In this document: piece after piece, positions 1-42,435 of the stretch
Layout: each line of letters starts with the position of its first letter
Numbering within the stretch: the first letter of the stretch is position 1
Source: Armatimonadota bacterium
GTDB lineage: Bacteria; Sysuimicrobiota; Sysuimicrobiia; Sysuimicrobiales; Kaftiobacteriaceae
DNA length: 42,435 nucleotides
Direction of reading: 5' to 3'
NCBI GenBank assembly: GCA_016193565.1
Contig: JACPRY010000002.1
Span: forward strand, 1 to 42,435
Made by a program: the position numbers and the translations under genes
Notes under the pieces: generated by a model
What the model saw: the letters and a program-made list of their open reading frames with translations, nothing else
Told to the model about the DNA's origin: nothing
Database searches by the model: none

Positions 1-30
1 TACACGATCTCCACCATCTACACAATCAAG
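1..30 (+). repeat. 9-bp tandem repeat arm at the window edge
   Basis: Three units of the pattern CTNCACNAT (TACACGAT, CTCCACCAT, CTACACAAT) run from the first base, so the array probably continues to the left. The same unit occurs in the opposite orientation at 1130-1165, and the Rid and cupin genes lie between the two. The rest of the gap, 31-229, holds no convincing gene. It has one hairpin near 195-215 with a GAAA loop (AATGTAG / CTACCACATT), downstream of the Rid stop on the minus strand, without a T-run. Confidence 0.7.
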
Positions 31-229
31 CTACATTTCCCGTGGTGTCCTACTTTTGAATGCAAAGTACGTTTGGTTTCTTCTGTTGGATTCACGCTCG
101 ATCCATGGCGAGATCGCGCGGATTCATGTGCAGGCCTCCCTGCGCTTCACGGTGCGCTCCGCGGGCGAGCCGACTCGGAGCGAAGCGGCCCTCCAATGTA
201 GGAAACTACCACATTTCCTTGTGTGGAAC

Positions 230-622
230 TTAACCTCCGATCACGGCTTCGGCTTCGATCTCGACTAGCATCTCTGGATCGATCAATGCCCGGACTTCGA
301 CCATGGTCGTCGCCGGGCGGATCGTCCCGAAGACCTCTCCGTGCGCGCGGCCGATCTGGTCCCACTGGCTGATGTTGGTCACAAAGATGCGGGTCCGCAC
401 CACGTCGGCTATCGTCGCGCCCGAGGCGACCAGCGCCCGCTCGATGTTCCGCAGCGCCTGCCGGGTCTGCCCGTATGGGTCCCCTCGGGCGACAAGAGCG
501 CCGGTCTCGTCTGTGGCCGTCGTGCCTGACACGTAGACCGTGTTCGCGATCCGGACGGCGCGGGAGTAGCCCACGATCGGTTCCCAGGGTGTGCCGCTCG
601 CAATCAGTTGCCGGCGCGCCAT
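230..622 (-). CDS. Rid (YjgF/YER057c/UK114) family protein, non-RidA subgroup
   Basis: A 130-residue protein with the Rid fold signature: an N-terminal YSRAVRIANTVYVSG strand segment, RTRIFVTNISQWDQIG in the middle and EVRALIDPEMLVEIEAEAV at the C-terminus. RidA hydrolyses reactive enamine/imine intermediates released by PLP enzymes and needs an Arg in the PARS motif (Arg105). Here the aligned stretch reads RPATTMVEV, with Thr at that position, so imine deaminase activity should not be assumed. I chose the ATG at 622 because the upstream alternative (664) would overlap the cupin gene by 37 bases. The gene starts 5 bases after the cupin stop, so the two are probably co-transcribed. The family call is solid; the function is open. 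Confidence 0.88.
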   Translation of the reverse strand: MARRQLIASGTPWEPIVGYSRAVRIANTVYVSGTTATDETGALVARGDPYGQTRQALRNIERALVASGATIADVVRTRIFVTNISQWDQIGRAHGEVFGTIRPATTMVEVRALIDPEMLVEIEAEAVIGG

Positions 623-627
623 CGCGG

Positions 628-984
628 CTATTTGCGGAGGTAGCTGTCTTCTTTGTTGATCCAATCCTGCCGCGGCGGGCTGAAGAAGTCCATCTCGACG
701 GTCTCCTCGAGCATCTCCGCGCCGTGAGGGATGCCGCCGGGGATCAGCAGCACCTCGCCGGGCCGCAGCATCAGCTCACGATCCGGCAGGGTAAACCGCA
801 TGAGCCCTGAGATGCAGTAGGTCAGCTGCTCGTTCTCATGCTGGTGGACCGGGACAACGGCCCCCTTCGTGAACTCCAGGTACGCCGCCATCAGCCGGTC
901 GCCCCACAGCATGCGGCGCCGGATCTGTGGGTTGAGCGGTTCGGCTTCCAGCTCCAGCAGGCGCTTGTGGACGACGGATTTCAC
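628..984 (-). CDS. Small cupin-domain protein
   Basis: 118 residues forming a single cupin barrel. Motif 1 is VPVHQHENEQLTYCISG (His47, His49, Glu53) and motif 2 is PGEVLLIPGGIPHGAE (His87), so all four usual metal ligands are present. Small single-domain cupins of this kind are metal-dependent dioxygenases, isomerases or ligand-binding proteins; the sequence does not say which. The start is a GTG preceded by a strong Shine-Dalgarno AAAGGAGAGG seven bases upstream. The gene is followed by the Rid gene on the same strand, which hints at a shared small-molecule detoxification or degradation role (inference). Confidence 0.85.
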   Translation of the reverse strand: MKSVVHKRLLELEAEPLNPQIRRRMLWGDRLMAAYLEFTKGAVVPVHQHENEQLTYCISGLMRFTLPDRELMLRPGEVLLIPGGIPHGAEMLEETVEMDFFSPPRQDWINKEDSYLRK

Positions 985-1004
985 GACGTTCCTCTCCTTT
1001 CATC

Positions 1005-1047
1005 GCGGGGCTGCCCGCATCGTTCGTCGTCTCAGGGGTCGCCCCTG
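1005..1047 (-). promoter_or_regulatory. Two hairpins in the cupin leader
   Basis: Upstream of the cupin Shine-Dalgarno lie two perfect hairpins: GCGGG/CCCGC (1005-1018, 4-nt loop) and CAGGGG/CCCCTG (1033-1047, 3-nt loop). Neither has a T-run after it, so they look like leader structure rather than terminators. No known riboswitch core was recognised. Confidence 0.4.
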
Positions 1048-1129
1048 CCCATCCGCGACGGCCTTCACCCGTCCCGCGTAAATGCGTGTTTAGACACGCC
1101 CACTTGGGGCCTGCCTATGGGAACGATCA

Positions 1130-1167
1130 GATTGTGCAGATCGTGAAGATGGTGGAGATTGTGTAGA
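1130..1167 (-). repeat. 9-bp tandem repeat arm after the GGDEF-like gene
   Basis: On the minus strand four units CTACACAAT, CTCCACCAT, CTTCACGAT and CTGCACAAT follow each other, starting two bases after the TAA stop of the GGDEF-like gene. The unit matches the array at 1-30 in inverted orientation. There is no second arm within the adjacent gap, unlike the two-armed arrays elsewhere in the window. Confidence 0.8.
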
Positions 1168-1168
1168 C

Positions 1169-1708
1169 TTAGGAGGCCGGTGTCACGGCCTGTTCCAGCT
1201 GGCGTGACGCGCCGGTCCACACATCCGGCGCATCCGGACGCCACGTTTCCACCGCAACGTCGCAGGCCACCGTATCCTGGCCGTCGCGGCCCGTCCGCAG
1301 CTTGAAGGCACCGTGGATGCGGGTCGCAACCACGCGCGCATCTTCATCCCACGTCTCAGGCAGGATGACGACAAACTGGTTGGTGTCCAGACGACCCACG
1401 TAATCGCAGCCGCGCATGTTCTGCTTCAACCATCTGGCGAGCGCCATCGGGATGTCCGCGGCAGCTTTGTCAGTATCACGGATCGAGACCAGCGCGATCG
1501 AGAACGGCACGCCGGTGCGCTCAGCGCGGCGCAACTCGGTTTGGTAGATCTCCTGGATGAAGTCCGGCGTGTACGCGCCCGTGAGCGGGTCGCGGATCAC
1601 GCGGTCGGCCATCCGCAGCTGGATCAGCCGGCGCAGACCGAAGACGACGCCGAGCAGGCACAAAATGGCCACATCATACAAGATGGTTGTCCATTCGGAG
1701 ATCAGCAT
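1169..1708 (-). CDS. Membrane-anchored degenerate GGDEF domain protein
   Basis: 179 residues from the ATG (GTG at 1717 is the alternative). One transmembrane helix spans about residues 8-25. A GGDEF-family fold follows, beginning with the typical DPLTG motif (40-44) and the helix with RRAERTGVPFSIALVSI. The catalytic loop that should read GGDEF reads DTNQF (108-112, within GRLDTNQFVVILPE), so diguanylate cyclase activity is unlikely. Degenerate members can bind GTP or c-di-GMP or act by protein contact. No sensor domain is present apart from the membrane anchor. It follows plsY on the same strand after about 30 bases. Confidence 0.8.
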   Translation of the reverse strand: MLISEWTTILYDVAILCLLGVVFGLRRLIQLRMADRVIRDPLTGAYTPDFIQEIYQTELRRAERTGVPFSIALVSIRDTDKAAADIPMALARWLKQNMRGCDYVGRLDTNQFVVILPETWDEDARVVATRIHGAFKLRTGRDGQDTVACDVAVETWRPDAPDVWTGASRQLEQAVTPAS

Positions 1709-1711
1709 GTT

Positions 1712-1727
1712 TACCACACCCGTGGTA
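1712..1727. promoter_or_regulatory. Perfect 6-bp palindrome at the GGDEF-like gene start
   Basis: TACCAC and GTGGTA are separated by four bases directly upstream of the ATG and overlap the alternative GTG. It could be an operator or an RNA hairpin limiting translation. The site occurs once here and has no independent support. Confidence 0.3.
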
Positions 1728-1739
1728 TGCCCGTCACAG

Positions 1740-2348
1740 CTAGCTCCTAGTCACCGGGCCCCTGGTGTCGAAAACTCTCAACTCGGCTCCGGCCAGGAGC
1801 CGCCGGATGTTGGCCCAATGACGACATACGGCGAGCAGCAGCGCCGCGAGCCCAAACACCAGGTGGGCCCGTGGCTCCCCCCGCCCCCACACCACAAGGG
1901 GGACGGACGCGACCGCAAGCAACGATCCCACCGATGCGTACCGCGTCACGGCGACTGCGGCGACCCAGGCGCCGGCGGCGACTGCGGCCGCGACTGGCGA
2001 GATCGCTAGAAGTACTCCGAAGGATGTCGCAATCCCTTTCCCCCCGCCAAAGCGCAGGAAGACCGACCAGTTGTGCCCGGCGATCGCGATCAAGCCGGCC
2101 GCCACCGCCCATCCTGCGCCAAGGTCAGCGGCACGAGCCAACAGCACCGCGGATGTTCCCTTCAGCATGTCGGCCGCCAAGACCAACGCGGCCAGGCCCG
2201 GACCGGCAACACGGTACACGTTCGCAGCACCGATGTTTCCGCTGCCCTGGCGGCGGAGATCGGTGCCTGCGAGCATCCTCACGAGCGCGAGTCCGGTCGG
2301 GAGCGACCCGACCAGGTAGGCCGCTGCCAGCACCGCCGCGGCGGTCAC
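1740..2348 (-). CDS. plsY: Acyl-phosphate:glycerol-3-phosphate acyltransferase PlsY
   Basis: 202-residue polytopic membrane protein that transfers an acyl group from acyl-phosphate to glycerol-3-phosphate, the first step of phospholipid synthesis in most bacteria. The three family motifs are visible: GSGNIGAANVYR (about 36-47), DMLKG (60-64) and the glycine-rich GHNWSVFLRFGGGKGIAT (about 91-108). The GTG start overlaps the der stop as GTGA, so translation is coupled. Length and hydrophobic pattern match the family. PlsX is not in the window; plsC at 5.7-6.4 kb supplies the second acylation. Confidence 0.96.
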   Translation of the reverse strand: MTAAAVLAAAYLVGSLPTGLALVRMLAGTDLRRQGSGNIGAANVYRVAGPGLAALVLAADMLKGTSAVLLARAADLGAGWAVAAGLIAIAGHNWSVFLRFGGGKGIATSFGVLLAISPVAAAVAAGAWVAAVAVTRYASVGSLLAVASVPLVVWGRGEPRAHLVFGLAALLLAVCRHWANIRRLLAGAELRVFDTRGPVTRS

Positions 2349-3715
2349 GGGGCGCGCTCTTCCCGCGTGCCTGCGCTCCGCTCGCGCGCCCGGGCGACCA
2401 GCCGAATCGGCGTCCCCGTGAAATCAAACGCCCCGCGCAGCCTGGCCTCGAGATAGCGCCGGTAGTCCTCGGTGAGGAGGTCCGGATCGTTGACGAAGAG
2501 GACGAAGGTTGGCGGCTTCGATTTCGGCTGCGTCGCGTAGTAGATCTTCACCGCTCGGCCCGCGCGATCCGCCGGCGGATGATGCGCGTCCTCAGCCTGT
2601 TCGACTACACGGTTGAGGGGTCCTGTTGCGATTCGCCGTTCGAACGATGCGGCCGCGGCCCTCACGCGTTCCAGCAGCGCGGGGATGCCCCATTGCCGTT
2701 CGGCGGAGGTGACGACGACCGGGGCATAATCAACAAACCGCAGCGGGCGCTGGAGGGCCTCGAGCCGTTCCGGGGATGCGTTCGGTGTCTTGCTCACCAG
2801 ATCCCATTTACTCACGGCGATCACCAGCGCTCGCCCCTGTTCCAACGTGTAGCGCGCGATCTCCTGGTCCTGATTGACCACCGGTGCCCCGGCCTCAATG
2901 AGCAACACCACGACGTCGCTCCGGTCGACGGCGCCCAGCGCTCGACCGGCGCTGAACCGTTCCAGGAGCTGGTCGATCCGCGCCTTCCGGCGCAGGCCTG
3001 CGGTGTCGATGAGGATGAACGGCTGGCCGTCATGCACGAACGGCGTGTCCACTGCGTCGCGGGTTGTCCCCGGCGCTGGATCGACAACGACGCGCTCCTC
3101 CCCCAGGACGGCGTTCACCAGCGACGACTTGCCGACGTTCGGCCGGCCCACAATGGCGACGGCGATTGCCGGTGCAGCCTCGGGGGCGAGCCCGATCTCG
3201 GGCAGCAGTCCCACCACGGCATCAAGGAGGTCGCCAATTCCCAGGCCGTGGATCGCAGAGACCGGCATCGGATCGCCGAGCCCGAACTCGAAAAACTCGT
3301 AGTGACCGGGATGATCATGGCGATCTGCTTTGTTTACCACCAGCAGCACGGGACGCCGCCCTTCTCTCAGATGCTGCGCCAGCTCGCGGTCCTCGGGCAC
3401 GATGCCAGACGTCGCGTCGACGACGAAAAGGATGACGTCCGCCTCGTTGATCGCGTGCTCGGCCTGCCGGCGCACCTGCTGTTGAATCGGCTCCGCCGCG
3501 TCTGACACGAAGCCGCCGGTATCGACCACCAGAAACGGGCGCTCTCGCCACGTTGCGGGCGCGTAGAGCCGGTCTCTGGTCAGGCCCGGCACCTTCTCAA
3601 CGATGGCCAGGCGGCGGCCGGCGAGCCGGTTGAAGAGCGCGGATTTGCCGACGTTCGGCCGGCCCACGATCGCCACGACAGGCAACCCGCTGCTAGCTTT
3701 CTGATGGGTCGTCAT
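2345..3715 (-). CDS. der: Ribosome-assembly GTPase Der (EngA)
   Basis: 456 residues with the diagnostic tandem GTPase domains: GRPNVGKSALFNRL, DTGG and NKAD in the first, GRPNVGKSSLVNAV, DTAGLRRK and SKWD in the second, then the KH-like C-terminal domain ending in FTGTPIRLVARAR. Der acts in 50S subunit assembly. The ATG at 3715 has no Shine-Dalgarno: the bases just upstream are the T-run of the terminator-like hairpin at 3721-3742. Either that hairpin is an attenuator, or the true start lies slightly downstream, before the LPVVAIVGRPNVGKS segment. The gene is coupled to plsY downstream. Confidence 0.97.
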   Translation of the reverse strand: MTTHQKASSGLPVVAIVGRPNVGKSALFNRLAGRRLAIVEKVPGLTRDRLYAPATWRERPFLVVDTGGFVSDAAEPIQQQVRRQAEHAINEADVILFVVDATSGIVPEDRELAQHLREGRRPVLLVVNKADRHDHPGHYEFFEFGLGDPMPVSAIHGLGIGDLLDAVVGLLPEIGLAPEAAPAIAVAIVGRPNVGKSSLVNAVLGEERVVVDPAPGTTRDAVDTPFVHDGQPFILIDTAGLRRKARIDQLLERFSAGRALGAVDRSDVVVLLIEAGAPVVNQDQEIARYTLEQGRALVIAVSKWDLVSKTPNASPERLEALQRPLRFVDYAPVVVTSAERQWGIPALLERVRAAAASFERRIATGPLNRVVEQAEDAHHPPADRAGRAVKIYYATQPKSKPPTFVLFVNDPDLLTEDYRRYLEARLRGAFDFTGTPIRLVARARERSAGTREERAP

Positions 3716-3720
3716 ATATG

Positions 3721-3742
3721 AAAAAGGGCGGCAGTCGCCGCC
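3721..3742 (-). terminator. Rho-independent terminator/attenuator between ispH and der
   Basis: On the minus strand GGCGGC-GACT-GCCGCC is followed by CTTTTT. The stem is perfect (6 bp) and the T-run sits where a classical intrinsic terminator needs it. It lies 50 bases after the ispH stop and only a few bases before the der ATG, so it could end the ispH transcript or attenuate der. Confidence 0.7.
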
Positions 3743-3751
3743 ATGACTCCA

Positions 3752-3772
3752 GGGTCAACGGCCAACGGTCAA
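3752..3772 (-). repeat. Three-copy heptamer TTGACCG array at the ispH stop
   Basis: On the minus strand TTGACCG, TTGGCCG and TTGACCC are contiguous. The TGA stop of ispH (3769-3771) lies inside the first unit. This is the shortest member of the intergenic array set and has no complementary arm. Confidence 0.7.
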
Positions 3773-4632
3773 AGGCGCTGCTGCGTTCCGATCTCCTCCA
3801 GGCGTCGCAGCACCTCGGCGATGATCCACTCCGGTGTCGACGCGCCCGACATCACGCCGACCTTACGCACCCCCGCGAACCAGGCCGGATCCAGCTCCTC
3901 AGGCACTTCTAGATGGTAGGTTGGAAGCTCGTTGGCGCGGCCGATCTCTGCCAGCCGCGTCGTGTTGGCGCTGTGATGGCCGCCGATGACCACAAGAGCG
4001 TCCACCTCCTCCACCATCACTTCGGCCTCTTCCTGGCGGACGGTGATGGCCGGGCACAGCGTGTTCACAACCCTCAACTCTTTGGTGCGCAGCGCCAGAT
4101 CGCCGACAATCTGCCGGAAATTTTCCTGTGACTGTGTCGTCTGCGACATCACGGCGATGCGGCCGCGCAGTTTCACCAGCACCGCTTCTTCGCGCGTGTG
4201 GACAATCGTGACTTTGTCGCCCAGCGCTTCTTTGAGCGTCACCATCTCCGGGTGTCCGTGGTCGCCGACGACCACCAACTGATACCCTTCCTCAACCAGC
4301 TTGAAGGCCAGGGAGTGCGCGCGGATCACAACCGGGCACGTCGCATCCACGATGCGCATGCCCTCGGCCTTCGCCGCGTCGAGGACGCTGTGCTCGACCC
4401 CGTAGGCCGAGACGACGAATGCCTCGCCGGCCAGATCCTCGAGCTCCCCCGCAACCTTTACGCCCGCGTCCTGGAGCTTGCCGACAACCTGAGGATTATG
4501 GATGAGGGGGCCCCACGTGTACACGGATCCTGCCGAGGACTCGGCGGTGCTGCGCGCCATCTCGACCGCTCGCTTGACGCCGCCGCAGAAGCCCATATGT
4601 TTGGCGACGATGATTTCCACGCTCCTTAGCAT
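3769..4632 (-). CDS. ispH: 4-hydroxy-3-methylbut-2-enyl diphosphate reductase IspH
   Basis: 287 residues from ATG 4632 (GTG 4620 is possible, TTG 4644 less likely). IspH makes IPP and DMAPP in the last step of the MEP isoprenoid pathway. The three Cys ligands of its [4Fe-4S] cluster are visible in MGFCGGVKRAV, DATCPVV and NTLCPAITVRQ. The family motifs GDHGHPE and VIGGHHSANT are also there. Length matches the short (non-RpsA-fused) form. The polyprenyl synthase at 37.5-38.5 kb uses its products. The TGA stop falls within a heptamer array. Confidence 0.96.
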   Translation of the reverse strand: MLRSVEIIVAKHMGFCGGVKRAVEMARSTAESSAGSVYTWGPLIHNPQVVGKLQDAGVKVAGELEDLAGEAFVVSAYGVEHSVLDAAKAEGMRIVDATCPVVIRAHSLAFKLVEEGYQLVVVGDHGHPEMVTLKEALGDKVTIVHTREEAVLVKLRGRIAVMSQTTQSQENFRQIVGDLALRTKELRVVNTLCPAITVRQEEAEVMVEEVDALVVIGGHHSANTTRLAEIGRANELPTYHLEVPEELDPAWFAGVRKVGVMSGASTPEWIIAEVLRRLEEIGTQQRL

Positions 4633-4697
4633 ACACGCCGGCAATAGTCAGTGTCCACGAAGGAGTGCCTTCAAACTCGCCGTATGAGGGTGTTGGC

Positions 4698-5606
4698 ATG
4701 GAGGCTGGGAAAGGGCCAATCCTCGTCATCATTAATCCCACCGCCAGCCGGGGCCGCGGCGTCCGTGCCTGGGCCAGAGTCCGTGATGCGGTGGCCTCCC
4801 GCGGATTTGTCGTCACCGAAGTCCTCACTGAACGGCGGATGCATGCCTGGGAGATCGCGCGTGGTGCCGGTCAGCAGGGCTACAGCACCGTCGTGGCGGT
4901 AGGGGGAGACGGCACTGTGCACGAGGTCATCAACGGTCTGATGCAGACAGCCCAGACGGCGCGGCCTGCGCTGGCGGTCCTTCCCGGGGGAACCGGCAAC
5001 GATTTCGCGCGGGGCATCGGCACACCAAAGCGGGCCGAACTCGCGATTCAGGCGCTACTGAACGGCACGAGAAAGCGTGTTGATGTGGGGCAGGTGAACG
5101 ATCGGTACTTCGGCAGCATCTCGGGCGTGGGGTTCGATGCCGAAACTGCGCGGCAGGCGAACCAGTGGCCGAAGTGGATCGGCGGCACGGCGCTGTACGT
5201 CGCTGCGCTTCTGAAGATGCTTGTAGCCTACACCCCGGTCGAGACGACGATCACGATCGACGGACGCGTCCAGACGATCCGGATGTTTCTACTGGCGGCG
5301 GCCAATACCAAGTGGTACGGGGGCGGAATGTTCATGGCGCCGCATGCAGACATGAATGACGGCCGCCTGGCCGTTGTGTATGCGCGCGACCTGGGGAAAC
5401 TTGAAACGCTCGCAGTGCTCCCGAAAGTCTATTCTGGGAAACACCTGCTGCACCCCAAGGTCTCACACACAACGGCCGACGAAATCCGGGTCGAGAGCGA
5501 CACTCCGCTGTCCATTCACGCCGACGGAGAGATCGTCGGTCGTGTGCCCGCGGTGTTCCGCGCGGTTCACGGCGCCCTTGAAGTGCTGGTCCCCCAACTG
5601 CCGTGA
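4698..5606 (+). CDS. Diacylglycerol kinase-family lipid kinase (YegS/DgkB type)
   Basis: 302 residues with the DAGK catalytic fold: an N-terminal LVIINPTASRGRG strand-loop, the nucleotide loop GGDGTVHEVINGL (about 69-81) and GGTGNDFARG (97-106). The C-terminal part has FMAPHADMNDG and SIHADGE. It probably phosphorylates diacylglycerol or a related lipid at the membrane. I chose ATG 4698, with GAGGG eight bases upstream, over GTG 4665, which lacks a ribosome site. It is transcribed divergently from ispH and convergently to plsC. Its TGA stop lies in the first unit of a two-armed heptamer array. The exact lipid substrate cannot be read from sequence. Confidence 0.93.
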   Translation: MEAGKGPILVIINPTASRGRGVRAWARVRDAVASRGFVVTEVLTERRMHAWEIARGAGQQGYSTVVAVGGDGTVHEVINGLMQTAQTARPALAVLPGGTGNDFARGIGTPKRAELAIQALLNGTRKRVDVGQVNDRYFGSISGVGFDAETARQANQWPKWIGGTALYVAALLKMLVAYTPVETTITIDGRVQTIRMFLLAAANTKWYGGGMFMAPHADMNDGRLAVVYARDLGKLETLAVLPKVYSGKHLLHPKVSHTTADEIRVESDTPLSIHADGEIVGRVPAVFRAVHGALEVLVPQLP

Positions 5607-5681
5607 ATCGTGAATCGTGAATGGTGAATCGCACTACCTCTTAGGGTCATCACCATTCACCATTCACCATTCACCATTCAC
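5603..5681. repeat. Inverted 4+4 heptamer array GTGAATS between convergent genes
   Basis: Four GTGAATS units (5603-5630) are followed by a 23-nt loop and four CATTCAC units (5654-5681). The outermost left unit supplies the TGA of the lipid kinase and the outermost right unit supplies the TGA of plsC, so both convergent genes end inside the element, each as CCG-TGA. The transcript from either strand would fold into a stem of about 28 bp. The same unit builds the array at 21906-21979. Confidence 0.9.
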
Positions 5682-6376
5682 GGCTTCTTGGGTTTCTGAT
5701 CCTCCGGCAACAGTTTCGCAATTTCCGCCATGATCCGCCGTCCCCACTCCTCCAGCACCTGGTGATCGAGTTTCCCTTCGATCTTCGGCACGGATAAGGG
5801 CCGGCCGAACCGCACGATGACGCGCTGAAAACGCGGCAGGGCCGAACCCTTGGGCATCGCGCGATGGCTGTTGACAACGGCGATGGGTAGGACCGTCACT
5901 CCCGTCCGCAGCGCCAGCATCGCCGCGCCGGGTTCGGGATCCTGGAGCCGGCCGTCGGGGCTCCGCGTCCCCTCGGGGAACATCACGAGGACGCCTCCGG
6001 AGGCCAGCACCTCGAGCGAGTGCCGGATCGCCGCACGGTCGGGCTGGCCGCGCCGGACGGGAAACGTTCCAATCGATCGCAGCCAGGGACCCACGACCGG
6101 CACCGAAAAGAGCTCGGCCTTCGCCATGTACGCCGCCCGGTTGCGCAGCGCCGCGCCAATGATAAGTGGATCGGCCGCGCTCGCGTGGTTGCCCGCCACG
6201 ATGAACGGGCCCCGCTCCGGCTCGTGCTCCCGGCCTTCGATCGTGAAGCGCGTGAGCACCTTGAAGAACGCGCTCATTACGAGCTTCCAGAAGAGGTACC
6301 ACAGGCCGGAGAGCGTCCCGGCGACGCGGTGCCCGGGGGATGCCCGTGGGATCGACGCGACGGCGTTCCGGTTCAC
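5678..6376 (-). CDS. plsC: 1-acyl-sn-glycerol-3-phosphate acyltransferase PlsC
   Basis: 232 residues of the PlsC family, which makes phosphatidic acid from lysophosphatidic acid at the inner membrane. Catalytic block I is NHASAADPLIIG (His-X4-Asp). FPEGTRSPDG is the glycerol-phosphate-binding block III, and LPIAVVNSHRAMPKG is block IV. A hydrophobic segment lies near residues 20-42. The GTG start overlaps the cmk stop (GTGA). The TGA stop falls inside the last unit of the heptamer array shared with the convergent lipid kinase. The cmk-plsC pairing is common in bacteria. Confidence 0.95.
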   Translation of the reverse strand: MNRNAVASIPRASPGHRVAGTLSGLWYLFWKLVMSAFFKVLTRFTIEGREHEPERGPFIVAGNHASAADPLIIGAALRNRAAYMAKAELFSVPVVGPWLRSIGTFPVRRGQPDRAAIRHSLEVLASGGVLVMFPEGTRSPDGRLQDPEPGAAMLALRTGVTVLPIAVVNSHRAMPKGSALPRFQRVIVRFGRPLSVPKIEGKLDHQVLEEWGRRIMAEIAKLLPEDQKPKKP

Positions 6377-7065
6377 CGAGGCGGCCTCGCCAGCTGCACA
6401 ATGCGATTCACGATCTCCTCGACGGTCAACCCTGTGGTATCGATGACCACGGCATCCTCGGCCCGTCGCAACGGGGAGTGCGCTCGGGTCGTGTCCCGCC
6501 GGTCGCGCTCTTCCTCAGCCCGCTTGAGTGACTCAAAGTCCACCCGCACACCTTTCGCAACCAGTTCCTGATACCTGCGGCGCGCGCGCTCGGCGGGCGA
6601 CGCGTCCAGAAATACCTTGACGTCGGCATCGGGGAAGACGACGGTGCCGATGTCCCGGCCTTCCATCACCACACCGCCTGACGCGCCCAGCCGCCGCTGC
6701 TCTGCGACCAGGCCCTCCCTGACGGCAGGATGGGCGCTGACGACGGAGGCTGCGTGGCTGACCTCAGGACTGCGGATGATGTCGGTGACATCCGTGCCAT
6801 TGACGAGAATTCGCGGCCGGCCGTTCGCGGTGACGAATTCGATCGACACCGACCTGGCCAGGGTCGCAACGGCACGCTCATTTCGGAGATCCACGCCCTG
6901 AGATTTGGCGAGCCAGGCCACAGAGCGGTACATTGCGCCGGTGTCGACATAGCGATACCGAAGCGCCGCGGCGACCGCCATTGCGACCGTACTCTTTCCG
7001 GCGCCGACCGGTCCGTCGATCGCGATGATCGGCGCCGCCCTGCGGCGTGCTCCGGGATCGGGCAT
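6373..7065 (-). CDS. cmk: Cytidylate kinase
   Basis: 230 residues. Phosphorylates CMP and dCMP with ATP. Visible motifs are the P-loop GPVGAGKST (18-26), DTGAMYRSVA, the CMP-binding segment EGRDIGTVVFPDADVKVFLDA and the lid RRDTTRAHSPL. ATG 7065 overlaps the stop of the ABC ATPase as TGATG, so it is read from the same transcript. The Walker A has Val where most Cmk proteins have Ala or Ser, a minor change. The product of this step feeds CDP-lipid and nucleotide pools; pyrG is in the 34-36 kb operon. Confidence 0.96.
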   Translation of the reverse strand: MPDPGARRRAAPIIAIDGPVGAGKSTVAMAVAAALRYRYVDTGAMYRSVAWLAKSQGVDLRNERAVATLARSVSIEFVTANGRPRILVNGTDVTDIIRSPEVSHAASVVSAHPAVREGLVAEQRRLGASGGVVMEGRDIGTVVFPDADVKVFLDASPAERARRRYQELVAKGVRVDFESLKRAEEERDRRDTTRAHSPLRRAEDAVVIDTTGLTVEEIVNRIVQLARPPR

Positions 7066-7889
7066 CAGCGGTGCTCTGACGTGAGTTGGCGCGCCGCTCC
7101 GGAGGCAAGCACGTGCGGCCGTCCCGACACTGGGTGTGGGACCACCGTGACCGGAATTCCATACGCGGCTTCGAGGATCGGTGCCTGCAACACCTGGTCG
7201 GGTCTGCCGAGCGCGGCGACTCGCCCCCCTGAGAGCAGCACAAGCGGATCGCAGAACGCGGATGCCAGGTTGACGTCGTGCACGGCCGCGACCAGCGCGA
7301 TACCGCCTTGGCGCAGCGCCGACAGCAGCTCCATGATCTCGATCTGGTACCTGAGGTCCAGGTGTGCTGTCGGCTCATCGAGCAGCAGCACGCGGGGTCC
7401 CTGCGCGAGCGCGCGCGCGATCAGCACCCGCTGGAACTCGCCGCCGCTCAACGTGTCGACCGGCCGATGGGCCAGGTGGAGGATGCCGGTTTGCGCCATC
7501 GCCGCACGCACGATTTCGAGGTCCTTCGAGGTTTCGGCGGCAAGGGGAGCGAGGTGTGGGGCCCGGCCCATCGAGACGATCTCATGCGCCGTGAACCCGA
7601 ACCCAGACCCTGTGCGCTGAGGCACGACGCCGGCCAGGGCGGCGACCTCCCGGCGCGACATCTTCGCCACCGGACGGCCCTCGATCAGCACCGTCCCGCG
7701 TTCCGGCGACACCACCGCGTCCATCGCCCGCAGGAGCGTGGTCTTTCCGCTGCCGTTGGGTCCGATGATCCCGCACATCTCTCCTGGCGAGACCGTCAAG
7801 CTGACACCGTCGAGCGCCGGGATCGCGCCGTAGCGGCAGACGATCTGATCAACGAGGATCGCCGCTTGTGCCACTGCCGAATGAGCCAC
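7065..7889 (-). CDS. ABC transporter ATP-binding protein, BtuD/FecE type
   Basis: 274 residues from GTG 7889. Walker A is GPNGSGKTT (43-51), the signature LSGGEFQRVLIARALAQGP, and Walker B LLLDEPTAHLD, followed by the switch His in AAVHDVN. This is the ATPase family of cobalamin and siderophore importers. Reading from the longer start (7961) would add residues encoded by a palindromic repeat, so I prefer the GTG with GAGGGGG upstream. It follows the BtuF-like gene, but no BtuC/FecCD permease gene lies between or near. Vitamin B12 uptake would fit the B12 mutase in this window; substrate is inference. Confidence 0.9.
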   Translation of the reverse strand: MAHSAVAQAAILVDQIVCRYGAIPALDGVSLTVSPGEMCGIIGPNGSGKTTLLRAMDAVVSPERGTVLIEGRPVAKMSRREVAALAGVVPQRTGSGFGFTAHEIVSMGRAPHLAPLAAETSKDLEIVRAAMAQTGILHLAHRPVDTLSGGEFQRVLIARALAQGPRVLLLDEPTAHLDLRYQIEIMELLSALRQGGIALVAAVHDVNLASAFCDPLVLLSGGRVAALGRPDQVLQAPILEAAYGIPVTVVPHPVSGRPHVLASGAARQLTSEHR

Positions 7890-7908
7890 TTCCGCCCCCC
7901 TCACCCTA

Positions 7909-7957
7909 CCCTCTCCCACCCCGGGGAGAGGGGAAGAGGTTGGCCCCTTCCGGGGCC
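7909..7957. repeat. Two strong palindromes after the BtuF-like stop
   Basis: Immediately downstream of the TGA of the binding-protein gene (minus strand) is GGCCCC-GGAA-GGGGCC (7942-7957). It is followed by CCCTCTCCC / GGGAGAGGG (7909-7932, 6-nt loop). Both are perfect stems. The second resembles a REP-like word that I have seen in many genomes (established only loosely). They occupy the place where the missing permease gene would be expected. Confidence 0.75.
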
Positions 7958-8830
7958 TCACCTGCGAAAGGCCTCCGGATGCAGGAGCCGCGCCAGATAC
8001 GCCAGCCCGTCGACGATGCGGGGCCCCGGCCGGGACAGAAGTGCCGAATCGGCGCTGACGACGCGCCCCGACCGGATCGCGTCGACCTGGGCCCAGCCAC
8101 GGCGGGCGAGGACCTGATCGCGCTGGCGATGGGTGAGCACGATGATCTCCGGATTTCGCTGGATCACGGCCTCGGCGCTGAGCTGGGGCCAGCCGCGTAG
8201 ATCCGCGAAGACGTTGCGTCCACCCGCGCGCCGGACCAGATCGTCGATGAACGTCCCCTGCCCTGCCGTGATCAACGGCTCCCCCCAGATCTCGACGTAC
8301 ACCCGAAGCCTCGGCCGTCCCCGCACGGCGGCTTCGACCCCCGACTGCTGCGAGCGCATGCTCGCAATCAGGCGCTGCGCCGCTCGCTCTGATGCCGTCG
8401 CGGCGCCGACGAGCGCAATCTGGGCGTATGTCTGCGGTATCGAATTCGCCTCCACGGCCAGCACCGGCAGTCCCATCGCAATGAGACGCTCAAGCTGCGC
8501 GGCCTGCAGGCCGGGCATCCCGATGATGAGATCGGGCCGCAGGCTCACGATGCGCTCGATATTGAGCTGCACGCCGCCGACGCGGGGTTTCGTCCTGACG
8601 CGCTCCCGCGGGTAGTCGTCAGCATCGCTGACTCCCACGATCCGCCTGTCCAGCCCGAGCGCGAACAGCACTTCGGTGACACTCGGCGCGATGGAGATGA
8701 TGCGGGCCGGTTCCCGGACGAGTGTGACCTTCCGGCCGAGCGCGTCCGTGACCGTGACCGGAAACGCACCGCCGGCCGGCACTGTGGCGGCGAGCACCAG
8801 GGTGAGCGCAAGCCACCAACCTCGAAGCAT
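7958..8830 (-). CDS. BtuF-like cobalamin/siderophore-binding periplasmic protein
   Basis: 290 residues beginning with a Sec signal peptide (MLRGWWLALTLVLAATVPAGG) without a lipobox. The mature protein is a class III solute-binding protein: TDALGRKVTLVREPARIISI, then SVTEVLFALGLDRRIVGVSD, KPRVGG and LRPDLIIG, and a second lobe with GTFIDDLVRRAGGRNVF. These words are typical of BtuF and related cobalamin-binding proteins. ATG 8830 has GGGAAGAG upstream. The ATPase follows at 7889, and the permease is absent from the window. Confidence 0.88.
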   Translation of the reverse strand: MLRGWWLALTLVLAATVPAGGAFPVTVTDALGRKVTLVREPARIISIAPSVTEVLFALGLDRRIVGVSDADDYPRERVRTKPRVGGVQLNIERIVSLRPDLIIGMPGLQAAQLERLIAMGLPVLAVEANSIPQTYAQIALVGAATASERAAQRLIASMRSQQSGVEAAVRGRPRLRVYVEIWGEPLITAGQGTFIDDLVRRAGGRNVFADLRGWPQLSAEAVIQRNPEIIVLTHRQRDQVLARRGWAQVDAIRSGRVVSADSALLSRPGPRIVDGLAYLARLLHPEAFRR

Positions 8831-8864
8831 CGCTACTCTTCCCAGCTGATCTGCATCCCGAGAT

Positions 8865-9353
8865 TCATTTGAGCGTCCACGTTTTCCGCCAGCTTTCGGG
8901 GAGATCGAGTTCGGCAATTTTCGCGTAGAACACCCACATCCCATGATGAAGCGTTTCGTGTTGTAACAGATACATGAGGTGCTGCAGCAGCGTCGCCTGG
9001 GTCCCATGCCACTCGATCGTACGGGCGGCATCGGCCTCACGCAGCGCGGCGAGCAGCGAGGCGTCTTGTTCCCGCAGGAACGCGTCCAACCGGTCCTTCG
9101 ACTGCTCGAGCGCGCGCTGCCTGGGTCGTGTCGCAAAATCCAGCCGGCCGCTGGTGATCGCGGCGACGTAGGCGGCCTGAATCTCTCCGACGTGACGGAT
9201 CTGGCGGATCAGCGTTCCGAACCCGGGATGGGGCGAGAAGTTCATCACGGCGTAGGGCAGAGACCGCAGGAGATCGTACGTCAACGCCCGCGCCGCCTGC
9301 CACGCGTCCGCCCACTGCTCGATCTCAGGAGTCGGAAACGCCGGCTCCGGCAT
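8865..9353 (-). CDS. DinB-family putative metal-dependent hydrolase/transferase
   Basis: 162 residues forming a DinB/YfiT four-helix bundle. The putative metal ligands are His54 (RQIRHVGEIQAAY), His132 and His136 (LLQHETLHHGMW). Members include thiol-dependent transferases, but most are uncharacterised. ATG 9353 is preceded by TAGGAG at a good distance; longer reading-frame extensions upstream overlap the carboxypeptidase gene and are not coding. It sits in the same-strand run after the D,D-carboxypeptidase, with about 37 bases between. Specific function unknown. Confidence 0.85.
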   Translation of the reverse strand: MPEPAFPTPEIEQWADAWQAARALTYDLLRSLPYAVMNFSPHPGFGTLIRQIRHVGEIQAAYVAAITSGRLDFATRPRQRALEQSKDRLDAFLREQDASLLAALREADAARTIEWHGTQATLLQHLMYLLQHETLHHGMWVFYAKIAELDLPESWRKTWTLK

Positions 9354-9390
9354 GTCGCTCCTACGTTCGCGCACGCCAGATGCAATCCCC

Positions 9391-10521
9391 CTACGGGGGC
9401 CTGCCGGCGAGACGGCGCGCCCATCGGACAAAGCGCGCCCACCACGATCCCCTCCTGACATCTTCGGCGGCGAGCAGCCGCACGTGAGCGACCACCCTGC
9501 CCTCACTGCTGAACACCGCAGTGCCGACAATCTGGCCGCTGCGCACCGGCGCACCTGTCGAGAGCAACGTAATACGCGTTGCAATGGAAGCGCCGCGCCG
9601 GACCGGCACGACGACCTCGTCCTCCGCGACCGCCACCAGGAAACGCGCCCCGCCGGGCAGAGGCCCATCATACAGGATCTCTCCGGCCGCGGCCGCTCGG
9701 ACCGGTGAAAATGCGGCGAAGCCGTAGTCAAGGAGCGCCGCGGCGTCTCTGTACATCCGTGGAGCGTTCAGTACGACGGCGATCAGCTGCCAGCCGTCCC
9801 GGGTGGCTGAGGCGATCAGGCACGGCCCGGACTGTGCGATCCACCCCGTCTTCACGCCGTCGGCCCCACGATACCGCCAGAGCAGGCTGTTTGTATTGAT
9901 CAGCATCATCGACTGTTGGCCGGGGCGGGCGAGGCTCCAGGTTTGCGTGCGGACGATCTCGGCAAACCGGGGAATTCGAAGGGCCGCGCGGGCGATCACC
10001 GCCAGGTCGTAGGCCGTTGCCAGGTGACGCGGATGATAGCGCCCGTGGGGCGAGTTGAAGTGACTGCGCCGCGCGCCGAGCGTCTTCGCACGAGCGTTCA
10101 TCTGGACAGCGAACTGGTCGAGCGATCCGGCCACCGCTTCAGCCAGCGCGATTGCGGCGTCGTTCGCGGAGTGCATCAGCAGCGCATAGAGGAGGTCGCG
10201 CGCCTTCCACCGTTCGCCGGCTTCGAGTCCGATCGCCGACCCAGACCGCTCCTCCGAAGCGCGCTCGTGAATCGGAACCAGTGTCTCGTCGGTCAGCGCC
10301 TCCATCGCGAGGAGTGCGGTCAGGATCTTTGTGGTGCTGGCGGGGGGCCGGGGGACGTCGGGCGATTTCGCGTGGAGCACGCGGCCGCTGCGCGCGTCCA
10401 TCAGGACTGCCGAGGTGGCGCCGATGATCGGGGGGCGGGGCGTTGGGGCCGCCGGCGCCGGCGTACTGATGACGGCGGCCAGCAGATGAAAGACGAGCGC
10501 CGCCGCGGCGATCCAACGCAC
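9391..10521 (-). CDS. D-alanyl-D-alanine carboxypeptidase (DacA/DacF type, S11)
   Basis: 376 residues from GTG 10521; a longer form would overlap scpB. A signal sequence (WIAAAALVFHLLAAVIS...APA) leads into the penicillin-binding fold. The catalytic triad motifs are SxxK in PASTTKILTA, SxN in MHSANDAAIA and KTG in GVKTGWIAQSGPC. The C-terminal beta domain ends with an Arg/Trp-rich tail (RGSWWARFVRWARRLAG) that probably forms the amphipathic membrane anchor. It trims the terminal D-Ala from peptidoglycan stem peptides. Its position after scpAB is a common Gram-positive-type arrangement. Start uncertain; family certain. Confidence 0.92.
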   Translation of the reverse strand: MRWIAAAALVFHLLAAVISTPAPAAPTPRPPIIGATSAVLMDARSGRVLHAKSPDVPRPPASTTKILTALLAMEALTDETLVPIHERASEERSGSAIGLEAGERWKARDLLYALLMHSANDAAIALAEAVAGSLDQFAVQMNARAKTLGARRSHFNSPHGRYHPRHLATAYDLAVIARAALRIPRFAEIVRTQTWSLARPGQQSMMLINTNSLLWRYRGADGVKTGWIAQSGPCLIASATRDGWQLIAVVLNAPRMYRDAAALLDYGFAAFSPVRAAAAGEILYDGPLPGGARFLVAVAEDEVVVPVRRGASIATRITLLSTGAPVRSGQIVGTAVFSSEGRVVAHVRLLAAEDVRRGSWWARFVRWARRLAGRPP

Positions 10522-10534
10522 GGTGCCGCGGCGA

Positions 10535-11107
10535 TCAGGACGGCGCAGACAGTTCTTCCTGGGAAGGCGCGACACCGTCGAGCGCCTTGCGGGGGTCATG
10601 GTTGGCAAGTGGCGGAAGACTGGTGAGATCTTTGAGTCCGAAGTGCCGCAGGAACGCTTCGGTCGTCCCGTACAGGAACGGCCGGCCGGGCGCCGGGCGC
10701 CGGCCGACTTCTCGGATCAGGTACCGGTCGAGGAGCTTCTCCAAAACGTGCTCGCAGCGCACCCCACGGACCGCTTCGATCTCCCCACGCGTCACCGGCT
10801 GTCGGTACGCGATGATCGCGAGCGTCTCCAGCTGCGCATGCGTGAGCGTCTCCTGATGCTCCAGCTGGAGAAAGCGCTGCACATAGTCGGCGTAGGCCGG
10901 CCGGGTGACCAGCTGGTACCCGCCGGCGACTTCCTGAATCTGCAGGCCGTGGCCCTCGTAGTCACGGGCCAGATCAGCCAGCGCAGAGATGATGACCTCG
11001 TCGCGTGCGCCGAGCGCCTCACGTAGCTGCTGAAGCCGGACCGGGCCGCCGCCCACGAGGAGGAGGCATTCCGCGGCCCGCTTGAGCATGTCGTCGCCGA
11101 CGCTCAT
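10535..11107 (-). CDS. scpB: Segregation and condensation protein B
   Basis: 190 residues. ScpB dimers, with ScpA and SMC, form the bacterial condensin that compacts the chromosome and helps it segregate. The family signature LETLAIIAYRQPVTRGEIEA followed by VRGV is clear, with two winged-helix domains before and around it (LLLVGGGPVRLQQLREAL and HVLEKLLDRYLIREVGR). ATG 11107 overlaps the scpA stop (ATGA). SMC is not in the window. Confidence 0.96.
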   Translation of the reverse strand: MSVGDDMLKRAAECLLLVGGGPVRLQQLREALGARDEVIISALADLARDYEGHGLQIQEVAGGYQLVTRPAYADYVQRFLQLEHQETLTHAQLETLAIIAYRQPVTRGEIEAVRGVRCEHVLEKLLDRYLIREVGRRPAPGRPFLYGTTEAFLRHFGLKDLTSLPPLANHDPRKALDGVAPSQEELSAPS

Positions 11108-11829
11108 GACACCATGAGGAGCCGGATCGGCGCGAACATCCCGCGCTGATGCGCGCGAACCCGCCGCTCATTGATCAGTTCCAGCAGGGCCAAAAACGTC
11201 ACGATCACCTCGAGTGTGCCAGCCGCCTGCGAAAACAGCGCGGGGAACTCAACGCCGTCGGGGTGGGACGTCAGCATCGCCAGGATCGCCTCCATCCGGT
11301 CGGCGACCTTGACCTCTTCGGTCGGGATCTCTCCGATCTCTTCCTGTGCGCGTTCCAGCACGCGCTGGAATGCGCGAAAGAGGTCGTCAATCGTCACGCC
11401 CTCGAGGACCATTGCTTCGGGGTCGCCGGTGGTCGTTCGGGAGAAGACGCGCTTCTGGTAGTCCTCAAGCGCCCGGAGTGCGGTGGCGACTTCTTTGAAC
11501 GCGCGGTACTCGGCCAGACGTTCCTCAAGCCGCTCCTGCAGATCGCTCGCTCCCTCTTCGGCGGCGAGGGCCTCCTCAGACGGCTCGGGTTTAGGCACGA
11601 GCAGTCTGGACTTCATCTCGATCATTGCGGCGAGTGTCCAGAGCACTTCGGTCGCCTGCTCGAGGTCGACGCCGCTGTGGGTGGTCGCGAGGTAGTCCTC
11701 GGCAATCTGCCCGAGCGGAATCTCGCGGAGGTCAATCTGACCCTGCTGCGCCAGCGAGAGCAGCAGATCTAGCGGGCCCTCGAACTGTGGGAGCTTCACA
11801 CTGTAGGGGTGTCTTGGCTCATTGGCCAC
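11104..11829 (-). CDS. scpA: Segregation and condensation protein A (kleisin)
   Basis: 241 residues. The kleisin bridges the SMC heads. The N-terminal motif FEGPLDLLLSLAQQGQIDLR and IPLGQIAEDYL are the standard ScpA words. The middle is acidic and variable, and the C-terminal winged helix contains FLALLELINERRVRAHQ. A two-armed octamer array separates it from the upstream M50 protease gene on the same strand, so it may start its own transcript or be fed by read-through. Confidence 0.96.
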   Translation of the reverse strand: MANEPRHPYSVKLPQFEGPLDLLLSLAQQGQIDLREIPLGQIAEDYLATTHSGVDLEQATEVLWTLAAMIEMKSRLLVPKPEPSEEALAAEEGASDLQERLEERLAEYRAFKEVATALRALEDYQKRVFSRTTTGDPEAMVLEGVTIDDLFRAFQRVLERAQEEIGEIPTEEVKVADRMEAILAMLTSHPDGVEFPALFSQAAGTLEVIVTFLALLELINERRVRAHQRGMFAPIRLLMVS

Positions 11830-11844
11830 GGGCTAACCCTCCAA

Positions 11845-11942
11845 CTGCGGAAACAAGGAAACGTGGAAACTAGGAAACGACACGAAATCAACTGAAGTTC
11901 GGTGTTTTGTTTCCTCGTTACCTTGTTTCCTCGTTTCCGCAG
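11845..11942. repeat. Inverted 4+4 octamer array GGAAACNN
   Basis: Four GGAAACNN units (11849-11880), a 26-nt loop and four NNGTTNCC units (11907-11938), flanked by CTGC and GCAG so that the whole arms of 36 bases are complementary with few mismatches. It fills the gap between the M50 protease gene and scpA. The unit relates to the one-armed array at 18299-18338. Here the stop codon of the upstream gene (11960-11962) lies 17 bases outside the array. Confidence 0.88.
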
Positions 11943-11959
11943 TCATGCCCTAGCAAGCT

Positions 11960-12574
11960 TCAAAAGAACGTTGCTCCCGTCGCCTGCGCCACCAGCCACC
12001 GCATCGGCGGGATCATGAAGGCCGAGAGGACATTGGTGAACGCAACCAGCAGCAGCAGGACGAGTGTCCCGTAGGGTGTGAACCGAGCATAACTGATCGC
12101 TTGCGCCGGAGGCAGGAGTCCCATCAGGATCTTCGAGCCATCGAGCGGCGGGACGGGCAGGAGGTTGAAGACGGCCAGCATCGCGTTGATACGAATCGTC
12201 GTCAGCAGCAGGCGTTCGAGCGGCGCCGAGAAGTCGAGCAGACCGAGTTTGAACGGCATGCCCAGCAGAAACAACAGCGTCACGTTGGCCAGGGGGCCGG
12301 CCGCGGCGACGATCATGGTGTCCCGCCGCCACTCCCGGAAGTTCGCGGGATTGATCTGGACGGCCTTCGCCCACCCAAACCCGGCCAGAAGGATCAGCAG
12401 GGACCCCAACGGATCGAGGTGAGCCAGCGGGTTGAGGGTCAGCCGCCCCTGGCTCCTGGGAGTGGAATCCCCCAGGCGATCGGCGACGTACGCGTGGGCG
12501 TATTCGTGGACGGTGGCTGCAACGATGAGCGCCGCGGCGACCCGCAGGAGCGTTGGGAGATCGAGACCCAGCAT
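11960..12574 (-). CDS. M50 site-2-type membrane metalloprotease (rhomboid-free S2P clade)
   Basis: 204 residues, almost entirely hydrophobic. The zinc motif is HEYAHAYVADRLGD (HExxH) in an early transmembrane helix, and the third ligand motif is NLLPVPPLDGSKI. LDPLGSLLILLAGFGWAKAVQINP and AAAGPLANV are typical of the short S2P group lacking a PDZ domain. It probably cleaves membrane proteins within the bilayer; substrate unknown. ATG 12574 chosen because upstream sequence overlaps lysA; ribosome site is weak. It follows lysA by 19 bases. Confidence 0.93.
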   Translation of the reverse strand: MLGLDLPTLLRVAAALIVAATVHEYAHAYVADRLGDSTPRSQGRLTLNPLAHLDPLGSLLILLAGFGWAKAVQINPANFREWRRDTMIVAAAGPLANVTLLFLLGMPFKLGLLDFSAPLERLLLTTIRINAMLAVFNLLPVPPLDGSKILMGLLPPAQAISYARFTPYGTLVLLLLVAFTNVLSAFMIPPMRWLVAQATGATFF

Positions 12575-12593
12575 TCCGGAACCACTTTCGCTG

Positions 12594-13898
12594 CTACAGG
12601 GCCACGTCCTTGCGCACGAGGTCGTCGTAGGTTTCCCGCTCCACAATGGTGCGCGCGTGTCCTCGGCCCGCGAGCACCACCGCCGGGCGCGGAAACCGGT
12701 TGTAGTTGCTCGCCATTGAGTAGGTGTACGCGCCGGTGGAGAAGGTCGCCAGTAGATCGCCCGGCTTCACCTCGGGCAGGTGTGCTTCCCAGATCAGCAC
12801 GTCGCCCGATTCGCAGCACCGTCCGGCGACGGCGACAGGCTGCGCCGCCTTCGCGTCAGGACGCGTGGCGATCGCGGCTTCGTATCGCGCGCCATAGAGC
12901 GCCGGCCGGGGGTTCTCGAACATCCCGCCGTCCACGGAGACATAGGTACGCACGCCGGGAATGACCTTCACGGCTCCGACAGTATACAGCGTGACGCCCG
13001 CATCGCCGACGATTGAGCGTCCCGGTTCCACGAAGAGTGTGGGTGGGCTCAGGCGATGCTCGCCGAGTTTCGCGTTGACCGTCTGTGTGAGCGAGCCAAT
13101 GTAGTCGCGGATCGACGGCGTCTCATCCGTCCGGAGGTAGCGGATGGCGAGTCCGCCGCCGAGGTTGAGTTCTTCAACGGTGACGTCGAACTCGTCGCGG
13201 ATGCGCGCCGCGAAATCCAGCAGCGCCGCCGCCGATTGCCGGAACGGTTCGAGATCGAAGATCTGGGACCCGATGTGCGCGTGCAGCCCGCGAAGATGGA
13301 CACCCGGCATCTTCCGGGCCCGTTCCACTGCCCGGTACGCCGCGCCGTCGAGGATCCCAAAACCGAACTTCGAGTCCACGCCGCCGGTCCGGATCGCCTG
13401 GTGCGTGTGGGGTTCGATCCCGGGCGTGAGTCGGAGCTGAATGTGCGCCTGTACACCCAACCGTCCGGTCAGTGCTTCGAGCAGATCGAGTTCGTAGTCA
13501 TTATCGACGATGAACCGACCGACCCCAATCCGCAGCGCATCTTCGATCTCGTGCGGCGTCTTGTTGTTCCCGTGGAAGTACATCTCGGAAGCCGGCACGC
13601 CGGCGCGGCGCGCGGTGTAAATCTCTCCGCCCGACGCGACGTCAACACCGAGTCCCTCCTGATGTGCGATCTGACAGGTCGCAACGATGCAGCAGGCCTT
13701 TGACGCGAAGAGCACCCGACCGGTTCCATACGATTGGGCCATGATGCCCGTGTAGGCGCGGCAGTTCGCGCGGAGCCGGTCTTCGTCCAACACGTGCAGC
13801 GGCGTGCCGAACTCGCGCGCCAGATCGGCCGCGTCGCAGCCCGCGATTTCGAGATGGCCCGCCGTAGAGATTCCGAACCCGAAGAGCGCCATAAACAT
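12594..13898 (-). CDS. lysA: Diaminopimelate decarboxylase
   Basis: 434 residues. Converts meso-diaminopimelate to L-lysine. The PLP Lys is in VLFASKACC. GGGLAIRY binds the cofactor phosphate, EPGRSIVGDAG follows, and the partner active-site motif is GRCCESGD. The C-terminal GAYTYSMASNYNRFPRPAVV is diagnostic. ATG 13898 (or 13892) has no Shine-Dalgarno. A TACAGT box ends only four bases upstream, so a leaderless message is possible but unproven. The gene is divergent from the thiolase across 131 bases. No other lysine gene is nearby. Confidence 0.94.
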   Translation of the reverse strand: MFMALFGFGISTAGHLEIAGCDAADLAREFGTPLHVLDEDRLRANCRAYTGIMAQSYGTGRVLFASKACCIVATCQIAHQEGLGVDVASGGEIYTARRAGVPASEMYFHGNNKTPHEIEDALRIGVGRFIVDNDYELDLLEALTGRLGVQAHIQLRLTPGIEPHTHQAIRTGGVDSKFGFGILDGAAYRAVERARKMPGVHLRGLHAHIGSQIFDLEPFRQSAAALLDFAARIRDEFDVTVEELNLGGGLAIRYLRTDETPSIRDYIGSLTQTVNAKLGEHRLSPPTLFVEPGRSIVGDAGVTLYTVGAVKVIPGVRTYVSVDGGMFENPRPALYGARYEAAIATRPDAKAAQPVAVAGRCCESGDVLIWEAHLPEVKPGDLLATFSTGAYTYSMASNYNRFPRPAVVLAGRGHARTIVERETYDDLVRKDVAL

Positions 13899-13963
13899 CA
13901 GTACTGTACCAGGGCGGCATTGCGGCAGCAAGCAAGATTCGTCAGCTCCCTTGGCGACCGGCG

Positions 13964-13992
13964 TTGCGGCTGTGGATTTGGGCAAGTACACT
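13964..13992 (+). promoter_or_regulatory. Candidate sigma-70-type promoter for the thiolase operon
   Basis: TTGCGG (13964-13969) and TACACT (13987-13992) are separated by exactly 17 bases, 38 bases before the thiolase ATG. Both boxes are only partial matches to TTGACA/TATAAT, so this is a position-based guess. Confidence 0.35.
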
Positions 13993-14029
13993 TGAGACGG
14001 CGGGCGCCATCGCACCCGCAGGTGATTGT

Positions 14030-15208
14030 ATGCGAGACGTCGTGATTCTCAGCGCGGCGCGCACGCCCATCGGCCGCTTCCTGGGCGGCCTGGCCGCCAT
14101 CCCGGCGCCGCGCCTGGGCAGCATCGCCATCGCCGAGGCGATCCGTCGGGCCGGGATTGATAAGGGCGACGTCGACGAAGTCCTCATGGGCCATGTGCTG
14201 ACCGCCGGGGTTGGAGGGGCGCCGGCACGTCAAGCCACACTATACGCGGGCCTGCCGACCTCCGTGCCTGCGACCACCATCAACAAGATGTGCGGCTCTG
14301 GCCTCAAGACGGTGATGATGGGGGCACAGGCGATCGCCGCCGGCGACGCCGACATCATCGTTGCCGGCGGGATGGAGAACATGAGCGCCGCCCCCTACCT
14401 CCTGCCGCGTGCCCGCGCCGGCTACCGGCTGGGCGACGACAAGATCATCGACACGGTGCTCCACGATGGCCTGGTTGATGCCTTCAAACACATTCATATG
14501 GGCAACTGCGCGGAGATCCTGGCACGCGAGTACAAGATCTCCCGCCAGGAGCAGGATGACTACGCTCGGCTGAGCTACTCGCGCGCGATCGCGGCGATGG
14601 ATGACGGGTTCTTCGCAAACGAGATCGTCCCAGTCGAAGTGTCCCAGGGCAAAGCCGAACCGGCGATCGTCGCCGAAGACGAGGAACCCCGCCGCGTAGA
14701 CTTCGGCAAGATGGCAACACTGCGTCCCGTATTCGAGGAGAACGGCACGGTGACGGCGGCCAACGCCAGCAGCATCAGCGACGGCGGGGCGGCGGTGGTG
14801 ATTGCGGCGGCGGAGGTCACAAAGGCGAAGGGGCTTCGCCCCCTGGCCCGCATCGTCGGCCAGGCGGGGGCGGCGATGGCTCCGGAATGGTTCACGATCG
14901 CCCCCGCGCAGGCCGCCCGGGCGCTGCTGGACAAGGTCGGCTGGTCGAGAGATCACGTGGATCTGTTCGAGATCAACGAAGCCTTTGCCGCGGTCGTCAT
15001 TGGGGTGTGCCGCGACCTCGGTCTCGCGTATGACCGGGTGAACGTCCACGGCGGCGCGGTCGCCATGGGTCACCCTATCGGCGCAAGCGGCGCCCGGATT
15101 CTCACCACCCTGCTGTATGCGATGCCGCGGAACGAAGCCCGGCGCGGTGTCGTCGCGATCTGCCTGGCCGGGGGCGAGGCCGTCGCCCTCGCAATCGAAA
15201 GGATGTAG
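14030..15208 (+). CDS. Acetyl-CoA C-acetyltransferase (thiolase)
   Basis: 392 residues of the classical thiolase fold. The nucleophilic Cys is in INKMCGSGLKT. NEAFA (in FEINEAFAAVV) and the catalytic His in GHPIGASGARI are present, as is the second Cys in CLAGGEAVAL. The last motif normally reads CxGGGxG; here it is CLAGGEA, a small deviation near the oxyanion site. It should interconvert acetoacetyl-CoA and two acetyl-CoA, closing the butyryl-CoA route implied by neighbouring genes. ATG 14030 has AGGTGAT upstream. The transporter gene begins on the base after its stop. Confidence 0.94.
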   Translation: MRDVVILSAARTPIGRFLGGLAAIPAPRLGSIAIAEAIRRAGIDKGDVDEVLMGHVLTAGVGGAPARQATLYAGLPTSVPATTINKMCGSGLKTVMMGAQAIAAGDADIIVAGGMENMSAAPYLLPRARAGYRLGDDKIIDTVLHDGLVDAFKHIHMGNCAEILAREYKISRQEQDDYARLSYSRAIAAMDDGFFANEIVPVEVSQGKAEPAIVAEDEEPRRVDFGKMATLRPVFEENGTVTAANASSISDGGAAVVIAAAEVTKAKGLRPLARIVGQAGAAMAPEWFTIAPAQAARALLDKVGWSRDHVDLFEINEAFAAVVIGVCRDLGLAYDRVNVHGGAVAMGHPIGASGARILTTLLYAMPRNEARRGVVAICLAGGEAVALAIERM

Positions 15209-16996
15209 TTGACGCCGGCGGCTTACCTGACGCTTGCCGTTCTACTCGTCGCTACCGTCGCCTTCGCCAGCGGCCGGTGGCGGCCCGATGCGGTCGCCGT
15301 CCTCACCCTGCTCGCGCTGCTCCTCGGCGGGGTGATCTCCCCCGAGAAAGGATTCGCCGGCTTTGGCTCTCCGGTGCTCGTCGCCGTCGCGTGCGTCCTC
15401 GTGGTGAGTGCCGCCCTCGACCGCACCGGGATCGCAGCGACCATCGGCCGGCGCATCCTCCGTGCCGCGGGCGCGAACGAGCTGCGGCTCGTTATCACCT
15501 TCGGCACCGTGGCCGGCCTCCTGGCCGGCGTCATGAACAGCATCGGTGCGATCGCCGTGCTGCTGCCTGCCGCCATGGCCGCGGCGCGCGAAGCGCGGAT
15601 GAGCCCCTCAAAGCTGCTGCTGCCGCTTGCGCTCGGAACCCGGCTCGGCGGCAACCTGACCTTGATCTCCGGACCCAGTAACCTCATCGCCAGCGACGCG
15701 CTGGTTCACGGCGGAGGGCGCCCGTTGGGATTGTTTGAATTTCTTCCCCTCGGCCTCGCATTTCTCATCGGCGGCATGGCCTTCATCGCCTATGTTGGGC
15801 GGCGATGGTTGCCGGATGTGCCGATCCACGAGCTCCCGCGGTCAGGGCGGCTGATGGAACTCTACCGCCTCAAAGAGCGGCTGTTCGAGGTGAAGATCCC
15901 TGAGGACTCGCCGCTGGTCGGCCGGACGATCGGAGAAAGCAATCTCGGCCGCGCGCACGGGCTGACGGTGCTCCGCATCACCAGGGCCGGCCGCCAGATC
16001 CTGGCACCGACCCGCGAGGAGGTCCTGTTCGACGGAGATCTGCTTACCGTGCAGGGCTTGATGGAAGCGTTGACCAAGGACGGTGCCCTGCAGACCATCG
16101 GCCTCGGGCCGGCCACGGAAGTCACCGCGCCGTTGCTGGAATCGGCCGACGTCCGTGTCGTGGAGGTGATCCCGGCGCCGCGCTCGACATTTGCGGGAAA
16201 GACGCTGCGCGAGATTGGCTTCCGCGAAAAGTATGGCATGACCGTGCTCGCAATCTGGCGTGAGGGCCAGCCCCGGCGCACCGGTCTGGTCGATCTGCCG
16301 GTCCGGTTAGGCGATGCGCTCCTCGTGCAGGGGCACAGGGAGCGGATCAGACTGCTCAAGCGGGATCCTGAGTTCCTTGTGCTTGAGCCGGAGACCGAGG
16401 AGATCCCGCGCGCCGACCGGGCGGCGTGGGCGCTTGCGGCCGTCGTGCTCATGATCGCGGCGATCACCGCCGACGTACTCCCGGTCGCCGTCGCCACACT
16501 GCTGGCCGCGGGTATTGTCGTCGCTGGTGGATGCCTGACATTAGAGGAAGTCTACCGGTCGATCGACTGGCGGGCCCTGGTGATGATCGGCGCGATGTTG
16601 CCGGTGGGGGACGCCCTCGGCGCCACCGGGGCCGCAGGGGTGGTGGTCACCGGCACCCTCGAATTTATCGGCCGGACCCCGCTGGCGGCCATGTCCGCGC
16701 TGCTGCTTGCGGCGATCGCCATCAATCAGCTGATGCCGAGCATCGCCGCCACCGCGCTGCTGGCGCCGATTGCGCTCCAGGCCGCCCAGGCGACCGGCGG
16801 GAATCCCGTCGCCTTCGTGATGGCGGTGGTTGCCGGAACCGGTACAACCTTCACGCCGATCAGCAACCCCGTGAACCTGCTGGTGATGGGACCCGGCGGT
16901 TACAAGGTGAGCGACTACGTTCGGATCGGCCTGCCGCTGGCGCTCGTCCTCGGCGCAATCGCGGTGCTGGTGATCATCACCTTCTGGCCTCTGTGA
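15209..16996 (+). CDS. SLC13/DASS-type anion transporter with two RCK_C domains
   Basis: 595 residues. About five to six membrane helices (residues 5-200) are followed by two cytosolic TrkA-C/RCK_C regulatory domains (about 225-290 and 315-390), then a second membrane half (405-595). SNLI in TLISGPSNLIAS and the C-terminal TPISNPVNLLVMGPGGYK are the paired ion/substrate motifs of the divalent anion:Na+ symporter superfamily. Substrate may be sulfate, a dicarboxylate or another organic anion. The start is TTG directly after the thiolase TAG, with AAAGGA upstream, so translation is coupled; import of an organic acid handled by the CoA pathway is plausible inference. Confidence 0.9.
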   Translation: MTPAAYLTLAVLLVATVAFASGRWRPDAVAVLTLLALLLGGVISPEKGFAGFGSPVLVAVACVLVVSAALDRTGIAATIGRRILRAAGANELRLVITFGTVAGLLAGVMNSIGAIAVLLPAAMAAAREARMSPSKLLLPLALGTRLGGNLTLISGPSNLIASDALVHGGGRPLGLFEFLPLGLAFLIGGMAFIAYVGRRWLPDVPIHELPRSGRLMELYRLKERLFEVKIPEDSPLVGRTIGESNLGRAHGLTVLRITRAGRQILAPTREEVLFDGDLLTVQGLMEALTKDGALQTIGLGPATEVTAPLLESADVRVVEVIPAPRSTFAGKTLREIGFREKYGMTVLAIWREGQPRRTGLVDLPVRLGDALLVQGHRERIRLLKRDPEFLVLEPETEEIPRADRAAWALAAVVLMIAAITADVLPVAVATLLAAGIVVAGGCLTLEEVYRSIDWRALVMIGAMLPVGDALGATGAAGVVVTGTLEFIGRTPLAAMSALLLAAIAINQLMPSIAATALLAPIALQAAQATGGNPVAFVMAVVAGTGTTFTPISNPVNLLVMGPGGYKVSDYVRIGLPLALVLGAIAVLVIITFWPL

Positions 16997-17000
16997 AACT

Positions 17001-17080
17001 GCCGAAGGTCGTATGTCGAAGGTCGAATGTTGCCACGGAAATTGCTCTCGACTTTCGACCTACGACCTTCGACCTACGTT
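17001..17080. repeat. Inverted heptamer array GTCGWAG between convergent genes
   Basis: Left arm units GCCGAAG, GTCGTAT, GTCGAAG, GTCGAAT (17001-17028); right arm units TCTCGAC, TTTCGAC, CTACGAC, CTTCGAC and a partial CTACG (17046-17078), loop 17 nt. The TAG stop of trmI (17074-17076) lies in the outermost right unit. The transporter TGA on the other side is four bases outside the array. Confidence 0.85.
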
Positions 17081-17868
17081 GTTTTCTCTGGTTGGATCTT
17101 CCTGGCCGTGGTGATGAAGGCGGTATGCGCCACCATCCGGTGTGCCGGACGTACGCTCTGCCCCTCAATGTTCCACGGCCGGAGCAGCGTCTCGCTCGTC
17201 TCAATCATGGCAAACGTGCCCTCCCGACGGAGCGTCTCCACCATCTGCGCGGCCTGCGGGACCGTCGGCACATACGACAGCAGCACCCCACCGGGACGGA
17301 GGGCCCCCGCTGCGTGCGGAACGACCCGCCAGGGCTCGGGGACATCAAGGAGGATGCGGTCGAGCGGTTGATCGGGGATTGCCTCGTACACGTCCTGCGC
17401 CCGCAGGACGAGATGATCCACTGGACCCAGATACCACTCGATGTTCTGGACCGCCCGTCGTTGGAACTCCTCGCGGACCTCGTACGAGAACACCCGGCCG
17501 TTGGGTCCCGCTGCGCGCAGGAGCGCCATGGTCAGCGCGCCGGACCCCGTGCCGGCTTCAAGGACCGTCGCGCCTGGAAAGATGTCCGCCGCAATGAGGA
17601 TCACGCTGAGGTCCTTCGGGTAGATGATCTGCGCCCCGCGGGGCATTTCGAGTACGAACTCAGCCAGCGTGGGCCGGAGGAGCAGGAACTGCTCTCCGCG
17701 TGTGGTGGTGACGTACCGGCCTTCGGACGTGCCGAGGAGCTGGTCGTGCGGAAGTTTGCCGCCACGCAGATCAGCAGTCGCGCCGGCGCGAAGCGTGATC
17801 ATGTAGCGCCGGGATTTGCGGTCAATGAGCAGCACGGGCTCGCCTTCATGGAGCGGGCCGCTGCGCAC
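17074..17868 (-). CDS. trmI: tRNA (adenine-58-N1)-methyltransferase TrmI
   Basis: 264 residues. Methylates A58 of tRNA using SAM. A small N-terminal beta domain is followed by the Rossmann methyltransferase: VLEAGTGSGALTMALLRAAG is the SAM loop, and LLDVPEPWRVVPHAA carries the catalytic Asp motif. YPKDLSVILIAADIFPG is also typical. The GTG start shares a base with the TAG of the mutase small subunit, so a tRNA-modification gene is translationally coupled to a B12-dependent catabolic enzyme, an unexpected pairing. The TAG stop lies in a heptamer array. Confidence 0.94.
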   Translation of the reverse strand: MRSGPLHEGEPVLLIDRKSRRYMITLRAGATADLRGGKLPHDQLLGTSEGRYVTTTRGEQFLLLRPTLAEFVLEMPRGAQIIYPKDLSVILIAADIFPGATVLEAGTGSGALTMALLRAAGPNGRVFSYEVREEFQRRAVQNIEWYLGPVDHLVLRAQDVYEAIPDQPLDRILLDVPEPWRVVPHAAGALRPGGVLLSYVPTVPQAAQMVETLRREGTFAMIETSETLLRPWNIEGQSVRPAHRMVAHTAFITTARKIQPEKTT

Positions 17869-18281
17869 TACGCGTTCACGCCTCGGGGTTTCACGTGTTC
17901 CCTCACCCAGCGGACGATGTACTCCAGTGAAGCCCCGGGGGTGAAGATCTCGCTCACCCCCGCGCCCTTCAACCCTAGCACGTCGTCTTCAGGAATAATC
18001 CCCCCGCCGAAGACGACGATATCGTCTGCCCCGTTGGCCCGAAGGAGCTCCATGACACGCGGCAACAGCGTCATGTGCGCGCCGGAGAGGATCGAGAGTC
18101 CGATCGCGTCCGCGTCCTCCTGGATCGCCGCGTTCACGATCATCTCGGGGGTCTGGTGCAGCCCGGTGTAGATCACCTCGAACCCCGCGTCCCGCAGAGC
18201 GCGCGCCACGACCTTCGCCCCGCGGTCGTGGCCATCCAACCCGGGCTTGGCGACGATGATTCTGATCTTAGAGTTGGCCAT
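17868..18281 (-). CDS. icmB: B12-binding small subunit of acyl-CoA mutase (IcmB-like)
   Basis: 137 residues, the size of stand-alone IcmB. The cobalamin-binding motif is LDGHDRG (Asp16, His18, Gly21), followed by GLSILSGAH and [11 protein letters not shown], which complete the nucleotide-tail pocket. It carries adenosylcobalamin to the large subunit encoded just upstream (18342-20030). Stand-alone small subunits also occur in some methylmalonyl-CoA and hydroxyisobutyryl-CoA mutases, so the assignment rests on the large subunit. A one-armed octamer array separates the two genes. Confidence 0.9.
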
Positions 18282-18298
18282 CGGAATGATCTTACTAC

Positions 18299-18338
18299 CG
18301 TTTTCTCGTTTCCTCGATTCCTCGTTTCCTCGATTCCG
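18299..18338 (-). repeat. One-armed octamer array between mutase subunits
   Basis: On the minus strand the units GGAATCGA and GGAAACGA alternate, about five copies. It begins three bases after the TAG of the large subunit. The unit is that of the array at 11845-11942, but there is no complementary arm. Confidence 0.8.
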
Positions 18339-18341
18339 CCT

Positions 18342-20030
18342 CTAGATTATCGCGGGTTCCCGATACTCCCCGTAGACCGCCCTGAACACATCGCAGATTT
18401 CGCCCAACGTGCACCCGGCCTTCACGCATTCGAGGACGTGATACATGGTGTTGCCGCCGCCGTCGGCCGCCGATTTCAAACCGCCCAGGGCTCGCCCTGC
18501 GCGGACGCTCTCCCGCTGCGCGCGCACCCGGCTCACCCGCTCGATCTGGCGGCGCTCCACCTCAGGATCGACGCGGAGAAGGGGAATCCGCCGTTCCTCG
18601 GGCACGAGGAACTCATTGACCCCGACAATGATCTGCTCTTTTCGCTCCAGTTGCTGCTGGTAGTGATAGCTGGCTTCGGCGATCTCCCGCTGCGGGTAGC
18701 CGAGCTCGACCGCCCGCACCATCCCGCCGAGATCGTCGATCTTCTGGATATACGCCTCGGCGCGCTCCTCCATAGTGTTGGTCAGCGACTCCACGAAGTA
18801 CGCGCCGCCCAGCGGGTCCGCGGTGTTCGTCAACCCGCTCTCATGGGCGATAATCTGCTGGGTACGGAGCGCCACCATGACGGCTTGCTCCGTCGGGAGG
18901 GCATACGTCTCGTCCATGGAGTTGGTATGCAGCGACTGGGTGCCACCGAGCACCGCCGCGAGTGCCTGGACTGCCACACGGACGATATTGTTGAGCGGCT
19001 GCTGTGCCGTGAGCGACACGCCGGCAGTCTGGGTGTGGAAGCGCAGCCACCACGAGCGCGGGTTCTGAGCCGCAAAGCGCTCTCGCATGATCCGGGCCCA
19101 CAGGCGGCGGGCGGCGCGGAACTTGGCGATCTCCTCGAAGAAGTCGTTGTGGCAATCGAAGAAAAATGACAGGCGCGGCGCGAACTCGTCGACATCGAGT
19201 CCCGCCTCCGTTCCGGCCTGGACGTATGCGATCCCGTCAGCGAGTGTGAACGCGAGCTCCTGGACCGCCGTCGCCCCGGCCTCGCGGATGTGGTATCCGC
19301 TGATGCTGATGACGTTCCACTTGGGCAGCTCGCGCGTGCCGAAGACCAGCATGTCCTGGATCAGCTTCATGCTCGGCCGCGGCGGCACGATCCATTCCTT
19401 CTGGGCAATGAACTCCTTGAGCATATCCGTCTGGGTCGTGCCGCCGATCTGCGTCCGGGCGAAGCCCATCGACTCGGCCGCCGCGACATACATCGCCAGG
19501 AGCACGTTCGCCGGCGCATTGATCGTCATCGAGGTCGTGATACGGTCCAGCGGCAGGCCGCGAAGGAGGATGGCCATGTCCTCGGCTGTGTCGATCGCGA
19601 CGCCCTCGCGGCCGACCTCGCCGAGCGCGCGCGGGTGGTCGGAATCGTAGCCCATCAGCGTGGGCATGTCGAACGCGACCGACAGTCCCGTTTGCCCATG
19701 CTCCAGGAGGTAGTGAAAGCGGCGGTTGGTGTCCTCGGCGGACCCGAACCCGGCGAACTGGCGCATCGTCCACAAGCGGCCGCGATACATCGTCGGATGG
19801 ACCCCGCGGGTATATGGGTACTCTCCCGGGACGCCAAGCTCACGCTGGGGATCGAAATCCTTCAGGTCCTCTGGACCATAAACCCGATCGATCGGCAGAT
19901 CTGAGAGTGAGGAGAATCGCTCCACGCGCTCGGGCTGGCTCTTCAAGGATTGCTTGAGCGTCGTGGCCTCCCAGCGCTGCCTTTCGCGGCGGAGGTGCTC
20001 GAGTTTCTTGGGGTCGATCAAATTCATCAA
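18342..20030 (-). CDS. icmA: Adenosylcobalamin-dependent acyl-CoA mutase large subunit, isobutyryl-CoA mutase-like
   Basis: 562 residues of the methylmalonyl-CoA mutase large-chain family: [47 protein letters not shown] and LHTNSMDE. Numbering from the TTG at 20030, the positions equivalent to Tyr89 and Arg207 of P. shermanii methylmalonyl-CoA mutase are Phe92 (RQFAGFG) and Gln210 (KEFIAQKEW). Tyr246 and His247 are conserved, and the offset is constant. Phe/Gln is the known isobutyryl-CoA mutase pair (Phe80/Gln198); hydroxyisobutyryl-CoA mutase has Ile/Gln. Length matches IcmA (about 566). It probably interconverts isobutyryl-CoA and butyryl-CoA. TTG or ATG 20027 may start it; GAGGAG is adjacent. 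No MeaB-type chaperone is visible. Confidence 0.88.
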
Positions 20031-20037
20031 CTCCTCA

Positions 20038-20113
20038 GGGCTTGGGGCTTAGGGCTTTGGGCTTAGAATTCCTCATCCTCATTATTAAGCCCTAAGCCCG
20101 ATGCCCTAAGCCC
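20038..20113. repeat. Inverted 4+4 heptamer array GGGCTTA
   Basis: GGGCTTG, GGGCTTA, GGGCTTT, GGGCTTA (20038-20065), a 20-nt loop, then TAAGCCC, TAAGCCC, GATGCCC, TAAGCCC (20086-20113). The TAG stop of etfA (20106-20108) spans the last two units. Same unit as the array at 24370-24443. Confidence 0.9.
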
Positions 20114-21098
20114 TTCCTTTCGCCTGGCGTATCGCTTCCGTCAGTTTGGGCACGATCTCGAACAGGTCGCCGACGATGCCGAGGTCGGCGAGTTGAAAGA
20201 TCGGTGCGTTGGAGTCCTTATTGATAGCCACAATGTATTTCGCGCCCGACATCCCGGCGAGGTGCTGCGGTGCGCCGGAGATGCCGCATGCGAGGTAGAC
20301 CTGCGGGCTCACGGTCTTTCCGGTCTGCCCGATCTCATAGTCGTGGCTCACCCAGCCTGAGTCCACCGGCGGTCGCGATGATCCGACCGCCGCCCCCAGC
20401 GCCTTCGCCAGCGCGTCAAGGAGAGCGAAGTTCTCAGGTCCCTTCAGGCCCCGACCACCGGAGACGATCACGTCGGCTTCGGTCAGCGGCACCGTCTCGC
20501 GCTGGATGGCACGCACCTCGCGGACCTGTGTCCGTACCCCCTTGCTGTCGAGCGCGACCTGGAACGCTCTGATCTCTGCGCGGCGCCCGGCCTCAGCCGG
20601 TGGCACGGAATACACGGCCGGGAGCACCACGGCAATCCGGATCCCCCCGCTCGAAAACACCACCGTGCCGATCGTCTTTCGCGTGTACATCGGCCGAGTC
20701 GCCACCAGATGACCGTCCGCGACCTCCAGGCTCGCGCAGTCGGTCACGATCCCAGCGCCGAGCCTGGCCGCGACCCGGGGCGCGTAATCCCGGCCCTGTG
20801 CTGTGGACCCGACGAGCACGAGGGTGGGCTGCTCTGCTTGGAGCGCCTGACTGACAGCCTGCGCGTACGCATCTGCGGTGTACGGCTGCAGGAGCGCATG
20901 ATCCGCCGCATAGACAATGTCCGCTCCCCGGGAACCAAGTGACTCAGCGACGTTCGACACACCGGCGCCTGGCACGAACGCCACGACCGTTCCGCCAAGT
21001 GTCTCGGCCAGTTCCCGGGCGCGGCCAAGCAGCTCAAGGCTGATTTTTTTTGGCGCGCCGTCCTGATGCTCGATGATGACCCACACGTCCTTCGACAT
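20106..21098 (-). CDS. etfA: Electron transfer flavoprotein alpha subunit
   Basis: 330 residues. EtfA holds the FAD that takes electrons from acyl-CoA dehydrogenase to the quinone pool. The C-terminal FAD domain is clear: [36 protein letters not shown] and [19 protein letters not shown]. The N-terminal half is the variable Rossmann-like part. ATG 21098 starts two bases after the etfB stop, so the pair is co-translated. The acyl-CoA dehydrogenase is two genes upstream, which names its electron donor. The TAG stop is part of the heptamer array. Confidence 0.97.
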
Positions 21099-21100
21099 CG

Positions 21101-21892
21101 CTACAGAACTTTCGCTTCGTTCTTGAGGAACGCGACAATCTCGGCCACGGCTTTCTCGGCATCCTCTTCAATCATCCGGCCGGCCTGGCGCTTGGGCGGG
21201 GGCACGAGCCGCGTCAAGGCGCTCTTCGCCGCAGTTGCACCGACGGAGGGGACCTCGACGCCGAGATCGGCGAGGCTCATCGTCTTGATCTCCTTGCGCT
21301 TGGCCTTCATGATGCCCGGGAGCGACGGGTAGCGCGGCTCATTGAGGCTGCGCTCAACCGTCAGGAGCGCCGGCAGCGGGACCTCCAGCACTTCCACCCC
21401 ACCCTCGACCTCACGATGAACAACCACGGTCCCCCCCGACGTGTCAACCTCCAGCTGGGCAATCGCCGTCGCCTGCGGCAGGCCGAGCAGTTCGGCCAGC
21501 GCCGGTCCCACGATCGCGGCGTTGTCGTCCGTGCTGAGTTTCCCGCAGATGATAAGGTCGTGCGGCAAGGTCTTGATCGCCGCCGCCAGCACACGCGCCG
21601 TCCCGAGATGATCGCTACCCAGGAGCGCCACGTCGCTGACGAGGATCGCCTCGTCCGCCCCCATCGCCAGTCCGGTGCGTAATGCCTCCTTGGTGCGCTC
21701 GGGGCCGACGCCGATCAAGGTGACCGAACCGCCGAACTGCTCCTTAAGGCGCAGTCCGGCCTCAGTCGCATGCTCGTCATAGTAGTTCATGACGAGGTTG
21801 AGGCCCGATTCATCAATACCGCTCCCGTCAGGCCGAATGCGAATCGGGGCCTCCGTGTCGGGAACCTGTTTGACACAGACGACGATGTTCAC
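21101..21892 (-). CDS. etfB: Electron transfer flavoprotein beta subunit
   Basis: 263 residues with the ETF-beta signature: MNIVVCVKQVPDT at the N-terminus, MNYYDEHATEAGLRLKEQ, the AMP-binding GADEAILVSD and ICGKLSTDDNAAIVGPALAE, and the C-terminal VPSVGATAAKSALTRLVPP. It pairs with EtfA. Start is GTG 21892. A two-armed heptamer array lies between it and the upstream acyl-CoA dehydrogenase on the same strand. Confidence 0.97.
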   Translation of the reverse strand: MNIVVCVKQVPDTEAPIRIRPDGSGIDESGLNLVMNYYDEHATEAGLRLKEQFGGSVTLIGVGPERTKEALRTGLAMGADEAILVSDVALLGSDHLGTARVLAAAIKTLPHDLIICGKLSTDDNAAIVGPALAELLGLPQATAIAQLEVDTSGGTVVVHREVEGGVEVLEVPLPALLTVERSLNEPRYPSLPGIMKAKRKEIKTMSLADLGVEVPSVGATAAKSALTRLVPPPKRQAGRMIEEDAEKAVAEIVAFLKNEAKVL

Positions 21893-21905
21893 CCTACAAC
21901 ACCTC

Positions 21906-21979
21906 GTGAATAGTGAATGGTGAATGGTGAATCACTACATCCGGTTCTTGCCATTCACCATTCACAATTCACCATTCAC
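21906..21979. repeat. Inverted 4+4 heptamer array GTGAATS
   Basis: GTGAATA, GTGAATG, GTGAATG, GTGAATC (21906-21933), an 18-nt loop, then CATTCAC, CATTCAC, AATTCAC, CATTCAC (21952-21979). The TGA stop of the acyl-CoA dehydrogenase (21976-21978) lies in the outermost right unit. Same unit as at 5603-5681. Confidence 0.9.
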
Positions 21980-23124
21980 TGCCTTGTTTTCAAAATGTTC
22001 CTCGCGATTACGAGTCGCTGTATCTCCGATGTCCCCTCATAGATCTCGGTGATCTTTGCATCGCGGAAATAGCGTTCCACAGCGTAGTCCTGGAGGTATC
22101 CGTACCCGCCGTGGATCTGCACCGCTTTGTGCGTCGTCCACATCGCGGTCTCAGAGGCGAACAGCTTCGCCATCGATGCTTCCTTTGTAAAGCGTTGTCC
22201 CTGCTGCCGGACGTAGGCGGCCCGGTACATGAGCAGCCGGGCGGCCTCGATCCGGGTCGCCATATCGGCTAGCATCCACTGAATCGCTTGAAACTCCCCG
22301 ATCGGCCGGCCGAACTGGAGGCGCTCGGTGGCGTAGGCGACTGAATCCTCCAGGGCCGCCCGGGCGATGCCGATGGCCTGTCCAGCGATGCCAAGGCGCC
22401 CGCCGTCGAGCGTGGACAGCGCGATCTTGCCGCCGATCCCTGGTTCCCCAAGCAGGTTGTCTTCCGGGACACGGCAGTCGTCGAGGAGAATCTCGGACGT
22501 CGACGAACACTTGATCCCGAGTTTCTTCTCCACCTTTCCAACGGCAATACCCGGAAACGATTTCTCAACGATGAACGCGGAGATCCCCCTCGCACCGGCG
22601 TCGGGTCCGGTGCGAGCGTACACGATGCAGACGTCGGCCTCGACGCCGTTCGTGACGAAGACCTTGGTCCCCCTCAACACCCACTCGTCCCCCGAGCGCC
22701 TGGCAGACGTGGACAGCGACATCGCATCGGAGCCCGAGGAGGGCTCGGTCAGACAGTAGCACCCCAGACGTATTCCGTTGCATAAGCCGGGAAGATAGTT
22801 CCGCTTCTGTGCCTCAGTGCCGTAGCGGGCGATCGGGTCAGCAACCAACGAGTTGTTGACGGTGATGATCGTCTGCACGCCGGCCGAGGCGCGCGCCAGT
22901 TCTTCCTGAGCCACGACATAGGAGATGGCGTCCATTCCGGTCCCGCCGTATGACTCGGGAACCAGCATGCCCATGAGGCCGAGGCCGGCCGCTTTCTTGA
23001 GAATCTCCTGGGGGAATGTACCGGAATGGTCCAGCTGCGCGGCGGCCGGCAAGATCTCCCGGGACGCGAACTCCCGCACCATCGATTGGACCATGCGGTG
23101 TTCTTCTGTCAGTCGAAAATCCAT
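21976..23124 (-). CDS. Acyl-CoA dehydrogenase
   Basis: 382 residues of the acyl-CoA dehydrogenase family (FAD-dependent alpha,beta-oxidation). The FAD/substrate motif is CYCLTEPSSGSDAMS. The C-terminal block has QIHGGYGYLQDYAVERYFRD and ITEIYEGTSEIQRL, whose Glu is the catalytic base of short-chain enzymes. A butyryl-/short-chain substrate is most likely from motif type and from EtfBA and the isobutyryl-CoA-type mutase downstream (inference). ATG 23124 lies 91 bases from the divergent thiolase-like gene; that gap contains the perfect palindrome GACCGGTC, a possible operator. Confidence 0.95.
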   Translation of the reverse strand: MDFRLTEEHRMVQSMVREFASREILPAAAQLDHSGTFPQEILKKAAGLGLMGMLVPESYGGTGMDAISYVVAQEELARASAGVQTIITVNNSLVADPIARYGTEAQKRNYLPGLCNGIRLGCYCLTEPSSGSDAMSLSTSARRSGDEWVLRGTKVFVTNGVEADVCIVYARTGPDAGARGISAFIVEKSFPGIAVGKVEKKLGIKCSSTSEILLDDCRVPEDNLLGEPGIGGKIALSTLDGGRLGIAGQAIGIARAALEDSVAYATERLQFGRPIGEFQAIQWMLADMATRIEAARLLMYRAAYVRQQGQRFTKEASMAKLFASETAMWTTHKAVQIHGGYGYLQDYAVERYFRDAKITEIYEGTSEIQRLVIARNILKTRQ

Positions 23125-23215
23125 CCGCCATGCGAAAATTCTGCACTCGGGAAGGAGTCACCTCTGGACCGGTCAAATCACCACACGCCACGCCTTTTCT
23201 TCCGGGAGTTTACTC

Positions 23216-24364
23216 ATGAGCGAGGGTGTCGCCATCGTGGGCGTCGGCGCTGCTGTCCCACGCCCGCTGTCGCGTGATGTGTCGTACCGGGAGATGATCT
23301 TCGACGCCGCGACGCGGGCCCACACGGACGCGGGCGTCACGCACCACGAGATCGACAGCGTTGTCAGTGTCTGTGAGGACCTCCACGAAGGCACCAGCAT
23401 TACCGACGAGTACGTCCCCGACCAGCTCGGCGCAGTCCTGAAGCCGGTCCAGACGATCGCCGGTGATGGCGTGCAGGGCGTGGCCACGGGGTTCATGCTG
23501 ATCCGCACCGGCATCGCGGACCTGGTGGTGATCGAATCGCACTGCAAGTCATCGAACATCCTTCGCCACGGCGACGTGCTGGAGATGGCATTGGACCCGG
23601 TCTACGACCGGCCGCTGCGGGCGAACCCGCACTACATCGCGGGGATGGAGATGCGCCGCTACCTTCACGAGAGCGGCACCACGGAGGAAGCCGTCGCCGC
23701 CGTCGTCAGCAAGAACCGAGCTCACGCCCTGGACAACCCCGTGGCCCCGTTCGGTGCACGCATCCACACCGATGACGTGCTGGCCTCGTCTCCGCTGTGC
23801 GAACCGCTGCGTGTCCTGGAGATGAGCCCGTACGCCGATGGTGCGGTGGTGTTCGTACTGGCCTCGGAAGAGCGGGCACGGCGCTGTCCAAGGCCCGTCT
23901 GGATCCGCGGCATCGGCTGGATCTCCGACAGCCCGTGGCTTGCGATGCGCGAGTGGGCGGACGCCGTGTACGCATCGCTTTCGGCTCAGATGGCATATCA
24001 GATGGCAGGGATCGCCTCGCCCGCCGAGGAGATCGGGTTCGCCGAGGTCGACGATACGTATGCGTACAAGGAACTGCAACACCTGGAGGCCGCGCAGCTC
24101 GCACCGCGGGGTCGCGCGGGCGTGATGACGTTGGCGGGAGAAACCCGGCGCGATGGCCGCCTTCCCGTGAACTGCTCGGGCGGCAGCCTGGGGATGGGCT
24201 ACTGCTTTGACGCTTCCGCGCTGTACAGGATCGCTGAGGCTGCACGCCAGATTCGGGGCGAGTCTGGCCGCGCGCAGGTCGCGCACGCCACGACGGGGCT
24301 CGTGATCTCCTGGCGAGGCGTTCCGACGCAGAGCGGCGGCGCGGTTGTGCTCAATGCAGACTAA
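23216..24364 (+). CDS. Thiolase-like protein 1 lacking the catalytic Cys
   Basis: 382 residues, thiolase superfamily of the SCP-x/Ltp type that pairs with DUF35 proteins. The nucleophile loop reads IAGDGVQGVATGF, with Gln87 where Ltp-type proteins have Cys. The usual GHP motif is GYCFDAS (Tyr329-Cys330). The C-terminal Cys/His motif is also absent (VISWRGVPTQSGGA). DDTYAYKELQHLE (279-291) is well kept and resembles the Tyr-bearing loop of Ltp2-type retro-aldolases. It cannot act as a classical thiolase; an aldolase or a structural partner for protein 2 is possible. ATG 23216 has GGGAG eight bases upstream. Confidence 0.82.
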   Translation: MSEGVAIVGVGAAVPRPLSRDVSYREMIFDAATRAHTDAGVTHHEIDSVVSVCEDLHEGTSITDEYVPDQLGAVLKPVQTIAGDGVQGVATGFMLIRTGIADLVVIESHCKSSNILRHGDVLEMALDPVYDRPLRANPHYIAGMEMRRYLHESGTTEEAVAAVVSKNRAHALDNPVAPFGARIHTDDVLASSPLCEPLRVLEMSPYADGAVVFVLASEERARRCPRPVWIRGIGWISDSPWLAMREWADAVYASLSAQMAYQMAGIASPAEEIGFAEVDDTYAYKELQHLEAAQLAPRGRAGVMTLAGETRRDGRLPVNCSGGSLGMGYCFDASALYRIAEAARQIRGESGRAQVAHATTGLVISWRGVPTQSGGAVVLNAD

Positions 24365-24369
24365 GTGAA

Positions 24370-24443
24370 GGGCTTAGGGCTTCGGGCTAAGGGCTAGACA
24401 ACTTCAAAGGGATACTAAGCCCCAAGCCCTAAGCCCAAAGCCC
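24370..24443. repeat. Inverted 4+4 heptamer array GGGCTTA between the thiolase-like genes
   Basis: GGGCTTA, GGGCTTC, GGGCTAA, GGGCTAG (24370-24397), an 18-nt loop, then TAAGCCC, CAAGCCC, TAAGCCC, AAAGCCC (24416-24443). It starts six bases after the TAA of the first gene and ends just before the ribosome site of the second, so it lies inside an operon. Confidence 0.88.
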
Positions 24444-24460
24444 CAACAGTGGAGGACAGA

Positions 24461-25636
24461 TTGAAGCGAAAACCTCGAAGAAAGGTTGCGGTCATCGGGG
24501 CCGGGTTGAGTTTATTCATGCGCCGGGCACTCGAAACCGGCAAGGAACTCTCCTACTATGCCGCGTCACAGGCATTGGAAACCGCGGGCGTCCGGTTGAA
24601 AGACATCCAGGCCGTGGTGATGGCCACCGCGCCCGATGCCTTCGACGGCGTCCACATGAAGGGCGACTGGCTGCTGGACGGCGCCGGCGGCGTGCGCAAA
24701 CCCTACACGCGCGCCTATGTTGGCGGTGGCTCGGGCGTCTTCAGCATCATCAGCGGGTGGACGCTCGTGGCCTCGGGTCTGTTCGATCTCGTGCTCGTGG
24801 TCGGCGAAGAGAAGATGAGCAGCTGCCAGCCGCACCCGCAGGGCGCGTTCCTCACGATTTTCGATCACACGATCGAGCGGCCGCTCGGTCCCAACCTGCT
24901 CTGGATCTTCTCACTGGAGCAGCACCGCTATATGTCCTCCTACGGGATCCGCAACGAAGATATCGCGCTCGTCTCGGTGAAGAACAAACGCAACGCCCTC
25001 AACCATCCCGCCGCGCAAGTGGCCGCCAACCTGAGCGTCAAGGACGTGCTGGCCAGTGATGTCGTCGCATGGCCGGTGCACCGCCTCATGGTCAGCCCGG
25101 TCAGCGATGGCGCGGCCGCGATCGTCCTGGCCGCCGAGCACGTCGCCCGCCGGCTCAGCGAGAAGCCTGTGTGGGTGCAGGGTGTGGGCTGGTCGCTCGA
25201 CACGTCGTACTGGGGCAACCGCGACCTCGCCTATCCGCGGTACGTCGAGCGCGCAGCGCGCATGGCCTACGGGATGGCCGGAATCTCAGAGCCCCGCAAG
25301 GAGATCCACATCGCAGAGCCGTACGACCCGTTCGCGTACAAGGAACTGCATCACCTCGAGGGGCTGTTGCTCGCTGACCGCGGCAAGGCACCCGACGACC
25401 TCGCGCGTGGCCGGTTTGACCGAACGGGGGAACTCCCCACCTGCCCATCCGGCGGGCTGATGGGCGTCGGCAATCCGATCGCCGCGGCCGGCGTGATGAA
25501 GGTGTGCGAGCTGTTCTGGCAGTTGCGCGGTGAAGCCGGCGCCCGCCAAATTCCCGGCAATCCCGAGCGCGGCGTGGCGCAGGCCTGGGGAGACCTCATG
25601 CAGATCGGTACCGTCGCCGTCCTGGGAGTGCACTGA
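24461..25636 (+). CDS. Thiolase-like protein 2 lacking the catalytic Cys
   Basis: 391 residues from TTG 24461, chosen for the strong GGAGGA five bases upstream (GTG 24449 would lie on top of it). Same superfamily as protein 1. The nucleophile loop is YVGGGSGVFSIISG, with Val93 in place of Cys. The GHP motif is GNP (Asn338 for His), and the C-terminal region is QAWGDLMQIGTVAVLG, without Cys or His. EPYDPFAYKELHHLE (286-300) matches the same conserved loop as in protein 1. The two probably form a heterodimer. Its stop overlaps the next start as TGATG. Confidence 0.82.
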   Translation: MKRKPRRKVAVIGAGLSLFMRRALETGKELSYYAASQALETAGVRLKDIQAVVMATAPDAFDGVHMKGDWLLDGAGGVRKPYTRAYVGGGSGVFSIISGWTLVASGLFDLVLVVGEEKMSSCQPHPQGAFLTIFDHTIERPLGPNLLWIFSLEQHRYMSSYGIRNEDIALVSVKNKRNALNHPAAQVAANLSVKDVLASDVVAWPVHRLMVSPVSDGAAAIVLAAEHVARRLSEKPVWVQGVGWSLDTSYWGNRDLAYPRYVERAARMAYGMAGISEPRKEIHIAEPYDPFAYKELHHLEGLLLADRGKAPDDLARGRFDRTGELPTCPSGGLMGVGNPIAAAGVMKVCELFWQLRGEAGARQIPGNPERGVAQAWGDLMQIGTVAVLGVH

Positions 25637-26211
25637 TGGCCAAACCTGCCCGCGCAGTGCGGAAGATGGACGCCCCACCCTGGTTGGCGCTTCGAGGGTC
25701 CCCGCTGAGCGATGACGAGTTCCACGGCAAGGTCTCAACGACGTCCTGGATTCCCAGGTTGGAGTACGGCTGGGACGCCGGCATCGCGATCAGCAGGTTC
25801 CTGGAGGGCCTAAAGGCGGGCAAGATCCTCGGGGTCCGCTGCCGCGTCTGCGGACGCACGGTGACGCCGCCTCGGGCATTCTGCGAGCTGGATTTCAGAC
25901 CAATGGACGACTGGGTCGAACTCGCCGACACTGCCACGATCAACACCTACTCAATCTGCTATGTCACCTGGGATTTGAAGCCGCTGCGCAAGCCTCAGAT
26001 TCCTGCGGTCGTTGAGATCGACGGCACCACGCCGCGGGTCGGCTTCCTTCATCTGATCGGCGGCGTCAACGGTTCTTCGGTCGAGGCGATCCGAAAGCAA
26101 CTCCGCGTGGGGATGCCCGTCCGGGCAGTTTGGAAGAAACCTCATCAACGCGCAGGCGCGATCACGGACATTCTGTATTTCGAGCCGGTGAAGAGACACC
26201 CAGAACGATGA
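25636..26211 (+). CDS. DUF35 OB-fold/zinc-ribbon protein 1
   Basis: 191 residues. A 55-residue N-terminal extension precedes ISRFLEGLKAGKILGVRCRV, the helix and zinc-ribbon entry typical of DUF35 (ChsH2/BbsA-like) proteins; an OB-fold follows (NTYSICYVTWDL, AVVEIDGTTPRVGFLHLI). The ribbon has Cys69, Cys72 and Cys83, but the fourth ligand position is Asp86 (AFCELDF). DUF35 proteins bind CoA substrates for partner thiolase-like enzymes or hydratases. It is coupled to thiolase-like 2, so they probably form one complex. Confidence 0.88.
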   Translation: MAKPARAVRKMDAPPWLALRGSPLSDDEFHGKVSTTSWIPRLEYGWDAGIAISRFLEGLKAGKILGVRCRVCGRTVTPPRAFCELDFRPMDDWVELADTATINTYSICYVTWDLKPLRKPQIPAVVEIDGTTPRVGFLHLIGGVNGSSVEAIRKQLRVGMPVRAVWKKPHQRAGAITDILYFEPVKRHPER

Positions 26212-26212
26212 G

Positions 26213-26244
26213 GCGACAACGGGACAACGCGACAACGCGATCAA
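26213..26244 (+). repeat. One-armed octamer array GCGACAAC
   Basis: GCGACAAC, GGGACAAC, GCGACAAC and a decayed GCGATCAA follow each other, starting one base after the TGA of DUF35 protein 1. If the next gene began at the ATG at 26208, these repeats would be translated; I consider that start unlikely. Confidence 0.7.
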
Positions 26245-26294
26245 TAGCCGTTGGCGGGCTGGCCCGCGTGGAGCCCCGCGTCTGGAGAGGGGCG

Positions 26295-26747
26295 ATGCCG
26301 GTGCAGTTTCTCTACACCGCAGGCGCGGCGGGGGAGCGGTTCTTTCAGACGCTCAAGCGCAAGGGCATCTTTACTGCCACGCACTGCGAAGAGTGCCGGC
26401 TCACCTATCTACCGCCGCGTCTCTACTGCGAACGGTGCTTTGCGGATCTCTCAGACACCTGGCGGGACGTAACACCGGTCGGGCGTGTATACACATTCAC
26501 GATCGTGCATGTTGATCGGGAAGGTGGTCCCCTTTCCTCTCCCGAGCTCGTTGCCTTTGTCCGAATTGATGGGACCGACGGCGGTCTTGTGACCAGGCTC
26601 CTGGAGATCGCTCCAGAAGACGTTCGCATCGACATGTCCGTGGAGATCACGCTCGCTCCGCCGCGCAAGCGGCGCGGTACGCTCGAGGACATTCTCGGCT
26701 TTCGGCCCGCAAGATCCGTTGCGAAGCGTCCATTCACTCGGAGGTGA
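26295..26747 (+). CDS. DUF35 OB-fold/zinc-ribbon protein 2
   Basis: 150 residues. FFQTLKRKGIFTATHCEECR leads into a complete zinc ribbon (Cys31, Cys34, Cys45, Cys48) and then the OB-fold: GRVYTFTIVHVDREG, LVAFVRIDGTDGGLVTRLLE and LEDILGFRP. It is a compact, canonical DUF35 protein, unlike the upstream paralogue. ATG 26295 has GGAGAGG upstream; the in-frame ATG at 26208 overlaps the previous stop and would translate a repeat. It should partner one of the two thiolase-like proteins. Confidence 0.88.
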   Translation: MPVQFLYTAGAAGERFFQTLKRKGIFTATHCEECRLTYLPPRLYCERCFADLSDTWRDVTPVGRVYTFTIVHVDREGGPLSSPELVAFVRIDGTDGGLVTRLLEIAPEDVRIDMSVEITLAPPRKRRGTLEDILGFRPARSVAKRPFTRR

Positions 26748-26751
26748 GGAA

Positions 26752-26979
26752 ATGGAAGAAGGCGCCTGGAGCCGGATCGTGGGAATCAAGGACCTCATGG
26801 AGAAGGCCGGCCTCGATCCGAACAACAAAGAAGATTTCAACCGCACCGTCAACTGGCTGCGCTCGCGGAAGATTCCGTTCGCCTCGATCGGCAAGGCCGT
26901 CCGCGGCCGCCAGCGCGGCATCCTCGTCCTGGCCGATCACATCGAGGTCGCGATCAAAAAGGGTCGGGGGGGCGAGTAG
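26752..26979 (+). CDS. Small protein of unknown function, end of the thiolase-like operon
   Basis: 75 residues, very well supported as a gene by GGAGGTGAGG just before ATG 26752 and by its place four bases after the DUF35 stop. It begins with helices (GIKDLMEKAGLDPNN) and continues NRTVNWLRSRKIPFASIGKA, then a basic turn and a strand (GILVLADHIEVAI). The helix, short wing and basic turn loosely recall excisionase/MerR-type winged helices, so a DNA-binding regulator is possible. I do not recognise the family. Confidence 0.7.
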   Translation: MEEGAWSRIVGIKDLMEKAGLDPNNKEDFNRTVNWLRSRKIPFASIGKAVRGRQRGILVLADHIEVAIKKGRGGE

Positions 26980-27036
26980 AAGGCTCGTTCTGCACGTGGC
27001 CAGCTTTCGTGGGCTCCGCGGCCTCTCCCCGAAAAG

Positions 27037-27094
27037 AAAACTGCAACGGGGCCCCTCAGGCCTCGGAGCCCCCGGCGCTGGCCCGTTCAGTTTT
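27037..27094. terminator. Bidirectional intrinsic terminator
   Basis: AAAACTG-CA-ACGGGGCC (27037-27053) pairs with GGCCCGTTCAGTTTT (27080-27094), giving a stem of about 15 bp with one small bulge and A/T tracts at both bases. An internal hairpin (27048-27055 with 27065-27072) competes. It sits between the convergent small gene and hbd and can end both. The rest of the gap (26980-27146) holds no gene. Confidence 0.75.
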
Positions 27095-27146
27095 AGCGAC
27101 GCTCTTCCTTCCTCGCAGGTCAAGATGACGGGTGGACCCGCCTGGC

Positions 27147-28007
27147 TCACTTTTTCTCGGAGTAGTCATAGAATCCGCGGCCGGTCTTGCGCCCGTGGAG
27201 TCCGGCCAGCACCATCTGCTTCATCAGTGGCGGCGCGGCATAGCGGGTATCTTTGAACTCCTGGAACATCGCCTCAGCGATGAAGTAGGTCGTATCGATC
27301 CCCACGTAGTCCAACAGCGTCAGCGGGCCCATCGGATGGGCGAGCCCAAGCACGACCGCGGTGTCGATATCTTCCTTCGTCGCGATGCCCAGTTCGAGTG
27401 CGCGCACGGCGTCGAGCATGTAGGGGACGAGCAGTAGATTCACGATAAATCCCGGACTGTCTTTGCACACGACCACAGTCTTGCCCAGCGACTCCGCGAA
27501 CCGGCGGCCGGCGGCCATCGTGTCTTCGGTCGTCTGCAGCCCGCGGATGAGCTCGACGAGTTTCATCACCGGCACCGGATTGAAGAAGTGCATGCCCAAG
27601 AAGCGCTCGCGCCGCGTCGTCACTGACGCCATCTCTGTGATGGACAGCGATGAGGTGTTACTGGCGAAGACCGTCTGGGGCGGGCAGAGCTCGTCGAGCT
27701 CGCCGAAGACCTGCTGTTTCAGGTCCATCTGTTCGACCACGGCCTCGATGATGAGGTCGGACTGAGCCAGGTCGCGGAGGTTCGTCGTCCCACGAATCCT
27801 GCCCCGCGCCGCCTCGGCGTCGGCCTCCGTGAGCTTCCCACGCTGCAGTCCCCGCTGCATCGAACCCTCGACGCGGGAGAGACCCTTCTTCAGCAGATCG
27901 TCGTTCACCTCACGGACCGCGACCTGATAACCGCCCCGCGCGCAGACTTCGACGATCCCCGATCCCATCAGGCCGCACCCAACGACGCCAACCCGCCTAA
28001 TCTCCAT
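27147..28007 (-). CDS. hbd: 3-hydroxybutyryl-CoA dehydrogenase
   Basis: 286 residues. Oxidises 3-hydroxybutyryl-CoA to acetoacetyl-CoA with NAD(P). The nucleotide loop is GVVGCGLMGSGI. SNTSSLSITEMA and the active-site His in GMHFFNPVPVMKLVEL are present, as are the Asn in KDSPGFIVNLLLVPY and the dimerisation block GLAHPMGPLTLLDYVG. It belongs to the short form without hydratase domain. It follows the P-loop kinase gene with an 11-base overlap. It supplies a step between acyl-CoA dehydrogenase and thiolase. Confidence 0.96.
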   Translation of the reverse strand: MEIRRVGVVGCGLMGSGIVEVCARGGYQVAVREVNDDLLKKGLSRVEGSMQRGLQRGKLTEADAEAARGRIRGTTNLRDLAQSDLIIEAVVEQMDLKQQVFGELDELCPPQTVFASNTSSLSITEMASVTTRRERFLGMHFFNPVPVMKLVELIRGLQTTEDTMAAGRRFAESLGKTVVVCKDSPGFIVNLLLVPYMLDAVRALELGIATKEDIDTAVVLGLAHPMGPLTLLDYVGIDTTYFIAEAMFQEFKDTRYAAPPLMKQMVLAGLHGRKTGRGFYDYSEKK

Positions 28008-28563
28008 CGGTCCCTCCCTGCTCTGCGGCGCGGGCCGCCGGCTCCGTCCCGCGGCGACGCCTAACGAGCTCCACCGTCACGCGAGCGAGATTGTCCTCGC
28101 TGAGAATGACGACCTCATCGTACGCTTCGCGCGAGATCTCCTTGAGCGCCTCCTGCAGCTGCTCCCACTGCCGCCGGATCACCGGACGACCGACCCGCCG
28201 CTCGCGCGCCTCATTCCACTTGACGGCGGTGGCCTCACTGATGTCGAAGACGATCAGCGTCACCGGCACGCCCGCACGCCGGCCCAGCTGCCGCAGTTCG
28301 CGCCGGGCCTCTTTCGACACAGCCGTGCTGTCCGCCACGGCCAGCAGGCCGTGGCGAAGTCTCACGGCGGTGATCTGGTGAAACAGGTCGAACGCTTCGC
28401 CCGAGACCGCCATGTTCGATTCATCATCAGAGATCATCGCGCGCAGGCGGTCGGTTGAGACGATCGCCGTTTCTCGAAAGTGGTTCCGTGCGAACGTGCT
28501 TTTGCCGGTGCCCGCCGGACCGCACAGGATGACCAGCGAAGGATCGGGAATCCGCAGCCGCAT
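27997..28563 (-). CDS. P-loop kinase similar to the Pnkp polynucleotide kinase module
   Basis: 188 residues. Walker A is LVILCGPAGTGKSTFARNHF, followed by STDRLRAMISDDESN, the Asp/Arg pattern of the kinase module of bacterial Pnkp (AAA_33 type). VADSTAVSKEARRELRQL and a lid with RPVIRRQWEQLQEAL follow. In the Pnkp RNA-repair enzyme this module is fused to phosphatase and ligase-like domains; here it stands alone. A 5'-OH polynucleotide or small-molecule kinase is possible. It lies between pdp (2 bases) and hbd (overlap), an unexpected position. Confidence 0.82.
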   Translation of the reverse strand: MRLRIPDPSLVILCGPAGTGKSTFARNHFRETAIVSTDRLRAMISDDESNMAVSGEAFDLFHQITAVRLRHGLLAVADSTAVSKEARRELRQLGRRAGVPVTLIVFDISEATAVKWNEARERRVGRPVIRRQWEQLQEALKEISREAYDEVVILSEDNLARVTVELVRRRRGTEPAARAAEQGGTDGD

Positions 28564-28565
28564 CG

Positions 28566-29816
28566 TCAGGTCACGATCTCGTGAATCAGCGTTCCTGCTG
28601 GCGGGGCGCTGCGGCCGATGGCATAGGCCGCCTGGACCCGGGCGACGGCCTCACCCGCGCGTCGCCGGTCCGCCGCGTGAACCGCCGCCAGCACCTCCCC
28701 CTCGCGGACGGCATCGCGCACTTTCTTGCGAAGCACGATGCCGACCGCTGGATCGATCACGTCGTCCTTTTTCGCGCGCCCGGCGCCGAGCGCCATCGCC
28801 GCAAGCCCGATGCGCTCAGCGTCGATCGCCACCACCACACCTGACGAGGGAGCCGGCGCCTCGCCCTTCTGGGCCCGCACCATCTCCCTGAACTTCGCGC
28901 GCGCCTCGCCGTCAGAGAGCAGCCGTTCGAGGCGCGCTTTGGCATCTTCCTCGGAGACGGCAATCCCGGCGAGCACGAGCATCTGCGCGCCCAGGGTCAC
29001 ACACAACTCCCGGAGGTCATCCGGACCTCCGTCCCGCAGCGTCTCAATCGCTTCGCGGACCTCGAGCGCGTTGCCGACGGTCATCCCGAGCGGCTGCGCC
29101 ATGTCGCTGATGACCGCCACCGTGCGCCGACCGGCCGCATTCCCAATCGCGACCATCGTCTTGGCGAGATTACGCGAGCCATCCAGGGTCTTCATGAACG
29201 CGCCACTGCCGGTCTTGACATCCAGCACGATCGCGTCGCTGCCGGCGGCGATCTTCTTGCTCATCACGCTGGCCGCGATCAGCGGGATGCTGTCGACGGT
29301 CGCGGTCACATCGCGCAGCGCGTAGAGTTTCTTGTCGGCCGGCACAAGGTCGGCGGCCTGCCCCGCGATGGCGCAGCCGATGCGGTTGACCTGGCTGACG
29401 AACGCTTCCGCGGAGAGCTCAGTGGTGAAGCCGGGGATCGACTCGAGCTTGTCGAGCGTACCGCCCGTGTGGCCGAGGCCTCGCCCCGAGAGCTTTGCCA
29501 CCGGCACCCCCGCAGCGGCCACCAGCGGGATGAGCACGAGCGACGTCTTGTCCCCCACTCCGCCCGTGCTGTGCTTGTCGACCTTCGTACCGCGGATCGC
29601 ACGCAGATCAAGCGTCTCACCCGAGCGGACCATCGCCATCGTCAGCGCCGTCGTCTCCTGAGCGGTCATCCCCCGAAAGAAAACAGCCATGAGCAACGCA
29701 CTCATCTGATAATCGGGAATCTCACCGGAGAGGTAGCCCTTGAGCAACGCCTCAATCTCCTCGGCAGTGAGTTCACCCCCGTCCCGCTTCTTCTGGATCA
29801 GTTCGTAAGTACGCAT
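28566..29816 (-). CDS. pdp: Pyrimidine-nucleoside (thymidine) phosphorylase
   Basis: 416 residues. Splits uridine, thymidine or deoxyuridine with phosphate. The N-terminal helices ([21 protein letters not shown]) and the phosphate-binding [18 protein letters not shown] are diagnostic. So are [20 protein letters not shown] and [13 protein letters not shown]. The C-terminal domain has [20 protein letters not shown]. In a run with purine nucleoside phosphorylase and phosphopentomutase it forms a nucleoside salvage operon yielding ribose-5-phosphate/deoxyribose-5-phosphate. Confidence 0.96.
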
Positions 29817-29819
29817 ACG

Positions 29820-30653
29820 TTACATCTGCATCTCCCTGACAATCCGCTTCACAAGGCGAATGAACTTCGGCTCCACTTCTTTCGCGACCGCCATCACCTC
29901 TTCGTGGGTCACCTGCTGCACCTGCTCGCCGGTGGCCATGTCGGTGATCGCGGTGATCCCCAACACGCGCATTCCTATATGCCGCGCCGCGATCACCTCG
30001 GGCACGGTGGACATCCCCACCGCGTCCGCACCCCAGCGTCCCAGCATGCGCAGCTCGGCTGGCGTCTCATAACTGGGCCCGTGCACACCCACGTACACCC
30101 CCTTGCGAACGGTGATTCCCTCGGCGGTCGCCGCGCGCTCCACCAACGCGACAAATTCCGGGTCATAGGGCTGCGACATATCCGGAAACCGCGGCCCCAG
30201 ATCGGGATCGTTCGGCCCGATCAGCGGGTTGCTGCCGAAGAAGTTGATATGGTCGGCAATGATCATCAGATCGCCGCGGTACCATTGCCGGTTGATGCCC
30301 CCGGCCGCGTTGCTCACCAGGAGCACGCCGGCGCCGAGCGCGCGCATCACGCGCACGGGAAAGACGACCTGCTGCAGTGTGTATCCTTCATAGAAGTGCA
30401 CGCGCCCCTGCATCGCGACGACCGGCTTGCCCTCGAGCCGGCCCAGCACGAGCTGGCCGCTGTGCCCTTCAACGGTTGACCGCGGGAAGTTCGGGATCTC
30501 GGCGTAGGGAATGGCGGCGTCGGCGTCGATCTCGCGGGCCAGCGCGCCCAGTCCTGAGCCCAGGATCATCCCGATCTGGGGCTTGACCTTTGTCCGCTGC
30601 CGCACGAACGCGGCCGCCTGGTCAATCTGCTCGCGTACGTTCACGTGCACCAC
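29820..30653 (-). CDS. Purine nucleoside phosphorylase, trimeric type
   Basis: 277 residues of the PNP-I/MTAP family. [10 protein letters not shown] binds phosphate. [36 protein letters not shown] and the base-binding [19 protein letters not shown] (Glu196) are present. The residue equivalent to Asn243 of human PNP, which selects 6-oxopurines, is Asp238 here ([10 protein letters not shown]); Asp is the choice of 6-aminopurine enzymes such as MTAP, so adenosine may be accepted (inference). The GTG start overlaps the end of deoB by about 30 bases; GTG 30644 is an alternative. Confidence 0.94.
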
Positions 30654-31836
30654 CCCGCCGCCCGGTGCGAATCAGTCCCAGCATGCTGGTCCCCGGTCCT
30701 GTCCAGCTGACCCCGAGCGCCTCAGCGACCGTCGCGCCGACGTCCGCGAACGTCCGGCGCGTGCCCAGATCCACGCCGCGAAGGCGTGGAGTCGTCGTGA
30801 GGACCGGCGTGTATTCCCTGGAGTGATCGGTGCTGACTGTCGTCGGGTCGTTGCCGTGATCGGCCGTGATCACCAGCAGGTCCAACGGTGTCAGCTTCGC
30901 CAGCACTTCGGGGATCCGCGCGTCGATCGCTTCCAGGTCGCGGGCGTAACCTACCGGGTCGTTGCGGTGCCCATATTTGGTGTCGAGATCGACGAGGTTT
31001 GTGAAGATGATGCCGCGCTCCACCTCGCCCATCGCCCGCACGGTCTGCGTCATCCCGTCGAGGTCGTCGTGGGTGTGGATACTCGTGGTGATCCCGCGCC
31101 CCGCGAACAGATCGGGGATCTTGCCGATGCCGATGACGGGCAGTCCGGCCTCGACAGCGCCGTCCAGCACCGTCGGCTGCGGGGGCACGAGAGAGAAATC
31201 CTTCCGGCGGTCGGTCCGTGTGAACGCCCCGGGCCGCCCCACGAACGGCCGCGCGATCACCCGGCTCACCGCGTGATCGCCGGTCAGCATGGCGCGCGCG
31301 ATCTCGCACAGTTCGTACAGTCGGCTCACGGGGATCACGTCCTCGTGCGAGGCGATCTGGAAGACGCTGTCGGCCGATGTGTAGACGATTGGATAGCCGG
31401 TCCGCAGGTGCTCCGGACCGAGCCGCTGGATGATTTCGGTTCCTGAGGCGGGAGCGTTCCCGAGCGTTCTCGTCCCGATCTTCCGCTCAAACGCGGCGAT
31501 GATCTCTTTGGGAAATCCGTTGGGATAGGTGGGAAACGGCCGCTGCAGGATAATTCCCATCAGTTCCCAGTGGCCGGTGGTGCTGTCTTTTCCCGCCGAC
31601 TGTTCTGTGAGTTTCCCGAAGGCCCCGGCCGGATGTGGCACAGGCGCGACACCGCGGATCGGCACGATGCGGCCCAGGCCCAGCGACTCCAGCACCGGCA
31701 CCTTCAGGCCGCCGACGGAGGCGGCCGTGTGCGGGATCGTGTTGCTGCCCTCGTCCCCGTAGCGGGCCGCATCGGGGAGTTCGCCGACCCCGGCGCTGTC
31801 GAGCACGATGATGATCGTCCGGGTGAACTCGCTCAC
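30622..31836 (-). CDS. deoB: Phosphopentomutase
   Basis: 404 residues. Interconverts (deoxy)ribose-1-phosphate and -5-phosphate after the nucleoside phosphorylases downstream. The metal and phospho-site motifs are [67 protein letters not shown] and [15 protein letters not shown] 31836 overlaps the stop of xerD as GTGA and has GAAGAG upstream. A longer reading frame upstream is antisense/other-frame sequence of xerD and is not used. Confidence 0.96.
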
Positions 31837-32762
31837 GATCTCTTCACACGAAGCCCTTCCCGCGGGTGGGCCTGGCGGTAGACTCGGCGCAGATGATCGC
31901 GGGTGACGTGCGTGTACACTTGCGTGGTGCTGATCGAGGCGTGGCCCAGCATCTCCTGGACCGCGCGTAGGTCTGCGCCGCGTTCCAGCAGATGCGTGGC
32001 AAACGAGTGACGGAGGACGTGCGGCGTCAGCGGCTTTCCGATGCCTGCCCGGCGCGCGTAGATCTTGATGAGTTTCCAGCATGCCTGCCGGGTCAATCTG
32101 CCGCCCCGGCGGTTGGTGAACAGTGCCTGGCCGCCGCGACCCCGTGTGAGCGGCGGCCGCGCGTACAGGAGGTAACCGCGAAGCGCCCTGACCGCTTTAC
32201 TGCCGACCGGGACGATGCGCTCCTTGTTCCCTTTGCCGATCGTGCGCACGACTTCGTGGGCCAGGTCCACGTCGCCGAGGTCAAGGTTGACCAGTTCGGA
32301 CACGCGCAGCCCGCTCGCGTACAGCAGCTCGAGCATCGCCAAGTCCCTGCTGCCCGCCGGCGTCGTGGGATCGGGCATCGAAAGCAGGAGGCCGACCTCG
32401 TCGATCCTGAGCACGTTCGGCAGTTGCTTCGGTAGCTTCGGGGGGGCCAGATCGAGCGTCGGATCGTGCCGTAGAACCTCTTCGCGCAGCAGAAAACGGT
32501 AGAAGGCACGAATGGCAGCCGCACGCCGCTTGATCGTGGCCGCCGAGCGCCCGTGCCGGCGCAGGGTGAGCAGATACACGGTGAGTCCTGCCCGGTCGAC
32601 GTCCGCAGGGCTCTTGGCGCCGTGCGAGGTCACGAATGCTGCAAACTCAACAAGATCGCACCGGTAGGCATCGACACTGGCGCGCGCCAGTCCCTGCTCA
32701 GCCAGCGCATACGCCAGAAAGGCCTCGATGTGCGCGGCAAAGGGGACACGGCTGCGGCTCAT
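31833..32762 (-). CDS. xerD: Tyrosine recombinase XerC/XerD
   Basis: 309 residues. The N-terminal SAM-like domain ([20 protein letters not shown]) is followed by the catalytic domain: Arg in [13 protein letters not shown], Lys in [11 protein letters not shown], His/Arg in [12 protein letters not shown], His in MLGHASI and the nucleophile Tyr in TTQVYTHV. It would resolve chromosome dimers at dif. Its place between a Nudix hydrolase and deoB is a conserved Gram-positive-type order. It overlaps both neighbours by ATGA/GTGA junctions. XerD is preferred over XerC by general look only. Confidence 0.93.
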
Positions 32763-33286
32763 GTGCGGGCACGGGGCGAGCCGGCCAGCAGCAGTCCGAT
32801 GATCGACTTTGCGTCGATGATCTCAGCGCCGATGAGACCCTGCGCCTGCGTCAGCGCCATCGGCACGACCGCCAGATCTTCCTCTTCACGATCACGTGAG
32901 GCCGGATGGAGCCCTTCGGCGAGATAGAGATGGACCTGCTCGGTCAGGAAGCCAGGCGAGGGCAGGAAAGTCATGAGACGCCGGATGCGCGCGGCCTGCA
33001 TCCCCACTTCTTCCGCGAGTTCGCGCTGCAAACAGCCTTCAACGCTCTCTCCCGGCTCGATCGTTCCCGCGGGGATCTCGAGGAGTGCCCGTCCGGCCGC
33101 AGTCCGGAACTGACGGACCAACAGCACCCGGCCGTCATCGGTGAGAGGAACGATCGCCACCGCCCCGCGGTGCTCGACGATCTCGCGCGCTGCCGTGCGG
33201 CCGCTGGGGAGGACAACCTCATCGACTCGCAGGGAGACCACGGCCCCGTCGTAGACGCGCGTCGATTTCACGAGCTTTTCGCCCAC
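32759..33286 (-). CDS. ADP-ribose pyrophosphatase-type Nudix hydrolase
   Basis: 175 residues. The Nudix box runs from GTIEPGESVEGCLQRELAEE to VG, with all invariant residues. Upstream, REIVEHRGAVAIVPLTDDG and LVRQFRTAAGRALLEIPAG are typical of the NudF/ADP-ribose group, and the Pro after the box region (LPSPGFLTEQVHLY) supports it. It hydrolyses ADP-ribose to AMP and ribose-5-phosphate, which joins it to the pentose-phosphate output of the operon. GTG start nine bases after the aminotransferase stop. Confidence 0.94.
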   Translation of the reverse strand: MGEKLVKSTRVYDGAVVSLRVDEVVLPSGRTAAREIVEHRGAVAIVPLTDDGRVLLVRQFRTAAGRALLEIPAGTIEPGESVEGCLQRELAEEVGMQAARIRRLMTFLPSPGFLTEQVHLYLAEGLHPASRDREEEDLAVVPMALTQAQGLIGAEIIDAKSIIGLLLAGSPRART

Positions 33287-33295
33287 AGACGAACG

Positions 33296-34198
33296 CTACG
33301 TCCGCCCTTCAACGACCTCGGTCTCGTAGATCGGCGTGCCCTCGCGCCGGGTGAGCTCGCGGAACAGCTTCATGACCCTGAGCGTCGTGGGTCCGGGCGC
33401 GCCCGTCCCGATGCGGCGGCTGTCCACCTCCACGACCGGCCCGACCTCCGCGCCGGTGCCGGTGAGGAAGCACTCTTCGGCGGTGTAGACGTCGTACATG
33501 GTGAAGACCTTCTCGAGCATCGGCAGTCCCAGCTCGCGCACGAGCCCCATCACCGTCTCGCGGGTGATCCCCTTGAGAATACCCAGGTAGGGCGCCGGGG
33601 TCCAGACCTCGCCGCCTCGGACCAGGAAGATATTTTCTGCGCTGCACTCGCAGACGTAGCCGTCGCTCGTGAGCATGATCGCCTCGTCGACGCCGGCCAG
33701 GTTGGCCTCCATCCGCGCCATGATGCCGTTGAGGTAGTTCAGCGTCTTCGCCTGCGGGGAGAGCGCGTCCGGCCGCACCTTGCGGGTCGTGGCGTGGATC
33801 GCGCGCAGCCCGCGAAGGTACGCCTCTTCGGGATGCAGCTGGATGGTGTCAACGATGATCACCACGCTGGCCGTTTTGCACTTGCGGGGGTCCAGCCCGA
33901 GATCGCCCACGCCGCGCGACACGACCGGCCTGATGTAAGCGTCGCGCAGGCCACAGCGCCGCACCGTCTCCAGGATCGCCTGCTTCATCTGCTCTGGAGA
34001 GAGCGGGATCTCCAGCATGAGGTAGTGGGCTGAGTCATAGAGGCGCTTCACATGTTCGTCCAGCCGGAAGACGCGGCCGTGGTACACGCGGATGCCTTCG
34101 AAGATCCCGTCGCCGTAGAGGTAGCCGTGGTCGAAGACGGAGATCTTGGCTTCTTCCTTGGGAACGAACTGCCCGTTGATGTACGTGACGAGCCCCAT
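33296..34198 (-). CDS. ilvE: Branched-chain amino acid aminotransferase
   Basis: 300 residues of PLP fold type IV. YINGQFVPKEEAKISVFDHG and YGDGIFEGIRVY mark the N-terminal part. The PLP Lys is in LSPQAKTLNYLNGIMA, followed by DEAIMLTSDGYVCECSAENIF, where D-amino acid aminotransferases and aminodeoxychorismate lyases differ. It reversibly transaminates Val, Leu and Ile. Valine breakdown would give isobutyryl-CoA, the substrate of the mutase in this window, although the genes are 14 kb apart. ATG 34198 lies four bases from the pyrG stop with a GGAGGC-type ribosome site. Confidence 0.93.
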   Translation of the reverse strand: MGLVTYINGQFVPKEEAKISVFDHGYLYGDGIFEGIRVYHGRVFRLDEHVKRLYDSAHYLMLEIPLSPEQMKQAILETVRRCGLRDAYIRPVVSRGVGDLGLDPRKCKTASVVIIVDTIQLHPEEAYLRGLRAIHATTRKVRPDALSPQAKTLNYLNGIMARMEANLAGVDEAIMLTSDGYVCECSAENIFLVRGGEVWTPAPYLGILKGITRETVMGLVRELGLPMLEKVFTMYDVYTAEECFLTGTGAEVGPVVEVDSRRIGTGAPGPTTLRVMKLFRELTRREGTPIYETEVVEGRT

Positions 34199-34202
34199 GT
34201 CC

Positions 34203-36699
<2,497 letters not shown>

Positions 36700-36703
<4 letters not shown>

Positions 36704-37524
36704 CTCCGTGCCGCTCCCAGCACGGTGTCATGCGCCTGCGCCACCATCGATTCGACATCGATCTCTATTGATTCACCGCGCACATTTTTCAGGAGCAGGA
36801 AGAACTCCAGGTTACCTTCGGGCCCCGCCACAGGCGACGGCGTGGCGCGCAGGACGCTCCATCCGCCGGACCGCGCCGTCTCGATCACGTCACCGAGCAC
36901 GCGCCGGTGCACCGCCGCCTCACGAACGACGCCGCGCTTGAGCTGCTTGCTTCCGGCTTCAAACTGTGGCTTCACCAGGACGACCGCCGTGCCGCTGAGT
37001 TTGAGCAACCGCCGCACCGCGGGAAGAATCTTGCCGAGCGAGATGAAGGACACATCAACGGTGGCGAGGTCTGCAAGTCCGCCGAGATCGTCAGCGGTCA
37101 CATCGCGCACGTCGTGCTGTTCCAGACTCCTGACGCGCGGATCGTTCCGGAGACGCCAGTCCAGTTGCCCTGTTCCCACGTCTATGGCCGCGACGCGAGA
37201 CGCCCCGCGTTGCAGCAGGCAGTCGGTAAACCCGCCAGTCGATGCTCCGACGTCCACCGCCACAAGGCCGTCAGGCGCAATCCCGAACTCGCGCAGGGCG
37301 TGATCGAGTTTGAGCCCGCCGCGGCTCGCGAACGCCGGCCGGGAGGGCCGGAGTTCTACTGCCGCGTCATCAGCGACGGTCATGCCCGCTTTCGCTGCGC
37401 GAACGCCATTCACGTAGACTTCTCCAGCAAGGATGGCGGCCTGTGCCTTGGCCCGGGACGATGCGAGACCCCGTTCTACCAGCAATGCATCCAGGCGTAT
37501 CCGCCTGTGGGCCACCGTCATCAT
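36700..37524 (-). CDS. tlyA: TlyA-family rRNA 2'-O-methyltransferase
   Basis: 274 residues. An N-terminal S4 RNA-binding domain (RIRLDALLVERGLASSRAKA, ILAGEVYVNG) joins a SAM methyltransferase of the FtsJ type: ASRGGLKLDHALREFGI, VDVGASTGGFTDCLLQRGA, DVSFISLGKILPAV and KPQFEAGSKQLKRGVV. TlyA methylates 23S C1920 and, in the long form, 16S C1409; this length fits the long form. ATG 37524 overlaps the ispA stop (a second ATG follows at once). Confidence 0.95.
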
Positions 37525-38453
37525 CGCTCGCGCGCCAACAGGTACTCCGCCAGCTCGCGCAGGATCCGCCCGCGCGGGCCGAGATCGGCGATCGCCGCCT
37601 CGCCCTCACCCGTCAGTGCCGCGGCAATCTGCCGCGAGCGCTCGATCCCAAACGCGATGGGATAGGTCAGTTTCGAGCGAGCGGCGTCACTGCCCAGCCG
37701 CTTGCCCACCGCGGACTCCTCCCCAATGACGTCCAGAATGTCGTCCACGATTTGAAACGCCACTCCCACGCGCTCGCCGTATCGGCCCAGCGCTGTGACC
37801 GTGCGGTCATCGGCACCTGCCAGCATCGCGCCCGACAGCACCGAGGCGCGGATGAGTCGTCCGGTCTTGCGAAGATGGATCTCCCGGACCATGTCGGCAC
37901 GGGGGATCCTGGATGGCGCACGGCCGGCAGGGAACGTGCGGCCTTCTTCGCCGAGCAGATCCAGCACCTGTCCACCCACCATCCCGTCGGTACCGATCGA
38001 CTCTGCGATCAAGCGGCTCACCAGTAGCGTGCGCTCGGCGCCGACGGCATCGGCGGCGGAGGCGATGAGCGCAAACGCCAGCGCATGGAGCGCGTCCCCG
38101 GCGAGCACCGCGATCGCATCACCGAACGCGACGTGACAGGCGGGCCGGCCGTGACGCATATCCGAGTTATCCATCGCGGGCAGGTCGTCGTGAATAAGCG
38201 AATACGTGTGGATCAACTCCACCGCGCACGCGACCGGCAGCGCCTGCGTGGGATTGCCGCCGCACGTTTCGCTACCGGCCAGCACCAGCATCGGACGCAA
38301 TCGTTTGCCCCCGGCAAACACGCAGTACCGCATCGCCCGGTGGATGATTTCGGGAGGCTGAGACTCTGGCGGCAAGGAGCGGTCGAGCGCCTCATCCACA
38401 AGGCGTCCGCGCGTCTCAAGGTACTGTTGCAGGGTGAGGTCCGTGACCGGCAT
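37521..38453 (-). CDS. ispA: Short-chain polyprenyl diphosphate synthase (farnesyl/geranylgeranyl type)
   Basis: 310 residues. Condenses IPP with allylic diphosphates. The first aspartate-rich motif is HDDLPAMDNSDMRHGRP (DDxxxxD type), the second QIVDDILDVIGEE. GGKRLRPMLVLAGSE and TGRLIRASVLSGAML are also typical. The two residues between the Asp pairs of the first motif suggest farnesyl or geranylgeranyl product, not long chain. The xseA/xseB and dxs genes often found beside it are absent here. ATG 38453. Confidence 0.93.
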   Translation of the reverse strand: MPVTDLTLQQYLETRGRLVDEALDRSLPPESQPPEIIHRAMRYCVFAGGKRLRPMLVLAGSETCGGNPTQALPVACAVELIHTYSLIHDDLPAMDNSDMRHGRPACHVAFGDAIAVLAGDALHALAFALIASAADAVGAERTLLVSRLIAESIGTDGMVGGQVLDLLGEEGRTFPAGRAPSRIPRADMVREIHLRKTGRLIRASVLSGAMLAGADDRTVTALGRYGERVGVAFQIVDDILDVIGEESAVGKRLGSDAARSKLTYPIAFGIERSRQIAAALTGEGEAAIADLGPRGRILRELAEYLLARER

Positions 38454-38465
38454 GACTAGGAACCG

Positions 38466-38750
38466 TTACCCGACAATGTGAAACCCCCGACCACCCGACG
38501 GCGCTTCCCACGTCATCTGGAGATCGTCCACCCGGGCACCCGAGGGGCCGGCTCGAATAGCCTCGATGAAGGTCTCGACCGCGTCCCGCGAACCTTCCAC
38601 CGCCGTCTCGACGCGGCCGTCGGGCAGGTTGCGGGTGAACCCCGACACCCCAAGCCGCCGGGCCGTGCGCTCTGCGAAGAACCTAAAGCCGACGCCCTGC
38701 ACGCTGCCGCGGATCCAGAGGTGACAGCGGACACTCTCAGGCACGTGCAT
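38466..38750 (-). CDS. acyP: Acylphosphatase
   Basis: 94 residues. Hydrolyses acyl phosphates. The active-site Arg is in GSVQGVGFRFFAERTA, and the Asn in SGFTRNLPDGRVE; the C-terminal strand is GGRGFHIVG. ATG 38750 (or 38753) lies within the last codons of nusB, so the genes overlap by 14 bases. Acyl phosphates are made for PlsY-type lipid synthesis, but no direct link is shown. Confidence 0.93.
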   Translation of the reverse strand: MHVPESVRCHLWIRGSVQGVGFRFFAERTARRLGVSGFTRNLPDGRVETAVEGSRDAVETFIEAIRAGPSGARVDDLQMTWEAPSGGRGFHIVG

Positions 38751-39177
38751 CATCCTGCCCTGCTCCGGCCGGGAGCTTCCGGTACACGGCTCCCAGCACA
38801 CCGTTCACGAACTTCCCTGATTCGTCCGTGCCGTAGCGCTTCGCGAGTACGACCGCTTCGTTGATGACGACCCGTGCCGGCGTGTCGAGGTAGAACAGTT
38901 CGTACGTGGCCATGCGCAGGATCGTCCGGTCGGTGCTCGCGAGCCGGTCGACCGGCCAGTCCTTCGTGAGTGAGGCCAGCGTCCGGTCGATCTCGGTACG
39001 GTGTGTCCATGTCCCTTCACACAGTGCGCGGACGAACGGCCATTCCGACTCCGGAACTCCAGACTGAACCCGGGCGAGGGCCGCGGCCAGGGGGTGTCTG
39101 CCGACATCAACCTCGAAGAGGACGCGCAGCGCGAGTTCCCGCATCCGCCGGCGAGACCCCACTTTCGGCCGGCTCAC
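38737..39177 (-). CDS. nusB: Transcription antitermination factor NusB
   Basis: 146 residues from GTG 39177, chosen because GGAG lies upstream and the longer form adds an unusual Arg-rich tail. The helical NusB fold shows RRRMRELALRVLFEVD, FVRALCEGTWTHRTEID, DWPVDRLASTDRTILRMATY and VINEAVVLAKRYGTDESGKF, then VNGVLG. It binds boxA RNA with NusE for rRNA antitermination. A strong promoter lies 270 bases upstream, leaving a long leader with structure. Confidence 0.95.
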   Translation of the reverse strand: MSRPKVGSRRRMRELALRVLFEVDVGRHPLAAALARVQSGVPESEWPFVRALCEGTWTHRTEIDRTLASLTKDWPVDRLASTDRTILRMATYELFYLDTPARVVINEAVVLAKRYGTDESGKFVNGVLGAVYRKLPAGAGQDDARA

Positions 39178-39306
39178 TGCATCGACGCTCCGGCGCGCCG
39201 CACGGCATGTGGCGACCACCAGTGTACCCGAGCAGCGGGCCGGCGGCGCAGCGAGGCCGAACCGCGAAAAGACCTACCGGATGAAGCACCAATCGATGTC
39301 TCTTGT

Positions 39307-39386
39307 GGGCAGGCGGTGAGGCCGGTGGATCTAGCACGTTGAAAACGAAAGGACCACCTTGCGGTGGCTTGATGGCTCGCCTGCCC
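39307..39386 (-). ncRNA. Candidate structured leader RNA upstream of nusB
   Basis: An 80-nt segment closed by a perfect 9-bp stem (GGGCAGGCG / CGCCTGCCC, 39307-39315 with 39378-39386). It encloses at least two hairpins: CCACC/GGTGG with a 4-nt loop (39354-39367) and CGTT/AACG with a 3-nt loop (39337-39347). A second GGTGG (39323-39327) could pair with the same CCACC, giving a switchable fold. A further stem (CCCAAC/GTTGGG region, 39384-39402) lies before it on the minus strand. It fits a leader of the nusB operon but matches no riboswitch I know. Confidence 0.45.
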
Positions 39387-39449
39387 AACCGGTTCGTTGG
39401 GCCCGGTCAGACACGCGTCAATCACCCGCGGGTGGCCCTGCACGGAGGT

Positions 39450-39478
39450 ATTATAGAGGGTCTATTTCACCCGTTCAA
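39450..39478 (-). promoter_or_regulatory. Strong sigma-70-type promoter for the nusB operon
   Basis: On the minus strand TTGAAC (39473-39478), an exact 17-base spacer and a perfect TATAAT (39450-39455). The -35 box lies in the last codons of efp. Transcription would start near 39443, giving about 265 nt of leader before nusB. This is the best promoter match seen in the window. Confidence 0.8.
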
Positions 39479-40022
39479 GGTATTCGCCCGTGCGCGTGTC
39501 GATGCGCACGCGATCGCCTGCGGAGACGAAGAACGGCACCTGCACCGTGATCCCGGTCTCCAGCTTCGCCGGTTTTGAACTGCCGGCAGCGGTGTCCCCT
39601 TTCACTCCCGGCGGTGTCTCCACCACCTCAAGCTCCACGGCGTTCGGCAGCTCGACAGCGATCGGCCGGCCCTCGTAAAACACGACGGTGACATCGGTGT
39701 TTTCCTTCAAGTAGCCCACGGCATCGCCGAGCAATGCATTCGGGAGCGAGAGCTGCTCGTACGTCTGGTGATCCATCACGACGTACTCGCCCGCCTGCGA
39801 GTACAGGAACTGCATCGGCTTCCGATCGAGGTAGGCCTGGCTCACGCGCTCATCGGAGGTGAAGTTGCGTTCCAGCACGGCCCCGGTCTTCAGGTTGCGG
39901 AGCCTCGCGCGCACGAACGCCTGGCGCTGCGCCCGCTTGTGATGGTGTGTCTCAATCACCGCGTATAGGTCGCCTTCCAGCTGGATGACCACGCCCGGGC
40001 GGAGATCGCCGGTCGAGATCAT
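39462..40022 (-). CDS. efp: Elongation factor P with an atypical tip
   Basis: 186 residues with the three OB-like domains of EF-P: ISTGDLRPGVVIQLEGDLYA, then FVRARLRNLKTGAVLE, FLYSQAGEYVVMDHQTYEQ and the C-terminal KLETGITVQVPFFV with GDRVRIDTRTGEYLERV. The loop that enters the peptidyl-transferase centre normally carries Lys or Arg (KPGKGQAF in E. coli, Lys34). Here it reads KRAQRQAF, with Gln32 at the modified position, so beta-lysylation, rhamnosylation and aminopentanol modification all lack their target. ATG overlaps the peptidase stop (ATGA). Confidence 0.95.
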   Translation of the reverse strand: MISTGDLRPGVVIQLEGDLYAVIETHHHKRAQRQAFVRARLRNLKTGAVLERNFTSDERVSQAYLDRKPMQFLYSQAGEYVVMDHQTYEQLSLPNALLGDAVGYLKENTDVTVVFYEGRPIAVELPNAVELEVVETPPGVKGDTAAGSSKPAKLETGITVQVPFFVSAGDRVRIDTRTGEYLERVK

Positions 40023-41080
40023 AGGACCAGCAGCTCCTTCGGCGCGCGCGTGAGAACTTCACTGGCGTGGTCGCGGATCACCACGAGGTCTTCGATGCGC
40101 ACCCCGCCCCACCCGGCCAGGTAGATGCCGGGTTCTACCGTCACCACCATGCTCGCTCCGAGCACGGCGTCCTCACGCGGAGACAGCGTCGGGCCCTCGT
40201 GCACCATCAGGCCGACGCCGTGCCCCAAACTGTGCCCAAAGGCATCCCCGTAGCCAGCGCCGGCGATCACGTCGCGCGCCAGCGCATCGGCTTCCTTGCC
40301 CGTCATGCCGGCATGAATGCCGCGCACCGCCGTCTGCTGCGCCTCAAGGACGAGCGCGTAGACCTCCCGCTGCTTTGGTGACACTTCGTCGATCACCACG
40401 GTGCGCGTGCAGTCAGAGTTGTAGTGACGGTACACCGCCCCGAAATCCAAGGTCACGAGGTCCCCTGCCTGCAGGACGCGCTCGGCGGCGCGCCCGTGCG
40501 GGAGCGATGAGCGCGGGCCGCTGGCGACGATGGTCTCGAACGCCTCCTTGTCCGCGCCGTGGCGCCGCATGAAGAACTCCATCTCCAGGGCGATATCGCG
40601 CTCCACCGCCCCGGGCCGCAGGTACGAGCGGATGTGGGCGAACGCCGCATCAGCGATCTCGACGGCCTTCCGGATGCGCGAGAGTTCCTCGTCGTCTTTC
40701 ACCCAACGCGCCCGGTCCAGGCCTTCCATCGGCACCAATTCCGCCGGCTGAAGTCTTGTCGTGTAGTCCTGATACTGCTTGACGGTGACTGATTCGCTCT
40801 CGAAACCGATCCGCTTCCATTCCCGCTGCTGCACGAGCGCGGCCAGCGTTTCGATGTACTGCCGGTCGGCCTTCATCACCTCGAACTCGGGCGCCTCGCG
40901 TCCCGCCTGCTCCACGTACCGGAAGTCCACCAATAAGATCGCTTCTTTCCGCGTGACGATCGCGACGCCGTCGGAGCCAAAGAACCCCGTCACGTACGCC
41001 CGGTTCTCGGACTTCTGAATGAGCAGCGCATCCAGGTTATGCTGGCTGAGCATCGAGCGAACCCGCTCGAGTCGAGACAT
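40019..41080 (-). CDS. Xaa-Pro aminopeptidase/dipeptidase (M24B)
   Basis: 353 residues with the creatinase-like N-terminal domain (MSRLERVRSMLSQHNLDALL, NRAYVTGFFGSDGV) and the pita-bread metallopeptidase domain. The five metal ligands are Asp in VTLDFGAVY, Asp in YNSDCTRTV, His in GHSLGHGVGLMVHEGP, Glu in VTVEPGIYL and Glu in VRIEDLVVI. It removes residues before proline. The pepQ/pepP-efp pairing is widespread and functionally sensible, since EF-P helps synthesise proline-rich peptides. ATG 41080 is preferred; upstream sequence lacks family similarity. Confidence 0.95.
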   Translation of the reverse strand: MSRLERVRSMLSQHNLDALLIQKSENRAYVTGFFGSDGVAIVTRKEAILLVDFRYVEQAGREAPEFEVMKADRQYIETLAALVQQREWKRIGFESESVTVKQYQDYTTRLQPAELVPMEGLDRARWVKDDEELSRIRKAVEIADAAFAHIRSYLRPGAVERDIALEMEFFMRRHGADKEAFETIVASGPRSSLPHGRAAERVLQAGDLVTLDFGAVYRHYNSDCTRTVVIDEVSPKQREVYALVLEAQQTAVRGIHAGMTGKEADALARDVIAGAGYGDAFGHSLGHGVGLMVHEGPTLSPREDAVLGASMVVTVEPGIYLAGWGGVRIEDLVVIRDHASEVLTRAPKELLVL

Positions 41081-41173
41081 CAAGATAACTACGCTCCTCG
41101 CGCAATCTGATCCTGACTTTGGTTCGTGAGTTCTGGTGGAATGGCCTTCTCCAGTCGCACCACGCATCCAACG

Positions 41174-41755
41174 TCATTCTGCGACGGCGGTTTCAGTTGG
41201 TCGAGCGGTCTTCATTGAGTGACGGACGAACTCCACATAGGCCGATCTCGCTCGACCGCGGTCTTCCGCCAGGAGCGCAAGTACCGGCGCCACGTCGACG
41301 AGAGAATCTCCACCATCGGTCGCATAGGCGCCAAAACTGCTCCACGGATACTGCTCAGGCTGCTCTACGATGCCGGCTCGCACGGGGTTAAGGTGTACGT
41401 AGCACGTCGACTGGAGAAGATCCTCATTGCGATCGATAACCCGGCCATGGAAGCGCGTCGCAAACAGGTGCCCCCGTCTGGTGTGTTTCCGATTGAACGC
41501 GATTGCGTAGCGACCGTGCACCCACCAGATGCTTTCGGAGACGTTGGGCTTCGTCGTCTGAATGACGAGATGGATGTGGGTAGTCATCAGTGCGTAGGCG
41601 AAGATGCAAGGGTCGCACTTTGCCTTGGCTTCGGCGAGTAGGATCAGGTACCGATACCGATCCCCGTCGTCCACGAAGAGTGCGTCTCCGCCGGTGGCAT
41701 GCGCCGTGATGTGGTAGGTGACTCCGGCACCAAGCAAACGGTGCGCCCTAGGCAT
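41174..41755 (-). CDS. Y1 (HUH) single-strand transposase, RAYT/REP-associated type
   Basis: 193 residues of the Y1_Tnp family. The HUH motif is MTTHIHLVIQ (His60, His62) and the catalytic Tyr is Tyr119 in STCYVHLNPVRAGIV, the signature of REP-associated tyrosine transposases. HLFATRFHGRVID is typical too. RAYTs process REP hairpins in single-stranded DNA and are usually single-copy, not true insertion sequences. AGGAAGAG precedes ATG 41753-41755. The hairpin cluster immediately upstream (41773-41845) is the expected partner. Confidence 0.92.
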   Translation of the reverse strand: MPRAHRLLGAGVTYHITAHATGGDALFVDDGDRYRYLILLAEAKAKCDPCIFAYALMTTHIHLVIQTTKPNVSESIWWVHGRYAIAFNRKHTRRGHLFATRFHGRVIDRNEDLLQSTCYVHLNPVRAGIVEQPEQYPWSSFGAYATDGGDSLVDVAPVLALLAEDRGRARSAYVEFVRHSMKTARPTETAVAE

Positions 41756-41772
41756 TGCTCTTCCTCACAGGC

Positions 41773-41845
41773 CAGATCTGAGAGATCTGTGCCTCACCTC
41801 AGGTGCCAGGCACCTGAGTGCCTGGCACCTGAGTGCCTGGCACCG
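41773..41845. repeat. REP-like palindrome cluster beside the RAYT gene
   Basis: CAGATCT-GAG-AGATCTG (41773-41789) is followed by AGGTGCCAGGCAC-CTGA-GTGCCTGGCACCT (41801-41830), a perfect 13-bp stem with a 4-nt loop, and then a third half-site GAGTGCCTGGCACC (41831-41844). The word GTGCCTGGCAC thus occurs three times in alternating orientation within 45 bases. It lies between the transposase start and the pilin stop. The rest of the 140-base gap shows nothing. Confidence 0.8.
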
Positions 41846-41895
41846 GCATGAGAGATAGCTCAAATGGGTCATCTCCCTTTGTGCTCACGGTTGGC

Positions 41896-42375
41896 CTAGG
41901 GACAACCGGTGTTGGACACGCGGACCCGTCCTGTGGCGGGCATCACGCGGACGCACAGGTGGGCGGAGCCGGCTCTCAGGGTCACCGTGCCTCCGCCGGA
42001 TGGGGCGCCAAACAGACTGACACCCGTGAAGAACACCGCTGAGGAGGGGCTCCCGCCGAAGCGGACATGCGTCAGGTGAACGCGGGCGGGGAGGCGCTGC
42101 TCGCGCACGACGGTGGTCCTGCTCCCGGTCCGGATGAAGACGAGGTAGCGAGAGGCCTCGGGCCGGAACTCGATGCCGTGGCGGCGGTCGGGCTCTCGCT
42201 CGGCGATGGCGCGGGCCTGCACCAGCCGCAGATCAGCGACCAGCGTGATCGCGGCTGAGCGAAGGGCGACCCGGGACAGCAGGGGATACGCCAGCCAGAC
42301 GACCCCGAGCAGGCCGGCCGCCAGTCCACTGACGATGATGACCTCAAAGAGGGTCGCGCCTTTTTGCGTGGCCAC
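41896..42375 (-). CDS. Type II secretion/type IV pilus minor pseudopilin (GspH/FimT-like)
   Basis: 159 residues from GTG 42375; the frame stays open to 42414. The N-terminus is a class III signal peptide: QKG-ATLFEVIIVSGLAAG, cleaved by prepilin peptidase after Gly, with Glu at +5 and a long hydrophobic helix. The C-terminal GspH/FimT-like domain follows (ALRSAAITLVADLRLVQARA, and a late strand with VTLRAGSAHLCVRVM). It would be a minor subunit priming pilus or pseudopilus assembly. The rest of its cluster is presumably beyond the right edge. A hairpin overlaps its ribosome site. Confidence 0.85.
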   Translation of the reverse strand: MATQKGATLFEVIIVSGLAAGLLGVVWLAYPLLSRVALRSAAITLVADLRLVQARAIAEREPDRRHGIEFRPEASRYLVFIRTGSRTTVVREQRLPARVHLTHVRFGGSPSSAVFFTGVSLFGAPSGGGTVTLRAGSAHLCVRVMPATGRVRVSNTGCP

Positions 42376-42377
42376 GC

Positions 42378-42405
42378 ACTGACCCCTACGCTCTCCGGGG
42401 TCAGT
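42378..42405. promoter_or_regulatory. Perfect 9-bp hairpin covering the pilin ribosome site
   Basis: ACTGACCCC (42378-42386) and GGGGTCAGT (42397-42405) are perfectly complementary with a 10-nt loop. On the minus strand the arm next to the GTG start contains AGGGG, the only Shine-Dalgarno-like run near the start, so pairing would hide it. The bases from 42406 to the window end hold no separate feature. Confidence 0.6.
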
Positions 42406-42435
42406 CCACCACACTCAATGAACTGCGCCAATGAC

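Follow-up and report, generated by a model that had tools for sequence, protein, structure and literature searches.

The GTAG class, or REPtrons (PMC2817692, PMC6006769, PMC8266576), offers the best-described case of REP palindromes coupled to RAYT enzymes. In this class the transposase is a Y1 HUH enzyme with a Y---NP signature, palindromes lie beside its gene (on both sides of it) and between genes genome-wide, the palindrome word tends to follow the enzyme, and paired copies fold into long hairpins. The palindromes carry a GT[AG]G tag, contacted in E. coli TnpA-REP by W94, Q95, E100, H101 and R104 (PMC6006769), and REP copy number is usually above 100 (PMC2817692). Cleavage of single-stranded REPs by the E. 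coli enzyme takes place at CT on the 5' or 3' side of the hairpin and proceeds via a 5'-phosphotyrosine (PMC8266576). A second group, the TIRYTs or TIRtrons of subclass 2.1 (PMC3733652, PMC6006769), is described as having a Y[IV]HLNP motif, an NHVH signature, a C-terminal extension (HTH; median length 238 aa) and long terminal inverted repeats (TIRs) of consensus GGGGWSAS, some of them self-complementary and repeated; Quentin 2018 (PMC6006769) reports no REP-like sequences for this subclass. The TnpA enzymes of IS200/IS605 (subclass 1.1) have the same Y1_Tnp domain and catalytic motifs, with Y---Q.

Here we analyse a RAYT gene and its palindromes in the window, i.e. the whole 42,435-nt stretch of DNA under study. 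The first-pass annotation had called the arrangement a classical RAYT/REP one. This was right in so far as a RAYT-type enzyme, with the Y---NP signature and with paired palindromes that fold into long hairpins, stands beside a dispersed intergenic palindrome, but the assignment to the classical GTAG type does not hold. The tag is absent (GTRG within 8 nt on 3 of the 64 sides of the 32 exact 13-mers, against 4.7% of background windows), none of the five GTAG-contact residues is conserved (F98, A99, G104, R105 and D108 in a profile alignment to 4er8), the palindromes of the window lie on one side of the gene, not both, and the 32 exact copies amount to tens, not hundreds. The palindrome itself also differs, being 13 nt long and odd-centred on CWG with no separate loop. 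The likeness to TIRYTs consists of the motif YVHLNP and of the GGGGTCAG of the GGGGTCAGACCCC word found in relatives, which fits GGGGWSAS; at the place of NHVH the enzyme reads TTHIH. However, the protein of 193 aa is without the C-terminal extension, and no long terminal inverted repeats are seen in the window, whereas repeats bearing GGGGWSAS flank another RAYT of the genome (C156). The enzyme differs from IS200/IS605 TnpA in having Y---NP and not Y---Q, and no near-identical copies were found in the genome, which has five RAYT matches. The system is a RAYT/REP-like variant that departs from the GTAG class in three respects (no tag, none of the contact residues, palindromes on one side) and from TIRYTs in two (no C-terminal extension, no TIRs). 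We consider it likely, from sequence comparison, that it is a RAYT/REP-like system of non-GTAG type, in which a resident ssDNA transposase would have seeded the dispersed palindromes.

The RAYT and its upstream palindrome array

The RAYT gene (41174-41755, minus strand) is an ORF of 193 aa for a Y1 HUH transposase, which scores 26.7 bits against Pfam Y1_Tnp (cut-off 23) and 73.5 bits against NCBIfam REP_Tyr_transpos, under a cut-off of 80 that is passed by one of the five matches in the genome (C156). All of the catalytic residues are present, as had been annotated, with HxH as H60-I-H62 and Y119 within YVHLNP. The N before HxH is missing here and in 5 of 20 relatives, and the RGNN motif, found in 8 of 11 aligned relatives, is lost and reads HATGG. 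With the window protein as single query, phmmer gave no match in the PDB and a search of genome contigs gave one distant relative (L058, an Ignavibacteria MAG), while a 12-row family profile reached TnpA-REP 4er8 with an E of 4.5e-6. Among plasmid records there were 24 matches, every one below 60% identity. Structure prediction of the enzyme alone had a mean pLDDT of 30.

The palindrome array lies in the RAYT 5' leader, between this gene and a GspH-like minor pilin gene (41896-42414, minus strand; weak NCBIfam matches, all under cut-off). Matches to GTGCC[AT]GGCAC start at 41803, 41818 and 41833, i.e. with a period of 15 nt; the first is part of a full 13-mer, GGTGCCAGGCACC (41802-41814), and the other two (41818-41828 and 41833-41843) are the 11-mer GTGCCTGGCAC, in which the flanking base is A, not G. 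Together they form a tandem array of 2.8 units of GTGCCTGGCACCTGA (41803-41844), which lies 51 nt beyond the pilin stop. With up to one mismatch and on both strands, the motif matches 8 times in the window, whereas 100 shuffles gave 1.22 matches on average and never more than 7, and the GTGCCWGGCAC palindromes of the window are found upstream of the RAYT only, with none on its other side.

The first-pass annotation had described three alternating copies and a perfect 13-bp hairpin with a CTGA loop. There are three copies, but their plus-strand centres read A, T, T, which is not a strict alternation. Palindromes 1 and 2 pair into a hairpin (41798-41833; arms 41798-41813 and 41818-41833) that is perfect and has the CTGA loop, but is 16 bp long. 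Between its foot and the RAYT ATG there are 42 nt, and its fold as single-stranded DNA gave z-scores of -5.2 and -5.4, one for each strand. A second palindrome, TRRCYCANNTGRGYYA (TGACCCATTTGAGCTA on the minus strand; 41856-41871), occurs 116 nt before the RAYT start, in the same upstream region as the array and just beyond the range that had been annotated. The window also holds five other hairpin arrays (5600-5684, 17003-17078, 20034-20113, 21906-21980 and 24370-24443), and it had been asked whether the enzyme acts on these too. This idea found no support: the five arrays are built of 7- or 14-nt units (CGTGAAT, GTCGAAG, GGGCTTA and similar), the GTGCC word is absent from them and their sequence is unrelated to the RAYT palindromes.

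Dispersal of the palindrome in the genome

A genome-wide count of the palindrome, together with its clustering between genes, had been proposed as a check on the RAYT/REP reading. The assembly of the window's genome (G000; 1.74 Mb, 87% complete) contains 48 copies of GTGCCWGGCAC versus 2 for the reversed control pattern, so that the palindrome is far from confined to the window. The 13-mer GGTGCCWGGCACC is present in 32 exact copies, and in 111 with up to two mismatches (48 for the control). The sequence around all 48 GTGCCWGGCAC sites was examined, and they group into 30 clusters. All 22 clusters with the full 13-mer are intergenic (coding fraction 0.82; p 3e-17), as judged by a home-made coding model that leaves the window RAYT and the C169 RAYT uncalled and therefore overlooks genes of unusual composition; by the same model, six of the eight clusters with the 11-mer only are intergenic and two lie within called genes.

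Spacing within the clusters is largely fixed. Among the 28 successive spacings of up to 60 nt, 15 are of 15 nt, 11 of 29 nt, one of 30 nt and one of 58 nt. In the layout that we call type A, two copies are exactly 29 nt apart (11 pairs: C15, C21, three in C33, C49, C91, C115, C117, C169 and C181), and GGCC and A-rich stretches are common in the spacers or flanks. Type B consists of 15-nt tandem arrays and is found at 7 loci including the window; in C78 (L032, about 2010-2220) such an array is doubled in tandem (3 + 2 units) near a run of the heptamer TGATTCG. In type C, which comprises 7 of the 8 clusters without the 13-mer, CGTGCCAGGCAC lies some 35-50 nt from the second palindrome, here searched as TRRCCCANNTGGGYYA with up to one mismatch. 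A single exact 13-mer is present in 4 of the 22 clusters (C23, C24, C35 and C121). Four paired elements that were folded (two from G000 and one each from G008 and G006) gave long REPIN-like hairpins, with z-scores of -5.0 to -8.6.

The 15-nt arrays could in principle have spread through replication slippage and recombination alone, with no part played by the enzyme, and the tandem duplication in C78, with its 3 and 2 units, speaks for this. However, this would leave unexplained the 22 dispersed intergenic clusters, the 29-nt paired form and the co-variation with RAYTs among genomes described below, and we regard it as highly improbable.

Signs of movement were sought by comparing one 17-kb stretch of C33 with G001, G003 and G004. 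The stretch has three elements, one of which could be placed, in G001, so that one of the 30 clusters was compared; neither an empty site nor an element boundary came out of it. The placeable element is at the orthologous G001 site, after the same tRNA-like 3' end, with a GGTACCTGGTACG variant; since the sole comparable dispersed element thus occupies its orthologous place, there is no sign of recent movement. A further segment of C33 (L098, 7370-7870) matches many places in G001, G003 and chiefly G004, and is another dispersed repeat. Literature searches on the words GTGCCTGGCAC and GTGCCAGGCAC returned nothing on REPs, as judged by title, and those on six further palindrome words no match.

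Palindrome words and RAYTs in related genomes

Relatives of the enzyme are present in 8 of the 43 genomes of the order, which are also the whole phylum sample. They give 23 RAYT matches, and two fragments (L080 and L081) were dropped from the flank counts and the tree, leaving 21. A perfect CWG-centred 13-nt palindrome lies within 300 nt of 13 of these 21 genes. The 12.6 kb of RAYT flanks contain 19 such palindromes versus 14 in 164 kb of other sequence, an enrichment of about 18-fold around genes that were picked by protein match alone, under a CWG rule that was noticed in these same flanks before counting; for palindromes centred otherwise, the count of 8 is not clearly above the 5.4 expected. 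The half-words seen included GGTGCC, CGTGCC, GGTGAC, GGTACC, GGGGTC, GGTTCC and GGGGAC.

Words predicted from the flank of a RAYT were then counted over the 43 genomes; three were tried and one failed. The GGGGTC word held: GGGGTCWGACCCC has 19 copies in G003, 14 in G006, 9 in G008, 8 in G004, 4 in G019 and at most 2 elsewhere, and in the four rich genomes (G003, G004, G006 and G008) the syntenic RAYT is flanked by GGGGTCWGACCCC (both sides in G003, upstream in G006) or by its 11-nt core GGGTCAGACCC (both sides in G004 and G008). The GGTACC word, GGTACCWGGTACC, has 10 copies in G008, 8 in G006 (3 of which lie beside the RAYT there), 5 in G011, 4 in G004 and none in G000, and so held in G006, with unexplained copies in G004. 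TGACCWGGTCA (TGACCAGGTCA), the word at the syntenic G001 RAYT, is not enriched in G001, which has 4 copies, as do three other genomes. The reversed control ACTGGWCCAGT occurs 14 times in G027 and probably marks an unrelated repeat family.

When three words are summed, the 8 genomes with a RAYT have 5-50 copies and the 35 without have 0-4; in family f1, the sums are 50, 7, 19, 17, 35 and 29 in the six genomes with a RAYT versus 0, 0, 1 and 1 in the four without. In these sums an 11-mer, GTGCCWGGCAC, is added to two 13-mers, and copies beside the RAYTs are counted in; any p-value for the sums is a guide only because the genomes are related and those of one family are not independent points. Palindrome word and enzyme thus mostly co-occur across genomes. 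Besides the G001 word, the exceptions are G006, with 13 copies of GTGCCWGGCAC, and G004, with 4 of GGTACCWGGTACC, in whose drafts no RAYT flanked by the respective word was found, and G019, with 4 copies of GGGGTCWGACCCC and no RAYT match at E 1e-15.

These counts bear on whether the palindromes are instead sites of the host, i.e. dsDNA binding sites or transcription terminators dispersed for regulation, which would adjoin the RAYT by chance or serve to regulate it. Perfect palindromes suit dimeric dsDNA binding, the array is placed within the RAYT 5' leader, and many clusters are about 20-50 nt from a called gene end. Host sites would not be expected, however, to change such that the abundant word of a genome mostly varies together with the flank of its RAYT, to be enriched around protein-selected RAYTs when other palindromes are not, or to drop to 0-1 copies in the four same-family genomes without a RAYT match, and on balance we find this explanation unlikely.

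A conserved locus with a changing word

The RAYT of the window is followed by a gene for an M24 peptidase (Xaa-Pro peptidase-like), here called pepP (40019-41167, minus strand), and downstream of this by an elongation factor P-like gene (39462-40022, minus strand) recognised from its ORF and synteny, which we take to be EFP (EF-P, efp). The order pilin-RAYT-pepP-EFP is found in G000, G001, G004, G006 and G008, with a RAYT-pepP interval of about 2 kb in the last three, and pilin-RAYT is also present in G003, near a contig end, so that the pilin gene adjoins the RAYT in 6 genomes. In the tree, the branch that sets the six syntenic RAYTs apart has support of only 58/22, and the common descent of the locus therefore rests on synteny, not on the tree. 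Identity between G000 and G001 is 66% for the RAYT, 80% for pepP and 86% for EFP. The RAYTs of this pair have a pN of 0.21 and a pS of 0.75, and a second pair, C128 and G001:C71, is 84% identical with a dN/dS of 0.09; the enzymes are therefore selected genes, and the window RAYT itself is, as read from these substitution ratios, intact and under purifying selection.

The locus is kept between genera while the word changes. At this fixed address the word is GGGGTC-W-GACCCC in G003, G004, G006 and G008, GGTGCC-W-GGCACC in G000 and, in the sister species G001, TGACC-W-GGTCA, which is fading there; G001 keeps the 15-nt period (AGGTCACTTGGGAGC) around this different, degenerate word (TGACCAGGTCA).

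The degenerate G001 array would be accounted for if the locus were a decayed TIRYT of subclass 2.1 type, whose palindromes are relics of its ends and which is inactive now; this has the same origin as the system that we favour and differs from it on present activity. Decay would also fit the Y[IV]HLNP signature, the match of GGGGTCAG in the GGGGTCAGACCCC word to GGGGWSAS, and the shortness of the window protein, which at 193 aa is without the C-terminal extension of the syntenic proteins in G004 (294 aa), G008 (293 aa) and G003 (285 aa). It is less easily squared with the purifying selection on the ORF and with the 32 exact 13-mers, or with the long relatives in other phyla. Matches were seen in 54 genomes outside the order, and in a control set of 24 such RAYTs (280-327 aa; 13.4 kb of flanks) no CWG palindrome was found within 300 nt of the gene, where 20 would be expected at the rate of the phylum's RAYTs and 1.1 at the background rate; in 7 of the 24 the gene is spanned by an inverted repeat of 12 nt or longer, in 4 of these with GGGGTCAG. 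We hold present-day decay to be a doubtful account of the locus.

Under the reading that we prefer, an ssDNA transposase resident at this conserved locus would recognise compact odd-centred palindromes, here GGTGCCWGGCACC, as hairpins of one or two palindromes on single-stranded DNA, e.g. on the lagging-strand template. It would cleave beside the hairpin via a 5'-phosphotyrosine and rejoin the DNA elsewhere, and the outcome would be non-autonomous intergenic palindrome arrays, either tandem with a 15-nt period or paired at 29 nt. The mechanism is modelled on that of E. coli TnpA-REP. Binding, cleavage and mobilisation, and the assignment of the genome's RAYTs to array types, are what we infer, whereas the intact enzyme, its adjacent array, the intergenic dispersal with fixed spacing, the co-occurrence of word and enzyme (with exceptions) and the conserved locus are observed.

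A bolder reading, possible but clearly more tentative, is that of a fixed-address transposase, kept vertically within pilin-RAYT-pepP-efp, whose target word is rewritten between genera with the CWG core kept. Each word would then have arisen by head-to-head fusion of two GGGGWSAS-like tips of TIRYT ends, giving a minimal mobile hairpin intermediate between such ends and REPs, and word and enzyme recognition would evolve together. At this locus a dispersed palindrome adjoins an enzyme with the Y-motif of subclass 2.1, and the syntenic enzymes of sister genera bear a different word, in which the respective genomes are rich, which makes them natural enzyme-word pairs. Such pairs bear on how HUH enzymes read a hairpin without a GTAG guide, and on the origin of REPs from transposon ends.

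Other RAYTs of the genome and the second palindrome

Three aligned RAYTs among the genome's five matches are 32-48% identical to the window enzyme. Two copies of the window's 13-mer, spaced by 29 nt, stand immediately before the start codon of the C169 RAYT; this RAYT and G006:C168 each lie behind tRNA-Arg-CCG, and their sister grouping was neither rejected nor demonstrated (p-AU 0.41). Upstream of the C128 RAYT is GGTGACAGTCACC, of which the genome has 2 exact copies; the other copy (C37) is in a type C layout. The C156 RAYT (L045, 18-1122; 307 aa) lies between inverted repeats AATAGGGGTCAGGTCTTCACTTGCGACA and is a TIRYT-type unit within the same genome, and the C26 RAYT is a fragment at a contig end. 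With several RAYTs in one genome, the palindromes could be shared or divided among them.

Allowing up to two mismatches, 10 of the 21 phylum RAYTs have the second palindrome TRRCYCANNTGRGYYA in the 250 nt before the gene (7 exact), versus 8 inexact and no exact matches in 122 kb of background and 1 of 24 RAYTs of other phyla; the pattern was written after viewing the RAYT upstream regions, and this count is therefore descriptive. The sites include that of the window (41856-41871) and those at L043 1965, L026 732, L034 164 and L042 2116. In the stricter form used for the type C search, it is present at 7 of 7 type C sites. The second palindrome may serve as an operator or be the conserved end of an element. 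At the type C site in C137 (L040, 1979-2185), a match of 26 residues to a RAYT C-terminus lies 50 nt past the palindrome (E 0.001 in 30 loci), so that the second palindrome, CGTGCCAGGCACG and the 26-aa RAYT remnant all lie within about 200 nt. This weakly suggests that type C sites may be internally deleted RAYT units.
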